Assembly: GCA_947629135.1 (NCBI GenBank)
Contig: CANRCN010000003.1
Location: 1 to 42,822, forward strand
Length of the DNA: 42,822 nucleotides
Direction of reading: 5' to 3'
Source: an uncultured Bacilli bacterium
GTDB lineage: Bacteria > Bacillota_I > Bacilli_A > RF39 > UBA660
Numbering within the stretch: position 1 is the stretch's first letter; the number at the start of each line of letters is the position of its first letter. Shown here in pieces: positions 1 through 42,822 of this stretch. The notes beneath the pieces were generated by a model. The model was not told where the DNA came from. It saw only the letters and a program-made list of their open reading frames with translations, and made no database searches. The position numbers and the translations under genes were made by a program.

Positions 1-29
1 TATTACAACTAATATCAAAAAAGCAAGAG

Positions 30-89
30 TTAAGTACTCCACCTTAATGATACGGGACTTATTAGTTTTAAAATATATAGTTTGCCCAT
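30..89 (-). CDS. 19-codon SD-led peptide ORF, possibly a leader peptide
   Basis: On the minus strand an ideal ribosome site (AGAGGAGGTGATAAT) precedes ATG and a 19-residue ORF, MGKLYILKLISPVSLRWST, ending in TAA. A perfect sigma-A promoter lies upstream at 183-211. A second minus-strand frame overlaps it without a good start. That frame is open from about position 90 to the window edge and reads ...KVEYLTLAFLILVVI, which looks like a membrane segment. Either this is a leader peptide upstream of a gene cut off by the edge, or the start of that gene has been frameshifted. I do not recognise the peptide. The promoter and SD make translation likely; the function is unknown. Confidence 0.4.
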   Translation of the reverse strand: MGKLYILKLISPVSLRWST

Positions 90-182
90 ATTATCACCTC
101 CTCTAAACTATATACAAGAATAAAAATATTTGAAAAAGTTTTGGAGGCTAACACCTAACTTATAGGTTACATCTCTAAAATA

Positions 183-211
183 ATTATATAGTTATGATAC
201 AATATTGTCAA
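183..211 (-). promoter_or_regulatory. Perfect sigma-A promoter facing left (TTGACA-17-TATAAT)
   Basis: On the minus strand the -35 TTGACA (206-211) and -10 TATAAT (183-188) are separated by exactly 17 bp. The predicted start is near 176, which gives a leader of about 87 nt before the ATG at 89. The leader contains a small dyad (ACCTA/TAGGT). This is the only promoter in the window that matches consensus at all 12 positions. Confidence 0.75.
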
Positions 212-300
212 TAATTTATTTGTAAAAAAAGTATAAAAATATCATTTCAATTTTTATAATTCTAATTTGTTATGATTGTGTGTGATTTTATAAAAAATGG

Positions 301-330
301 AAACACTTTTGGGAATGAAATGTGTTTTTT
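301..330 (+). terminator. Possible hairpin with T-run, unassigned
   Basis: AAACAC and GTGTTT form a short stem followed by a run of T. No rightward gene is visible upstream in the window. Apart from this hairpin, the left-edge ORF and the two promoters, the 1-424 region shows no further gene, tRNA or repeat that I can support. Confidence 0.3.
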
Positions 331-390
331 GTTCATTTTTGCTTTAATATATTTTTAGTAAATTTATAAAACATAACTTATAAAATACAA

Positions 391-419
391 TTTACTTTTT
401 TTAGTTTTTTATGTATAAT
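391..419 (+). promoter_or_regulatory. Promoter of the dusB gene
   Basis: TTTACT (391-396), a 17-bp spacer and TATAAT (414-419). The predicted start near 426 leaves a leader of only about 11 nt before the chosen ATG at 437, so the GGTGAT ribosome site would sit at the very 5' end of the mRNA. Confidence 0.6.
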
Positions 420-436
420 ATGTCTTGGTGATGGAG

Positions 437-1423
437 ATGTATATAGGTAATGTTTATATAGATGGAAAAACAGTGTTAGCGCCAATGGCTGGAATTTGCA
501 ATAGTGCATTTAGAAAAATTATTAAAGAGATGGGATGTGCGTTAATCTATGCTGAGATGGTAAGTGATAAAGCTCTTTTTTATGGTAATGAAAAAACTAA
601 AGAAATGCTTTTTATGGAGCAAATAGAAAGACCTATTGTTCAACAAATATTTGGAAGTGATAAAGAATCTTTTGTTTATGCAGCTAAATACATTGAAGAA
701 GTTATGCATCCAGATATAATTGACATCAATATGGGATGCCCTGTTCCAAAAGTTGCATTAAGAGCTCAAGCAGGAGCAGCTCTTTTAAAAAATCCATCTA
801 AGATAAAAGAAATAGTTGAATCTGTAGTTAAAGCTGTATCAGTTCCAGTTACTGTTAAGATTAGAAGTGGTTGGGATCAGAATAGTATTAATGCCGTAGA
901 AGTTGCTAAAATCTGTGAAGAAGCAGGAGCAAGTGCTATTTGTATTCATCCAAGAACAAGAAGTCAAGGCTATAGTGGAAAATCCGATTGGAGTTTAATT
1001 AAGAAAGTAAAAGAAAGTGTTAAGATACCTGTAATTGGTAATGGTGATATAACAGATATTTATAAAGCCAAACAAATGCTTGATGAAACAGGATGTGATT
1101 TAATAATGATAGGACGAGGTGTTTTAGGAAATCCTTGGCTTATAAAAGAAATAAATGCTTATTTAAAGGATGGAACAATTCTTCCTAAGCCAACACCAAT
1201 TGAAAAAGTTGATATGTGTTTAAAACATTTAGATTATTTAAGTAAAATAAAAGAAGAAAAAGTTGCTTGCTTAGAAATTAGAAATCATATTGCTTGGTAT
1301 TTAAAAGGAATAAAAAATAGTAATCAAGTTAAAGAAAAAATATATCAAACCAAAAAATTATGTGATATAATAAAAATATTAAATGATTTTAAGGAGGAAT
1401 TAAATGAAACCAGCAAGTTATAA
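437..1423 (+). CDS. dusB: tRNA-dihydrouridine synthase (DusB type)
   Basis: FMN-dependent reductase that makes dihydrouridine in tRNA D-loops. About 328 residues, the usual length. The TIM-barrel start VLAPMAGICNSAFRKI, the active-site block INMGCPVPKV with its catalytic Cys, the phosphate-binding strands VTVKIRSGW and CIHPRTRSQGYSG, and GDLIMIGRGVLGNPW-like segments are all in family order. The ORF track starts at TTG 425. I prefer ATG 437 because GGTGAT lies at SD distance and the protein then begins MYIGNVYIDGK just before the conserved core. The stop overlaps the next start by 20 nt, so it is co-transcribed with the RDD gene. In Bacilli dusB often sits near lysS; here that neighbour is absent. 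Confidence 0.93.
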   Translation: MYIGNVYIDGKTVLAPMAGICNSAFRKIIKEMGCALIYAEMVSDKALFYGNEKTKEMLFMEQIERPIVQQIFGSDKESFVYAAKYIEEVMHPDIIDINMGCPVPKVALRAQAGAALLKNPSKIKEIVESVVKAVSVPVTVKIRSGWDQNSINAVEVAKICEEAGASAICIHPRTRSQGYSGKSDWSLIKKVKESVKIPVIGNGDITDIYKAKQMLDETGCDLIMIGRGVLGNPWLIKEINAYLKDGTILPKPTPIEKVDMCLKHLDYLSKIKEEKVACLEIRNHIAWYLKGIKNSNQVKEKIYQTKKLCDIIKILNDFKEELNETSKL

Positions 1424-2207
1424 AAGAATATTTGCATATTTAATTGATATTTTAATGATTGCCTGTATTGGTGTTATTATTGGAGGATTTATACCTGTAA
1501 GCGAGAAGTATGAGGCAGCAAGTGTTGAATTAACAGATACTTTAACTGATTATACTGAAAAGAAAATTAATGAAGAGACTTATATCAAGAAAGTAAATGA
1601 TATAAATTATACTTTAAGTAAAGAAAGTATTGCAACAAGTATTATCACGGTTGTTGTTTATATTGGTTATTTTGTTATTTTACCTTATTATTGGAATTCT
1701 CAAACAGTTGGCAAAAAAATAATGAAAATAAAAATAGTATCACTTGATTCAGATAAGAAACTTACAATGAATAATTATTTAATAAGAGCTTTAATAATTG
1801 ATTCTATTTTATCTAGTATAATTAGTATTGTTTTACTTTTAACTTTAAATAAATCAAACTATATATTGGTTGATAATTATGTATCTAATTTCTTTATGTA
1901 TTTCTATATTATTTCATTTATCATGATATTATTTAGAAAAGATGGAATGTCTTTACATGATTTTATAGCTAGAACTAGAGTTGTTATGGTTGATGATAAA
2001 GGAGAAGTTGTAAAAGAAGCAGATGTAGTCAATGAAGTTAAAGAAGAAATTAATGAAACAAAAGAAATAGAAGAAACTAAAGAAGAAAAGGAAGAGGTTA
2101 AGAAACCTTCTAGTAAGAAAAAAAATACTAATAAAAAGACAGTTAAAAAAGAAGAAAATAAAAAAACAGAATCTAAGAAAACCGAAACTAAAAAAAGAAC
2201 TAATTAG
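1404..2207 (+). CDS. RDD family membrane protein with a long Lys/Glu-rich tail
   Basis: 267 residues. The N-terminus has the RDD signature (RIFAYLIDILMI with conserved Arg and Asp). Three or four hydrophobic segments follow, at about 10-30, 80-100, 130-150 and 165-180, with the second conserved block TVGKKIMKIKIV before the third. The RDD domain ends near residue 195. The last 70 or so residues are a hydrophilic, cytoplasmic-looking tail of Lys and Glu repeats (KKTETKK-like). RDD proteins are small membrane proteins of mixed or unknown function, some linked to ion antiport; no substrate can be read here. A strong AAGGAGG site lies inside the end of dusB, giving a 20-nt overlap and likely translational coupling. 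Confidence 0.85.
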   Translation: MKPASYKRIFAYLIDILMIACIGVIIGGFIPVSEKYEAASVELTDTLTDYTEKKINEETYIKKVNDINYTLSKESIATSIITVVVYIGYFVILPYYWNSQTVGKKIMKIKIVSLDSDKKLTMNNYLIRALIIDSILSSIISIVLLLTLNKSNYILVDNYVSNFFMYFYIISFIMILFRKDGMSLHDFIARTRVVMVDDKGEVVKEADVVNEVKEEINETKEIEETKEEKEEVKKPSSKKKNTNKKTVKKEENKKTESKKTETKKRTN

Positions 2208-2230
2208 CTTAAATAAGTTAAAAGTTCTCT

Positions 2231-2259
2231 AATGACAACGATTTAATATCATTGTCATT
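2231..2259 (+). terminator. Hairpin between the RDD gene and prfB, weak terminator
   Basis: AATGACAACGAT pairs with ATCATTGTCATT (one wobble or mismatch) around TTAAT. No proper U-tract follows, so termination would be partial, or the stem may serve RNA stability. Confidence 0.35.
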
Positions 2260-2304
2260 ATTAGTATAAAGAAAATTTTAAAATTATACAGAAAGGATAA
2301 AAAA

Positions 2305-3409
2305 ATGGAATTAAATGAAATTAAATTAGAATTAAAAAATATTAAAGAAAAGCAAGAAGAATTATGGAGGTTACTTTGACATCTCTAAAAAAGAAAGTAG
2401 AATAGAAGAATTAGAAGAAATTACTAAAGATTCTAATTTTTGGCTTGATAAAAATAAAGTTCAAGAAACAATGGATGAATTAAATAATTTAAAAGATATT
2501 GTTCATAATAATAAAGAAATAAAAGATCAACTTGAGAATGATTTAGTTCTTTTAGAAATTTTAGAATTAGAACCTGATGTTAATACTCAAGAAGAGATAG
2601 AAAAAGATGTATCTATTTTAAATGATAAATTACAAGCTTTAGAAATGTTTACTTTATTAAATTCTGAATATGATAAGAATAATTGTATTTTAGAAATTCA
2701 TGCTGGTGCTGGAGGAACAGAAGCTTGTGACTGGGCTAGTATGTTATATAGAATGTATCAGAGATATATGGAAAGACATAATTTTAAATATGAGGTTATT
2801 TCTTATTTAGAAGGTGAAGAAACAGGTATAAAAAGTGCTTCTATGAAAGTTACGGGAATGTATGCTTATGGTTATTTAAAATGTGAAAAGGGAGTTCATA
2901 GATTAGTTAGATTATCTCCATTTGATGCTAATAATAAAAGACATACTTCTTTTGCCTCAGTTGATGTAACACCAGAATTTACTGAGGTTTCTGATATTGA
3001 AATTCAAGAGAAAGATTTAAAAATAGATGTATATAGGAGTAGTGGAGCAGGAGGACAGCATATTAATACAACTGATAGTGCAGTTAGAATAACTCATTTG
3101 CCTACAAAAATTGTTGTATCATGTCAAAATCAAAGAAGTCAGATTCAAAATAGAGAAGAAGCTCTTAATATGCTTAAAAGTAAATTAAAACAATTAAGTA
3201 TAGAAAAACAGGCTAAAACTTTGAATGATGTTAAAGGAGAAAGTTTAAATATAGAATTTGGATCTCAAATAAGAAGTTATGTAATGCATCCTTATTCAAT
3301 GATAAAAGATCATAGAACTAATTATGAAACAGCAAATGTAGGTAAAGTCTTAGATGGGGATTTAGATGAATTTATAAAAAGTGAATTAAAAAATAATGTT
3401 AGTAATTAA
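2305..3409 (+). CDS. prfB: Peptide chain release factor 2, with programmed +1 frameshift
   Basis: RF2 reads UGA and UAA stops. The ORF track shows only 2471-3409, but the gene starts at ATG 2305. It runs 24 codons (MELNEIKLELKNIKEK...) to CTT TGA at 2374-2379, and slipping one base (skipping T2377) continues in frame as GACATCTCT. The SD-like GGAGG three bases before CTT and the CTTTGAC slippery site match the classic RF2 autoregulatory frameshift, which lets low RF2 raise its own synthesis. The downstream part carries the GGQ-type catalytic loop as SSGAGGQHINTTDSAVR and the HAGAGGTEACDW domain. The SPF-type UGA-recognition motif reads LSPFDANNKRH. The stop lies within the following terminator. 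The site also shows that TGA is a stop codon in this organism. Confidence 0.95.
2368..2380 (+). promoter_or_regulatory. RF2 +1 frameshift site
   Basis: GGAGG, TTA spacer, then CTT TGA C. The internal SD sits three bases before the slippery CTT codon, and the in-frame TGA is bypassed by a +1 shift to GAC. This is the established arrangement for bacterial prfB autoregulation. Confidence 0.93.
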
Positions 3410-3435
3410 AGTAGTATCAAAACTACTTTTCTTTT
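3408..3435 (+). terminator. Terminator after prfB
   Basis: AAAGTAGT / ACTACTTT stem with a 6-nt loop, followed by TTTTCTTTTT. It overlaps the prfB stop codon and ends just before the SD of the next gene, which may therefore depend on read-through. Confidence 0.8.
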
Positions 3436-3446
3436 TGAGGTGATTT

Positions 3447-4031
3447 ATGAAAAAAATAAAAAAATATATTTATTTATTATTTGTTTTATTAGTTGCAGCC
3501 TTAAATTTTAATTTAATTTTAAAACCATTAAAGTTAGTAGTAGGAGGGACTCAGGGTGTTGCCGTTATTTTAAATCATTTATTCAAATTAAGTCCATCTT
3601 TTATTATCTTAATTATTAATGTTTTAATGTTAATTATTAGCTTTTTAACCTTAAAGAAAGAAACAACATTTGGAACAATTGAAGCAACTTTTATGTATCC
3701 AATTTTAGTTAAATTAACAAGTTTTATTCCTAATATCAAAGTTTCTAATGAATGGGTAATTATATTAGTAATATTAGCAGGTATTGTATGTGGAGTAACA
3801 GGAGGTTTAGTTTACAAGCTTGGTTTTTCAAATGGTGGTATAAGTGTTATACCTTTGTTAATTGAAAAATATTTTTCTATTCATGTTTACTTTTCAACTT
3901 TTGTTATTAATGGAATAATTGTTTTATTTGGAATAATTTACTTTGGAATTATAAAAGGCATTTATTCAATTATAATTATTTTATTACAAAGTTATTTAAT
4001 TAAGAAAGTATTAGGATTTAAAAGAAATTAA
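3447..4031 (+). CDS. YitT-family membrane protein, short form
   Basis: 194 residues, mostly membrane: hydrophobic segments at about 8-28, 48-68, 80-95, 100-125 and 145-180. The N-terminus (AALNFNLILKPLKLVVGGTQGVAVIL) and the block VCGVTGGLVYKLGFSNGGISVIP match the YitT/DUF161 repeat, known for the pattern NGG(T/I)(D/S)(I/V). Usual YitT proteins are about 280 residues with a soluble DUF2179 domain at the C-terminus; this one stops straight after the membrane part. Function is unknown in the family. GAGGTGATTT gives the SD. No promoter is obvious in the 15 bases between terminator and start, so expression may come from prfB read-through. Confidence 0.75.
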   Translation: MKKIKKYIYLLFVLLVAALNFNLILKPLKLVVGGTQGVAVILNHLFKLSPSFIILIINVLMLIISFLTLKKETTFGTIEATFMYPILVKLTSFIPNIKVSNEWVIILVILAGIVCGVTGGLVYKLGFSNGGISVIPLLIEKYFSIHVYFSTFVINGIIVLFGIIYFGIIKGIYSIIIILLQSYLIKKVLGFKRN

Positions 4032-4050
4032 TATAAAATAATTATTTTAT

Positions 4051-4079
4051 TTGAAAAAAAAGAGCAAACATATTATAAT
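4051..4079 (+). promoter_or_regulatory. Promoter of the first sortase-cassette gene
   Basis: TTGAAA (4051-4056), 17-bp spacer, TATAAT (4074-4079). The predicted start is near 4086, about 33 nt before ATG 4119. Confidence 0.7.
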
Positions 4080-4118
4080 TAATTAATAAAGAATATATAT
4101 TATTATAAGGTGATGCTT

Positions 4119-4937
4119 ATGAAAAGAAAAACTTTAGCTGGTTATTTAATTGGATGTGTTTTAGCAATTTTATTAGTTTGTTATGTTTTATTATCAGTTA
4201 TTAGAACTACAATATTTAATGAAACTTATGTTAGAAAGATGTTTGATGAAAATAATTATTATAAGCTTATTTATAATAAAATTTTAGATAATATGGAAAT
4301 TTATCTTGAAAAATTTGATGTTCCTAAGGATATATTAGATAATATTTATACTGAGAATGAAGTTAAAAATGATATAGATAATATGATAGGAAGCATCTTT
4401 GAAAATGAAAAGTTTAAATATGATGAACAGATAATTGAAAATAGAATAAAAGGAAATATAAATAAATATATAGATGAATATAATGTTAAGCTAAATAATA
4501 TAGAAAAGTTTGTTAATGAAATAGTAAGTATTTATAAAAAAGGCATTAATGTTTTTAATGTAATTGAAAATTTTATTGATATATTTCAAAAAGTGGGAGG
4601 ATTACTTGGAATAATAACTACTTTATTGTTAGTTATGAGTGTAATTTTATTTATATCAATTATTTTAATTAAAGTAAAGTGTATTGGATTTACTAGTTTA
4701 TTAACTGGGATTATGTTATATATATTAAAATTTGGTTTATTTAAAGTAATAAATATTAATAAATTAAATATAATTACTAATGAATTAACTAAAGTAGTTA
4801 AAGATATTTTAGAAAAAATAAATAGTTTGTTAACAACTTATACAATTGTTTTTCTAATTTTAGGTATAATTTTTGTATTAATAGAGATATTAATAATAAT
4901 TAGAAATAGAGAGACTAAAAAGAAAATTAAAAACTAA
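4119..4937 (+). CDS. Membrane protein A of the sortase cassette (paralog of 6202-7044)
   Basis: 272 residues from ATG 4119. The track start at GTG 4110 lies inside the SD AAGGTGAT. Predicted layout: one TM near the N-terminus (about 10-30), a hydrophilic domain of roughly 130 residues, then three TMs (about 165-190, 195-215 and 240-260) and a basic tail. The start of the outer domain shares TI-NE--V-K--DENNYY--I--KI--NM with the gene at 6202, so the two are paralogs on either side of a sortase and its likely substrate. I do not recognise the family. The shared block may mark an extracellular domain that works with the sortase or surface protein, but that is inference. It has its own promoter, and another one follows it. 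Confidence 0.75.
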   Translation: MKRKTLAGYLIGCVLAILLVCYVLLSVIRTTIFNETYVRKMFDENNYYKLIYNKILDNMEIYLEKFDVPKDILDNIYTENEVKNDIDNMIGSIFENEKFKYDEQIIENRIKGNINKYIDEYNVKLNNIEKFVNEIVSIYKKGINVFNVIENFIDIFQKVGGLLGIITTLLLVMSVILFISIILIKVKCIGFTSLLTGIMLYILKFGLFKVININKLNIITNELTKVVKDILEKINSLLTTYTIVFLILGIIFVLIEILIIIRNRETKKKIKN

Positions 4938-4992
4938 TAATAAATTGTTTTACTCTTTTTTGGAAAGTATCGTAAAATAACAGAAAAAAATC

Positions 4993-5021
4993 TTGCATTT
5001 CAGAAAGTACTAAGATATAAT
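4993..5021 (+). promoter_or_regulatory. Promoter of the substrate-sortase operon
   Basis: TTGCAT (4993-4998), 17-bp spacer, TATAAT (5016-5021), followed by GAGAGGAGAAAAAGT and the ATG at 5044. The leader would be about 16 nt. Confidence 0.75.
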
Positions 5022-5043
5022 ATGTATTGAGAGGAGAAAAAGT

Positions 5044-5574
5044 ATGAAAAGATTCATGATGATGTTATTAGCAGTTCTTTTAGTATTTTTTGTTGTAAGT
5101 CCTGTAAGTGCTTTAACCGAAAGACAAGTTCTTGATAAGTTAGAGAAAACTTATACAATTAATGGAGCTGAATTTAAAATTTCACCAGCTTTAAAGAAAA
5201 TAATAGAAGATTATGCTAATGAATTTGAAGTTTCAAATGATGATTTAAATGCTATTGATCTTGCAATAAAAAATGCAGTTGAAATAGTAGAAAAAGACAA
5301 AGTAAAGAAAATTGAAGATCTTTCTTCAGCTGCAAAAGAAAGATTATTAGATTTACTTGCTGACTTCCGTGTTAATACTTCAATTAATGTTACTTATACT
5401 AATGGAGTATTGACTATTTACACTCCAGATGGAGAATTATTTGATAAAGTTACAGATTTAGTAAAACAAACTGGAACTGAAACAAATAGTATTGCTATTC
5501 TTGCTGGTGTATCATTTGTAGTTATGTTAGCAGGTGCATTTGTAGTAGTTAGAAAAGTAAGAGTTACTGACTAA
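5044..5574 (+). CDS. Small secreted surface protein, likely sortase substrate
   Basis: 176 residues. A clear signal peptide (MKRFMMMLLAVLLVFFVVSPVSA, cut near residue 23) leads into an approximately 120-residue Lys/Glu/Asp-rich domain of helical character that ends in two beta-like stretches (NVTYTNGVLTIYTPDG). The C-terminus has the layout of a cell-wall sorting signal: VKQTG at 140-144, a hydrophobic helix at about 150-169, then the basic tail RKVRVTD. The usual LPXTG has become VKQTG, so the Leu-Pro pair is lost while Thr-Gly is kept. The sortase gene follows with a 1-nt overlap (TAATG), a strong sign that the two work together. The alternative is a simple type I membrane protein that is not cleaved. 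Confidence 0.8.
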   Translation: MKRFMMMLLAVLLVFFVVSPVSALTERQVLDKLEKTYTINGAEFKISPALKKIIEDYANEFEVSNDDLNAIDLAIKNAVEIVEKDKVKKIEDLSSAAKERLLDLLADFRVNTSINVTYTNGVLTIYTPDGELFDKVTDLVKQTGTETNSIAILAGVSFVVMLAGAFVVVRKVRVTD

Positions 5575-6209
5575 TGAATAAAATGAAATTTATAAAGACA
5601 TTTGCTACTAACGTAGCAATTTCTTTTTTCTTTGCAGCAATTTTTGTTTTTACGACTTATATGTTATTTGATAAGAAAATAAACTATTATACTTCACTTA
5701 TAAATTCAATTGCAATTAAACAATCAGATGATGTAGAAAATAAACAATCAGAATATAATCATACTTCTAAAAAAATAACTAATAGACCAAGATATGGTAA
5801 AAAATTTGCAACTTTAAAAATTCCTGAAATTGATATGAATTTACCTATTTATCATGGAGATACTCTTGATATTATGCGTTATGGGGTTGGGCATTATGGA
5901 GGTTCTTACTTTCCTGGTGAAGTTGGAACAATTATTTTAGCAGCTCATAATGATGTTGGTTTTTTTCATGAAATAGATAGATTAGTTGAAGGAAGTAAGA
6001 TTACAATTGAAGCTGATTATGGAACTTTTGAATATGAAGTTGATAGTTATAAGGTAGTTAATGAAACAGATTTAGATGCTTTTCAAATTCAAGAAGATAA
6101 AGAATTGTTAATAATGTATACTTGTTATCCAATAAGACATGGTGTTGTTGGAAGAAGAACTCAAAGATATATTGTCTATGCTAATAGAGTAGGTGATGAT
6201 AATGCATAG
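5574..6209 (+). CDS. Sortase, class D-like
   Basis: 211 residues. N-terminal TM anchor at about 14-32, linker, then the sortase barrel from about residue 78 (ATLKIPEIDMNLPIY). The catalytic His lies in AAHND (His125) and the Cys in MYTCYP (Cys184). The Arg is in the following GRRTQRYIV stretch (194/195 or 198), and YGVGHYGGSYFPGE gives the usual N-terminal barrel loop. The TCYP context and short size fit class D rather than class A or C. Its start overlaps the stop of the putative substrate with little SD, so it is probably translated by coupling. It overlaps the next membrane gene by 8 nt. Inferred role: transpeptidation of the VKQTG protein to the wall or to another amine acceptor. Confidence 0.9.
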   Translation: MNKMKFIKTFATNVAISFFFAAIFVFTTYMLFDKKINYYTSLINSIAIKQSDDVENKQSEYNHTSKKITNRPRYGKKFATLKIPEIDMNLPIYHGDTLDIMRYGVGHYGGSYFPGEVGTIILAAHNDVGFFHEIDRLVEGSKITIEADYGTFEYEVDSYKVVNETDLDAFQIQEDKELLIMYTCYPIRHGVVGRRTQRYIVYANRVGDDNA

Positions 6210-7044
6210 AAAGACTCAAAGAATAATTAGTTATATATTAGGTTTCTTTTTGGTAATTTTTTTAGTACTATTAGCTATTTTAGCTATTCTTAAAACAACT
6301 ATTTTAAATGAAGTGGCTGTTAAGAAAGCTTTAGATGAAAATAATTATTATCAAATAATTACAGATAAAATATTTGAAAATATGAAAGATTATATGAGAT
6401 CATCTGGTTTAAATGTAGAAATTCTAAATGATTTGTTTACAGTTGAAGATGTTCGAAGTGATGTAAATAGATATCTTGATAAAATATATCAGGATAGTAA
6501 AATTGAGTTTGATGATACTAACTTAAAAGAAAAATTAACTAAGAACATAGAAATATCTTTAGAAAAACAAGATTTAAAAATAAATGATGAAGATGAAATT
6601 TCATCTTTTGTTACAGAAATGGTAAAGATTTATAAAAATGAAACAAATTTATACAATATAATAAATGGTTTCATTGAATCTATTCAGAAAGCAAATAATT
6701 TACTTAGCATTGTGGTTATTATTTTGTTAGTTATTTGTATAGCTTTAATTATTCCAATTGCTTGGATGAAAGTTAGATGTTTTGGTACAATTACTATAGC
6801 TGTTGGATTAATATTGTATTATATTAGATTTGCTATTTATGAAAAAATAGATTTTAAGAATATTCTTATTTTATCTAAAGAGTTTTCAGTAGTATTAACT
6901 TGGTTATTAACTAAAATTGCTAATTATATAGCTATATATGCGAGTGTTATAGTTGTAATAGGGTTAGTAATTGTTATTGTTGAGTCTTATATAACAATGA
7001 AGAAAAAAAGAAGGATACATCATCGAAGAAGTTTAGAAATATAA
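6202..7044 (+). CDS. Membrane protein B of the sortase cassette (paralog of 4119-4937)
   Basis: 280 residues from ATG 6202, with SD AGGTGAT inside the sortase end; the track start at GTG 6193 is within that SD. It has the same topology as the upstream paralog: N-terminal TM (about 10-32), an acidic and Lys-rich outer domain, and three or four TMs between about 165 and 265, ending in a very basic tail (KKKRRIHHRR). The conserved block LDENNYYQIITDKIFENM is shared with protein A. Overlap with the sortase means they are made together. The family is not recognised. Having two diverged copies on both sides of one sortase/substrate pair suggests the copies are parts of the same surface system and not accidental neighbours. 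Confidence 0.75.
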   Translation: MHRKTQRIISYILGFFLVIFLVLLAILAILKTTILNEVAVKKALDENNYYQIITDKIFENMKDYMRSSGLNVEILNDLFTVEDVRSDVNRYLDKIYQDSKIEFDDTNLKEKLTKNIEISLEKQDLKINDEDEISSFVTEMVKIYKNETNLYNIINGFIESIQKANNLLSIVVIILLVICIALIIPIAWMKVRCFGTITIAVGLILYYIRFAIYEKIDFKNILILSKEFSVVLTWLLTKIANYIAIYASVIVVIGLVIVIVESYITMKKKRRIHHRRSLEI

Positions 7045-7055
7045 ATGTGTTTAAG

Positions 7056-7083
7056 AAAAGGAAAGTAAAAAAATCCTTTTTTT
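7056..7083 (+). terminator. Terminator of the sortase operon
   Basis: AAAAGGA / TCCTTTT stem with an 11-nt A-rich loop and a 7-T run. Confidence 0.75.
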
Positions 7084-7107
7084 AGTATATAAAAATATTT
7101 AAAAATA

Positions 7108-7116
7108 TGTTATACT
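7108..7116 (+). promoter_or_regulatory. Extended -10 promoter of uvrA
   Basis: TGTTATACT is an extended -10 (TGn plus TATACT) 27 nt before the uvrA ATG. There is no good -35 at the right distance. No SOS/LexA box (GAAC-N4-GTTC) is visible. Confidence 0.5.
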
Positions 7117-7143
7117 ATTAAAGATTTTAAAGAGGTGAATAGT

Positions 7144-9954
7144 ATGGATAAGATTGTAATAAAGGGTGCTAGAGAAAATAATTTAAAAAATATTAATTTA
7201 GAGTTACCTAAAAATAAATTAATTGTTATGACTGGATTATCTGGAAGTGGAAAAAGTAGTTTAGCATTTGATACTATCTATGCTGAAGGTGAAAGAAGAT
7301 ATGTTGAAAGTTTATCAGCTTATGCTAGACAGTTTTTAGGCGGTTCTGAGAAGCCTGATGTTGATAGTATTGAAGGTTTATCTCCAAGTATTTCAATTGA
7401 TCAAAAAACAACAAGTAAGAATCCTCGTTCTACAGTTGGAACAGTTACAGAAATTTATGATTATTTAAGACTTTTATTTTCAAGAATTGGAGTTCCATAT
7501 TGTCCTAATCACCACATTCCAATTAAGAGTCAATCAGTTGAAGAAATAGTTAATAAAGTTTTAGAATTTCCTGAGGGTACTAAGTTAATTATTTTATCAC
7601 CTGTTGTTGAAAGTGAAAAAGGAACACATAAAGATATACTTGATAATTTGAGAAAAGAAGGATACATCAGAGTTCGGATAAATGGAGAGATGGTTGATAA
7701 TACAGAAGAAATTACTTTAGAAAAAAATAAAAAAGATAAGATTGATGTTGTAATTGATAGAATTATTATTAAAGCTGGAATTAGAAGTAGATTGTATGAA
7801 TCAATTGAGGCTGCAACAAATCTTTCTAAGGGTAAGGTTTTAGTAAATATTCTTGGTGGTGAAGAAATTTTATTTTCAACTACTTATGCTTGTCCTTATT
7901 GTAATTATTCCATTAGTGAAGTTGAACCTCGAATCTTTAGTTTTAATGCTCCTTATGGCGCTTGTCCTGAATGTAAAGGACTTGGAGTCAAGTTAAAAAT
8001 AGATGTTGATTTAGTAATTCCTGATGATAGTTTAAGTTTGAATAATAAATGTATTAAAACTTTAAATGATGATCAAGATTCAATTGAATATAAAAGACTT
8101 AAAGCTGTATGTGATTATTATAAAATAGATATGGATAAACCTTTTCGGAAATTAAGTAAGAAAGAACAAGATATTATTCTTTATGGTTCTCCAGATATTC
8201 TAACTTTTAATATTACAAGTAGAAGTGGAAATGTTACTAAGAATAAAGATTATTTTGAAGGAGTAATTAATAATCTTGAAAGAAGATATATGGATACATC
8301 AAGTGAATGGATTAGAGATTGGCTTGAGCAATATATGATTGAACTTCCATGTGAAGTATGTCATGGAGCTAGATTAAATGATAGTGTTTTGAATATATTA
8401 ATTCATGATAAAAATATTTATGATGTTACTTGTATGTCAATTAAGGAAGCAATTACTTGGTTTGATAATTTAAAGTTAAGTAATGAAGAAATGAAAATTT
8501 CAGAATTGGTTATAAAAGAGATAAAAAATAGATTAAATTTCTTAAAGAATGTTGGACTTGAATATTTGACAATGTCTAGAATGAGTGGAACTTTATCTGG
8601 AGGAGAGGCTCAAAGAATTAGATTAGCAACTCAAATTGGTTCTAGATTAACAGGTGTTTTATATGTTTTAGATGAACCTAGTATTGGACTTCATCAGAAG
8701 GATAATGAAAAGTTAATTAATTCTCTCCTTGAAATGCGAGATTTGGGAAATACTTTAATTGTTGTTGAACATGATACAGATACGATGCTTGCAAGTGACT
8801 ATCTAGTTGATATAGGACCTGGAGCAGGAGATGCAGGTGGATATGTAGTTGCAGCAGGAACACCTGATGAGGTAATGAAAAATGATAATAGTATAACTGG
8901 TCGTTATTTAAGTGGAAAAGAATGTATTATGGTTCCAGAAAAAAGAAGAAAAGGTAATGGTAAACATATTGAAATTAAAGGAGCTAGTGAAAATAATTTA
9001 AAAGATATTGATGTTAAGTTTCCACTTGGAACATTCACTTGTGTTACAGGAGTATCTGGAAGTGGAAAAAGTAGTTTAGTTATGCAAATTCTTGCCAATG
9101 CTTGTATGAATCATATTTATAAATCAAAAGTTAAACCAGGTTCTCATAAAAAAATACTAGGTCTTAATAATTTAGATAAAGTAGTTATAATCACTCAAAA
9201 TCCAATTGGTAGAACCCCAAGAAGTAATCCAGCAACTTATACTGGAGTATTTGATGATATTAGAGATTTATTCACGAATACTAAGGAAGCAAAAATGCTT
9301 GGATATGGCAAGAATAGATTTTCATTTAATGTTAAAGGTGGAAGATGTGAAGCTTGTAGAGGCGATGGGGTAAAGAAGATTGAAATGCACTTTTTACCTG
9401 ATGTATATATACCTTGTGAAGTATGTCATGGTAGTCGTTACAATAGTGAAACTTTATCAATTAAGTATAAAGATAAGAATATTGCTGAAGTTTTAGATAT
9501 GCGAGTAACAGAAGCTTTAAAGTTTTTTGAGAATTTTCCAAAGATTAAAAACAAACTTCAAGTTATGGAAGATGTTGGACTTGGTTATGTTAAATTAGGT
9601 CAAAGTGCAACAACCTTATCTGGAGGGGAAGCAGGAAGAGTTAAGCTTTCTAAAGAACTTCAAAAGAAAGCTACAGGAAAGACCTTATTCATTTTAGATG
9701 AACCAACCACTGGTCTTCATAGTGCTGATATTAAAAGACTTTTAGCAATTCTTAATAGGATTGTTGATAATGGAGATACGGTTTTAGTTATTGAACATAA
9801 TCTTGACGTTATTAAATCAGCTGACTATATAATTGATTTAGGACCTGATGGAGGAGATGGTGGTGGAATGATAGTTGCCAAAGGTACTCCAGAAGAGGTT
9901 TCTAAAGTTAAAGAAAGTTATACTGGTGAATTTTTAAAAAAGATTTTAAATTAG
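7144..9954 (+). CDS. uvrA: UvrABC excision repair ATPase subunit A
   Basis: Damage-recognition subunit of nucleotide excision repair, 936 residues from ATG 7144 (SD AGAGGTGAAT; the track start at GTG 7135 is inside the SD). It has two ABC modules: Walker A GLSGSGKSS at about 31-39 and GVSGSGKSS in the second half. The first signature is LSGGEAQRIRLA; the second is LSGGEAGRVKLSKEL, with Gly where Gln is usual. Zinc ligands are complete: CPYC...CPEC in the first half and CEAC...CEVC in the second. No uvrB, its common neighbour, lies in this window. It stands alone between two terminators with its own promoter. The short minus-strand ORF at 8904-9098 is a shadow. Confidence 0.97.
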   Translation: MDKIVIKGARENNLKNINLELPKNKLIVMTGLSGSGKSSLAFDTIYAEGERRYVESLSAYARQFLGGSEKPDVDSIEGLSPSISIDQKTTSKNPRSTVGTVTEIYDYLRLLFSRIGVPYCPNHHIPIKSQSVEEIVNKVLEFPEGTKLIILSPVVESEKGTHKDILDNLRKEGYIRVRINGEMVDNTEEITLEKNKKDKIDVVIDRIIIKAGIRSRLYESIEAATNLSKGKVLVNILGGEEILFSTTYACPYCNYSISEVEPRIFSFNAPYGACPECKGLGVKLKIDVDLVIPDDSLSLNNKCIKTLNDDQDSIEYKRLKAVCDYYKIDMDKPFRKLSKKEQDIILYGSPDILTFNITSRSGNVTKNKDYFEGVINNLERRYMDTSSEWIRDWLEQYMIELPCEVCHGARLNDSVLNILIHDKNIYDVTCMSIKEAITWFDNLKLSNEEMKISELVIKEIKNRLNFLKNVGLEYLTMSRMSGTLSGGEAQRIRLATQIGSRLTGVLYVLDEPSIGLHQKDNEKLINSLLEMRDLGNTLIVVEHDTDTMLASDYLVDIGPGAGDAGGYVVAAGTPDEVMKNDNSITGRYLSGKECIMVPEKRRKGNGKHIEIKGASENNLKDIDVKFPLGTFTCVTGVSGSGKSSLVMQILANACMNHIYKSKVKPGSHKKILGLNNLDKVVIITQNPIGRTPRSNPATYTGVFDDIRDLFTNTKEAKMLGYGKNRFSFNVKGGRCEACRGDGVKKIEMHFLPDVYIPCEVCHGSRYNSETLSIKYKDKNIAEVLDMRVTEALKFFENFPKIKNKLQVMEDVGLGYVKLGQSATTLSGGEAGRVKLSKELQKKATGKTLFILDEPTTGLHSADIKRLLAILNRIVDNGDTVLVIEHNLDVIKSADYIIDLGPDGGDGGGMIVAKGTPEEVSKVKESYTGEFLKKILN

Positions 9955-9977
9955 TAACACAGGTTGCTAATTTTTTT
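9951..9977 (+). terminator. Terminator of uvrA
   Basis: TTAGTAAC / GTTGCTAA (one G-T pair), then seven T. The stem begins on the uvrA stop codon. Confidence 0.85.
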
Positions 9978-9997
9978 ATCCACATTTTTGTGGATAA
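9976..9997. promoter_or_regulatory. Inverted pair of perfect DnaA boxes
   Basis: TTATCCACA (9976-9984), TTTT, TGTGGATAA (9989-9997). Both 9-mers match the consensus DnaA box exactly and face each other 4 bp apart. They sit just downstream of the uvrA terminator and about 10 bp upstream of the lgt -35. They can also fold as a hairpin of 11 or so bp (TTTTTATCCAC...GTGGATAAAAA), so a back-up terminator is the competing reading. Confidence 0.5.
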
Positions 9998-10007
9998 AAA
10001 TTAATGT

Positions 10008-10036
10008 TTGTAAAATCCTAATAATTGTTATATACT
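10008..10036 (+). promoter_or_regulatory. Promoter of lgt-trxB-whiA
   Basis: TTGTAA (10008-10013), 17-bp spacer, TATACT (10031-10036). The start near 10043 leaves about 10 nt before ATG 10053. Confidence 0.65.
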
Positions 10037-10052
10037 ATTGGTAGGTGAGATT

Positions 10053-10859
10053 ATGAATAGAGTGGCCATTGACTTGGGGTTTGTTCAAATATATTGGTAT
10101 TCAATCACCATATTATGTGGGGTTATTTTAGGCGGAACTATTTCCTATTTAGAATTAAAACGTTTAAAAAAAGATACCAAATTTTTTCTTGATATGCTTT
10201 TTTATGTTATTCTGTTTGGATTTATAGGAGCAAGACTTTATTATGTTCTTTTTAATCTGGATTATTATTTAGCAAATCCAAGTGAGATAATTGCTGTTTG
10301 GAATGGAGGACTTGCAATACATGGTGGAATAATAGGAGGAGTTTTAACTATTATTGTTTATAGCCGTATTCATAAGAAAAAGATATTGGATGTTGTTAGT
10401 TATATAGATGCATCAACCTTAGGCCTTATTTTGGGTCAAATAATTGGTAGATGGGGGAATTTCTTTAATGGAGAAGCTCATGGAGGGGCTACAACTAAAG
10501 CTTTTTTAGAAAGTATTCATATACCAGATTTTATAATTCAGGGAATGACAATTGAAGGAATTGTATATCATCCAACTTTTCTTTATGAATCCTTATTAAA
10601 TTTAATAGGTTTAATTATTTTATTAATTGTTAGAAAATTTAAAAAACTTAAAGTTGGTATGTTACTTTCTATTTATTTAATGTGGTATGCTGTTGTTAGA
10701 TTCTTTATTGAAAGTATGAGAACAGATAGTTTAATGTTTGGAAATCTAAAGATGGCTCAGATAATCTCTATTGTTTTCTTTATAGTAGGATTAATTGGTT
10801 TTATTATAAGTTTAGTTAAAAGTGTTAATTACAATAAGGAGAGTGATAAAAATGTATGA
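10053..10859 (+). CDS. lgt: Prolipoprotein diacylglyceryl transferase
   Basis: Transfers diacylglycerol from phosphatidylglycerol to the lipobox Cys of prelipoproteins at the membrane. 268 residues with about seven TM segments. The Lgt signature is seen as GQIIGRWGNFFNGEAHGG, along with WNGGLAIHGGIIGG, the conserved ARLYYVLFN region and HPTFLYES. ATG 10053 follows GTAGGTGAGATT; the track start at TTG 10038 would place the start codon before the predicted mRNA start. It is the first gene of a three-gene operon and overlaps trxB by 8 nt. In Bacilli lgt commonly sits in a cluster with hprK, trxB and whiA. Confidence 0.96.
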   Translation: MNRVAIDLGFVQIYWYSITILCGVILGGTISYLELKRLKKDTKFFLDMLFYVILFGFIGARLYYVLFNLDYYLANPSEIIAVWNGGLAIHGGIIGGVLTIIVYSRIHKKKILDVVSYIDASTLGLILGQIIGRWGNFFNGEAHGGATTKAFLESIHIPDFIIQGMTIEGIVYHPTFLYESLLNLIGLIILLIVRKFKKLKVGMLLSIYLMWYAVVRFFIESMRTDSLMFGNLKMAQIISIVFFIVGLIGFIISLVKSVNYNKESDKNV

Positions 10860-11748
10860 TTGTATAATTGTTGGAGGAGGTATAGCTGGTATAACAGCAG
10901 CTATTTATTTAAAAAATGCTAATAAGAAAGTTTTGTTAATTGAAAAAGGAACAATGGGTGGAATTTTAAATAATATTAGTAAGATTAAAAACTATCCAGG
11001 TTTTACTGAAATAACAGGACCAGATTTAGCCTTAAATTTATATGATCAAGTTAAAAATAATAGTATTGAATATATATTAGATACTGTAATTGGTATAGAA
11101 TCTGGAACTTCAAATAAAGTTAAATTAAAAAATAAAGAATTAGAATGTAAATATTTAATTTTAGCAACAGGAAAAGAGGCTAGAAAATTAGGTCTTCCTA
11201 ATGAAGATAAATTATTAGGTAAGGGAGTTAGTTATTGTGCTCTTTGCGATGGGCATTTCTTTAAAGATAAAGATGTATGTGTTCTTGGAGCTGGAGATTC
11301 AGCAGTAGTTGAAGCTTTATATTTATCTAATATTTGTCATCATGTTACGGTTTTAAGCAAATATCCAAAATTTAAATGTCAAGAAGGAGTATTAAATGAA
11401 TTATTAAAGAAAGATAATGTTACAATTCTTTATAATAGTTTAACTTCTAGTTTAAATGAAGAAAACGGAAAATTAGTATCAATTAATTATAATCAAAATG
11501 GAGAAGAAAAAAATATTAAAACTAGTGCTGTATTTGTTTATATAGGTAGTACTCCTAATATTTTAAGTGGAATAGATTTAGAATTAGATGGTAAGTATTT
11601 AAAAGTTGATAATCAAATGCAAACAAGTCTTGATAGTATTTATGCTGTTGGAGATATTATAAGTAAAGATTTATATCAATTAGTAGGAGCAGCTAATGAT
11701 GGAATGATAGCAGCAACTTCAATTATAAAAAGATTAAATAAGGAGTAA
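10852..11748 (+). CDS. trxB: Thioredoxin-disulfide reductase
   Basis: FAD/NADPH enzyme that reduces thioredoxin. 298 residues from ATG 10852 (SD AAGGAGA); the track start at 10822 lies inside lgt without an SD. The FAD site is CIIVGGGIAGITAAIYL and the redox pair is in YCALCDGHFF (Cys-Ala-Leu-Cys where Cys-Ala-Thr-Cys is common). The NADPH-binding motif is VLGAGDSAVVEA and the second FAD motif YAVGDI near the C-terminus. It overlaps lgt by 8 nt and is 3 nt from whiA, so it is firmly in the operon. A flavodoxin/ferredoxin-dependent variant is less likely because both nucleotide motifs look ordinary. Confidence 0.92.
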   Translation: MYDCIIVGGGIAGITAAIYLKNANKKVLLIEKGTMGGILNNISKIKNYPGFTEITGPDLALNLYDQVKNNSIEYILDTVIGIESGTSNKVKLKNKELECKYLILATGKEARKLGLPNEDKLLGKGVSYCALCDGHFFKDKDVCVLGAGDSAVVEALYLSNICHHVTVLSKYPKFKCQEGVLNELLKKDNVTILYNSLTSSLNEENGKLVSINYNQNGEEKNIKTSAVFVYIGSTPNILSGIDLELDGKYLKVDNQMQTSLDSIYAVGDIISKDLYQLVGAANDGMIAATSIIKRLNKE

Positions 11749-11751
11749 GCT

Positions 11752-12687
11752 ATGTCTTTCACTACAAGAGTTAAAAATGAAATAAGTAATGATTATAGTA
11801 ATAAAAATGCTAATCTAGCTGAATTATCAGCAATTATTAGAAATTCTTATCATAAAGAAGAAGGTTTAGATTTAGTAACTGAAAATTCAACAGTTTGTAA
11901 GCATTTGTATAATTTATTTAAAGAAATGTACAATATAAATATAAAAATGGAAATAAAAAAAAGTAAGACCAATAAAAATCGAATTTATAATATACTAATT
12001 AAAGATAAATTAGAAATTATATTAAAAGATTTAGGGGTTTTAGATGAAGAGAATAAATATAAAGATATACCAAGTGCTTATCTAATATCATCTGAAGATG
12101 AAAAAAGGGCTTATTTGAAAGGATGTTTTTTAGTAAGTGGAAGTGTAAATGATCCTAAAACTTCAATGTATCATTTAGAATTTACAGTAGATTATTTAAA
12201 AGAAGCTAAATTTTTATCTAATTTATTAAATGAATTTTATTTAAATAGTAAAGTAATAGCTAGAGATAAAGGTTATATGGTTTATATTAAAGAAGCCGAA
12301 AAGATTGGAGATTTTCTAAGAATTATTGGAGCAAGTGCGGCTGTTATGTATTATGAGGATATTAGAATATATCGTGATCATAAAAATATGACAAATCGTC
12401 TTAATAACTGTGAGCAAGCTAATATTGAAAAAAGTATTTTAACATCAAATAGACAAATTGAAGATATTAATTTGATAAAAGAAAAGTTGGGACTTGAAGC
12501 TTTAGACGAAAAATTATCAGAAGCTTCTGATTATCGTGTTAAGTATCCTGAATCATCTTTAGAAGAATTAAGTGAAATAATGTCTCTTGAAACTGGTAAA
12601 AGTATTACAAAATCAGGTCTTAATCATAGATTTAGAAAAATAAGAGAAATAGCAAATAGAATAAGAGAAAATGAAAATAATTCTTGA
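11752..12687 (+). CDS. whiA: DNA-binding protein WhiA
   Basis: 311 residues. The N-terminal part (SFTTRVKNEISND) and the middle domain carry the degenerate LAGLIDADG homing-endonuclease fold (AYLKGCFLVSGSVNDP). The C-terminal helix-turn-helix ends with SLEELSEIMSLETGKSITKSGLNHRFRKI. In Bacillus it affects cell division and chromosome segregation and is nucleoid-associated; in Streptomyces it drives sporulation. Its common partners rapZ and yvcK (gvcL), which usually precede it in Bacilli, are missing here. lgt and trxB, normally a few genes further upstream, are joined to it directly. SD AAGGAGTAAGCT lies at the trxB end. Confidence 0.95.
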   Translation: MSFTTRVKNEISNDYSNKNANLAELSAIIRNSYHKEEGLDLVTENSTVCKHLYNLFKEMYNINIKMEIKKSKTNKNRIYNILIKDKLEIILKDLGVLDEENKYKDIPSAYLISSEDEKRAYLKGCFLVSGSVNDPKTSMYHLEFTVDYLKEAKFLSNLLNEFYLNSKVIARDKGYMVYIKEAEKIGDFLRIIGASAAVMYYEDIRIYRDHKNMTNRLNNCEQANIEKSILTSNRQIEDINLIKEKLGLEALDEKLSEASDYRVKYPESSLEELSEIMSLETGKSITKSGLNHRFRKIREIANRIRENENNS

Positions 12688-12712
12688 ATAATAATTTTAA
12701 CTAGAGTATAAT
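12684..12712 (+). promoter_or_regulatory. Promoter of the lemA operon
   Basis: TTGAAT (12684-12689, over the whiA stop codon), 17-bp spacer, TATAAT (12707-12712). The predicted start is near 12719, giving a leader of about 65 nt that contains a micro-ORF. Confidence 0.7.
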
Positions 12713-12730
12713 AATATTATATTAATAAGG

Positions 12731-12764
12731 AGGTTAATATGTGGGGATAAAATTAGATAAGTAA
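12731..12764 (+). other. Micro-ORF(s) behind a perfect SD in the lemA leader
   Basis: AAGGAGGTTAAT precedes ATG TGG GGA TAA (12739-12750), a three-codon ORF. One base on, a seven-codon GTG frame (GTG GGG ATA AAA TTA GAT AAG TAA, 12741-12764) is an alternative. The lemA gene has its own SD (GGAAGGAG) further down. It could be a leader uORF or a relic of a lost start. Confidence 0.35.
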
Positions 12765-12784
12765 AAAATAGGAAGGAGAAAAAT

Positions 12785-13336
12785 ATGAATTGGGTATATA
12801 TTATTTTAGGAATAGTTGTATTATTATTAATTTATGTATTTGTAACTTATAATAGTTTAATTAAAGTAAGAAACAAAGTGGAAGAAGCTTTTTCAACAAT
12901 GGATGTTTATTTAAAGAAAAGATGGGATTTGATTCCAAATATAGTTGAAACTGTAAAAGGTTATGCTAAGCATGAAAAGGATACTTTAAATGAGATAGTA
13001 GAACTTCGAAATGGAGTTTATGAAAAGATGAATACAAGTGATAAAGTAGAAGTTAATAACAAATTATCTCAAAATATTACAAAGTTAATGGCTATAGCAG
13101 AAGCATATCCAGATTTAAAAGCTAGTGAAAACTTTAAAGATTTAAGTGGACAGCTTGCCAAAGTTGAAGAAGATATTGCAAATGCTAGAAAGTATTATAA
13201 TGGAGCAGTTAGAATTATGAATGATAAAGTACAAATGTTTCCTAGTAATTTAATAGCTTCAATGTTAGGATTTAAAAAACAACCAATGTTTGAAGTAACT
13301 GAAGCTGAAAGAGAAAATGTTAAAGTTGAATTTTAA
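12785..13336 (+). CDS. lemA: LemA family protein
   Basis: 183 residues. One N-terminal TM (about 3-21) is followed by the helical LemA domain. The family hallmark is complete: YNSLIKVRNKVEEAFSTMDVYLKKRWDLIPNIVETVKGYAKHE, then ARKYYNGAVRIMNDKVQMFPSNLIA. LemA proteins have an outside helical bundle, and their role is unsettled. They are very often next to DUF2207 or TPM-domain membrane proteins, and here two DUF2207 genes follow within 15 and 17 nt. That makes a three-gene envelope operon (lemA-DUF2207-DUF2207). Confidence 0.93.
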   Translation: MNWVYIILGIVVLLLIYVFVTYNSLIKVRNKVEEAFSTMDVYLKKRWDLIPNIVETVKGYAKHEKDTLNEIVELRNGVYEKMNTSDKVEVNNKLSQNITKLMAIAEAYPDLKASENFKDLSGQLAKVEEDIANARKYYNGAVRIMNDKVQMFPSNLIASMLGFKKQPMFEVTEAERENVKVEF

Positions 13337-13350
13337 GAAAAGGAGGGACT

Positions 13351-15114
13351 ATGATAAAAATATTTAAAAAGTCTCTTGTTTTCTTTTGTTTAGTATTTTT
13401 ATTATCTTGTTTAAATGTTAAGGCTTATGCTAATTATACAATTGATAAATTTGATATTGATATTAAAGTGAATGAAAATAATACTTATGAAATTAAAGAA
13501 ATAATTGATGTTAATTTTAAAGCTTCTGTTAAAGAATTTAATATAACAATACCTCGTAGTAATTATATAGATAATAAAATTAAAAGTAAAGTTAAAATAA
13601 CTAATTTAAAAGTAAATGATACATATGAATTGATAAATAATAAAGATAATTATCAAATAAAACTAGGTGAAGCTATAGAAGGAAAGAAACAATATATAAT
13701 TAGTTATACTTATGAGGTTTCTTATAATAATAGTATATATAATAAATTTGAAGGATTTTATTATAATTTAGTTGGGCAAGATTGGGATGCTTTAATATAT
13801 AACGTTGATTTTAAAGTTAGTTTACCAAATAATTATAGTGATTATAATGTTTCCTTTAAAAGTAAAGAAATAGTTCAATCGGATGAAGATAAATTTAAAT
13901 ATGAAATAAAAGATAATGTTATAACAGGTACTTCTACTAAGATATTTGCAGGAGATTTAATTTTAATAATTTCTTTACCAGTAAAACTTGCTTCTAATGA
14001 TTTAACTAAATTATGTATGTTAGTATTTTTTATTCCAATTATTTGTTTAGGAATTGCAATATTAATATGGTATAAAAAAGGAAAAGATGAAATAATAGAA
14101 ACAGTTGAATTTTATCCACCAAAAGAAATTAATAGTTTAGAAATGGGATTTTTAAATGATGGATTGGTTGATGAAAAAAATGTTTTATCACTTTTAATTT
14201 ATTTAGCAAATAAGGGTTATTTAAAGATAAAAGAAGAGAATGATGACTATAAATTTATAAAATTGAAGGAATATGATGGTAACAAAAAAGAAGAAAAAAT
14301 GTTTTTAGATGCTTTATTTGAAAAATCTCATAAGAATGAAGAAGAATTCGTTTATAAAAGTGAATTAGATACAGATTTTTCTTATAGAATAAAAGAGATA
14401 ATAAATAGTATGCATAGTAGAGCTAATTATAGAAAAATATATGAAAGAACAACATTTTGGCATTTCATAACAGTACTACTTTATATAATTTCGATTATAG
14501 CAACAGTTTTTCCTTTAATGAATATAATAGAATTTACTATTTTTGGATTTGATGAAATAAAATATATGGAAAATATTTTATTTATTATAATTGGTATTGC
14601 TATTGGTACTAGAATAATATGTATAGAAAATTTACTTCCTAAAGTAAGAAATATTTTTCTAATAATTGGGATAGGAATTTTTATGATTATATTTTTCAAT
14701 TTATATGAAATTTTGTTATATAATTCTTTTGTTATAATAGTATTTATAGTTGGTTTAATATCATCTATAGGAATAATCATTTGTTATTCATATCTTGATA
14801 AAAGAACAGAAGAGGCTTCTAAAATGGTAGGTAGAATCAGAGGATTCAAACGATTTTTAGAGACTGTAGAAAGAGATAGATTAGAAAGTTTATTAAACGA
14901 TGATCCTGATTATTTTTTTAAGATATTACCTTATGCTTATGTACTTGAATTATCTGATAAATGGATTAAAGACTTTGAAGACATTGTACTTCCTGAGTCT
15001 CCTCAATCTAAAGAGTTTGATATTTATGAAATTTTATTAGATGATTGTATGCCTAGTTTAATTTCACTTGTTGCAATTGCAGGAATATCACTTTTTAATA
15101 TAATTAAAAAGTGA
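13351..15114 (+). CDS. DUF2207 membrane protein, tail-less paralog
   Basis: 587 residues. Signal peptide (about 1-26, ending VKAYA), an extracellular DUF2207 beta domain from YTIDKFDIDIKVNENNTYEIKE to about residue 205, then a TM at about 220-240. A cytoplasmic region includes ETVEFYPPKEINSLEMGFLNDG and LSLLIYLANKGYLKI, the winged-helix-like core of the family. Four hydrophobic segments lie at about 370-475, and a conserved C-terminal part has RIRGFKRFLETVERDRLE. Unlike the next gene and most family members it has no Gly/Ser-rich tail. It is clearly a tandem duplicate of that gene. Family function is unknown. The minus ORF 14481-14780 is a shadow. Confidence 0.85.
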   Translation: MIKIFKKSLVFFCLVFLLSCLNVKAYANYTIDKFDIDIKVNENNTYEIKEIIDVNFKASVKEFNITIPRSNYIDNKIKSKVKITNLKVNDTYELINNKDNYQIKLGEAIEGKKQYIISYTYEVSYNNSIYNKFEGFYYNLVGQDWDALIYNVDFKVSLPNNYSDYNVSFKSKEIVQSDEDKFKYEIKDNVITGTSTKIFAGDLILIISLPVKLASNDLTKLCMLVFFIPIICLGIAILIWYKKGKDEIIETVEFYPPKEINSLEMGFLNDGLVDEKNVLSLLIYLANKGYLKIKEENDDYKFIKLKEYDGNKKEEKMFLDALFEKSHKNEEEFVYKSELDTDFSYRIKEIINSMHSRANYRKIYERTTFWHFITVLLYIISIIATVFPLMNIIEFTIFGFDEIKYMENILFIIIGIAIGTRIICIENLLPKVRNIFLIIGIGIFMIIFFNLYEILLYNSFVIIVFIVGLISSIGIIICYSYLDKRTEEASKMVGRIRGFKRFLETVERDRLESLLNDDPDYFFKILPYAYVLELSDKWIKDFEDIVLPESPQSKEFDIYEILLDDCMPSLISLVAIAGISLFNIIKK

Positions 15115-15131
15115 TTATAAAGGAGGGGTAA

Positions 15132-17024
15132 ATGAATTTATTTAAAAAAATAGTATTTGTATTTGTCTTGCTATTTTTTATATCTACTTACAATGTTAAA
15201 GCTCTTACAGGCTATACAATTGATAAGTTTGATATTGATATTAAAGTAAATAAAGATAATACTTTTGATATTAAAGAGACTATTACGGCTAATTTTAGTG
15301 TTCCAAAACATGGTATATTTTTAACAATTCCTTTAAGGAATGAAGTAAAAAGGGAAGATCGAACTAGTTATAAAAATAAAGCTATTATTACTAAGGTAAA
15401 AGTAAATGAAAAGTTTACTACTAGTAGAGAAAATGGAAATTATAAAATAAAAATAGGTTCTGATAACAAAACTTTAACTGGTTTAAAAGAATATATAATT
15501 AGTTATCATTATAATATAGGTAATGATAAAACAAATAAGTTTGATGAACTTTATTATAATTTAATTGGAATTGATTGGGATACTGATATTTCTAATATAA
15601 CTTTTAAAATTAGTATGCCAAAAGAATTTGATGAATCTAAATTAGGATTTTCAGCAGGGAGATATGGTGAAAGTGGAACGTCAGATATTACCTATCAAGT
15701 AGATGGAAACGTTATAACTGGAACATTTAATAGGATTTTATATCAAGGAGAAACAATAACAGTAAGACTCGAATTACCTGATGGATACTTTGAAAAACAA
15801 AAAGTTAATATAATTGATTATTTGATTTATTTAATTCCAATTATCTTTCTTGTAGTATCTATTCTTCTTTGGTATTTGTATGGTAGAGATGATCAAGTTA
15901 TTGAAACAGTTGAATTTTATCCTCCAAAAGGAAAAAATAGTTTGGAAGTAGGCTTTTTATATAAAGGAAAAGCTATTCAAGAAGATGTTACATCTTTATT
16001 AATCTATCTTGCTAACAAAGGATATGTTAAGATTGAAGAAGAAGGTAAGAAAGGTTTTAAAATTATTAAAATAAAAGAATATGATGGTAAAAATGAAGAA
16101 GAAAAAGAATTTTTAGAGGGTTTATTTAAAAAATCTAGTAAAACTAAAGATGGTATAGAGTTTGTAACTGATGATGATTTATATGATAGTTTTTATGTAA
16201 CTATGAATAAAATTTTAAAAAGTATTAATTCTAAGGAAAATAAAAATAGTATATTTGAAAAATCTGCATCAAATAAATCTTTTATAATTATTTTAATGAT
16301 AATTGCAACCTTTTGTATAATTACTATTCCTCCTTTTATAAAGTATGAAGAAATAGATATTATAATGTTTGCTCTTTTATTTCCTGGAATAGGATTTACT
16401 ATAATGCTTCAATCTTTTATTTGGGATAACTCACTTTATATAAATGGACAAGCTATTAATTCTAAAATTGCAGCAAGAATATTCGGAGTTATCTTTGGCT
16501 TACTATTTGGAGGTTTTCCTTTTATAGTTATGGTTTTACCAGTACTATCTCAAGAATTAATTTATTTAATTATGTATATAGTTGGTATTATATGTGTATT
16601 TGGAATGTTAATTTCTTTAAAATATTTGCCAAGAAGAACACCTTATGGAAATGAAGTATTGGGAAAACTTAAAGGTTTTAAAACTTTCTTAGAAACAGCT
16701 GAAAAAGAAAGATTAGAAGCTATGGTAAAAGATAATCCAACGTATTTCTATGATATTTTACCATTTACATATGTTCTTGGGGTATCTAAGACTTGGATTA
16801 AGAAATTTGAAGCAATTAATATAGAAGCTCCTACTTGGTATTATGGATCAGATACTTTTGATATAATTATGTTTAATAGATTTATGAATAATACAATGAA
16901 AGTTGCATCTAAAAGTATGACATCTAGTCCTAGTAGTTCTTCAGGTGGATTTTCTGGTGGAGGCTTCTCAGGAGGTGGATTTTCTGGTGGAGGCTCTGGC
17001 GGTGGAGGCGGAGGCTCTTGGTAA
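15132..17024 (+). CDS. DUF2207 membrane protein with glycine-rich C-terminal tail
   Basis: 630 residues, same plan as the preceding paralog: signal peptide ending NVKALTG, N-terminal beta domain (TIDKFDIDIKVNKDNTFDIKE), TM near 235-255, ETVEFYPPKGKNSLEVGFLYKG, a TM cluster around 385-500 and LKGFKTFLETAEKERLEAM. The last 25 or so residues are Ser/Gly with Phe (SGGGFSGGG repeats) ending GGGSW. The repeat is visible at DNA level as near-identical units of GGTGGATTTTCT and GGTGGAGGCT. Gly-rich tails of this kind are typical of DUF2207 and TPM proteins. SD AAGGAGGGG is strong. It is the last gene of the lemA operon. Confidence 0.87.
   Translation: MNLFKKIVFVFVLLFFISTYNVKALTGYTIDKFDIDIKVNKDNTFDIKETITANFSVPKHGIFLTIPLRNEVKREDRTSYKNKAIITKVKVNEKFTTSRENGNYKIKIGSDNKTLTGLKEYIISYHYNIGNDKTNKFDELYYNLIGIDWDTDISNITFKISMPKEFDESKLGFSAGRYGESGTSDITYQVDGNVITGTFNRILYQGETITVRLELPDGYFEKQKVNIIDYLIYLIPIIFLVVSILLWYLYGRDDQVIETVEFYPPKGKNSLEVGFLYKGKAIQEDVTSLLIYLANKGYVKIEEEGKKGFKIIKIKEYDGKNEEEKEFLEGLFKKSSKTKDGIEFVTDDDLYDSFYVTMNKILKSINSKENKNSIFEKSASNKSFIIILMIIATFCIITIPPFIKYEEIDIIMFALLFPGIGFTIMLQSFIWDNSLYINGQAINSKIAARIFGVIFGLLFGGFPFIVMVLPVLSQELIYLIMYIVGIICVFGMLISLKYLPRRTPYGNEVLGKLKGFKTFLETAEKERLEAMVKDNPTYFYDILPFTYVLGVSKTWIKKFEAINIEAPTWYYGSDTFDIIMFNRFMNNTMKVASKSMTSSPSSSSGGFSGGGFSGGGFSGGGSGGGGGGSW
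16936..17013 (+). repeat. Short tandem repeat coding for the Gly-rich tail
   Basis: Units of about 24 nt (GGTGGATTTTCTGGTGGAGG type) are repeated, with drift into GGCGGTGGAGGCGGAGGC. This is the most G-rich stretch of an otherwise A/T-rich window and a likely site of length change by slippage. Confidence 0.6.
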
Positions 17025-17037
17025 TAAAATAAATAAA

Positions 17038-17080
17038 AATAGGGAAAGTAATTTGTTACTTTTCCTATTTTGTTTTCTTT
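17038..17080. terminator. Bidirectional terminator between convergent operons
   Basis: AATAGGGAAAGTAA / TTACTTTTCCTATT (one G-T pair) with a TTTG loop and T-runs on both sides. It ends the lemA operon rightward and the CarD/alpha-CTD operon leftward, whose last stop codon lies within the right arm. Confidence 0.88.
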
Positions 17081-17283
17081 TTATTTAAATCAAGTCCTAT
17101 TAATTCTAATTTAATTACTACTTGTTTAATATCATTATCAGATAATCCAATACTTTTTAGAAATGGACGATTCTTAATCCAAAGATCTTCAATTTTTAAA
17201 ATATTATTTTCTTGAAATAAACTATTTAATTTTGAATTTAATTTTAAATAACTAATATCTTCATCTAAATATTTATTACGCAT
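17065..17283 (-). CDS. Free-standing RNA polymerase alpha-CTD-like protein
   Basis: 72 residues from ATG 17283; the track start at 17298 is a GTG without an SD. After about 15 residues the protein follows the alpha-CTD pattern of RpoA: LNSKLNSLFQENNILKIEDL, then KNRPFLKSIGLSDNDIKQVV, then KLELIGLDL. This resembles the bacterial alpha-CTD order 'S-CL--AGI--V-EL', 'L---RNLG-KSL-E', 'KL-ELGL-L', two helix-hairpin-helix units. It has no alpha-NTD, so it is not RpoA. It overlaps the CarD-like gene by 8 nt, so two putative RNA polymerase-contacting proteins are made together. It may bind DNA or compete with alpha-CTD for activators, which is inference. It could also be a generic HhH protein. Confidence 0.6.
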   Translation of the reverse strand: MRNKYLDEDISYLKLNSKLNSLFQENNILKIEDLWIKNRPFLKSIGLSDNDIKQVVIKLELIGLDLNKKKTK

Positions 17284-17767
17284 GATCCATTCCCTCACAT
17301 AATCTATTAATTACATACTCTTCAGTTTCATTTATACTCATTTCAAGAACAACAGAAAACTCAGGTATAATATATTTTTCAGCCATTTCCATATAGTTTT
17401 TATCTTTATCACTTATTTTTCTTTTGTTATCAAGTCTTTTCTTATTTCTTAAATAAGTAGTTTTTATAACTTTAATTAAATCTTCATAAGAACCACTAGC
17501 AATTAATTTTTTATATTCATTTTCAAGTAATTTATCATCATCTGTTAGTATTTCAATATTTTGCATATTATCAAGAATATTATTAACTTCATTTAAACTA
17601 AGTAAATTTCTAATTGCTTCATTTGTAATAGGAACACTTAATTTTAAAGATTCATCATTTATAGGAACTAAGATATAGTAATCAGTATCATTCATATATT
17701 TTTCTTTAATATCAAATATTTTACAAACATCCTTTAAATAAATAACATAATCACCTATTTTATACAT
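17276..17767 (-). CDS. CarD family transcription regulator
   Basis: 163 residues from ATG 17767, which follows AAGGAGG; the track start 17869 is over-extended through the promoter. The N-terminus has the CarD/CdnL/TRCF RNA polymerase-interaction fold: KIGDYVIYLKDVCKIFDI, then DYYILVP and LSVPITN. The helical C-terminal part starts RNLLSLNEVNNIL and contains YEDLIKVIKTTYLRNKKR and EMAEKYIIPEFSVVL. CarD proteins bind the beta subunit and stabilise open complexes at rRNA and other promoters. The usual 'HGVG-I' loop is diverged here (DVCKIFDI). It has its own extended -10 promoter and is followed by the alpha-CTD-like gene. Confidence 0.85.
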   Translation of the reverse strand: MYKIGDYVIYLKDVCKIFDIKEKYMNDTDYYILVPINDESLKLSVPITNEAIRNLLSLNEVNNILDNMQNIEILTDDDKLLENEYKKLIASGSYEDLIKVIKTTYLRNKKRLDNKRKISDKDKNYMEMAEKYIIPEFSVVLEMSINETEEYVINRLCEGMDHA

Positions 17768-17827
17768 TATAAACCTCCTTGTAGAACCAACAACTAATAA
17801 TGTACGTAGTCCTTTTTTTTCACATAT

Positions 17828-17856
17828 ATTATAACACTTTTTAATGAAAAATGTAA
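17828..17856 (-). promoter_or_regulatory. Promoter of the CarD/alpha-CTD operon
   Basis: On the minus strand TTACAT (17851-17856), 17-bp spacer, TATAAT (17828-17833) with an extended TGT in front. The -35 is only 7 bp from the -35 of the divergent promoter. Confidence 0.78.
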
Positions 17857-17863
17857 GAAAAAT

Positions 17864-17892
17864 TTGCAATTTTTATGTATTTATGATATAAT
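17864..17892 (+). promoter_or_regulatory. Promoter of the transglutaminase-like gene, divergent to the CarD promoter
   Basis: TTGCAA (17864-17869), 17-bp spacer, TATAAT (17887-17892). The start is near 17899, about 17 nt before ATG 17916. RNA polymerase bound here would overlap the divergent CarD promoter. Confidence 0.75.
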
Positions 17893-17915
17893 TAGAAACC
17901 AAAGAAGGGGTAGGT

Positions 17916-19460
17916 ATGTTTGATACTTTTTATATTGATTTAGATATTTTAAATAATGAAACAAGAAGGATATTTGATTATCATGATTTAGAAGAATTTA
18001 TTATTAATAAAGAAATTTTAGTTTATATTATTAATAACAAAGATATGTTATTAAAATTAATGGATATTATGTTAGATAAGACTAAATATTCTATTAAATT
18101 AGAAATAAAAAATAGAGAATCAAGTATTACTATTAGTAAGATGAGTTTGTTTCAAGAATTAATGAAAATAATTGAAGAAGATAATATTAAAATAGATAGA
18201 GAAGTATCTATAAAATTAAGTAATGTTTTTAGAAATACTAATTATAATGTTTCTGATATTAAACATGAAGTAATAATTGATAATGTTAAAGAAATCTATC
18301 CTGTTAATTTATTCTTTGAATTTTTATACTTAGATAAATTAAACTATAAATTAATAAGTAATATTAATATATTTAGGGGTTATGAACTTAGTCATTTTGT
18401 ATATGCTTTAATGGATTATTTAAAAAAGAATCATATTTTAGATTTATATGATTTTAATAGTGAAGTAATAGAAAAAATAAAAGATTTAGCAAGTATGCAA
18501 TTTGTTGATTATGAAGCATTTAATAAATATCAAGATACGGTTGATAATAATTTAAATTCAATAAAAATTAATAAAGAATTAGAAAGTATTTTAGATAAAG
18601 AAATGGAAAATGGTAAAGATACTTTTGATAAACTAATGAAAGTTTATTTAAAATTAGGTTCTTTATTTAGTTATGATATTAAGTTCTTTTTAGGAGAATA
18701 TACTCTTCATAAAAAAATAAAAAATATTTCTAAACTTAATCTTAGAAATAATAAAACTGTTTGTTTTGAAATGTATGGGATTCTTGCTTATTATTTAAAG
18801 AAATTAAATATTAATTATAAAGTTTATCCAGAAGATTATAAATATGGTTCTGACCATCCTTATATAGTATTTAGATATAATGAATATTTAATAAAAATAG
18901 ATTTAGTTAAAAGTACTCTTACATCAGATTTAATTAATATTAAATTAAATGATAATTTAAATGGTATTACTTGTATTAATAAGAATGAACAAACAAGATT
19001 ATCTTTTAATAATTTTTTAAATAGATATTATAAGAGAAAATTCTTTGATTATGAAGAGGTTATGTTACCTAGAACTAGATTTATATATGATAATCCTATT
19101 AATGATAACATTAAAGAATTATTAAGATATATTGATTTAGCTTATGCAAGAGTAAATGATGATTTAGATGTAATGGATAAAATGGGTATATTTTTATCAA
19201 GTTTAAAACAATTAAAAAATAAATATTATTTAGATAATATGGATATGCAAGTTGTTAGAGATTATAATAATAAATATGGTATTTCTATGTTAATATCTTT
19301 ATATGATGGTAATGATTACATGTATGTTTTATATGATTTAGATTATTTACAGATATTTAATAGAAAAGATATGAAAGAAATATTTGAAAATGCTAATATT
19401 ACTAGATTACAAGAGAAAGATATACCTGGGTTAGATAATAAAAAAATGATTACAAAATGA
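17916..19460 (+). CDS. Large protein with a transglutaminase-like core, otherwise unknown
   Basis: 514 residues, no signal peptide or TM, so cytoplasmic. The first 220 residues are not recognised. From about 250 to 350 a transglutaminase-like (papain-fold) core can be seen. The Cys at the start of a helix is in KTVCFEMYGILAYYLKKL (Cys283), followed by a strand. The His is in SDHPYIVFRYNEYLIKIDL (His314) with Asp329 in the next strand, so the Cys-His-Asp order and spacing fit. Many such intracellular proteins in Firmicutes have no known substrate. It is monocistronic, divergent from the CarD operon, and ends convergent with clpP. The functional call rests on the triad pattern alone. Confidence 0.55.
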   Translation: MFDTFYIDLDILNNETRRIFDYHDLEEFIINKEILVYIINNKDMLLKLMDIMLDKTKYSIKLEIKNRESSITISKMSLFQELMKIIEEDNIKIDREVSIKLSNVFRNTNYNVSDIKHEVIIDNVKEIYPVNLFFEFLYLDKLNYKLISNINIFRGYELSHFVYALMDYLKKNHILDLYDFNSEVIEKIKDLASMQFVDYEAFNKYQDTVDNNLNSIKINKELESILDKEMENGKDTFDKLMKVYLKLGSLFSYDIKFFLGEYTLHKKIKNISKLNLRNNKTVCFEMYGILAYYLKKLNINYKVYPEDYKYGSDHPYIVFRYNEYLIKIDLVKSTLTSDLINIKLNDNLNGITCINKNEQTRLSFNNFLNRYYKRKFFDYEEVMLPRTRFIYDNPINDNIKELLRYIDLAYARVNDDLDVMDKMGIFLSSLKQLKNKYYLDNMDMQVVRDYNNKYGISMLISLYDGNDYMYVLYDLDYLQIFNRKDMKEIFENANITRLQEKDIPGLDNKKMITK

Positions 19461-19479
19461 TTACATAATCATTTTCTTT
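19454..19479. terminator. Shared terminator of two convergent genes, overlapping both stop codons
   Basis: AAAATGATTA-CA-TAATCATTTT is a perfect 10-bp dyad with T-rich flanks on both strands. The stop TGA of the + gene (19458-19460) and the stop TGA of clpP (19471-19469) lie in opposite arms. A second copy of AAATGATTACA just upstream could act as an alternative arm. Confidence 0.8.
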
Positions 19480-20050
19480 TGTCTAATATTTTATCAATTA
19501 AACCATATTCTAAAGCTTCTTTACTATCTAAGAAATAATCTCTTTCTGTATCTTTTGTTATCTCTTTAATACTTTTTCCTGTATTTTGAGATAGTATAGT
19601 ATTTAGTTTTTCTTTTAATTTTAAAATTCGTTCAGCAACTATTTTTATTTCTGTTGCTTGACCTTGAACTCCTCCTAATGGTTGGTGGATCATCACTTCG
19701 GCATTTGGAAGTATGTATCTTTTTCCTTTTTTTCCGCATGAAAGAAGAAAAGCTCCCATTGATGCAGCCATACCTATACAAATAGTTGATACATCACTTT
19801 TAATAAAATTCATTGTATCCATGATAGCCATTCCAGCTGTTATAGAACCACCTGGTGAATTAATATATAAACTTATATCATCATGATTAATTGAATCTAA
19901 GTAAAGAAGTTCTGAGACAATTATATTTGATAAATTGTCATCAATTTCTCCACTTAATAATATAATTCTATCTTTTAATAATCTTGAAAAAATATCATAA
20001 CTTCTTTCTCCATTTGCTTCTTTATCTACTATAACTGGTACTAAACTCAT
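19469..20050 (-). CDS. clpP: ATP-dependent Clp protease proteolytic subunit
   Basis: 193 residues, standard ClpP length. Serine protease triad: Ser in [11 protein letters not shown], His in MIHQPLGG, Asp in [20 protein letters not shown]-terminal axial-loop region [27 protein letters not shown] and the [14 protein letters not shown] strand are all present. It forms the tetradecameric chamber that works with ClpX/ClpC. ATG 20050 follows AGGTGATAA. I see no CtsR-type operator (the GGTCAAA repeat) upstream and no clear promoter. It is a single gene between a hypothetical divergent gene and the convergent transglutaminase-like gene, with no Clp ATPase nearby. Confidence 0.96.
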
Positions 20051-20137
20051 TTTATCACCTATAATTAAGATATGTTATAAGTTAAAAAATATACTAATAT
20101 TTTATTTTTCTTTAGATGTAAAAGTATGTAAATAATA

Positions 20138-20166
20138 TTGATTAATAATATTTTAAATAATATAAT
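20138..20166 (+). promoter_or_regulatory. Promoter of the 20191 hypothetical gene
   Basis: TTGATT (20138-20143), 17-bp spacer, TATAAT (20161-20166). The start near 20173 leaves about 18 nt to the ATG. Confidence 0.7.
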
Positions 20167-20190
20167 ATTGGACTAGGAAGTGATATTAGT

Positions 20191-20934
20191 ATGTTAACAG
20201 TTCAAAGAACTTATTATAAGAATTTTAATGTAGAAGAAAAAGAAGAATTAAAAAATTTATTAAAAAGATATGGTGATACTCTTAATAAACCAACTTTAGA
20301 ATATTTAAATGCTTTAATAGAGTTGGAGTTTTCAGTAATTAAAGATAATATTAGCAGTTCTAAGAAAGAAAATTTAATAGAATTAGAACTTTATAGAAGA
20401 ATAGCAATTTATAATATTTATAATAGAGTGTTAAATTTATTGAAATCACATGAAGGACTTGATATACATAGTAATAGTGGTGGATATGAAGGAATTTATG
20501 TAACTAGAAAGTTAGAAGATGATAGTACTTTAGAAGTTTTTAATTTTGATTATGATATAAATAGAAGTAGAGTAGGTAAAATTGATTTTTATGAAACTAG
20601 AGAAAAGACTTTAGATGAAAGAATGGCTGAAATAAATTATGCTAAAGGTGCTATAGAAAGAATAAGTAATGAAAAAAGTAATAATACTAATGATTTAGAA
20701 GCAATTGAATTAGACCGTAAGAGAAGAATAGAACATTATGAGAATATGTTAAAAGAGTTAGAAAGAGAAAGAACATTAAGTGATATAGATAAGAAAAAAA
20801 TAGAGTTTAGTAGATATTATTTAGAATTATTATTAGATGAATTTGGATTAACTAGAGAAGATTTAACAGATAATAAATTACTTGTTAAAAGGATGCCTAG
20901 ATTAACTATTAAAAACAATATTGAATGTTTATAG
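20191..20934 (+). CDS. Hypothetical cytoplasmic protein, coiled-coil C-terminal half
   Basis: 247 residues, no signal or TM, not recognised. Residues 1-95 are helical. The middle (about 98-135) looks beta-rich: SGGYEGIYVTRKLEDDSTLEVFNFDYD. Residues 140-215 are highly charged helices (ERMAEINYAKGAIERI, RKRRIEHYENMLKELERE) of coiled-coil type, ending in a short helix with FGLTREDL. It is monocistronic with a good promoter and a good terminator, so it is probably a real, expressed gene. It is divergent from clpP with 140 bp between the starts. No function is proposed. Confidence 0.7.
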   Translation: MLTVQRTYYKNFNVEEKEELKNLLKRYGDTLNKPTLEYLNALIELEFSVIKDNISSSKKENLIELELYRRIAIYNIYNRVLNLLKSHEGLDIHSNSGGYEGIYVTRKLEDDSTLEVFNFDYDINRSRVGKIDFYETREKTLDERMAEINYAKGAIERISNEKSNNTNDLEAIELDRKRRIEHYENMLKELERERTLSDIDKKKIEFSRYYLELLLDEFGLTREDLTDNKLLVKRMPRLTIKNNIECL

Positions 20935-20956
20935 AACAATTTAGTTGTTCTTTTTT
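20933..20956 (+). terminator. Terminator of the 20191 gene
   Basis: AGAACAA / TTGTTCT stem, 5-nt loop, six T. Confidence 0.85.
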
Positions 20957-21008
20957 ATATATTAGGAAAGTGTGTTTCAAAATTCATATAAAAAAGTCTA
21001 TAGTTTAA

Positions 21009-21037
21009 TTAAATATCAAAAAAATAAAATATATAAT
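21009..21037 (+). promoter_or_regulatory. Promoter of the candidate structured RNA
   Basis: TTAAAT (21009-21014), 17-bp spacer, TATAAT (21032-21037). The predicted start is near 21044. It lies 144 bp upstream of a second promoter that serves the kinase gene. Confidence 0.55.
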
Positions 21038-21043
21038 AATGTG

Positions 21044-21167
21044 TTAAGAAAGTGAGGATACAAAGTATCCTAAGAAGTAGAAAAGGGAAGCTGTGAGGCT
21101 TCCAAGTGATTTTGGTATTTATTCTAAAATTGCTTTTGTTCATTAAATTCCCTTTACTTATTTTAGG
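21044..21167 (+). ncRNA. Candidate structured RNA between the 20191 gene and the nucleoside kinase
   Basis: About 125 nt with dense pairing. Hairpin GGATAC-AAA-GTATCC (21056-21070). Long interrupted outer stem: CCTAA/TTAGG (21069-21073 with 21163-21167), AAGT/ACTT and AAAGGGAA/TTCCCTTT (21082-21089 with 21148-21155). A 10-bp inner stem AAGTGATTTT/AAAATTGCTT (21104-21113 with 21126-21135) allows two G-U pairs. A competing hairpin GGAAGC/GCTTCC (21086-21103) would break the outer stem. The region has less A/T bias than its flanks. It is not tmRNA, SRP RNA, RNase P RNA or a T-box by motif. It could be a trans RNA (6S-like rod) or a leader switch for the kinase. Confidence 0.45.
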
Positions 21168-21181
21168 TTACATGATATACT
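21153..21181 (+). promoter_or_regulatory. Proximal promoter of the nucleoside kinase gene
   Basis: TTTACT (21153-21158), 17-bp spacer, TATACT (21176-21181); start near 21188. The -35 lies in the 3' arm of the structured RNA, so transcription of the RNA would pass through this promoter. Confidence 0.55.
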
Positions 21182-21203
21182 ATTAGTATGGTTGGAGGAT
21201 AAT

Positions 21204-22859
21204 ATGTTAGAAAGTATAAAAGTATGGGTTGAGGATAAAGAAACAATTGTTAAGAAAGGAATTACTTTGCTAGAACTTAGTAAAATGTATGATGAGTTAT
21301 TTTTACATAAAATAATTTTGGCTAAAGTAGATGGAGAATATCATGAATTAAATGATGTTATTACAAAGCCATGTCATATTGAATTTTATGATTTATCTTC
21401 TAGTTATGCAAACCGTGTTTATTTAAATGGTTTAGTTTTCCTTGTAAATTATTGCTTTCAGGATTTATTTAAGAAAAAAGGATATTTATTAACAAGACAT
21501 TCAGCTGATAAAGGATTATATATTGAAGCTACTTGTAATTTAACAAGGGAAATGGTATATGATTTAGAGAATAAGATGAATGAAGTTGTAAGAGATAATT
21601 TAAAGATTCATAAAGTAACTATTTTAAGAGAAGATGCTATTTCATATTTTGATGAAATAGGTGATACTAAAAAATCTGGATTATTAAAATATATGACTAA
21701 TACTTATGTTAATTTATATAGAATGGGTAATAGTTATAATTATATGTTTAGTTTAATGCCATGTGAGACATCTTGTTTAAATGAATTTAAATTAACTTAT
21801 TTAAATGAGGATGGATTTATACTAAGATTTCCAACTATTTATAGTGCAGGAGAGATTCCAAGATATAAACATCATGCTAAGTTATTTGAAGTATTTAGAG
21901 ATTCTAAAGACATGTGCAAACTTATGAATCTTGAAACATCGGTTGATTTAAATAATATAATTACAACTGGTAAAATTGGCGATTTAATTAAAGTTACAGA
22001 GACTTTATATAGTAATAGACTTTTAAATATTGCTAAGAAAATAGCTAGTGATAAGAAAGTTAAAGTTGTTCTTATTGCTGGACCATCTTCAAGTGGAAAG
22101 ACAACTACTACTAAAAAATTATCAATGTATTTAAGAAGTTTTGGATTAAATCCTGCTGTTATTTCAATGGATGATTTCTTTGTTGAGAGAGTTGATACTC
22201 CAAAGAAAGCTAATGGAGAATATGATTTTGAATGTTTAGAAGCAGTTGATAGTAAGTTATTTAATAGTACACTTGATAAATTATTAAAAGGCGAGAAAGT
22301 AATTTTACCAGTATTTAATTTTGTAACTGGTAAAAAAGAATTTGATAAGGCTAATACAATGAAGTTAGAAAAGAATGATATTCTATTAATAGAAGGAATT
22401 CATTGCTTAAATCCAACTATACTATCAAATATTGATTCAAGTCGTAAAATGAAGATTTATTTATCAGCTTTAATGGAGATTAATATTGACAAGGATAATA
22501 GAATTCCAACAACTGATAATAGATTAATTAGAAGAATTATTAGAGATTATTATACAAGAAATTATACTCCAGAGGAGACTCTAGAATTATGGAGTAGTGT
22601 AAGAGACGGAGAAGAGAGACATATTTTTCCATATCAAGATGAAGCAGATGTTACTTTAAATACAGGTCTTGTTTATGAATTCCCAGTTTTAAAAGTTTAT
22701 GCTCTTCCACTTCTTTATACTGTTAAAGCTGATAGTCCATATTATGAAGATGCAAAAAGACTTATTAGATTATTGGATATTTTCTTACCAGTTCCAAGTG
22801 AAGAAGTTCCAAATGATTCTATTTTAAGAGAGTTTATTAGACATAGTTATTTTGATTAA
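21204..22859 (+). CDS. Nucleoside (uridine-type) kinase with TGS and ThrRS-like N-terminal domains
   Basis: 551 residues from ATG 21204 (SD TTGGAGGAT); the track start at TTG 21192 is in the SD. Residues 1-60 look like a TGS domain (KVWVEDKETIVKKGITLLEL) and 60-180 like the second additional domain of threonyl-tRNA synthetase, including TRHSADKGLYIEATC. From about 270 on is a phosphoribulokinase/uridine kinase fold: Walker A LIAGPSSSGKTTTTKK, VISMDDFFVERVDTP and ILLIEGIHCLNP. The family is known in Firmicutes and other anaerobes as a nucleoside kinase; its exact substrate is not settled. It sits between a structured RNA and gap. The 40-nt gap to gap holds no terminator, so the two may be co-transcribed. 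Confidence 0.85.
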   Translation: MLESIKVWVEDKETIVKKGITLLELSKMYDELFLHKIILAKVDGEYHELNDVITKPCHIEFYDLSSSYANRVYLNGLVFLVNYCFQDLFKKKGYLLTRHSADKGLYIEATCNLTREMVYDLENKMNEVVRDNLKIHKVTILREDAISYFDEIGDTKKSGLLKYMTNTYVNLYRMGNSYNYMFSLMPCETSCLNEFKLTYLNEDGFILRFPTIYSAGEIPRYKHHAKLFEVFRDSKDMCKLMNLETSVDLNNIITTGKIGDLIKVTETLYSNRLLNIAKKIASDKKVKVVLIAGPSSSGKTTTTKKLSMYLRSFGLNPAVISMDDFFVERVDTPKKANGEYDFECLEAVDSKLFNSTLDKLLKGEKVILPVFNFVTGKKEFDKANTMKLEKNDILLIEGIHCLNPTILSNIDSSRKMKIYLSALMEINIDKDNRIPTTDNRLIRRIIRDYYTRNYTPEETLELWSSVRDGEERHIFPYQDEADVTLNTGLVYEFPVLKVYALPLLYTVKADSPYYEDAKRLIRLLDIFLPVPSEEVPNDSILREFIRHSYFD

Positions 22860-22899
22860 AATCAAAATATTGGATAAATTAATAAGGAGAGGAGAAAAA

Positions 22900-23907
22900 A
22901 TGAAAGTAGCTATTAATGGGTTTGGTCGAATAGGAAGATTAGTTTATAGAATTATGAATGAGGAGTATCCAAATTTGGAAGTTGTTGCAATTAATGATTT
23001 AACAGATGCTGAACAACTTGCATATTTGCTAAAGTATGATACCAATCATCGTAATTATAGAATCGATGATATTAAATATGATGATGAAAATATTATAGTA
23101 GGAGATAAGAAAATCAAAGTTCTAGCTGAAAAAGATCCTGTTTTACTTCCATGGAAGGAATTAGGAGTTGATTTAGTTTTTGAATGTACTGGTCATTTTA
23201 CAAGTTATGACAAAGCTCTTGCTCATATTAATGCTGGTGCTAAGCACGTAATTGTTTCAGCTCCATGTAAAGGTGATGTTAAGACAGTAGTTTATAATGT
23301 TAATAATGAAATTTTAACAGGTGATGAAGATGTTATATCAGCTGCTAGTTGTACGACAAATTGTCTTGCTCCAGTGTTAAATATAATTGAAAAGGAGTAT
23401 GGAATTGAATCTGGTTATATGACAACAGTTCATGCCTATACTAATGATCAAGTAACACTTGATGTTGCACATAAAAAAGGAATTAAGGCAAGACGTGGTA
23501 GAGCTTGTGCTGCTAATATAGTTCCAACATCAACTGGTGCTGCATCTGCTATAGGAGCAGTTATTCCAAGTTTAAAAGGAAAGATGAAAGGAATTGCTAT
23601 GCGAGTTCCTGTTCCAACTGGTTCAGTTGTTGATTTGGTATTAAAGTTAAAGAAAAAAGTAAGTATTGATGAATTAAATGATACTTTTGAAAATAATCAA
23701 AATGAAACAATTAAATTGACTTATGATCCAATTGTATCAAGTGATGTTATTGGAAGCAGTTATGGAGCTATAGTTGATGGGTTATCAACTGATGTATTAG
23801 AAACTGAAGATGGTGATTTAGTTAAAGTAATTGCTTGGTATGATAATGAAATGGGATACTCTTATCAAATGGTAAGAACAGCTAATTATTTTGCTAATAA
23901 AGAATAA
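22900..23907 (+). CDS. gap: Glyceraldehyde-3-phosphate dehydrogenase, type I
   Basis: Glycolytic NAD-dependent enzyme, 335 residues from ATG 22900 (SD AAGGAGAGGAG); the track start at 22852 overlaps the kinase without an SD. NAD-binding start KVAINGFGRIGRLVYRI, with an Asp after the second strand (AINDLTD) that favours NAD. Active site AASCTTNCLAP and the substrate His in TTVHAYTNDQ. Phosphate-site block ARRGRACAANIVPTSTGAA and C-terminal WYDNEMGYSYQMV are complete. The usual SAPAKG reads SAPCKG, a harmless change near the active site. No cggR, pgk or tpi genes lie near, unlike the usual Firmicutes gap operon. Confidence 0.96.
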   Translation: MKVAINGFGRIGRLVYRIMNEEYPNLEVVAINDLTDAEQLAYLLKYDTNHRNYRIDDIKYDDENIIVGDKKIKVLAEKDPVLLPWKELGVDLVFECTGHFTSYDKALAHINAGAKHVIVSAPCKGDVKTVVYNVNNEILTGDEDVISAASCTTNCLAPVLNIIEKEYGIESGYMTTVHAYTNDQVTLDVAHKKGIKARRGRACAANIVPTSTGAASAIGAVIPSLKGKMKGIAMRVPVPTGSVVDLVLKLKKKVSIDELNDTFENNQNETIKLTYDPIVSSDVIGSSYGAIVDGLSTDVLETEDGDLVKVIAWYDNEMGYSYQMVRTANYFANKE

Positions 23908-23930
23908 AAAAATGAAAGGAATGGTAGGTT

Positions 23931-24494
23931 ATGCTAGATGCAATTATATCTTTATTTCGTGACTTTTTAAGTGGAACACGTTATATTATATATGTATTGA
24001 TATGTTTAACTTTACTATTCGCAATTGTTGGATATATGTTTAAACAAAAGTATGGAAAAGTTGAGTTTAAAATGTCTACAGGTAAACCTGCAGATGATCA
24101 AGAAAAAGTTCCAACAGCTTCTCCAAAAGATAAAAAAGTTAAGAAATCTAAAAAGGAAAAAAAGAGTAAAAATGAAACTAAGCAAGTTGCCCCAACACCT
24201 CAAGCTACACCAAACGTGGCAGCAGCTCAAAAACCAGCTGTTCAAACTCCACAACCTGTACTTCAATTAGCTAAGGTTCCACTTCAACAATCAGCAACAC
24301 CAGCAACTTCAAGTCCAAATGTTTCAAAAGCAACTTCAATTCAAGAGCCAACACCAGTTGCTAAACCTCCTGTTCAAGTAGCTCAAAGTCAACCTCAAAC
24401 TGGAACTTTACAACAACCAACTGCTATACCAGATTTTGGACAGAAAAAAACTGGTAATCCAGTTATAGATGATGATATAACAACAATTATTTAA
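23931..24494 (+). CDS. Single-TM protein with Lys-rich linker and Pro/Gln/Thr-rich tail
   Basis: 187 residues, not recognised. One TM at about 17-35 (RYIIYVLICLTLLFAIVGYMF) follows an amphipathic N-terminus. Next come a basic stretch (KDKKVKKSKKEKKSK) and an approximately 100-residue low-complexity tail of Pro, Gln, Thr, Ala and Val. A short end, DDDITTII, follows. The Lys block next to the TM suggests the tail is cytoplasmic (positive-inside), so it may be a tethered linker. Codon use in the tail (many CCA, CAA, ACA) differs from neighbours because of composition. It begins 23 nt after gap with SD GAAAGGAATGGTAGG, so it is likely in the gap operon. ORFs 24015-24266 and 24025-24270 are shadows of this repeat-like DNA. 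Confidence 0.7.
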   Translation: MLDAIISLFRDFLSGTRYIIYVLICLTLLFAIVGYMFKQKYGKVEFKMSTGKPADDQEKVPTASPKDKKVKKSKKEKKSKNETKQVAPTPQATPNVAAAQKPAVQTPQPVLQLAKVPLQQSATPATSSPNVSKATSIQEPTPVAKPPVQVAQSQPQTGTLQQPTAIPDFGQKKTGNPVIDDDITTII

Positions 24495-24515
24495 GAGTTT
24501 AAGACTCTTTTTTTT
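24493..24515 (+). terminator. Terminator of the kinase-gap operon
   Basis: AAGAGT / ACTCTT, loop of 5, eight T; it overlaps the stop codon of the preceding gene. Confidence 0.8.
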
Positions 24516-24542
24516 GATTTTTAATTAAATATATTATATAAT
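24514..24542 (+). promoter_or_regulatory. Promoter of the GNAT gene
   Basis: TTGATT (24514-24519), 17-bp spacer, TATAAT (24537-24542). The -35 abuts the T-run of the terminator. About 14 nt of leader. Confidence 0.68.
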
Positions 24543-24562
24543 AAATTTGAAAAGGTGATATT

Positions 24563-25036
24563 ATGTTTAAAATAGAAATACCCAAAATTGAAGATTTAAA
24601 AGAAATAGATAGAATAGCTCTTCAAGTTCATGAATGTCATGTAAAATGGAGACCAGATATATTTGTTCATACTGATTATATTTTAGATAAAGAAGAATTA
24701 CAATATTTAATTGATGAGAATAGAATCTTTGTTTTTAAATTAGATAATTTAATAGTAGGTTATATTTCAGTATTTTATAAAAATAGTATTAAAAATGGAT
24801 ATAGGCATCAAAAAGAAATTATAATTGATGCAATTGGAGTTTTAGAAGAATATCGAAATCAAGGAATTGGTAGAAAGTTATTAGAGTTTATAAAAGAATA
24901 TGCTATTAAGTATGGTTATACTAATTTAAAGTTAAGTGTTAACGAAGAGAATGAAAATGCTAGACATTTATATGAAACATTAGGATTTAAAGTTAAAAAT
25001 ATTTCTTATTCGATGTCTTTAAATAACAAAAAATAG
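24563..25036 (+). CDS. GNAT family N-acetyltransferase
   Basis: 157 residues covering one GNAT domain. The acetyl-CoA site (motif A) is IDAIGVLEEYRNQGIGRKLLEFIKEYA, with the R-x-x-G-x-G/A signature as RNQGIG. Motif B has LKLSVNEENENARHLYETLGFK. The N-terminal half (EIPKIEDLKEIDRIALQVHECHVKWRPDIF) is ordinary for small-molecule or peptide acetyltransferases. The substrate cannot be read. It has its own promoter and SD AAAGGTGATATT and is the first of a row of accessory genes that share no clear pathway. Confidence 0.9.
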   Translation: MFKIEIPKIEDLKEIDRIALQVHECHVKWRPDIFVHTDYILDKEELQYLIDENRIFVFKLDNLIVGYISVFYKNSIKNGYRHQKEIIIDAIGVLEEYRNQGIGRKLLEFIKEYAIKYGYTNLKLSVNEENENARHLYETLGFKVKNISYSMSLNNKK

Positions 25037-25105
25037 TTGTTGTAATACAATTATTATAATTAAAACTATAATTTTTACATTAAATTTACAAAATATAGGT
25101 GATTT

Positions 25106-25753
25106 ATGAAAAAAGGAAGTATTATTATTTTAATTTGTTTGTTATTAATTATTTCAGGTATTATTAGTCTGTTATATTTTTATAATTATTTACCTCATAA
25201 GAAGTATACAAATGATGATTTTGATATAATAACTTATAAAAGTAAGATTGATAAAGATAATGATGGAATAGATGATCAAACTGATATTTTAAATAATGTG
25301 AGAAAGTATCTTGATGCAAAACCTAAATATAAAAGCAAATATTATGAAAATGGATATCCTGATGATAATTATGGGGTTTGTACTGATGTTGTTGCCTTTG
25401 GGCTTAAAGAGGCAGGCTATGATTTAAGAGAATTAGTTGATTATGATATTAGAAATAATAAGAGTAATTATAATATAGATAAGATAGATAAAAATATTGA
25501 TTTTCGAAGAGTTAAAAATTTACAAGTTTATTTTAAAAATAATGTGATTAATTTAACAACTGATATAAAAGATATAGAAAACTTTCAAGGTGGGGATATT
25601 GTTGTATTTAAAAATCACATAGGAATTATATCTGATAAAAGAAATTATAAAGGAATACCTTTCTTAATTCATCATGCAAATCCTTATCAAAGATATTATG
25701 AAGAAGATGTTTTAGAAAGATATGAAATAATTGGACATTATAGAGTTAGTTAG
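25106..25753 (+). CDS. DUF1287 family membrane-anchored cysteine-peptidase-like protein
   Basis: 215 residues. Uncleaved N-terminal TM (about 5-27), then an outside domain. The DUF1287 pattern is clear: ENGYPDDNYGVCTDVVAFGLKEAGYDLRELVDYDI (Cys in GVCTD), KNIDFRRVKNLQVYF, and GGDIVVFKNHIGIISDKR with His. The C-terminal HHANP adds another His. The Cys-His arrangement is like NlpC/P60 enzymes, so a cell-wall hydrolase role is plausible but unproven. Just before the domain, KIDKDNDGIDDQTD has the DxDxDG form of a calcium-binding loop. It is followed after 7 nt by the DUF1848 gene. SD ATAGGTGATTT. Confidence 0.8.
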   Translation: MKKGSIIILICLLLIISGIISLLYFYNYLPHKKYTNDDFDIITYKSKIDKDNDGIDDQTDILNNVRKYLDAKPKYKSKYYENGYPDDNYGVCTDVVAFGLKEAGYDLRELVDYDIRNNKSNYNIDKIDKNIDFRRVKNLQVYFKNNVINLTTDIKDIENFQGGDIVVFKNHIGIISDKRNYKGIPFLIHHANPYQRYYEEDVLERYEIIGHYRVS

Positions 25754-25760
25754 GTGAATT

Positions 25761-26639
25761 ATGATATTGATGGTAAGTGGTAGAACTGATATTGTAGCTT
25801 TTTACACAGAATGGTTTATGAATAGATATAGGGAAGGTTATGTTGACGTTAGAAATCCTTTTAATCCTAAGTTAGTTAGCCGTATTAATTTTAATAATGT
25901 TGATGCCATCTTGTTTTGTACTAAAAATCCTATTCCAATTTTAAAATATTTAAAAAGAATTGATAAACCAATTATTTTTCATGTTACTTTAACTCCTTAT
26001 AAAGAAGATATTGAACCCAATGTAAAAGGAAAATCTCAAATAGTTGATGATATTAAAGAATTATCGAGGTTGGTTGGAATAGATAATTTATATGTAAGGT
26101 ATGATCCAATTTTAATTAATAAGAAATATAATTTAAATTATCACAAAAGAGCATTTGATAAAATGTGCAATCTATTAGATGGTTATGTAAAACATATAAT
26201 AGTTTCTTTTATAGATGATTATAAAAATGTTAGAAAAAACAAACGTATTTTAGATTATAAAGAATTAGATGAATTTGATTATAAGGAAATAGGAATTAAT
26301 TTTAGTAATAGTGCTAAGATTCATGGAATGACGGTTCAAACTTGTTTTGAAGAAAGAAATTTAGTTGAATATGGTTTTATTAAGGGTGAATGTTTATCAA
26401 GAGAAATGGCTTTTAAATTAACTGGAAAAGTTTTTAAAAAATGGAAAGCCAGAGGTTGTAGTTGCACGGAGATGGTTGATATTGGAGTTTATAATTCTTG
26501 TAAACATTTTTGTAAATATTGTTATGCTAATTATGATGAAGTGAAAGTAAAATCTAATTATTCTAAGCATAATCCTAATTCTTCTTTATTAATTGGAGAG
26601 TTAGAAAGTGATGATATAATTAAGGAAAGAGTAAAATAG
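25761..26639 (+). CDS. DUF1848 family protein (radical-SAM-like)
   Basis: 292 residues. The start MVSGRTDIVAFYTEWFMNRYREGYVDVRNPFNP is the DUF1848 hallmark, followed by FCTKNP and FHVTLTPY. The C-terminal Cys cluster is complete: CSCTEMVDIGVYNSCKHFCKYCYAN. Within it, Cys247-x3-Cys251-x2-Cys254 has the spacing of the radical SAM [4Fe-4S] motif but lies near the C-terminus, not the N-terminus. The family is annotated as radical-SAM-like of unknown reaction. TAGGTGAATT is the SD. It is probably co-transcribed with the DUF1287 gene 7 nt upstream. Confidence 0.85.
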   Translation: MILMVSGRTDIVAFYTEWFMNRYREGYVDVRNPFNPKLVSRINFNNVDAILFCTKNPIPILKYLKRIDKPIIFHVTLTPYKEDIEPNVKGKSQIVDDIKELSRLVGIDNLYVRYDPILINKKYNLNYHKRAFDKMCNLLDGYVKHIIVSFIDDYKNVRKNKRILDYKELDEFDYKEIGINFSNSAKIHGMTVQTCFEERNLVEYGFIKGECLSREMAFKLTGKVFKKWKARGCSCTEMVDIGVYNSCKHFCKYCYANYDEVKVKSNYSKHNPNSSLLIGELESDDIIKERVK

Positions 26640-26687
26640 TTTATTGATTAATTTAATTTATAATGATATAGTTATATTGGGAGATTT

Positions 26688-27143
26688 ATGAAAAAAATAT
26701 TAATAGTAATAATTAGTTTAATTTTAATTATAAGTATTATTTTAGTAATTATTTTTAATAAAAAAGGAGAGTCTATGGAAAAAATTAAGTTAGTTGTTAA
26801 TAATCAAGAATTTATAATTAAATTAGAAGATAATTCTTCAAGTAGAGCATTTTTAGAAAAATTAAAAAATAATGATATTATAGTAAATGCACATGATTAT
26901 GGTAATTTTGAAAAAGTAGGAGATTTAGGATTTAGCTTGCCTACTAATGATACTAAAATAACAACTAAACCAGGTGATTTGATATTATATCAAGGAAATC
27001 AGATAACTTTATATTATGATACAAATACATGGGAATTTACAAAACTTGGTGAGATAGAAAATATCGATGAAGATTCTTTAAAAAGTGTATTAGGAAATGA
27101 TGATGTTACTTTATTATTTAAGGTATATAAAGGAGATGAGTAA
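26688..27143 (+). CDS. Membrane-anchored cyclophilin-like fold protein
   Basis: 151 residues. N-terminal TM or signal segment at about 4-24 with no lipobox Cys. The outside domain from about 32 (KIKLVVNNQEFIIKLEDNSSSRAFLEKL) contains NAHDYGNFEKVGDLGFSLPTND, KPGDLILYQGNQITLYYDTNTWEFTKLGEI and the end TLLFKVYK. This is the pattern of the small cyclophilin-like family (not classic peptidyl-prolyl isomerases) common in gut Firmicutes and Bacteroidetes. Function is unknown. It abuts the S51 peptidase gene, whose ATG follows the stop codon directly. Confidence 0.78.
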   Translation: MKKILIVIISLILIISIILVIIFNKKGESMEKIKLVVNNQEFIIKLEDNSSSRAFLEKLKNNDIIVNAHDYGNFEKVGDLGFSLPTNDTKITTKPGDLILYQGNQITLYYDTNTWEFTKLGEIENIDEDSLKSVLGNDDVTLLFKVYKGDE

Positions 27144-27788
27144 ATGAAATTATATTTATCATCATATAGAATTGGCAATAAAAGTGAAGAGTTAATAAAT
27201 TGGATAAAAGAACATGGTAATAAAATATTAATTATTCCTAATGCTTTAGATATATATTTAGATTCTAAAAGAAAAAATGATGGTATTTTAGAAAAGTGTC
27301 AGGATTTAGAAAATATAGGTTTTAAAGTAGAGATATTAGATTTAAGAAATTATTTTTCTAATAATGATTTATTAAGAGAAAAATTAGAAGAATATAGAGC
27401 TTTTTATGTTTTAGGTGGTAATGTTTTTGTTTTAAGACAAGCTATGTTTTTAAGTGGATTTGATAAATATTTAAAAGAAATAAGTGATAAGAAAGATTAT
27501 TTGTATGCAGGCTTTAGTGCTGGAGTATGTGTGTTAGCTTCTGATTTACATGGTTTTGAATTAGTTGATAATCAATCAGAAGATCCTTATAATTATGGTA
27601 AAACAATTTGGACAGGGATAGGTTTAATCGATTATAATATTGTACCTCATTTTGATACCCCTAGCCATCCTGAATCTCCTTTGATGTATAGTTTAGTTAG
27701 TTATTTAGAAAAAGAAAATAAAAAGTATAAAACTTTAAGGGATGGAGAAGTAATTATTTCAGATATTACTTATGATAAAATAATTTAG
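27144..27788 (+). CDS. Peptidase S51-like (dipeptidase E type) protein
   Basis: 214 residues, cytoplasmic. Class I glutamine-amidotransferase-like fold of peptidase family S51: strand and turn YVLGGNVFVLRQA, nucleophile elbow YAGFSAGVCVLA (Ser125), and the following IVPHFDTPSHPES with the His. This order fits peptidase E (Asp-Xaa dipeptides) and related cyanophycinases, but the length and the absence of a clear Asp-dipeptide pocket residue leave the substrate open. It is 0 nt from the cyclophilin-like gene and 7 nt before the DUF3267 gene, so it belongs to a three-gene unit. Confidence 0.85.
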   Translation: MKLYLSSYRIGNKSEELINWIKEHGNKILIIPNALDIYLDSKRKNDGILEKCQDLENIGFKVEILDLRNYFSNNDLLREKLEEYRAFYVLGGNVFVLRQAMFLSGFDKYLKEISDKKDYLYAGFSAGVCVLASDLHGFELVDNQSEDPYNYGKTIWTGIGLIDYNIVPHFDTPSHPESPLMYSLVSYLEKENKKYKTLRDGEVIISDITYDKII

Positions 27789-27795
27789 AGGTGTT

Positions 27796-28464
27796 ATGAA
27801 AAAATATTATTTATATGAAATGAAGGGAATGTTTTTACAAGTATTTTCAATTATAATTTTTATTTTTATGGGATTGTTAACATATTTTTTATGTAATGAT
27901 TTTAAGATAACTTATAATGATTTTATTATTATTTTTCTTTTGATGTTACCTTATTTAATATTACATGAGATATTACATAGTATTTCTTATGTAGTAAATG
28001 GAGCAAAGTTCAAAAATATTACTTATGGAGTTCATATTGAAAAAGGAATACTTTGTTGCTTATGTAAGCAAAATATTAGTAAACGAAATATTTTAATTTC
28101 TTTAATAACCCCTTTTGTAGTAATTGGAGTTATAACTTATATAATTGGAATAATTTTAAATAATTCTATATTAATTTCTTTATCTATTATAAATATATCA
28201 GGTTGTTCTGGAGATTTAGTCATGTTTTTTGATTTTTTAAGACTTAAAGATTTTCAATATTCAGAGTATGATAATCCTATGGCTTTTGGTATTTATACTA
28301 AGAATGATTTAAGTAAAAAAGAAATGTTTGGATTGAAAAATCTTGGAAGTTGTATGAAGTTAGAAATAAAAGATTTAAAGAAAATTAAAGTTAGTAAATT
28401 AAGTATTGTTTTTTTAATTATTTATTATTTAACAGGTATTATGAATTTATTATTAATTAAATAA
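27796..28464 (+). CDS. DUF3267 putative membrane zinc metalloprotease
   Basis: 222 residues with TM segments at about 14-33, 44-56, 97-115, 120-140 and 200-218. The family's zinc site is HEILH (57-61) inside the membrane region, and the third-ligand region is near SGDLVMFFDFLR. The cytoplasmic part around 150-185 is soluble. DUF3267 proteins resemble site-2-type proteases by motif, but I know of no proven activity. SD AGAGGTGTT. Last gene of the cyclophilin-like/S51/DUF3267 unit. No obvious terminator before the next regulator. Confidence 0.82.
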   Translation: MKKYYLYEMKGMFLQVFSIIIFIFMGLLTYFLCNDFKITYNDFIIIFLLMLPYLILHEILHSISYVVNGAKFKNITYGVHIEKGILCCLCKQNISKRNILISLITPFVVIGVITYIIGIILNNSILISLSIINISGCSGDLVMFFDFLRLKDFQYSEYDNPMAFGIYTKNDLSKKEMFGLKNLGSCMKLEIKDLKKIKVSKLSIVFLIIYYLTGIMNLLLIK

Positions 28465-28531
28465 CTCTACACTTCGTTTGGTAAATAATTTTAATTTTAG
28501 ATTATAATTATTCTACGAAAGGAGAAAGTTT

Positions 28532-29395
28532 ATGGAACAAGATAAGATAGGTAGGTTTATTCAAAGTTTGAGAAAAGAAAAGAATTTAACTCAACAAGAA
28601 CTTGCTGATATAATTGGAGTAACGGATAGAGCTATTTCTAAATGGGAAAATGGAAGAGGATTACCTGATTATTCTTTACTTAGACCTTTAAGTGATGCTT
28701 TAGGAATAAGTATAAATGAATTATTAAATGGAGAAAGAATAAAGAAAGAAGAGAAAGAAAAAAGGTATGAAGATACAATTATTAATACAATTCGTTATAG
28801 TAAAAAGAAAATTAAAAATACTAAGTTGATTTTTGGAGTTATATTGAGTTTAATAATTATTTTTCTTATAACTTTAATAACTTTATTTGGAATAGATATA
28901 ACTAGAATGAGAAATAATAAACCTGTTTTTTTTAGTACATGGGGATTTAAATATGCACCACCTATAAATATAGATGATATTAATATTGAAAAAGCAATTG
29001 AAGAATATTTAATAGAAAAAGATGAAAAAAATAATCATTATAATAATGAGAAATCTTTTGTTGCAATGAGAACCTATTTAATAAAAGAAGATTTAAAAGA
29101 TAAATATTATGTTTATTCATGGATATTACAGGAAAAATATTATCAAGATGGCGAAAAAATAATTAAAGATACAGGCTCATCTATTCCTTATAAGTTTGAA
29201 TTAATAAAAATAGATAATGAGTTTTTGGTAAATGATTATACAATTCCAAGAGATGGTAGTTATTATACTAGAGATATGAAATCTATATTTCCAAGTAGTG
29301 TCTTAAAAGATATGAATAACATTCATACTGATGGAACAATTGAAAGATTAGCTTCTAAGATAAATGATGAAGTAAAATTATATTTTCATGAATAA
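28532..29395 (+). CDS. XRE family regulator with TM and extracellular domain
   Basis: 287 residues. N-terminal helix-turn-helix at 5-62 (IGRFIQSLRKEKNLTQQELADIIGVTDRAISKWENGRGLPDYSLL), a charged linker, one TM at about 98-120, and an outside domain of about 165 residues with a KYYVYSWILQEKYYQ beta pattern. One-component membrane regulators of this build respond to outside or membrane signals. The upstream region has an outer dyad (TTCGT...ACGAA) flanking A/T repeats near the -10-like TATAAT, a possible self-regulation site. Targets are not evident; the DUF3267 unit just upstream is the nearest candidate. SD GAAAGGAGAAAG. Confidence 0.85.
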   Translation: MEQDKIGRFIQSLRKEKNLTQQELADIIGVTDRAISKWENGRGLPDYSLLRPLSDALGISINELLNGERIKKEEKEKRYEDTIINTIRYSKKKIKNTKLIFGVILSLIIIFLITLITLFGIDITRMRNNKPVFFSTWGFKYAPPINIDDINIEKAIEEYLIEKDEKNNHYNNEKSFVAMRTYLIKEDLKDKYYVYSWILQEKYYQDGEKIIKDTGSSIPYKFELIKIDNEFLVNDYTIPRDGSYYTRDMKSIFPSSVLKDMNNIHTDGTIERLASKINDEVKLYFHE

Positions 29396-29409
29396 TTATT
29401 TGGATATTA

Positions 29410-29438
29410 TTGACTTCAAATTAAAAAAAAGTTATACT
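29410..29438 (+). promoter_or_regulatory. Promoter of the 29461 hypothetical gene
   Basis: TTGACT (29410-29415), 17-bp spacer, TATACT (29433-29438), then AAATAAAGGAGAAG as SD. Confidence 0.72.
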
Positions 29439-29460
29439 GAAATAAAGGAGAAGATATAAA

Positions 29461-30105
29461 ATGAATTTGGATTGTTATAATGATATTATAAAGCAAAACT
29501 TTGAGATAACAAGTTATAATCAATTTAATTATAATGAATACTTTACAAAAACATTTATATATAATTTTTTAAAGAAAAAGTTTCCTAATATGAGAAGAGT
29601 TTTAGAACCAAGATCTCCAAGAAGTTATGAAAATGATGGAAAAATTTATTCTGTAAAAAATGTTGCTAGAGGAAGAGTTGTAATTGAAACTAATGATGGA
29701 CAATATGTAAGTAAACTTATATTTAGTCCTGAAAATCCTTATTCACCAATTAGTTATACTATTAATGAAAAAGGACTTATTGTTGAAAAACATGATTATT
29801 ATGGTGTTGAGAGATGCACAATTGAATATTATGATCGAGCAGCAACAGATTTTATTTTAAATGGTGTAGATGCAAATATGTTTTTAGAAGGAATTGTTGA
29901 AGGAAAAATTAGCCTTGAAAGAATTTTAAATGATGAGAGTCTTAATCCAGATGCAAAAATGAGAATAAAAAGAGTTGCTGGAGATAAGTTTGCTTTGGTG
30001 GATACAGAAAATAATGCTATATCTGAATGTGATTCACCTTATTTACCTGGTTCAGAAATAGAAGAATGTGTTGATAGTATGGTAGAACATAGTAAAATAA
30101 GATAA
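29461..30105 (+). CDS. Hypothetical cytoplasmic protein
   Basis: 214 residues, no signal peptide or TM, not recognised. Residues 1-50 are aromatic-rich and probably helical. Residues 60-130 look beta-rich (KIYSVKNVARGRVVIETNDGQYVSKLIF, INEKGLIVEKHDYYGVERCTIEYY). A helical part FILNGVDANMFLEGIVEGKISLERIL follows, then a short beta and acidic end. It has a strong promoter, good SD and its own terminator, so it is expressed on its own. No similarity to the other hypothetical gene at 20191 was seen. No function proposed. Confidence 0.7.
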   Translation: MNLDCYNDIIKQNFEITSYNQFNYNEYFTKTFIYNFLKKKFPNMRRVLEPRSPRSYENDGKIYSVKNVARGRVVIETNDGQYVSKLIFSPENPYSPISYTINEKGLIVEKHDYYGVERCTIEYYDRAATDFILNGVDANMFLEGIVEGKISLERILNDESLNPDAKMRIKRVAGDKFALVDTENNAISECDSPYLPGSEIEECVDSMVEHSKIR

Positions 30106-30114
30106 AAATAAGTT

Positions 30115-30141
30115 AACAAGTATTTTAATGCTTGTTTTTTT
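30115..30141 (+). terminator. Terminator of the 29461 gene
   Basis: AACAAG / CTTGTT, 10-nt loop, seven T. Confidence 0.8.
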
Positions 30142-30396
30142 GTTTTAATTTTATATTAAAAATAGCAAAAAAATTAATAATTTTTTTTAGAAAATAAAAG
30201 TGATTATAGTAATAAATATTTTTTTAAATAAAAAAATAATAAAAAAGTGTCAAGTACAGCAAAGATACAAATTATATTATAAATAAAAGAAATACAAATA
30301 ATGACTATTGATTTATTAAGAAAAATAATGAAATTTAAGATACAAAAAATGTGGTGAAATTTTCAAAAAAAAATTAATTTGTAAAAATTTTTAAAA
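30142..30396. other. AT-rich intergenic stretch before nrdD
   Basis: About 255 nt of the most A/T-rich DNA in the window, with A-tracts at intervals and no ORF with an SD. The 8-mer GATACAAA occurs twice (around 30263 and 30340). Nothing else can be supported; a DNA-bending upstream region for nrdD is one possibility. Confidence 0.4.
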
Positions 30397-30412
30397 TGTT
30401 GCAATTGCAACA
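30397..30412. promoter_or_regulatory. 16-bp perfect palindrome, probable operator of nrdDG
   Basis: TGTTGCAATTGCAACA is a perfect dyad ending 21 bp before the nrdD -10, so it covers the -35 area. It does not match the NrdR box consensus (ACACNATATNTNGTGT type). It may bind a redox or nucleotide-sensing repressor. Confidence 0.55.
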
Positions 30413-30430
30413 ATACTAAGTTCTAGAATT

Positions 30431-30439
30431 TGTTATAAT
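30431..30439 (+). promoter_or_regulatory. Extended -10 promoter of nrdDG
   Basis: TGTTATAAT (TGn-TATAAT) with no good -35; the palindrome at 30397-30412 takes that place. Start near 30446, leader about 25 nt with SD GTAGGAGGAAG. Confidence 0.65.
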
Positions 30440-30470
30440 GGATTTATCGTAAGAGGTAGGAGGAAGTAAT

Positions 30471-32663
30471 ATGAAAATAATTAAACGTGATGGTAAATTC
30501 GTCGATTTCGAACCTGAAAAAATCGTAAATGCCATAGAAAAAGCTAATGCAGAAGTTGATGAGGAAGAGAGAGTATCCGATATTCAAATTAGAAATATCG
30601 TTAAATATATTGAAAAATTAGGAAAAAAGAGAATATTAGTTGAAGATATTCAAGATATAATAGAAAAAAGAATCATGGCTCTTGGTAAATATGAACTTGC
30701 TAAGAAATATATTACTTATAGATATACAAGAGAACTAGTAAGAAAGAGTAATACAACTGATAGAACTATCAAAGAGTTAATTGATGGTGAATCTGAATAC
30801 TGGAATACTGAGAATTCAAATAAGAATGCTAAGATTGTTACAGTTCAAAGAGATTATCTTGCTGGTATTACAAGTTCTGATATTACTAGAAGATTCTTAT
30901 TACCAGAAGATATAGTAACAGCTCATGATTCTGGAATTATTCATTTTCACGATGCTGATTATTTTGCTCAAAATGCTCTTCATAATTGTGATCTTATTAA
31001 TCTTGAAGATATGCTTCAAAACGGAACTAATATAAATGGAGTAATGATTGAAAAACCTCATAGATTTTTAACAGCTATGACAATTGCAACTCAATTAATT
31101 ACAGCTGTTTCATCTAGTCAATATGGAGGATGTACAATTTCTCTTACTCACTTAGCTCCTTTTGTAAGAGATAGTTATAATACATATTTAGAAAAGTATA
31201 AAAAACGTAAATTTAAAAAAGAAGATTGTGAAAAGTATGCTAAAGATGATTTAAGAAAAGAAATAATTGATGGAGTGCAAACATTCCAATATCAAATTAA
31301 TTCAATGACAACAACAAATGGACAAGCACCTTTCTTAAGTGTTAATATGTATCTTGGAGAAACTGAAGAATATAAAGAAGAACTTGCTATGATTATAGAA
31401 GAAGTATTAAAACAAAGAATTCAAGGTATGAAGAATGAAAAAGGTGTTTATATTACACCTGCTTTTCCTAAACTTTTATATGTTTTAGAAGAAGATAACA
31501 TTCATAAAAATAGTAAGTATTATTATTTAACAGAACTTGCTGCTAAATGTACTGCTAAGAGAATGGTTCCTGATTATATATCAGAAAAAGTAATGAAAGA
31601 ATTAAAGAAAAATGAATATGGAGAAGGAGAATGCTATCCTTGTATGGGATGTAGGAGTTTCTTAACACCAGATAGATCTATTTCTTTAGGAAATATTGCT
31701 AAAGCTAAAAATTATGTAGAAGGAAAAGGTAAATATTATGGTAGATTTAATCAAGGTGTTGTAACTATAAATCTTCCTGATGTTGCATTATCTTCTGAAA
31801 AAGATATGGATAGATTCTATGAAATATTAGATGAAAGACTAGAACTTTGTCATAGAGCTTTAAAGATTAGACATGAAAGATTAAGCCATGCTTTAAGTGA
31901 TGTTGCTCCTATTTTATGGCAACATGGAGCTTTAGCAAGACTTGAGAAGGGTGAATCAATTCATGAACTTTTACATCATGGTTATTCAACTATTTCTCTT
32001 GGATATGCTGGTTTATATGAATGTGTTAAATATATGACAGGACATTCTCATACAGATGGTGGTAAAGGACACGACTTTGCAATTGATGTAATGGAAAGAT
32101 TAAATGCAGCTTGTAAAAAGTGGAAAGAAGAAGAGGATATTGATTATTCAGTATATGGTACTCCAATTGAATCAACAACTTATAAGTTTGCTAAAAAATT
32201 AAAAGAGAGATTTGGTGTAATCAATGGTATTACCGATAGAGATTATATTACTAATTCTTATCATGTTCCTGTATTTGAAGAGATTGATGCTTTTGAAAAA
32301 TTAAGACTTGAAAGTGAATTCCAAAAGTTATCACCAGGTGGAGCCATTTCTTATGTTGAAACTCCTAATTTACAAAATAATATTCCAGCTGTTCTTGAAA
32401 TAATTAACTTTATATATGATAACATTATGTATGCTGAACTTAATACAAAGAGTGATTATTGCCAAGCTTGTGGATATGATGGAGAAATTTTACTTGATGA
32501 TAATTTAGAATGGTATTGTCCAAACTGTGGTAATCGTGATCATGATACATTAAATGTTGCAAGAAGAACTTGTGGTTATATTGGAACTAATTTCTGGAAT
32601 AAAGGTAGAACTCAAGAAATTAAAGAAAGAGTTTTACACGTAGATAATAAAGTTGATGAATAG
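30471..32663 (+). CDS. nrdD: Anaerobic ribonucleoside-triphosphate reductase
   Basis: Oxygen-sensitive class III reductase that makes dNTPs from NTPs. 730 residues. N-terminal ATP-cone (KIIKRDGKFVDFEPEKIVNAI to about residue 95) for allosteric control, then the ten-stranded barrel with HFHDADYFAQNALHNCDLIN and QYGGCTISLTHLAPFV, where Cys residues of the active site lie. Zinc site near the end: CQACGYDGEILLDDNLEWYCPNCG. Glycyl-radical loop RRTCGYIGTNFWNKGRTQEIK (Gly near 702). A formate-dependent type is likely given the family, though this is not decided here. It is followed after 9 nt by its activase gene nrdG. Confidence 0.97.
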   Translation: MKIIKRDGKFVDFEPEKIVNAIEKANAEVDEEERVSDIQIRNIVKYIEKLGKKRILVEDIQDIIEKRIMALGKYELAKKYITYRYTRELVRKSNTTDRTIKELIDGESEYWNTENSNKNAKIVTVQRDYLAGITSSDITRRFLLPEDIVTAHDSGIIHFHDADYFAQNALHNCDLINLEDMLQNGTNINGVMIEKPHRFLTAMTIATQLITAVSSSQYGGCTISLTHLAPFVRDSYNTYLEKYKKRKFKKEDCEKYAKDDLRKEIIDGVQTFQYQINSMTTTNGQAPFLSVNMYLGETEEYKEELAMIIEEVLKQRIQGMKNEKGVYITPAFPKLLYVLEEDNIHKNSKYYYLTELAAKCTAKRMVPDYISEKVMKELKKNEYGEGECYPCMGCRSFLTPDRSISLGNIAKAKNYVEGKGKYYGRFNQGVVTINLPDVALSSEKDMDRFYEILDERLELCHRALKIRHERLSHALSDVAPILWQHGALARLEKGESIHELLHHGYSTISLGYAGLYECVKYMTGHSHTDGGKGHDFAIDVMERLNAACKKWKEEEDIDYSVYGTPIESTTYKFAKKLKERFGVINGITDRDYITNSYHVPVFEEIDAFEKLRLESEFQKLSPGGAISYVETPNLQNNIPAVLEIINFIYDNIMYAELNTKSDYCQACGYDGEILLDDNLEWYCPNCGNRDHDTLNVARRTCGYIGTNFWNKGRTQEIKERVLHVDNKVDE

Positions 32664-32672
32664 GATTTAGAT

Positions 32673-33179
32673 ATGCATTATAATTTAATCAGAAAAATGG
32701 ACATTGCAGATGGTCCAGGGGTTAGGGTTTCAGTTTTCATGCAAGGTTGTGAATTTCATTGTAAGAATTGTTTTAATAAAGAAACATGGAGTTTTGATAA
32801 AGGTAAAGAATTTACTGATGATGTTATTGCAAGAGTTTTAGAACTTGCAGCACCAGAATACATTCAAGGTTTATCTATTCTTGGAGGAGAACCACTTCAT
32901 CCAAAAAATATAGAAGGAACAATTAAATTAGCTCGTGCCTTTAGAGAAAAATATCCAAGCAAAGATATTTGGATATGGACAGGTTTTCTTTATGAAAATA
33001 TAGTTAATAAAGATATCTTAAATTATGTTGATGTAATAGTAGATGGACAATATCAAGAGGAATTACATGATTTTAGATTACAATATAGAGGATCATCTAA
33101 TCAAAGAGTTATAGATGTTAAAAAGAGTGTTAAGAAAGATAAGATTTGTTTGATAGATGAAGCAATGCAAATATCATAG
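32673..33179 (+). CDS. nrdG: Anaerobic ribonucleotide reductase activating protein
   Basis: Radical SAM enzyme that installs the glycyl radical in NrdD. 168 residues, normal for NrdG. The [4Fe-4S] motif is QGCEFHCKNCFNKETW (CX3CX2C at 26-33), preceded by ADGPGVRVSVFMQGC. The SAM-binding glycine block is LSILGGEPLHPKN, and IWIWTGFLYE and VDVIVDGQY follow as in the family. The SD is weak (AGGATTTAG), but the gene lies 9 nt after nrdD, so coupling is probable. A terminator begins at its stop codon. Confidence 0.96.
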   Translation: MHYNLIRKMDIADGPGVRVSVFMQGCEFHCKNCFNKETWSFDKGKEFTDDVIARVLELAAPEYIQGLSILGGEPLHPKNIEGTIKLARAFREKYPSKDIWIWTGFLYENIVNKDILNYVDVIVDGQYQEELHDFRLQYRGSSNQRVIDVKKSVKKDKICLIDEAMQIS

Positions 33180-33207
33180 ATTAGTATAGAAATATGCTAA
33201 TCTTTTT
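33179..33207 (+). terminator. Terminator of nrdDG
   Basis: GATTAG (plus inner AT pairs) / CTAATC, then TTTTT. The same stem GATTAG/CTAATC-TTTTT recurs at 34623, after the next gene. Confidence 0.82.
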
Positions 33208-33223
33208 ATATTAGAATTATCTA

Positions 33224-33264
33224 AACTCCAAAAAAATACGAAATATATTGATTTTTTTGGAGTT
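33224..33264. repeat. 14-bp perfect inverted repeat, 13-nt loop
   Basis: AACTCCAAAAAAAT (33224-33237) and ATTTTTTTGGAGTT (33251-33264). It is part of a block of three inverted repeats between nrdG and the DUF4143 ATPase. Confidence 0.85.
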
Positions 33265-33266
33265 AT

Positions 33267-33329
33267 GGATATTTTTTTACAAGTTATCAACCATTTTCGG
33301 GCAAAAATATCCAAAAAGTGGTCGATAAC
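33267..33329. repeat. Two interleaved inverted repeats upstream of the ATPase promoter
   Basis: Repeat 2 is GGATATTTTT (33267-33276) with AAAAATATCC (33303-33312), 10 of 10. Repeat 3 is GTTATCAACCATTTT (33283-33297) with AAAAGTGGTCGATAAC (33314-33329), 14 pairs with one mismatch and one bulge. The arms alternate (2L-3L-2R-3R), so only one can fold as a simple hairpin. They end 3 bp before the -35, so they lie outside the predicted ATPase mRNA and act, if at all, as DNA sites or in read-through RNA. Confidence 0.75.
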
Positions 33330-33331
33330 GG

Positions 33332-33360
33332 TTGACTTTTGCTTATATATGCCATATAAT
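33332..33360 (+). promoter_or_regulatory. Promoter of the DUF4143 ATPase gene
   Basis: TTGACT (33332-33337), 17-bp spacer, TATAAT (33355-33360). Start near 33367, only about 9 nt before ATG 33376, with GGTGAT at the mRNA 5' end. Confidence 0.78.
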
Positions 33361-33375
33361 TTAATTGGTGATTAA

Positions 33376-34608
33376 ATGGAAAAGCTATATAAAAGAGAAG
33401 ATTACTTAAATAAAATAAGAGGTTTTTATGATGATACCATGATTAAAGTAATTACAGGTATTCGAAGATGTGGTAAATCTTATTTCTTAAAAACAGTAAT
33501 TGAAGAGTTAAAAGATAAAGGTATTAAAGATAAGGATATTATTTATATTGAATTGGATAGAAAAGAATATAAAGATATTGAAACTCCTTCTGAATTAGAA
33601 AAAATGATAGATAGTATGATCAAAGATAAAGATTTTAAATATTTATTTATTGATGAAATAGAAAATGTGAAGGGATTTGAAACTTTAATAAATTCTTATC
33701 GTGAAACTAATAATTATTCTATTTTCTTAACAGGATCTAATTCTTATTTGCTATCTGGAGAATTAATTACTAAACTTACAGGTAGGTATATTGAAATAGA
33801 GATGTTACCTCTTAACTTTTATGAATATGTTGATATGAAAAGATTCTTAGATAAAGAAGTTAATATTAATATTTATCTTGAATTTGAAGAATTTATCCGA
33901 AATGGTGGATTTCCTGGCTCTTTAAAATATGATTCTTATGAAGATAAATTATTATATACTAGAAATGTAATTGAGCAAATATTTGATAAAGATATAAAAG
34001 AGCATAAAAAGATCAAAGATAAAGCTTTATTTGAAGTAATTGAAAAGTTTGTAGTTAATAACTTTGGAAATATAATATCAGTTGGGAATATCTATGATTA
34101 TTTGATGAAAGAAAAAATAAATGTTGATAGAAGAACTATAAAAACATATATAGAAATATTAGAAAATGCTAAGATAATTTATCCATGTGAATTATTTGAT
34201 ATTAAGTCTAAGAAAGCTTTAGATAAATATAAAAAATATTACTTAGCTGACTTAAGCATTTATTTTGCTTTAAATACTGACAATAGAATTAATTATGGAC
34301 CAGTTTTAGAAAATGTTTTGTTTTCATATTTGAAAAGTAAAAATTATAGTTTAAGTGTTGGTAGAATTGGTGATTTAGAATGCGATTTTATAGCTAGAAG
34401 AGGAATTGATGAATATTTCTATATTCAAGTTACTAAGAATATTGATGATGAAAAAACAAAAGAAAGAGAATATAAACCTTTTTATACGATTAGGGAATTA
34501 TATCCTAGATATTTATTTGTTTCAGATTTAATATTAAAAAGAAATATAGATGGTATTAATAATGTTAATATAGTTGATTTTATTTATAATAAGGAAGATT
34601 TAAAATAA
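33376..34608 (+). CDS. AAA-family ATPase with DUF4143 domain
   Basis: 410 residues. N-terminal P-loop domain: Walker A VITGIRRCGKSYFLK (about 25-39), Walker B YLFIDEIENVKGFE (about 89-102), sensor IFLTGSNSYLLSGEL and TGRYIEIEMLPLNFYEY. The DUF4143 C-terminal part is winged-helix plus nuclease-like: FGNIISVGNIYDYL, YLADLSIYFAL, GPVLENVLFSYLKSKNY, then LECDFIAR...YFYIQV. The DxxxR/QV stretch resembles the core of PD-(D/E)XK folds. The family is very abundant, present in many copies in gut bacteria, often of foreign origin, and has no settled role. It stands alone with a strong promoter behind inverted repeats and a terminator on each side. Confidence 0.9.
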   Translation: MEKLYKREDYLNKIRGFYDDTMIKVITGIRRCGKSYFLKTVIEELKDKGIKDKDIIYIELDRKEYKDIETPSELEKMIDSMIKDKDFKYLFIDEIENVKGFETLINSYRETNNYSIFLTGSNSYLLSGELITKLTGRYIEIEMLPLNFYEYVDMKRFLDKEVNINIYLEFEEFIRNGGFPGSLKYDSYEDKLLYTRNVIEQIFDKDIKEHKKIKDKALFEVIEKFVVNNFGNIISVGNIYDYLMKEKINVDRRTIKTYIEILENAKIIYPCELFDIKSKKALDKYKKYYLADLSIYFALNTDNRINYGPVLENVLFSYLKSKNYSLSVGRIGDLECDFIARRGIDEYFYIQVTKNIDDEKTKEREYKPFYTIRELYPRYLFVSDLILKRNIDGINNVNIVDFIYNKEDLK

Positions 34609-34622
34609 ATAATTATATATTG

Positions 34623-34644
34623 GATTAGTTTATCTAATCTTTTT
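34623..34644 (+). terminator. Terminator of the DUF4143 ATPase gene
   Basis: GATTAG-TTTAT-CTAATC-TTTTT. Same stem and tail as the nrdDG terminator. Confidence 0.85.
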
Positions 34645-34720
34645 CTTTACCAAAAAAACATTAATATTTCATAATTTATTCACAAAACTCTGATAAGATT
34701 TTAAAGGAAAGGAAGAGATT

Positions 34721-36142
34721 ATGTATATTTTAAAAAATGCTTGGATTTCAATTGTTAGAAATAAAGGAAGGAATATTTTAATTGGAATCATTATACTTAT
34801 TATTGCTAGTTGTGCAACAGTTACTTTGGCTATAAAAAATACAGCTAATGACTTGATTGATTCTTATGTAAGTGCTTATGATAAGGAGGTTACAATTGGG
34901 TTTGACAGAAGCAATATGATGAAAGATTTAAATATGGGAGATCCTACTGGCAGAGAAGAAGTAAAAGAAAGATTTAATAATATTGTTAATTTATCTTTAG
35001 ATGATGTAAAAAAGTATGCTGATAGTGATTATATAAGTAAATATTATTATACTTATAGTATTGGTTTAAATGGTCAAAGTATTGAAAAGGCTGAAGTGGA
35101 AACCAATAATTTTGGAAGAAAAGATAAAGTTAATACTCAAACAGATTTTACTTTAACTGGTTATAGTAATATAGATGCAATGAGTGAGTTTATTGAAGGA
35201 ACTTATGTAATTGAAGATATTACTGATAATGCTTGGGATATTGCTTTTGATGGAGATTATGTATTTATTAATTCTGAGTTAGCAAGTTTTAATAAATTAA
35301 GTTTAAATGATACAATTACTTTAGTAAGTGAAGATTCTAAAACTTACGAATTTAAGATAATTGGAATATTTAAAGAAAATGAAGATTCGAGTGAACCTAA
35401 TATGTCAATGTTTTCTAACTCAGTTAATACGATTGTTACTAATGCTACATCTTTAGTAAAAATAACAGATGCAAATACTAATATTAAAGGAGATATTCAT
35501 CCAACTTTTATAATTAATGATTATAATGATGTTGATAAACTTCAAACTGAATTTTATGAAAAAGGTTTAGACGAGAATTATATTCTTGAAACTAATGAAG
35601 AAATAGCTAATGCAGGAGTTTCCAGTGTTAAAAATGTTAATTCTTTTGCAACAACATTTTTGATTATTACATTAATTATAGGTGGAGTTGTCTTATTTGT
35701 AATTAATATGATTAATATAAGAGAAAGAAAATATGAAATTGGAGTATTAAGAACAATTGGTGTTAGTAAGTTTAAATTAACTATGCAGTTTGTTTCAGAA
35801 CTTTTAATAGTTGCTTTATTAAGTCTTTTAATAGGAATGGGAATCGGAACTTTATCTTCAAAAGGTGTTAGTAATTCATTATTAGCAAGTGAAATTAGTA
35901 ATAGTCAAAATAAAAATGATGAAATAAATAAAAATTTTGGAAGAGGAGATCATGGTAATCTTGGAAAGGGAAGAGGATTTGCAGTAGTTGAAGCTTATGA
36001 TTCTATTGATGCAGTTGTTGATATGAAAGTTTTAGTTGAATTATTAGGGGTAGGATTATCTTTAGTCTTGATTAGTTCTATTGCATCTATTACAAGTATT
36101 CAAAGATTTTCACCACTTACTATATTGAAAGAGAGGTCATGA
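34721..36142 (+). CDS. ABC transporter permease, FtsX/MacB type
   Basis: 473 residues. N-terminal TM (about 16-37) after the typical start NAWISIVRNKGRNILIGIII, a large outside domain (about 40-300, including beta pattern and YVFINSELASFNKLSLNDTI), then three TMs at about 304-328, 350-372 and 440-462. The FtsX core reads FLIITLIIGGVVLFVINMINIRERKYEIGVLRTIGVSKF. The end SPLTILKE is typical of MacB permeases. A Gly/Asn-rich insert (KNFGRGDHGNLGKGRG) lies between TM3 and TM4. Such systems drive outside machinery or export peptides without crossing the membrane with them. The ATPase gene overlaps its end by 4 nt. SD AAAGGAAAGGAAG. Confidence 0.9.
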   Translation: MYILKNAWISIVRNKGRNILIGIIILIIASCATVTLAIKNTANDLIDSYVSAYDKEVTIGFDRSNMMKDLNMGDPTGREEVKERFNNIVNLSLDDVKKYADSDYISKYYYTYSIGLNGQSIEKAEVETNNFGRKDKVNTQTDFTLTGYSNIDAMSEFIEGTYVIEDITDNAWDIAFDGDYVFINSELASFNKLSLNDTITLVSEDSKTYEFKIIGIFKENEDSSEPNMSMFSNSVNTIVTNATSLVKITDANTNIKGDIHPTFIINDYNDVDKLQTEFYEKGLDENYILETNEEIANAGVSSVKNVNSFATTFLIITLIIGGVVLFVINMINIRERKYEIGVLRTIGVSKFKLTMQFVSELLIVALLSLLIGMGIGTLSSKGVSNSLLASEISNSQNKNDEINKNFGRGDHGNLGKGRGFAVVEAYDSIDAVVDMKVLVELLGVGLSLVLISSIASITSIQRFSPLTILKERS

Positions 36143-36804
36143 TGAAAGAGATATTACTTAGTGTTAAAAATGTTAGTTATCGTTATAATGATGCAGAAGA
36201 AGATGAATATGCTTTACGAGATGTTAGTTTTGAGTTTGAAAAAGGAAAACTATATGCTATTAAAGGAAGAAGTGGTAGTGGAAAAACAACTCTTTTATCC
36301 TTAATCAGTGGACTTGAAAGATGCAGTGAAGGTGAAATTATTTTTGATAACAAGAGCTTAAAAGATATTAATTTAGATAAATATAGAAGTAATGATATAG
36401 GAATAGTATTTCAAAGTTATAATTTATTACCGTTTATGAGTGCTTCGGAGAATATTATTTTATCGATGGATATTAATGGGAATAAAGATAAAAATAAAAA
36501 AGAGCAAGCTATTAAATTGATGGAAAAAGTAGGGTTAAAATCTAGTTATGCTAATAGAAGAGTCTTAAGACTATCTGGTGGAGAACAGCAAAGAGTTGCA
36601 ATTGCAAGAAGTCTTTCTTATAATCCTAAAATGATAATTGCTGATGAACCAACTGGAAACTTAGATAAGAAAACTGAAACTGAAATATTAGAAATATTTA
36701 AAAAACTTGCTCATGAGGAAGATAAATGTGTTATTATAGTTACCCATTCCGAAAATGTATGTAAAATGGTTGATAAAGTTTATGATTTAGATAAGAAAAA
36801 ATAA
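36139..36804 (+). CDS. ABC transporter ATP-binding protein, MacB/LolD type
   Basis: 221 residues. Walker A IKGRSGSGKTTLLSLISG, Q-loop FQSYNLLPFMSA, signature LRLSGGEQQRVAIARSL, Walker B MIIADEPTGNLD, H-loop IIVTHSENV. The order and the 'DEPTGNLD' version are those of the LolD/MacB/FtsE class, which pair with FtsX-type permeases such as the gene just upstream (4-nt ATGA overlap). ATG 36139 is followed directly by a second ATG 36142; either may be used. No histidine kinase or response regulator is next to it, unlike Bce-type modules. Confidence 0.93.
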   Translation: MMKEILLSVKNVSYRYNDAEEDEYALRDVSFEFEKGKLYAIKGRSGSGKTTLLSLISGLERCSEGEIIFDNKSLKDINLDKYRSNDIGIVFQSYNLLPFMSASENIILSMDINGNKDKNKKEQAIKLMEKVGLKSSYANRRVLRLSGGEQQRVAIARSLSYNPKMIIADEPTGNLDKKTETEILEIFKKLAHEEDKCVIIVTHSENVCKMVDKVYDLDKKK

Positions 36805-36805
36805 G

Positions 36806-36834
36806 AAATTCTGGCAATTTGCTGGAATTTTTTT
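36806..36834 (+). terminator. Terminator of the first ABC operon
   Basis: AAATTC-TG-GCA...GC-TG-GAATTT with two internal mismatched positions, then a T-run. Confidence 0.7.
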
Positions 36835-36846
36835 GTAGTAATAATT

Positions 36847-36875
36847 TTGACTTTACATGAATAATTTGATAAAAT
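36847..36875 (+). promoter_or_regulatory. Promoter of the VanZ-like operon
   Basis: TTGACT (36847-36852), 17-bp spacer, TAAAAT (36870-36875). Confidence 0.68.
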
Positions 36876-36893
36876 TATATAGAGAGAGAAATT

Positions 36894-37604
36894 ATGGAAA
36901 AAATAATTAAAAATATTTTAATAGTTATAAGTTTAATTATTTATTGGTACTTATTATATATTGTTCATAAATGGTATTTTTTTGATAGTTCTTATTTAAG
37001 AGGAGTTATCTTAATAATATTAATATGTTTAATGTTATTCTTTTATGGATTAATAGAAAATAAAAATAAAACTTATAAAAGTAATATTAATTTATATATA
37101 ATTTTATATTGTATACTTTTGATAAGTGTAACGTTTATTATAGGTCGTGATAAGTTAAGATTTTATGATTGGTGGTATAGTGGTCAGTATAGATTATTTC
37201 ATACAATATCATCTCAGATAAAATATGCAACATTTAAAACCTTTTTTAAAAATATTATAGGAAATAGTATTATGTTAATACCTTTGTCATTTTTATTAAT
37301 GATAAAAGATAAAAAATATAATAATATTTTAAGACAAATGCTTATTATTTTACCTACTGTAGTTTCAATAGAAATATTGCAAGCTTTTACTCATACAGGA
37401 ACATTTGATATAGATGATATATTTTTAAATTATGTAGGAACTTTAATATTTACTTTTTTAATTACAAGATTTAATTTGATTGATAAGATTAGAAAGATAT
37501 TTTATAAGGATTATAAAATTAAAATAAAAAGCAAAAAAATATTATTTTATTTAAGTGTATGTTTATTAATAATATTTGAAGTTATTATATTAGTAGTAAG
37601 ATAG
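36894..37604 (+). CDS. VanZ-like membrane protein
   Basis: 236 residues with about six TMs (8-26, 33-53, 65-83, 122-140, 152-166, 178-194 and 217-234 as hydrophobic blocks). The VanZ pattern is present in the middle: KNIIGNSIMLIPLSFLLMIKDK, then VVSIEILQAFTHTGTFDIDDIFLNYVGTLIFTFL, i.e. the conserved E-x-x-Q...D-I-D-D-x-x-x-N-x-x-G line. VanZ of enterococci gives low teicoplanin resistance, but most family members are not known to do so. It ends 12 nt before the DUF4026 gene. SD is weak (GAGAGAGAA). Confidence 0.83.
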   Translation: MEKIIKNILIVISLIIYWYLLYIVHKWYFFDSSYLRGVILIILICLMLFFYGLIENKNKTYKSNINLYIILYCILLISVTFIIGRDKLRFYDWWYSGQYRLFHTISSQIKYATFKTFFKNIIGNSIMLIPLSFLLMIKDKKYNNILRQMLIILPTVVSIEILQAFTHTGTFDIDDIFLNYVGTLIFTFLITRFNLIDKIRKIFYKDYKIKIKSKKILFYLSVCLLIIFEVIILVVR

Positions 37605-37616
37605 GAGAAATGAAAA

Positions 37617-38921
37617 ATGGGAATATTTAATTTTTTAAAGAATAAGGAATTAGAAGATTTAAAAGAAATGCCTCTTGGATATTGGGAAGAAAAGTCTTAT
37701 ATGATTGCTATTTTAAATAAGATAGAGGAGTGGACACCTGAATTAATAGTTGAAAGAATTAATAAGATAAATGGATTAGAAGTTTTAGAAAATAATTTTG
37801 TTGCAAATGAGAGAACTCTTAAAGTTAAATTAAAATATGAAGATGATATATATGATGTAGGAATAATACCATGTCCTTTTAATATAATTGAATTTTATTT
37901 GAATAATATCTTTTACTTTAGTGAAGAGGAAAAAGAAAAAATAAGAAGTGCTCATATGGGAATGACTATTTCTATGTCGTTTCTTTCTGATATTAAAAAA
38001 TCTTTTCATTTGCAAATAAAGTTAGCAGTTGCAATTGCACCTGATTTATTAGGATTAGTAGATGAAAGTGCTGAAAGGGTTTTACCAGCTAGATGGGTAA
38101 AACTTGCTGCATCTTCTTTAATTCCACCTGGACCAAACGATATAGTAAATGTTCAAGCTGTTACAGGAAAAGAAGAAGTATGGTTACATACTCATGGGCT
38201 TTTAAGATGTGGTATTACTGAACTTGAAATTTTAAAATCTGATAGAAATAATTTTTCTAATCATTGTAATTTACTTATGTCTTATGCTAGTTTTTTGATT
38301 GATAAAAAAGATGATTTGGATCCTCGTGAAAGTTTTTATTATATTGGTATTCTTGAAAATCATAATCCTATTCTTGTAACTTGTAGATCTTGGACCTTAG
38401 CTTTAAAAGAATATGATAATTTAAAAATAGGTGGTCTTAGCGATAGGAAAAATGGCCATAATACAAAGACTAGTCCAATCTTTATTTATAAAAATGAAGA
38501 AGATGCTAATAATAAAAAAATTGATAAAGTTTCAATTTATAATGACATGTGGGGTAAAAATCCAATTTATTTTATAAGTGATGCTGAAACAGATAGAATG
38601 AGTAAACTTGCAAGAGAAAGATTTGATTATTTAAAGAAAGTCAATCATGAAGATGGAACAATGCTTTTAGCAAAAGTTGCATTGAAAGTAAATGATGGTA
38701 AAGATTTAGAACATATTTGGTTTGAAATTTTAGAATTTAAAGATAATAAGTTTAAAGCTAGATTAACTCAAGAACCATATGGTAAATCCAATGTTAAAAC
38801 GGGAGATGAAGTATGGTTAACAAAAGATGAAGTAACAGATTGGGAAATTTATACAAATAAATTTAAGATTAATCCAGGAAATGTTTATTTATTGGAGGAG
38901 ATAGAAAATGAAGGAAAATAA
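37617..38921 (+). CDS. DUF4026 protein with C-terminal DUF2314-like domain
   Basis: 434 residues, cytoplasmic. The long N-terminal part (about 30-330: GIIPCPFNIIEFYLNNIFYFSEEE, MGMTISMSFLSDIKKSFHLQIKL, LPARWVKLAASSLIPPGPNDI, VWLHTHGLLRCGITELEIL) is as in DUF4026 proteins. The last 95 residues (EDGTMLLAKVALKVNDGKDLEHIWFEILEF...GDEVWLTKDEVTDWEIY) fit DUF2314 (YegJ-like). Both are of unknown function. HTHGLLRCG and ARLTQEPYG are the strongest local signatures. It overlaps the FxLYD-like gene by 14 nt and follows the VanZ-like gene by 12 nt, giving a three-gene unit. The minus ORF 37830-38015 is a shadow. Confidence 0.75.
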   Translation: MGIFNFLKNKELEDLKEMPLGYWEEKSYMIAILNKIEEWTPELIVERINKINGLEVLENNFVANERTLKVKLKYEDDIYDVGIIPCPFNIIEFYLNNIFYFSEEEKEKIRSAHMGMTISMSFLSDIKKSFHLQIKLAVAIAPDLLGLVDESAERVLPARWVKLAASSLIPPGPNDIVNVQAVTGKEEVWLHTHGLLRCGITELEILKSDRNNFSNHCNLLMSYASFLIDKKDDLDPRESFYYIGILENHNPILVTCRSWTLALKEYDNLKIGGLSDRKNGHNTKTSPIFIYKNEEDANNKKIDKVSIYNDMWGKNPIYFISDAETDRMSKLARERFDYLKKVNHEDGTMLLAKVALKVNDGKDLEHIWFEILEFKDNKFKARLTQEPYGKSNVKTGDEVWLTKDEVTDWEIYTNKFKINPGNVYLLEEIENEGK

Positions 38922-39348
38922 AAAGAAAAAGAAAAATAAAAAAATATTAATAGGTATTGGAATAGGACTTGCAGTTTTAATATATTTGCTTCCATTTATT
39001 GCAATTACAGGAAGTATTACTTATAGTATATTTAATAAAACAAAGTATGAGGAAAAAGGTAATCAAATTATTGTAAATAAAGATCAAATTATTATTGATA
39101 ATATTAGTTCTTATTATAATAGTGATACTAAGGAATATATAATATCTGGATATATTAATAATTCTAAAAAAGATTATTCTATTTCTATAACATTTGATGT
39201 ATATGATGAAAATAACTATATAATTGGACAAGCATTTGCAAACTTAGAAATGAAAAAAGGTAATAATTATAAGTTTAAAGCTTTTTATTTAGATGATGAT
39301 GCTAATGAAGTAATTAAATATAAATTAAATGATATAGAACTATATTAA
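38908..39348 (+). CDS. Membrane-anchored FxLYD-like domain protein
   Basis: 146 residues. A very basic start (KENKKKKKNKK), one TM at about 13-36, then an outside beta domain. The domain pattern ISGYINNSKKDYSISITFDVYDENNYIIGQAFANLEMKKGNNYKFKAF matches FxLYD-type domains ('G-v-N-s... v-f-lyD--g-iig-a---l--g---F'). It has no enzymatic residues. It starts inside the DUF4026 gene with SD TGGAGGAGATAG and ends the operon. The minus-strand ORF 38977-39231 is a shadow. Confidence 0.78.
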   Translation: MKENKKKKKNKKILIGIGIGLAVLIYLLPFIAITGSITYSIFNKTKYEEKGNQIIVNKDQIIIDNISSYYNSDTKEYIISGYINNSKKDYSISITFDVYDENNYIIGQAFANLEMKKGNNYKFKAFYLDDDANEVIKYKLNDIELY

Positions 39349-39365
39349 GATAAAAAATTAAAAAT

Positions 39366-39417
39366 AAAAGTCACATTATAAAAATTATAAAAATTAAATT
39401 TTATATGTGACTTTTTT
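39366..39417 (+). terminator. Long terminator hairpin after the FxLYD-like gene
   Basis: AAAAGTCACAT / ATGTGACTTTT, extended inward by ATAAAA/TTTTAT across a one-base bulge, followed by a T-run. Confidence 0.88.
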
Positions 39418-39418
39418 A

Positions 39419-39447
39419 TTGATAATTTTTCTTGTTTGTGTTATTCT
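39419..39447 (+). promoter_or_regulatory. Promoter of the bile salt hydrolase gene
   Basis: TTGATA (39419-39424), 17-bp spacer, TATTCT (39442-39447) with TGTG in front; start near 39454. Confidence 0.6.
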
Positions 39448-39465
39448 TTAAATGGAGGTAATAAT

Positions 39466-40440
39466 ATGTGTACAGCAATAACTTATAAAACAAATGATCA
39501 TTATTTTGGAAGAAATTTAGATTTAGAATATTCATATAAAGAAACAGTTACTATAACACCTAGAAACTATGAGTTTAGATTTAGAAAGGTTGATGATATC
39601 AAAAGTCATTATGCTATGATTGGAATGGCTTATGTGCAAGATGAATATCCGCTTTATTATGATGCAGTTAATGAGAAAGGCCTTGGAATGGCTGGATTAA
39701 ACTTTCCAGGAAATGCTTTTTATAATGAACTAAGGGAAGATAAAGATAATGTTGCTCCTTTTGAATTTATTCCTTATATTTTATCTTCATGTGTGACTAT
39801 AGAAGAAGCTAAAGAAAAGTTAAAAAATATTAATTTAGCAAATATTAATTACAGTGATAATTTACCAGTTTCTCCTTTACATTGGATAATAGCTGATAAA
39901 GAAAAATCTATTACAGTTGAAAGTACTAAAGATGGTTTAAAGATATATGATAATCCAGTAGGTGTTTTAACTAATAATCCAACCTTTAATATTCATATGT
40001 TTAATTTAAATAATTATATGAATTTATCTGTAGAACAAGCTGTTAATAATTTTTCTAAAGATTTGCAATTAGAACCTTATAGTAGAGGAATGGGAGCAAT
40101 GGGATTACCTGGAGATTTATCATCAGCATCTAGATTTGTTAAAGCCGTATTTACAAAGATTAATTCAAAATCTGGAGAAAGTGAATCAGAAAGTATTAGT
40201 CAATTTTTCCATATTTTAGGTTCTGTGTATCAGCAAAGAGGATGTGTTCATATGGGAAATAATCAGTATGAAATAACAATTTATAGTTCATGCATAAATC
40301 AAGATAAAGGAATTTATTATTATACTACTTATGAAAATAGTCAAATTACAGGAATTGATATGTATAAAGAAGATTTAGATTCTTCTAAGTTAATTAATTA
40401 TGAATTAATTAAAGGCCAACAAATTAAAATGCAAAATTAA
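39466..40440 (+). CDS. Choloylglycine hydrolase / bile salt hydrolase (Ntn hydrolase)
   Basis: Hydrolyses the amide of conjugated bile salts, or a related linear amide, in the cytoplasm. 324 residues from ATG 39466 (SD ATGGAGGTAATA); this start exposes Cys2 after Met removal, so the track start 39436 must be wrong. Family residues in order: Cys2, Arg16 and Asp19 in YFGRNLDLEYSY, ITPRNYEF, KGLGMAGLNFPGN (Asn), VLTNNPTFN (Asn), GDLSSASRFVK (Arg). The length and DEYPLYYDAVNEKGLGMAGLNF fit bile salt hydrolases better than penicillin V acylases, though the split needs structure or assay. No signal peptide. Monocistronic; a terminator precedes the next gene. Confidence 0.9.
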   Translation: MCTAITYKTNDHYFGRNLDLEYSYKETVTITPRNYEFRFRKVDDIKSHYAMIGMAYVQDEYPLYYDAVNEKGLGMAGLNFPGNAFYNELREDKDNVAPFEFIPYILSSCVTIEEAKEKLKNINLANINYSDNLPVSPLHWIIADKEKSITVESTKDGLKIYDNPVGVLTNNPTFNIHMFNLNNYMNLSVEQAVNNFSKDLQLEPYSRGMGAMGLPGDLSSASRFVKAVFTKINSKSGESESESISQFFHILGSVYQQRGCVHMGNNQYEITIYSSCINQDKGIYYYTTYENSQITGIDMYKEDLDSSKLINYELIKGQQIKMQN

Positions 40441-40464
40441 GTTTGCTTAAAAAGCAGACTTTTT
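40440..40464 (+). terminator. Terminator of the bile salt hydrolase gene
   Basis: AGTTTGCTT / AAGCAGACT (one T-G pair), AAA loop, TTTTT. Confidence 0.83.
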
Positions 40465-40478
40465 AAATAGGAGAATTT

Positions 40479-41498
40479 ATGAATATAGAAGAAGAAGTAT
40501 TTAAAAGATGTAAAATTTTATATGATAAGTTAATTCCCTTTGGATTTACTAAGAAGAATAATATTTATGAAATAGAAAAATATATACTTGATAAAACATT
40601 TTTAATAAAAGTACAAATAACTTTTGATGGTAAGATTAAAGGAAATGTTTTTGATTTAGCCTTTGAAGATGAATATTCAAACTTTAGAACTAGTAATCAG
40701 AAAGGATCATTTGTTGGTAAAATTAGAGAAAAGTTTACAGATTTTCTTAAAGAAATAAGGGATAATTGTACTACCAAAACAAATTTTATAACGAGTCAAG
40801 CAAATAGAATAACAAATTTAGTAGAAAAAGAATATGGAGATAAGCCTGAATTTCTTTGGGAAGGTGAGGCTCATGGAGTATTTAGAAATAAAGATAATCT
40901 TAAATGGTATGGAATTATCATGAATATAAATAAAAATAAACTCGATAAAGAAGATAGGGAAATAGAAATATTAAATGTCAAGTTAGATGAGAATAAAATA
41001 AAAGGCCTTTTAAAAAGACCAGGATTTTATAAAGCTTATCATATGAATAAGGAAAAATGGATAACAATTATTCTTGATGATACAATTGATGATAAAGAAA
41101 TAATGGAATATATTAAGGAAAGTTATCTATTTACAAGCAAACCTAGTGAGTGGATAATTCCAGCTAATCCTACTTTTTGTGATACTTTTAGTTTTTTTAA
41201 AGAAAAAGATACTATTATGTGGAAACAATCTAATAATGTTAAAGTGGGGGATATTGTCTATCTTTATATTGGAGTTCCTTACTCTTCTATCATTTATAAG
41301 TGTCAGGTTATAGAAACAGGTATTCCTTATAATTATGAAGATAAAAATTTAACAATTAAAAAAACTATGAAAATAAAGTTAATTAACAAGTTTGAATCTG
41401 GGAAATATTCTATTGCTTTAATGAGAAAATTTGGTGTTAAAGCTGTAAGAGGACCAAGAAGAATGCCTCTTGAATTAAGTAAAAAAATTAAAGATTAA
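40479..41498 (+). CDS. MmcQ/YjbR-like protein fused to an EVE-like domain
   Basis: 339 residues, cytoplasmic. The first 100 or so residues are a YjbR-associated helical/beta part (EVFKRCKILYDKLIPFGFTKKNNIYEIEKYI). About 105-225 is MmcQ/YjbR-like: PEFLWEGEAHGVFRNKDNLKWYGIIM, then LLKRPGFYKAYHMNKEKWITIILDDTIDDKEIMEYIKESYLF. From about 228 to the end is an EVE/PUA-like domain: EWIIPANPTFCDTFSFFKEKDTIMWKQ...VKVGDIVYLYIGVPYSSIIYKCQVIETGI. EVE domains are known as readers of modified bases, and some lie in defence systems. YjbR proteins are DNA-binding-like. The fusion hints at sensing of nucleic acid, but no restriction genes are beside it. SD AGGAGAATTT. Confidence 0.78.
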   Translation: MNIEEEVFKRCKILYDKLIPFGFTKKNNIYEIEKYILDKTFLIKVQITFDGKIKGNVFDLAFEDEYSNFRTSNQKGSFVGKIREKFTDFLKEIRDNCTTKTNFITSQANRITNLVEKEYGDKPEFLWEGEAHGVFRNKDNLKWYGIIMNINKNKLDKEDREIEILNVKLDENKIKGLLKRPGFYKAYHMNKEKWITIILDDTIDDKEIMEYIKESYLFTSKPSEWIIPANPTFCDTFSFFKEKDTIMWKQSNNVKVGDIVYLYIGVPYSSIIYKCQVIETGIPYNYEDKNLTIKKTMKIKLINKFESGKYSIALMRKFGVKAVRGPRRMPLELSKKIKD

Positions 41499-41524
41499 AT
41501 AAAAAATAAAAAAAGTTTTTAAAT

Positions 41525-41557
41525 GTAACTTAGTAGTAACCTTATATGTCGTATAAT
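41525..41557 (+). promoter_or_regulatory. Promoter of the second ABC operon with GTAAC direct repeats
   Basis: TATAAT (41552-41557) with a weak -35 TTAGTA (41530-41535, 16-bp spacer). GTAAC occurs at 41525-41529 and 41536-41540, an 11-bp period over the -35. That spacing is usual for tandem binding by an OmpR-type response regulator. No such regulator gene is within the window. Confidence 0.5.
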
Positions 41558-41584
41558 TAATTTGTGAAAAGGAGGAACTTTTAT

Positions 41585-42259
41585 ATGGAAATATTAAAAG
41601 TTGATAATTTAACTAAAATATATGGAAAAGATACGACTAAGGTTGTAGCTCTTGATCATGTATCTTTTAGTGTAGAGAAAGGCGAATTTGTTGCTATAGT
41701 TGGAGCTTCAGGTTCTGGAAAATCAACACTTTTGCATTTAATTGGAGGTGTTGATAGACCAACATCAGGTAAAGTGTATATAGATGGTCGTGATATTTTT
41801 CAACTTGATGATGATAAACTAGCTATTTTTAGAAGAAGACAAGTAGGACTTATTTATCAATTTTATAATTTAATTCCTATTTTAAATGTTGTTGAAAATA
41901 TTACTTTACCTCTTTCTCTTGATAATAGAGAAGCTGATAAAGAAACCTTAAAAGAATTATTAGAATTATTAGGTTTAGAAAATAGAAAAAATCATTTACC
42001 TAATGAACTTTCAGGTGGTCAACAACAAAGAACAAGTATAGGAAGAGCTTTAATTACCAATCCAACGATTGTTCTTGCTGATGAACCAACGGGAAATCTT
42101 GATTCTAAAGCAAGTGATGAAATTGTAAGACTACTTAAAAAGACTAATAAAGAGTTAAAGCAAACAATTGTTATGATTACTCATAATATGGAAATTGCTA
42201 AAGAAGCAGATCGAATAATAAAGCTTGAAGATGGTAAGATAGTTGGTGACTATGAATGA
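41585..42259 (+). CDS. ABC transporter ATP-binding protein, antimicrobial-peptide type
   Basis: 224 residues from ATG 41585 (SD AAAAGGAGGAAC); the track start 41564 overlaps the SD. Walker A VGASGSGKSTLLHLIGG, Q-loop YQFYNLIPILNVVENITLP, signature LSGGQQQRTSIGRAL, Walker B IVLADEPTGNLD, H-loop VMITHNMEI. LHLIGGVDRPTSGKVYIDG and the YQFYNLIPIL version are typical of peptide or bacitracin-type exporters paired with a large FtsX permease. The permease follows with a 4-nt overlap. Regulation by a two-component system is suggested by the GTAAC repeats. Confidence 0.93.
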   Translation: MEILKVDNLTKIYGKDTTKVVALDHVSFSVEKGEFVAIVGASGSGKSTLLHLIGGVDRPTSGKVYIDGRDIFQLDDDKLAIFRRRQVGLIYQFYNLIPILNVVENITLPLSLDNREADKETLKELLELLGLENRKNHLPNELSGGQQQRTSIGRALITNPTIVLADEPTGNLDSKASDEIVRLLKKTNKELKQTIVMITHNMEIAKEADRIIKLEDGKIVGDYE

Positions 42260-42822
42260 ATCTTTTAAATAAATTAACTATCAAAAATCTTAAGTTGAAT
42301 AAAAAAAGAACGATTGTAACAATTGTAGGAATTATGTTATCAACTGCCCTTATCTGTGCTGTTGCTTCCATATATGTTAGTTTTATTAATTCAATTATTG
42401 ATTATGAAAAAAAAATACAAGGTAATTTTCATGTTGCATTTTATAATGTTCCAAGTAATGATATTAAAAATTTTGAAAACAATCGTTTAATTACTGATAT
42501 TTATATAACTAAAGATATAGGATATGCTAAGATAAATACCAAAAATGATTATAAACCTTATGCATTTGTTAAAGGTTTTACTGCTTCATCTTTAAAAAAT
42601 CTTGCTATTAATTTAACAGAAGGAAGATTACCAGAAAAGGATTATGAAATAGTAATACCAACTCATTTAGAAACAAATGGAAGGGTTAAATATAAGCTTG
42701 GAGATGTGATAACTTTAAATGTTGGTAATAGAGTTACGGATGATGGGTATAAACTTGCTCAAAGTAATCCTTATTATCCAGATGATATTGTTGAAGATGT
42801 AGAAGGAGAAGAAACAATTTTA
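42256..42822 (+). CDS. ABC transporter permease, FtsX type (cut by the window end)
   Basis: Not in the ORF track because it runs off the right edge: 189 codons, no stop. ATG 42256 overlaps the stop of the ATPase gene (ATGA). It begins NLLNKLTIKNLKLNKKRTIVTIVGIMLSTALICAV, with a first TM at about 20-45 and then an outside domain (KIQGNFHVAFYNV, GFTASSLKNLAINLTEGRLPEK, YEIVIPTHL, KYKLGDVITLNVG). This is the usual start of a large FtsX permease that pairs with the ATPase in front. The long version (800 or so residues, two FtsX units) is expected, but the rest lies outside the window. Confidence 0.9.
   Translation, partial: MNLLNKLTIKNLKLNKKRTIVTIVGIMLSTALICAVASIYVSFINSIIDYEKKIQGNFHVAFYNVPSNDIKNFENNRLITDIYITKDIGYAKINTKNDYKPYAFVKGFTASSLKNLAINLTEGRLPEKDYEIVIPTHLETNGRVKYKLGDVITLNVGNRVTDDGYKLAQSNPYYPDDIVEDVEGEETIL

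Follow-up and report, generated by a model that had tools for sequence, protein, structure and literature searches.

A CarD-type regulator gene paired with a free-standing homologue of the RNA polymerase alpha C-terminal domain in uncultured Bacilli

The C-terminal domain of the RNA polymerase alpha subunit (alpha-CTD) is ordinarily built into the enzyme, and CarD is a global transcriptional regulator that is essential in some bacteria. In Myxococcus, the gene for the small protein CarG shows translational coupling with carD, and CarG, which does not bind DNA, forms one unit with CarD (PMC8156234, PMC4374960). We analysed a stretch of 42,822 nucleotides from an uncultured Bacilli bacterium, hereafter the window, in which a carD gene is followed by a gene for a small, free-standing protein resembling alpha-CTD. 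Like the CarD-CarG pair of Myxococcus xanthus, this locus combines a protein carrying an RNA polymerase interacting domain (RID) with a small gene downstream for a putative partner, translational coupling being suggested here by the overlap of the two genes. However, CarG is confined to myxobacteria and is a 170-residue zinc protein that always occurs with CarD, whereas the small protein of the window has the fold of alpha-CTD, and its family occurs without CarD in some genomes. CarG binds zinc through a His/Cys segment, whereas the small protein contains neither Cys nor His, and the HMGA-like tail of Myxococcus CarD is absent from the CarD of the window. By this comparison, CarG may be the nearest functional precedent for the small protein, albeit with a different fold.

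The two proteins can also be compared with their individual counterparts. Similar to CdnL/CarD of mycobacteria, Thermus, and Myxococcus, the window CarD consists of an N-terminal RID and a helical C-terminal domain and is matched over its full length, but unlike them, the CarDs read from this taxonomic family have no wedge Trp and no neighbouring Arg pair. The small protein resembles native alpha-CTD (PF03118; B. subtilis structures 1z3e and 3gfk) in fold and in sequence across the whole domain, at one residue shorter. In contrast to the native alpha subunit, it has no alpha N-terminal domain or linker, has lost the determinants for DNA and sigma, and has gained W35, R39, and N67. A coarse keyword search of the open-access literature, with subscription journals outside its scope, found no described operon of CarD and alpha-CTD.

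Both genes named in the preliminary description, a CarD gene and a 72-residue gene overlapping it by 8 nt, were confirmed on the minus strand (Table 1). Orthologues of the small gene were present in 12 of the 17 genomes of the genus, and its dN/dS of 0.22–0.42 against sister species is indicative of purifying selection; judging from these sequence comparisons, the 72-aa reading frame is a real gene conserved under such selection. The same 8-nt overlap occurred in two relatives (G009 and G006), and the overlap suggests translational coupling from carD to the small gene. A Shine-Dalgarno-like sequence and a promoter-like site precede carD, the latter being one of 12 such sites in an AT-rich stretch where 8.5 were expected by chance. 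The terminator-like hairpin behind the small gene was the single one found on the plus strand, compared to 0.1 expected. Given the promoter-like site upstream and the hairpin downstream, the gene pair appears to form a self-contained operon. The preliminary description had placed the right edge at position 17892, which lies past carD, within the divergent promoter region. No Rfam match to an RNA element was found in the carD leader, which is conserved in full in two near relatives only.

A 514-aa gene runs divergently from carD; it had no Pfam match, and all homologues found were next to carD at loci of the genus. Inspection by eye also revealed two tandem paralogous membrane protein genes in the window, preceded by a LemA-like gene. 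The genome assembly containing the window is incomplete (79% complete). The near relatives are likewise uncultured Bacilli assembled from metagenomes; several belong to a single sample series whose name, "Lapin", suggests rabbit, and others come from rumen and deer gut.

Table 1. Positions of features in the window and of related genes in other genomes and loci of the comparison.
Feature	Position	Strand	Remarks
carD (P0002)	17276..17767	-	ATG start, 163 aa, MYKIGDYVIY...
Small alpha-CTD-like gene (P0001)	17065..17283	-	ATG start, 72 aa, free-standing
carD/small-gene overlap	17276..17283	-	8 nt, ATGCGTAA; small-gene start within carD end; from sequence
Promoter-like site upstream of carD	17828..17857	-	CTTACA-18-TATAAT, extended -10 (TG); consensus match only
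Shine-Dalgarno-like site upstream of carD	17768..17785	-	AGGAGG; from sequence
Terminator-like hairpin 3' of small gene	17036..17071	.	Palindromic, readable from both sides
514-aa neighbour gene	17916-19460	+	Divergent from carD
Membrane protein gene (tandem paralogue)	13351-15114	+	By eye
Membrane protein gene (tandem paralogue)	15132-17024	+	By eye
LemA-like gene	12785-13336		By eye
Decayed small-gene copy	G134:C32:8378-8587		1 TGA and 4 TAA inside
Alpha-CTD-bearing gene of relative	L170:826-1683	-	
Alpha-CTD-bearing gene of relative	L171:2-1978	-	
Alpha-CTD-bearing gene of relative	L172:654-1295	-	
Alpha-CTD-bearing gene of relative	L173:1124-1924	-	
Alpha-CTD-bearing gene of relative	L174:929-1975	+	

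The small protein is a homologue of the RNA polymerase alpha-CTD, by fold and by ancestry. Its 72-aa reading frame leaves out the alpha N-terminal assembly domain, as the preliminary description had noted, and also the linker. The fold check proposed there gave the same answer: when the AF2 model of P0001 (pLDDT 87) was compared with the PDB, the best 50 matches were essentially all RNA polymerase alpha chains (TMq 0.63–0.88). P0001 alone matched neither PF03118 nor, convincingly, any other Pfam family; the orthologue in G011 scored 26.9 bits against PF03118 (cut-off 23.8), and 21 of 40 small-family members matched it at E ≤ 1, with 3.2e-6 as the best value. The small-family profile and the native RpoA tails retrieved each other, and hhalign aligned the family to native alpha-CTD tails with a probability of 90 (E 1.6e-6). 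Two other families, AF1548-like_C (4.6e-6) and SAM_EPH (3.3e-5), matched the small family in Pfam about as strongly as PF03118 did, while against PDB sequences the family profile favoured alpha-CTD, with the Bacillus type as best match (1.6e-5 versus 0.89 for AF1548). Because these two SAM-like families match comparably in Pfam, the assignment leans on PDB, fold, and reciprocal evidence combined. In a tree that included four outgroup rows and was built on few columns with weak forks, the small family was separate from the native tails (100/100).

Related sequences were also observed in other forms. One small-gene copy, in G134, has decayed through internal stop codons, and relatives also encode longer proteins that carry alpha-CTD (213 to over 650 aa), some of them twice. 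A stretch of the L171 protein resembles, by eye, the helix-turn-helix of sigma region 4. Within the taxonomic family, alpha-CTD appears to have become widespread as a module.

In E. coli alpha-CTD, R265, N294, K291, and K298 contact UP-element DNA, with K291 being a phosphate contact (PMC7822876). We mapped 40 small-family members and 26 native RpoA tails on E. coli numbering. R265, C269, G296, and S299 were each kept in 0/40 small proteins, and N294 and K298 in four of the 40 each, compared to 26/26 native RpoA for all six positions. The UP-element contact set as a whole (R265, N268, C269, N294, G296, K298, and S299) was not found in the small family, in which K291 is kept by all 40 members. 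The sigma-contact residue D259 was likewise lost from every small protein and was Asp in all 26 native tails. New near-invariant positions appeared in the small family, namely W35 (invariant), R39 (38/40), N67 (39/40), and a basic residue at 69 (40/40), so that the conserved patch comprises W35, R39, and D65-K69, the C-terminal DLNKK. Relatives possess a native RpoA whose CTD is intact; in the genome of the window, the native RpoA gene is interrupted by a contig edge. Given that the DNA-contact residues are lost in the small proteins and kept in native RpoA, a detached alpha-CTD that binds UP elements is unlikely.

The window CarD scored 23.8 bits against PF02559 (cut-off 23) and 22.8 bits against PF21095 CarD_C, just under the cut-off of 23.1, and a profile search matched it to solved CarD/CdnL structures over the full length (E 6.4e-9). 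Of 193 genomes in the taxonomic family, 45 had homologues, a few of them fragments, and the predicted domain arrangement of the L087 homologue resembles that of CarD in the Mycobacterium tuberculosis (Mtb) open complex 6edt. At the positions that contact the RNA polymerase beta lobe, the window CarD has K for R25 and S for R47. No CarD read in the taxonomic family has the wedge Trp (W85 in Mtb) or the Arg pair (R87-R88), and the window CarD reads L-E-N-E in this region. Of 13 CarDs belonging to other families in the class, most have a Trp only a few residues from the wedge position, a few columns off in the alignment, and all 13 have a nearby Arg. In M. xanthus CdnL, the Trp is dispensable and the Arg set is essential (PMC4182748). 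We considered whether the loss of Trp and Arg compensates for the gain of a small partner. Since the loss is family-wide and extends to CarDs with no small neighbour, the partnership does not explain it.

Across the class (395 genomes), the taxonomic family of the window was the only one in which we found free-standing small proteins; matches outside it were nearly all RpoA-sized frames, and the few others were weak or located at contig edges. The head-to-tail order of CarD and small gene recurred at 22 loci in 20 genomes and at least 10 genera, with a spacing from the 8-nt overlap up to a few tens of nt, and two genomes (G039 and G150) had two such pairs each. In a sample of 193 genomes of the family, 11 had both genes, 33 CarD only, 8 the small gene only, and 141 neither, a co-occurrence with an odds ratio of 5.9 (Fisher p 5e-4, with related genomes treated as independent). 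By coordinates, the two genes were adjacent in 10 of the 11 genomes having both, and most CarD genes of the family had no small neighbour. Two members of the genus (G003 and G014) kept the small gene and lost CarD, which corresponds to one loss on a tree of few columns and weak forks. A distinct subclade of small proteins elsewhere in the taxonomic family (L067-L076 and others) had no CarD at the locus, and none elsewhere where the genome was searched. Therefore, CarD cannot be the sole partner of the small protein, and the pair is not obligatory. The conservation survey envisaged in the preliminary description thus bore out a recurrent gene pair, but not one from which the small gene is inseparable. 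Given the alpha-CTD homology and the recurrence of the pair in many genera, neither of the outcomes named there as contrary, a fold unlike alpha-CTD or a small gene never next to CarD, was found outright.

In the CarD-free subclade (L067, L068, L070-L076, L086, and L090), the small protein mostly starts with MAK, and its gene lies upstream of a gene for a fast-evolving protein of 500–880 aa; four of these proteins were examined and had no convincing Pfam match. This large gene was rejected as a shared partner, showing no homology to the 514-aa neighbour in the window. Co-evolution of CarD and small-protein distances was also rejected, with r at 0.50 overall and -0.02 for 13 loci (the window and 12 from outside the genus); the signal stems from kinship within the genus and is absent in this subset.

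At three loci (L087, L096, and L106), the ATG of the small gene comes immediately after the CarD stop codon, in the same frame. A read-through chain of L087, in which the CarD stop was read as Gln (CarD-Q-small), was modelled with this one-residue artificial linker and three fused rows. The AF2 model, a single uncontrolled one without an error matrix, reached a pLDDT of 95.8 and a pTM of 0.83. The C-terminal tail of the small protein was ordered in the fused model (93/82) compared to poorly ordered in isolated P0001 (77/43), with the L087 small sequence differing from P0001. The model is suggestive only of a physical docking between the two proteins.

The explanation that we favour, to which we give about an even chance, is that the small protein is a dedicated, non-DNA-binding partner of CarD, similar to CarG, acting via CarD at the polymerase. 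The two-gene operon would then encode a CarD-type regulator of RNA polymerase together with its own small partner, which derives from alpha-CTD and has lost DNA reading. The RID of CarD would contact the beta lobe of the polymerase, as membership of the CarD family suggests, and the small protein would dock on the helical C-terminal domain of CarD, probably through the face formed by W35, R39, and the C-terminal DLNKK. Once docked, it may alter the action of CarD at the upstream edge of the transcription bubble. A bolder and tentative version is that the freed, DNA-blind alpha-CTD is a new accessory subunit of RNA polymerase, and that the wedge-less CarD and its partner tune open-complex formation by protein contacts only. 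The main rival explanation, less likely in our view, is that the small protein acts alone on the polymerase or on a transcription factor, such as sigma region 4, an activator, or the native alpha-CTD surface, and that its frequent co-expression with CarD merely reflects a shared role in tuning initiation. The persistence of the small gene in G003 and G014, the CarD-free subclade, where the small gene has a conserved neighbourhood of its own, and the mapping of the conserved W35, R39, N67, and K69 at or near the alpha-CTD surface that contacts activators in E. coli are all consistent with such independence. However, the replacement of D259 throughout the small family speaks against a sigma contact, and independent action alone leaves the 22 loci immediately behind CarD unexplained.

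The remaining explanations start from what the small protein resembles. The preliminary description had proposed a detached alpha-CTD that competes with or replaces the native one, here by binding UP-element DNA. Its fold and ancestry and the retained K291 would suit this role, but with the other DNA contacts and D259 lost in all or nearly all members, and relatives already possessing native RpoA with an intact CTD, we judge this proposal improbable. A decoy that sequesters a regulator binding alpha-CTD, with the CarD linkage being secondary, would profit from the mimicry plausible for a free-standing domain; yet the DNA and sigma faces are so strongly altered relative to native alpha-CTD that the mimicry would be poor, and we find this explanation hardly credible. 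Equally remote, in our judgement, is a SAM-like or helix-hairpin-helix protein with no descent from alpha-CTD and another function: the weak Pfam matches that invite it are outweighed by the PDB sequences, the Foldseek matches, and the reciprocal retrieval of native RpoA.

If the small protein is indeed a dedicated partner of CarD, these conserved, DNA-blind alpha-CTDs tied to CarD would represent a polymerase domain turned into a separate regulatory partner, and CarD would gain a new kind of cofactor. The taxonomic family also adds a CarD lineage without the residues thought to be central to the CarD mechanism.
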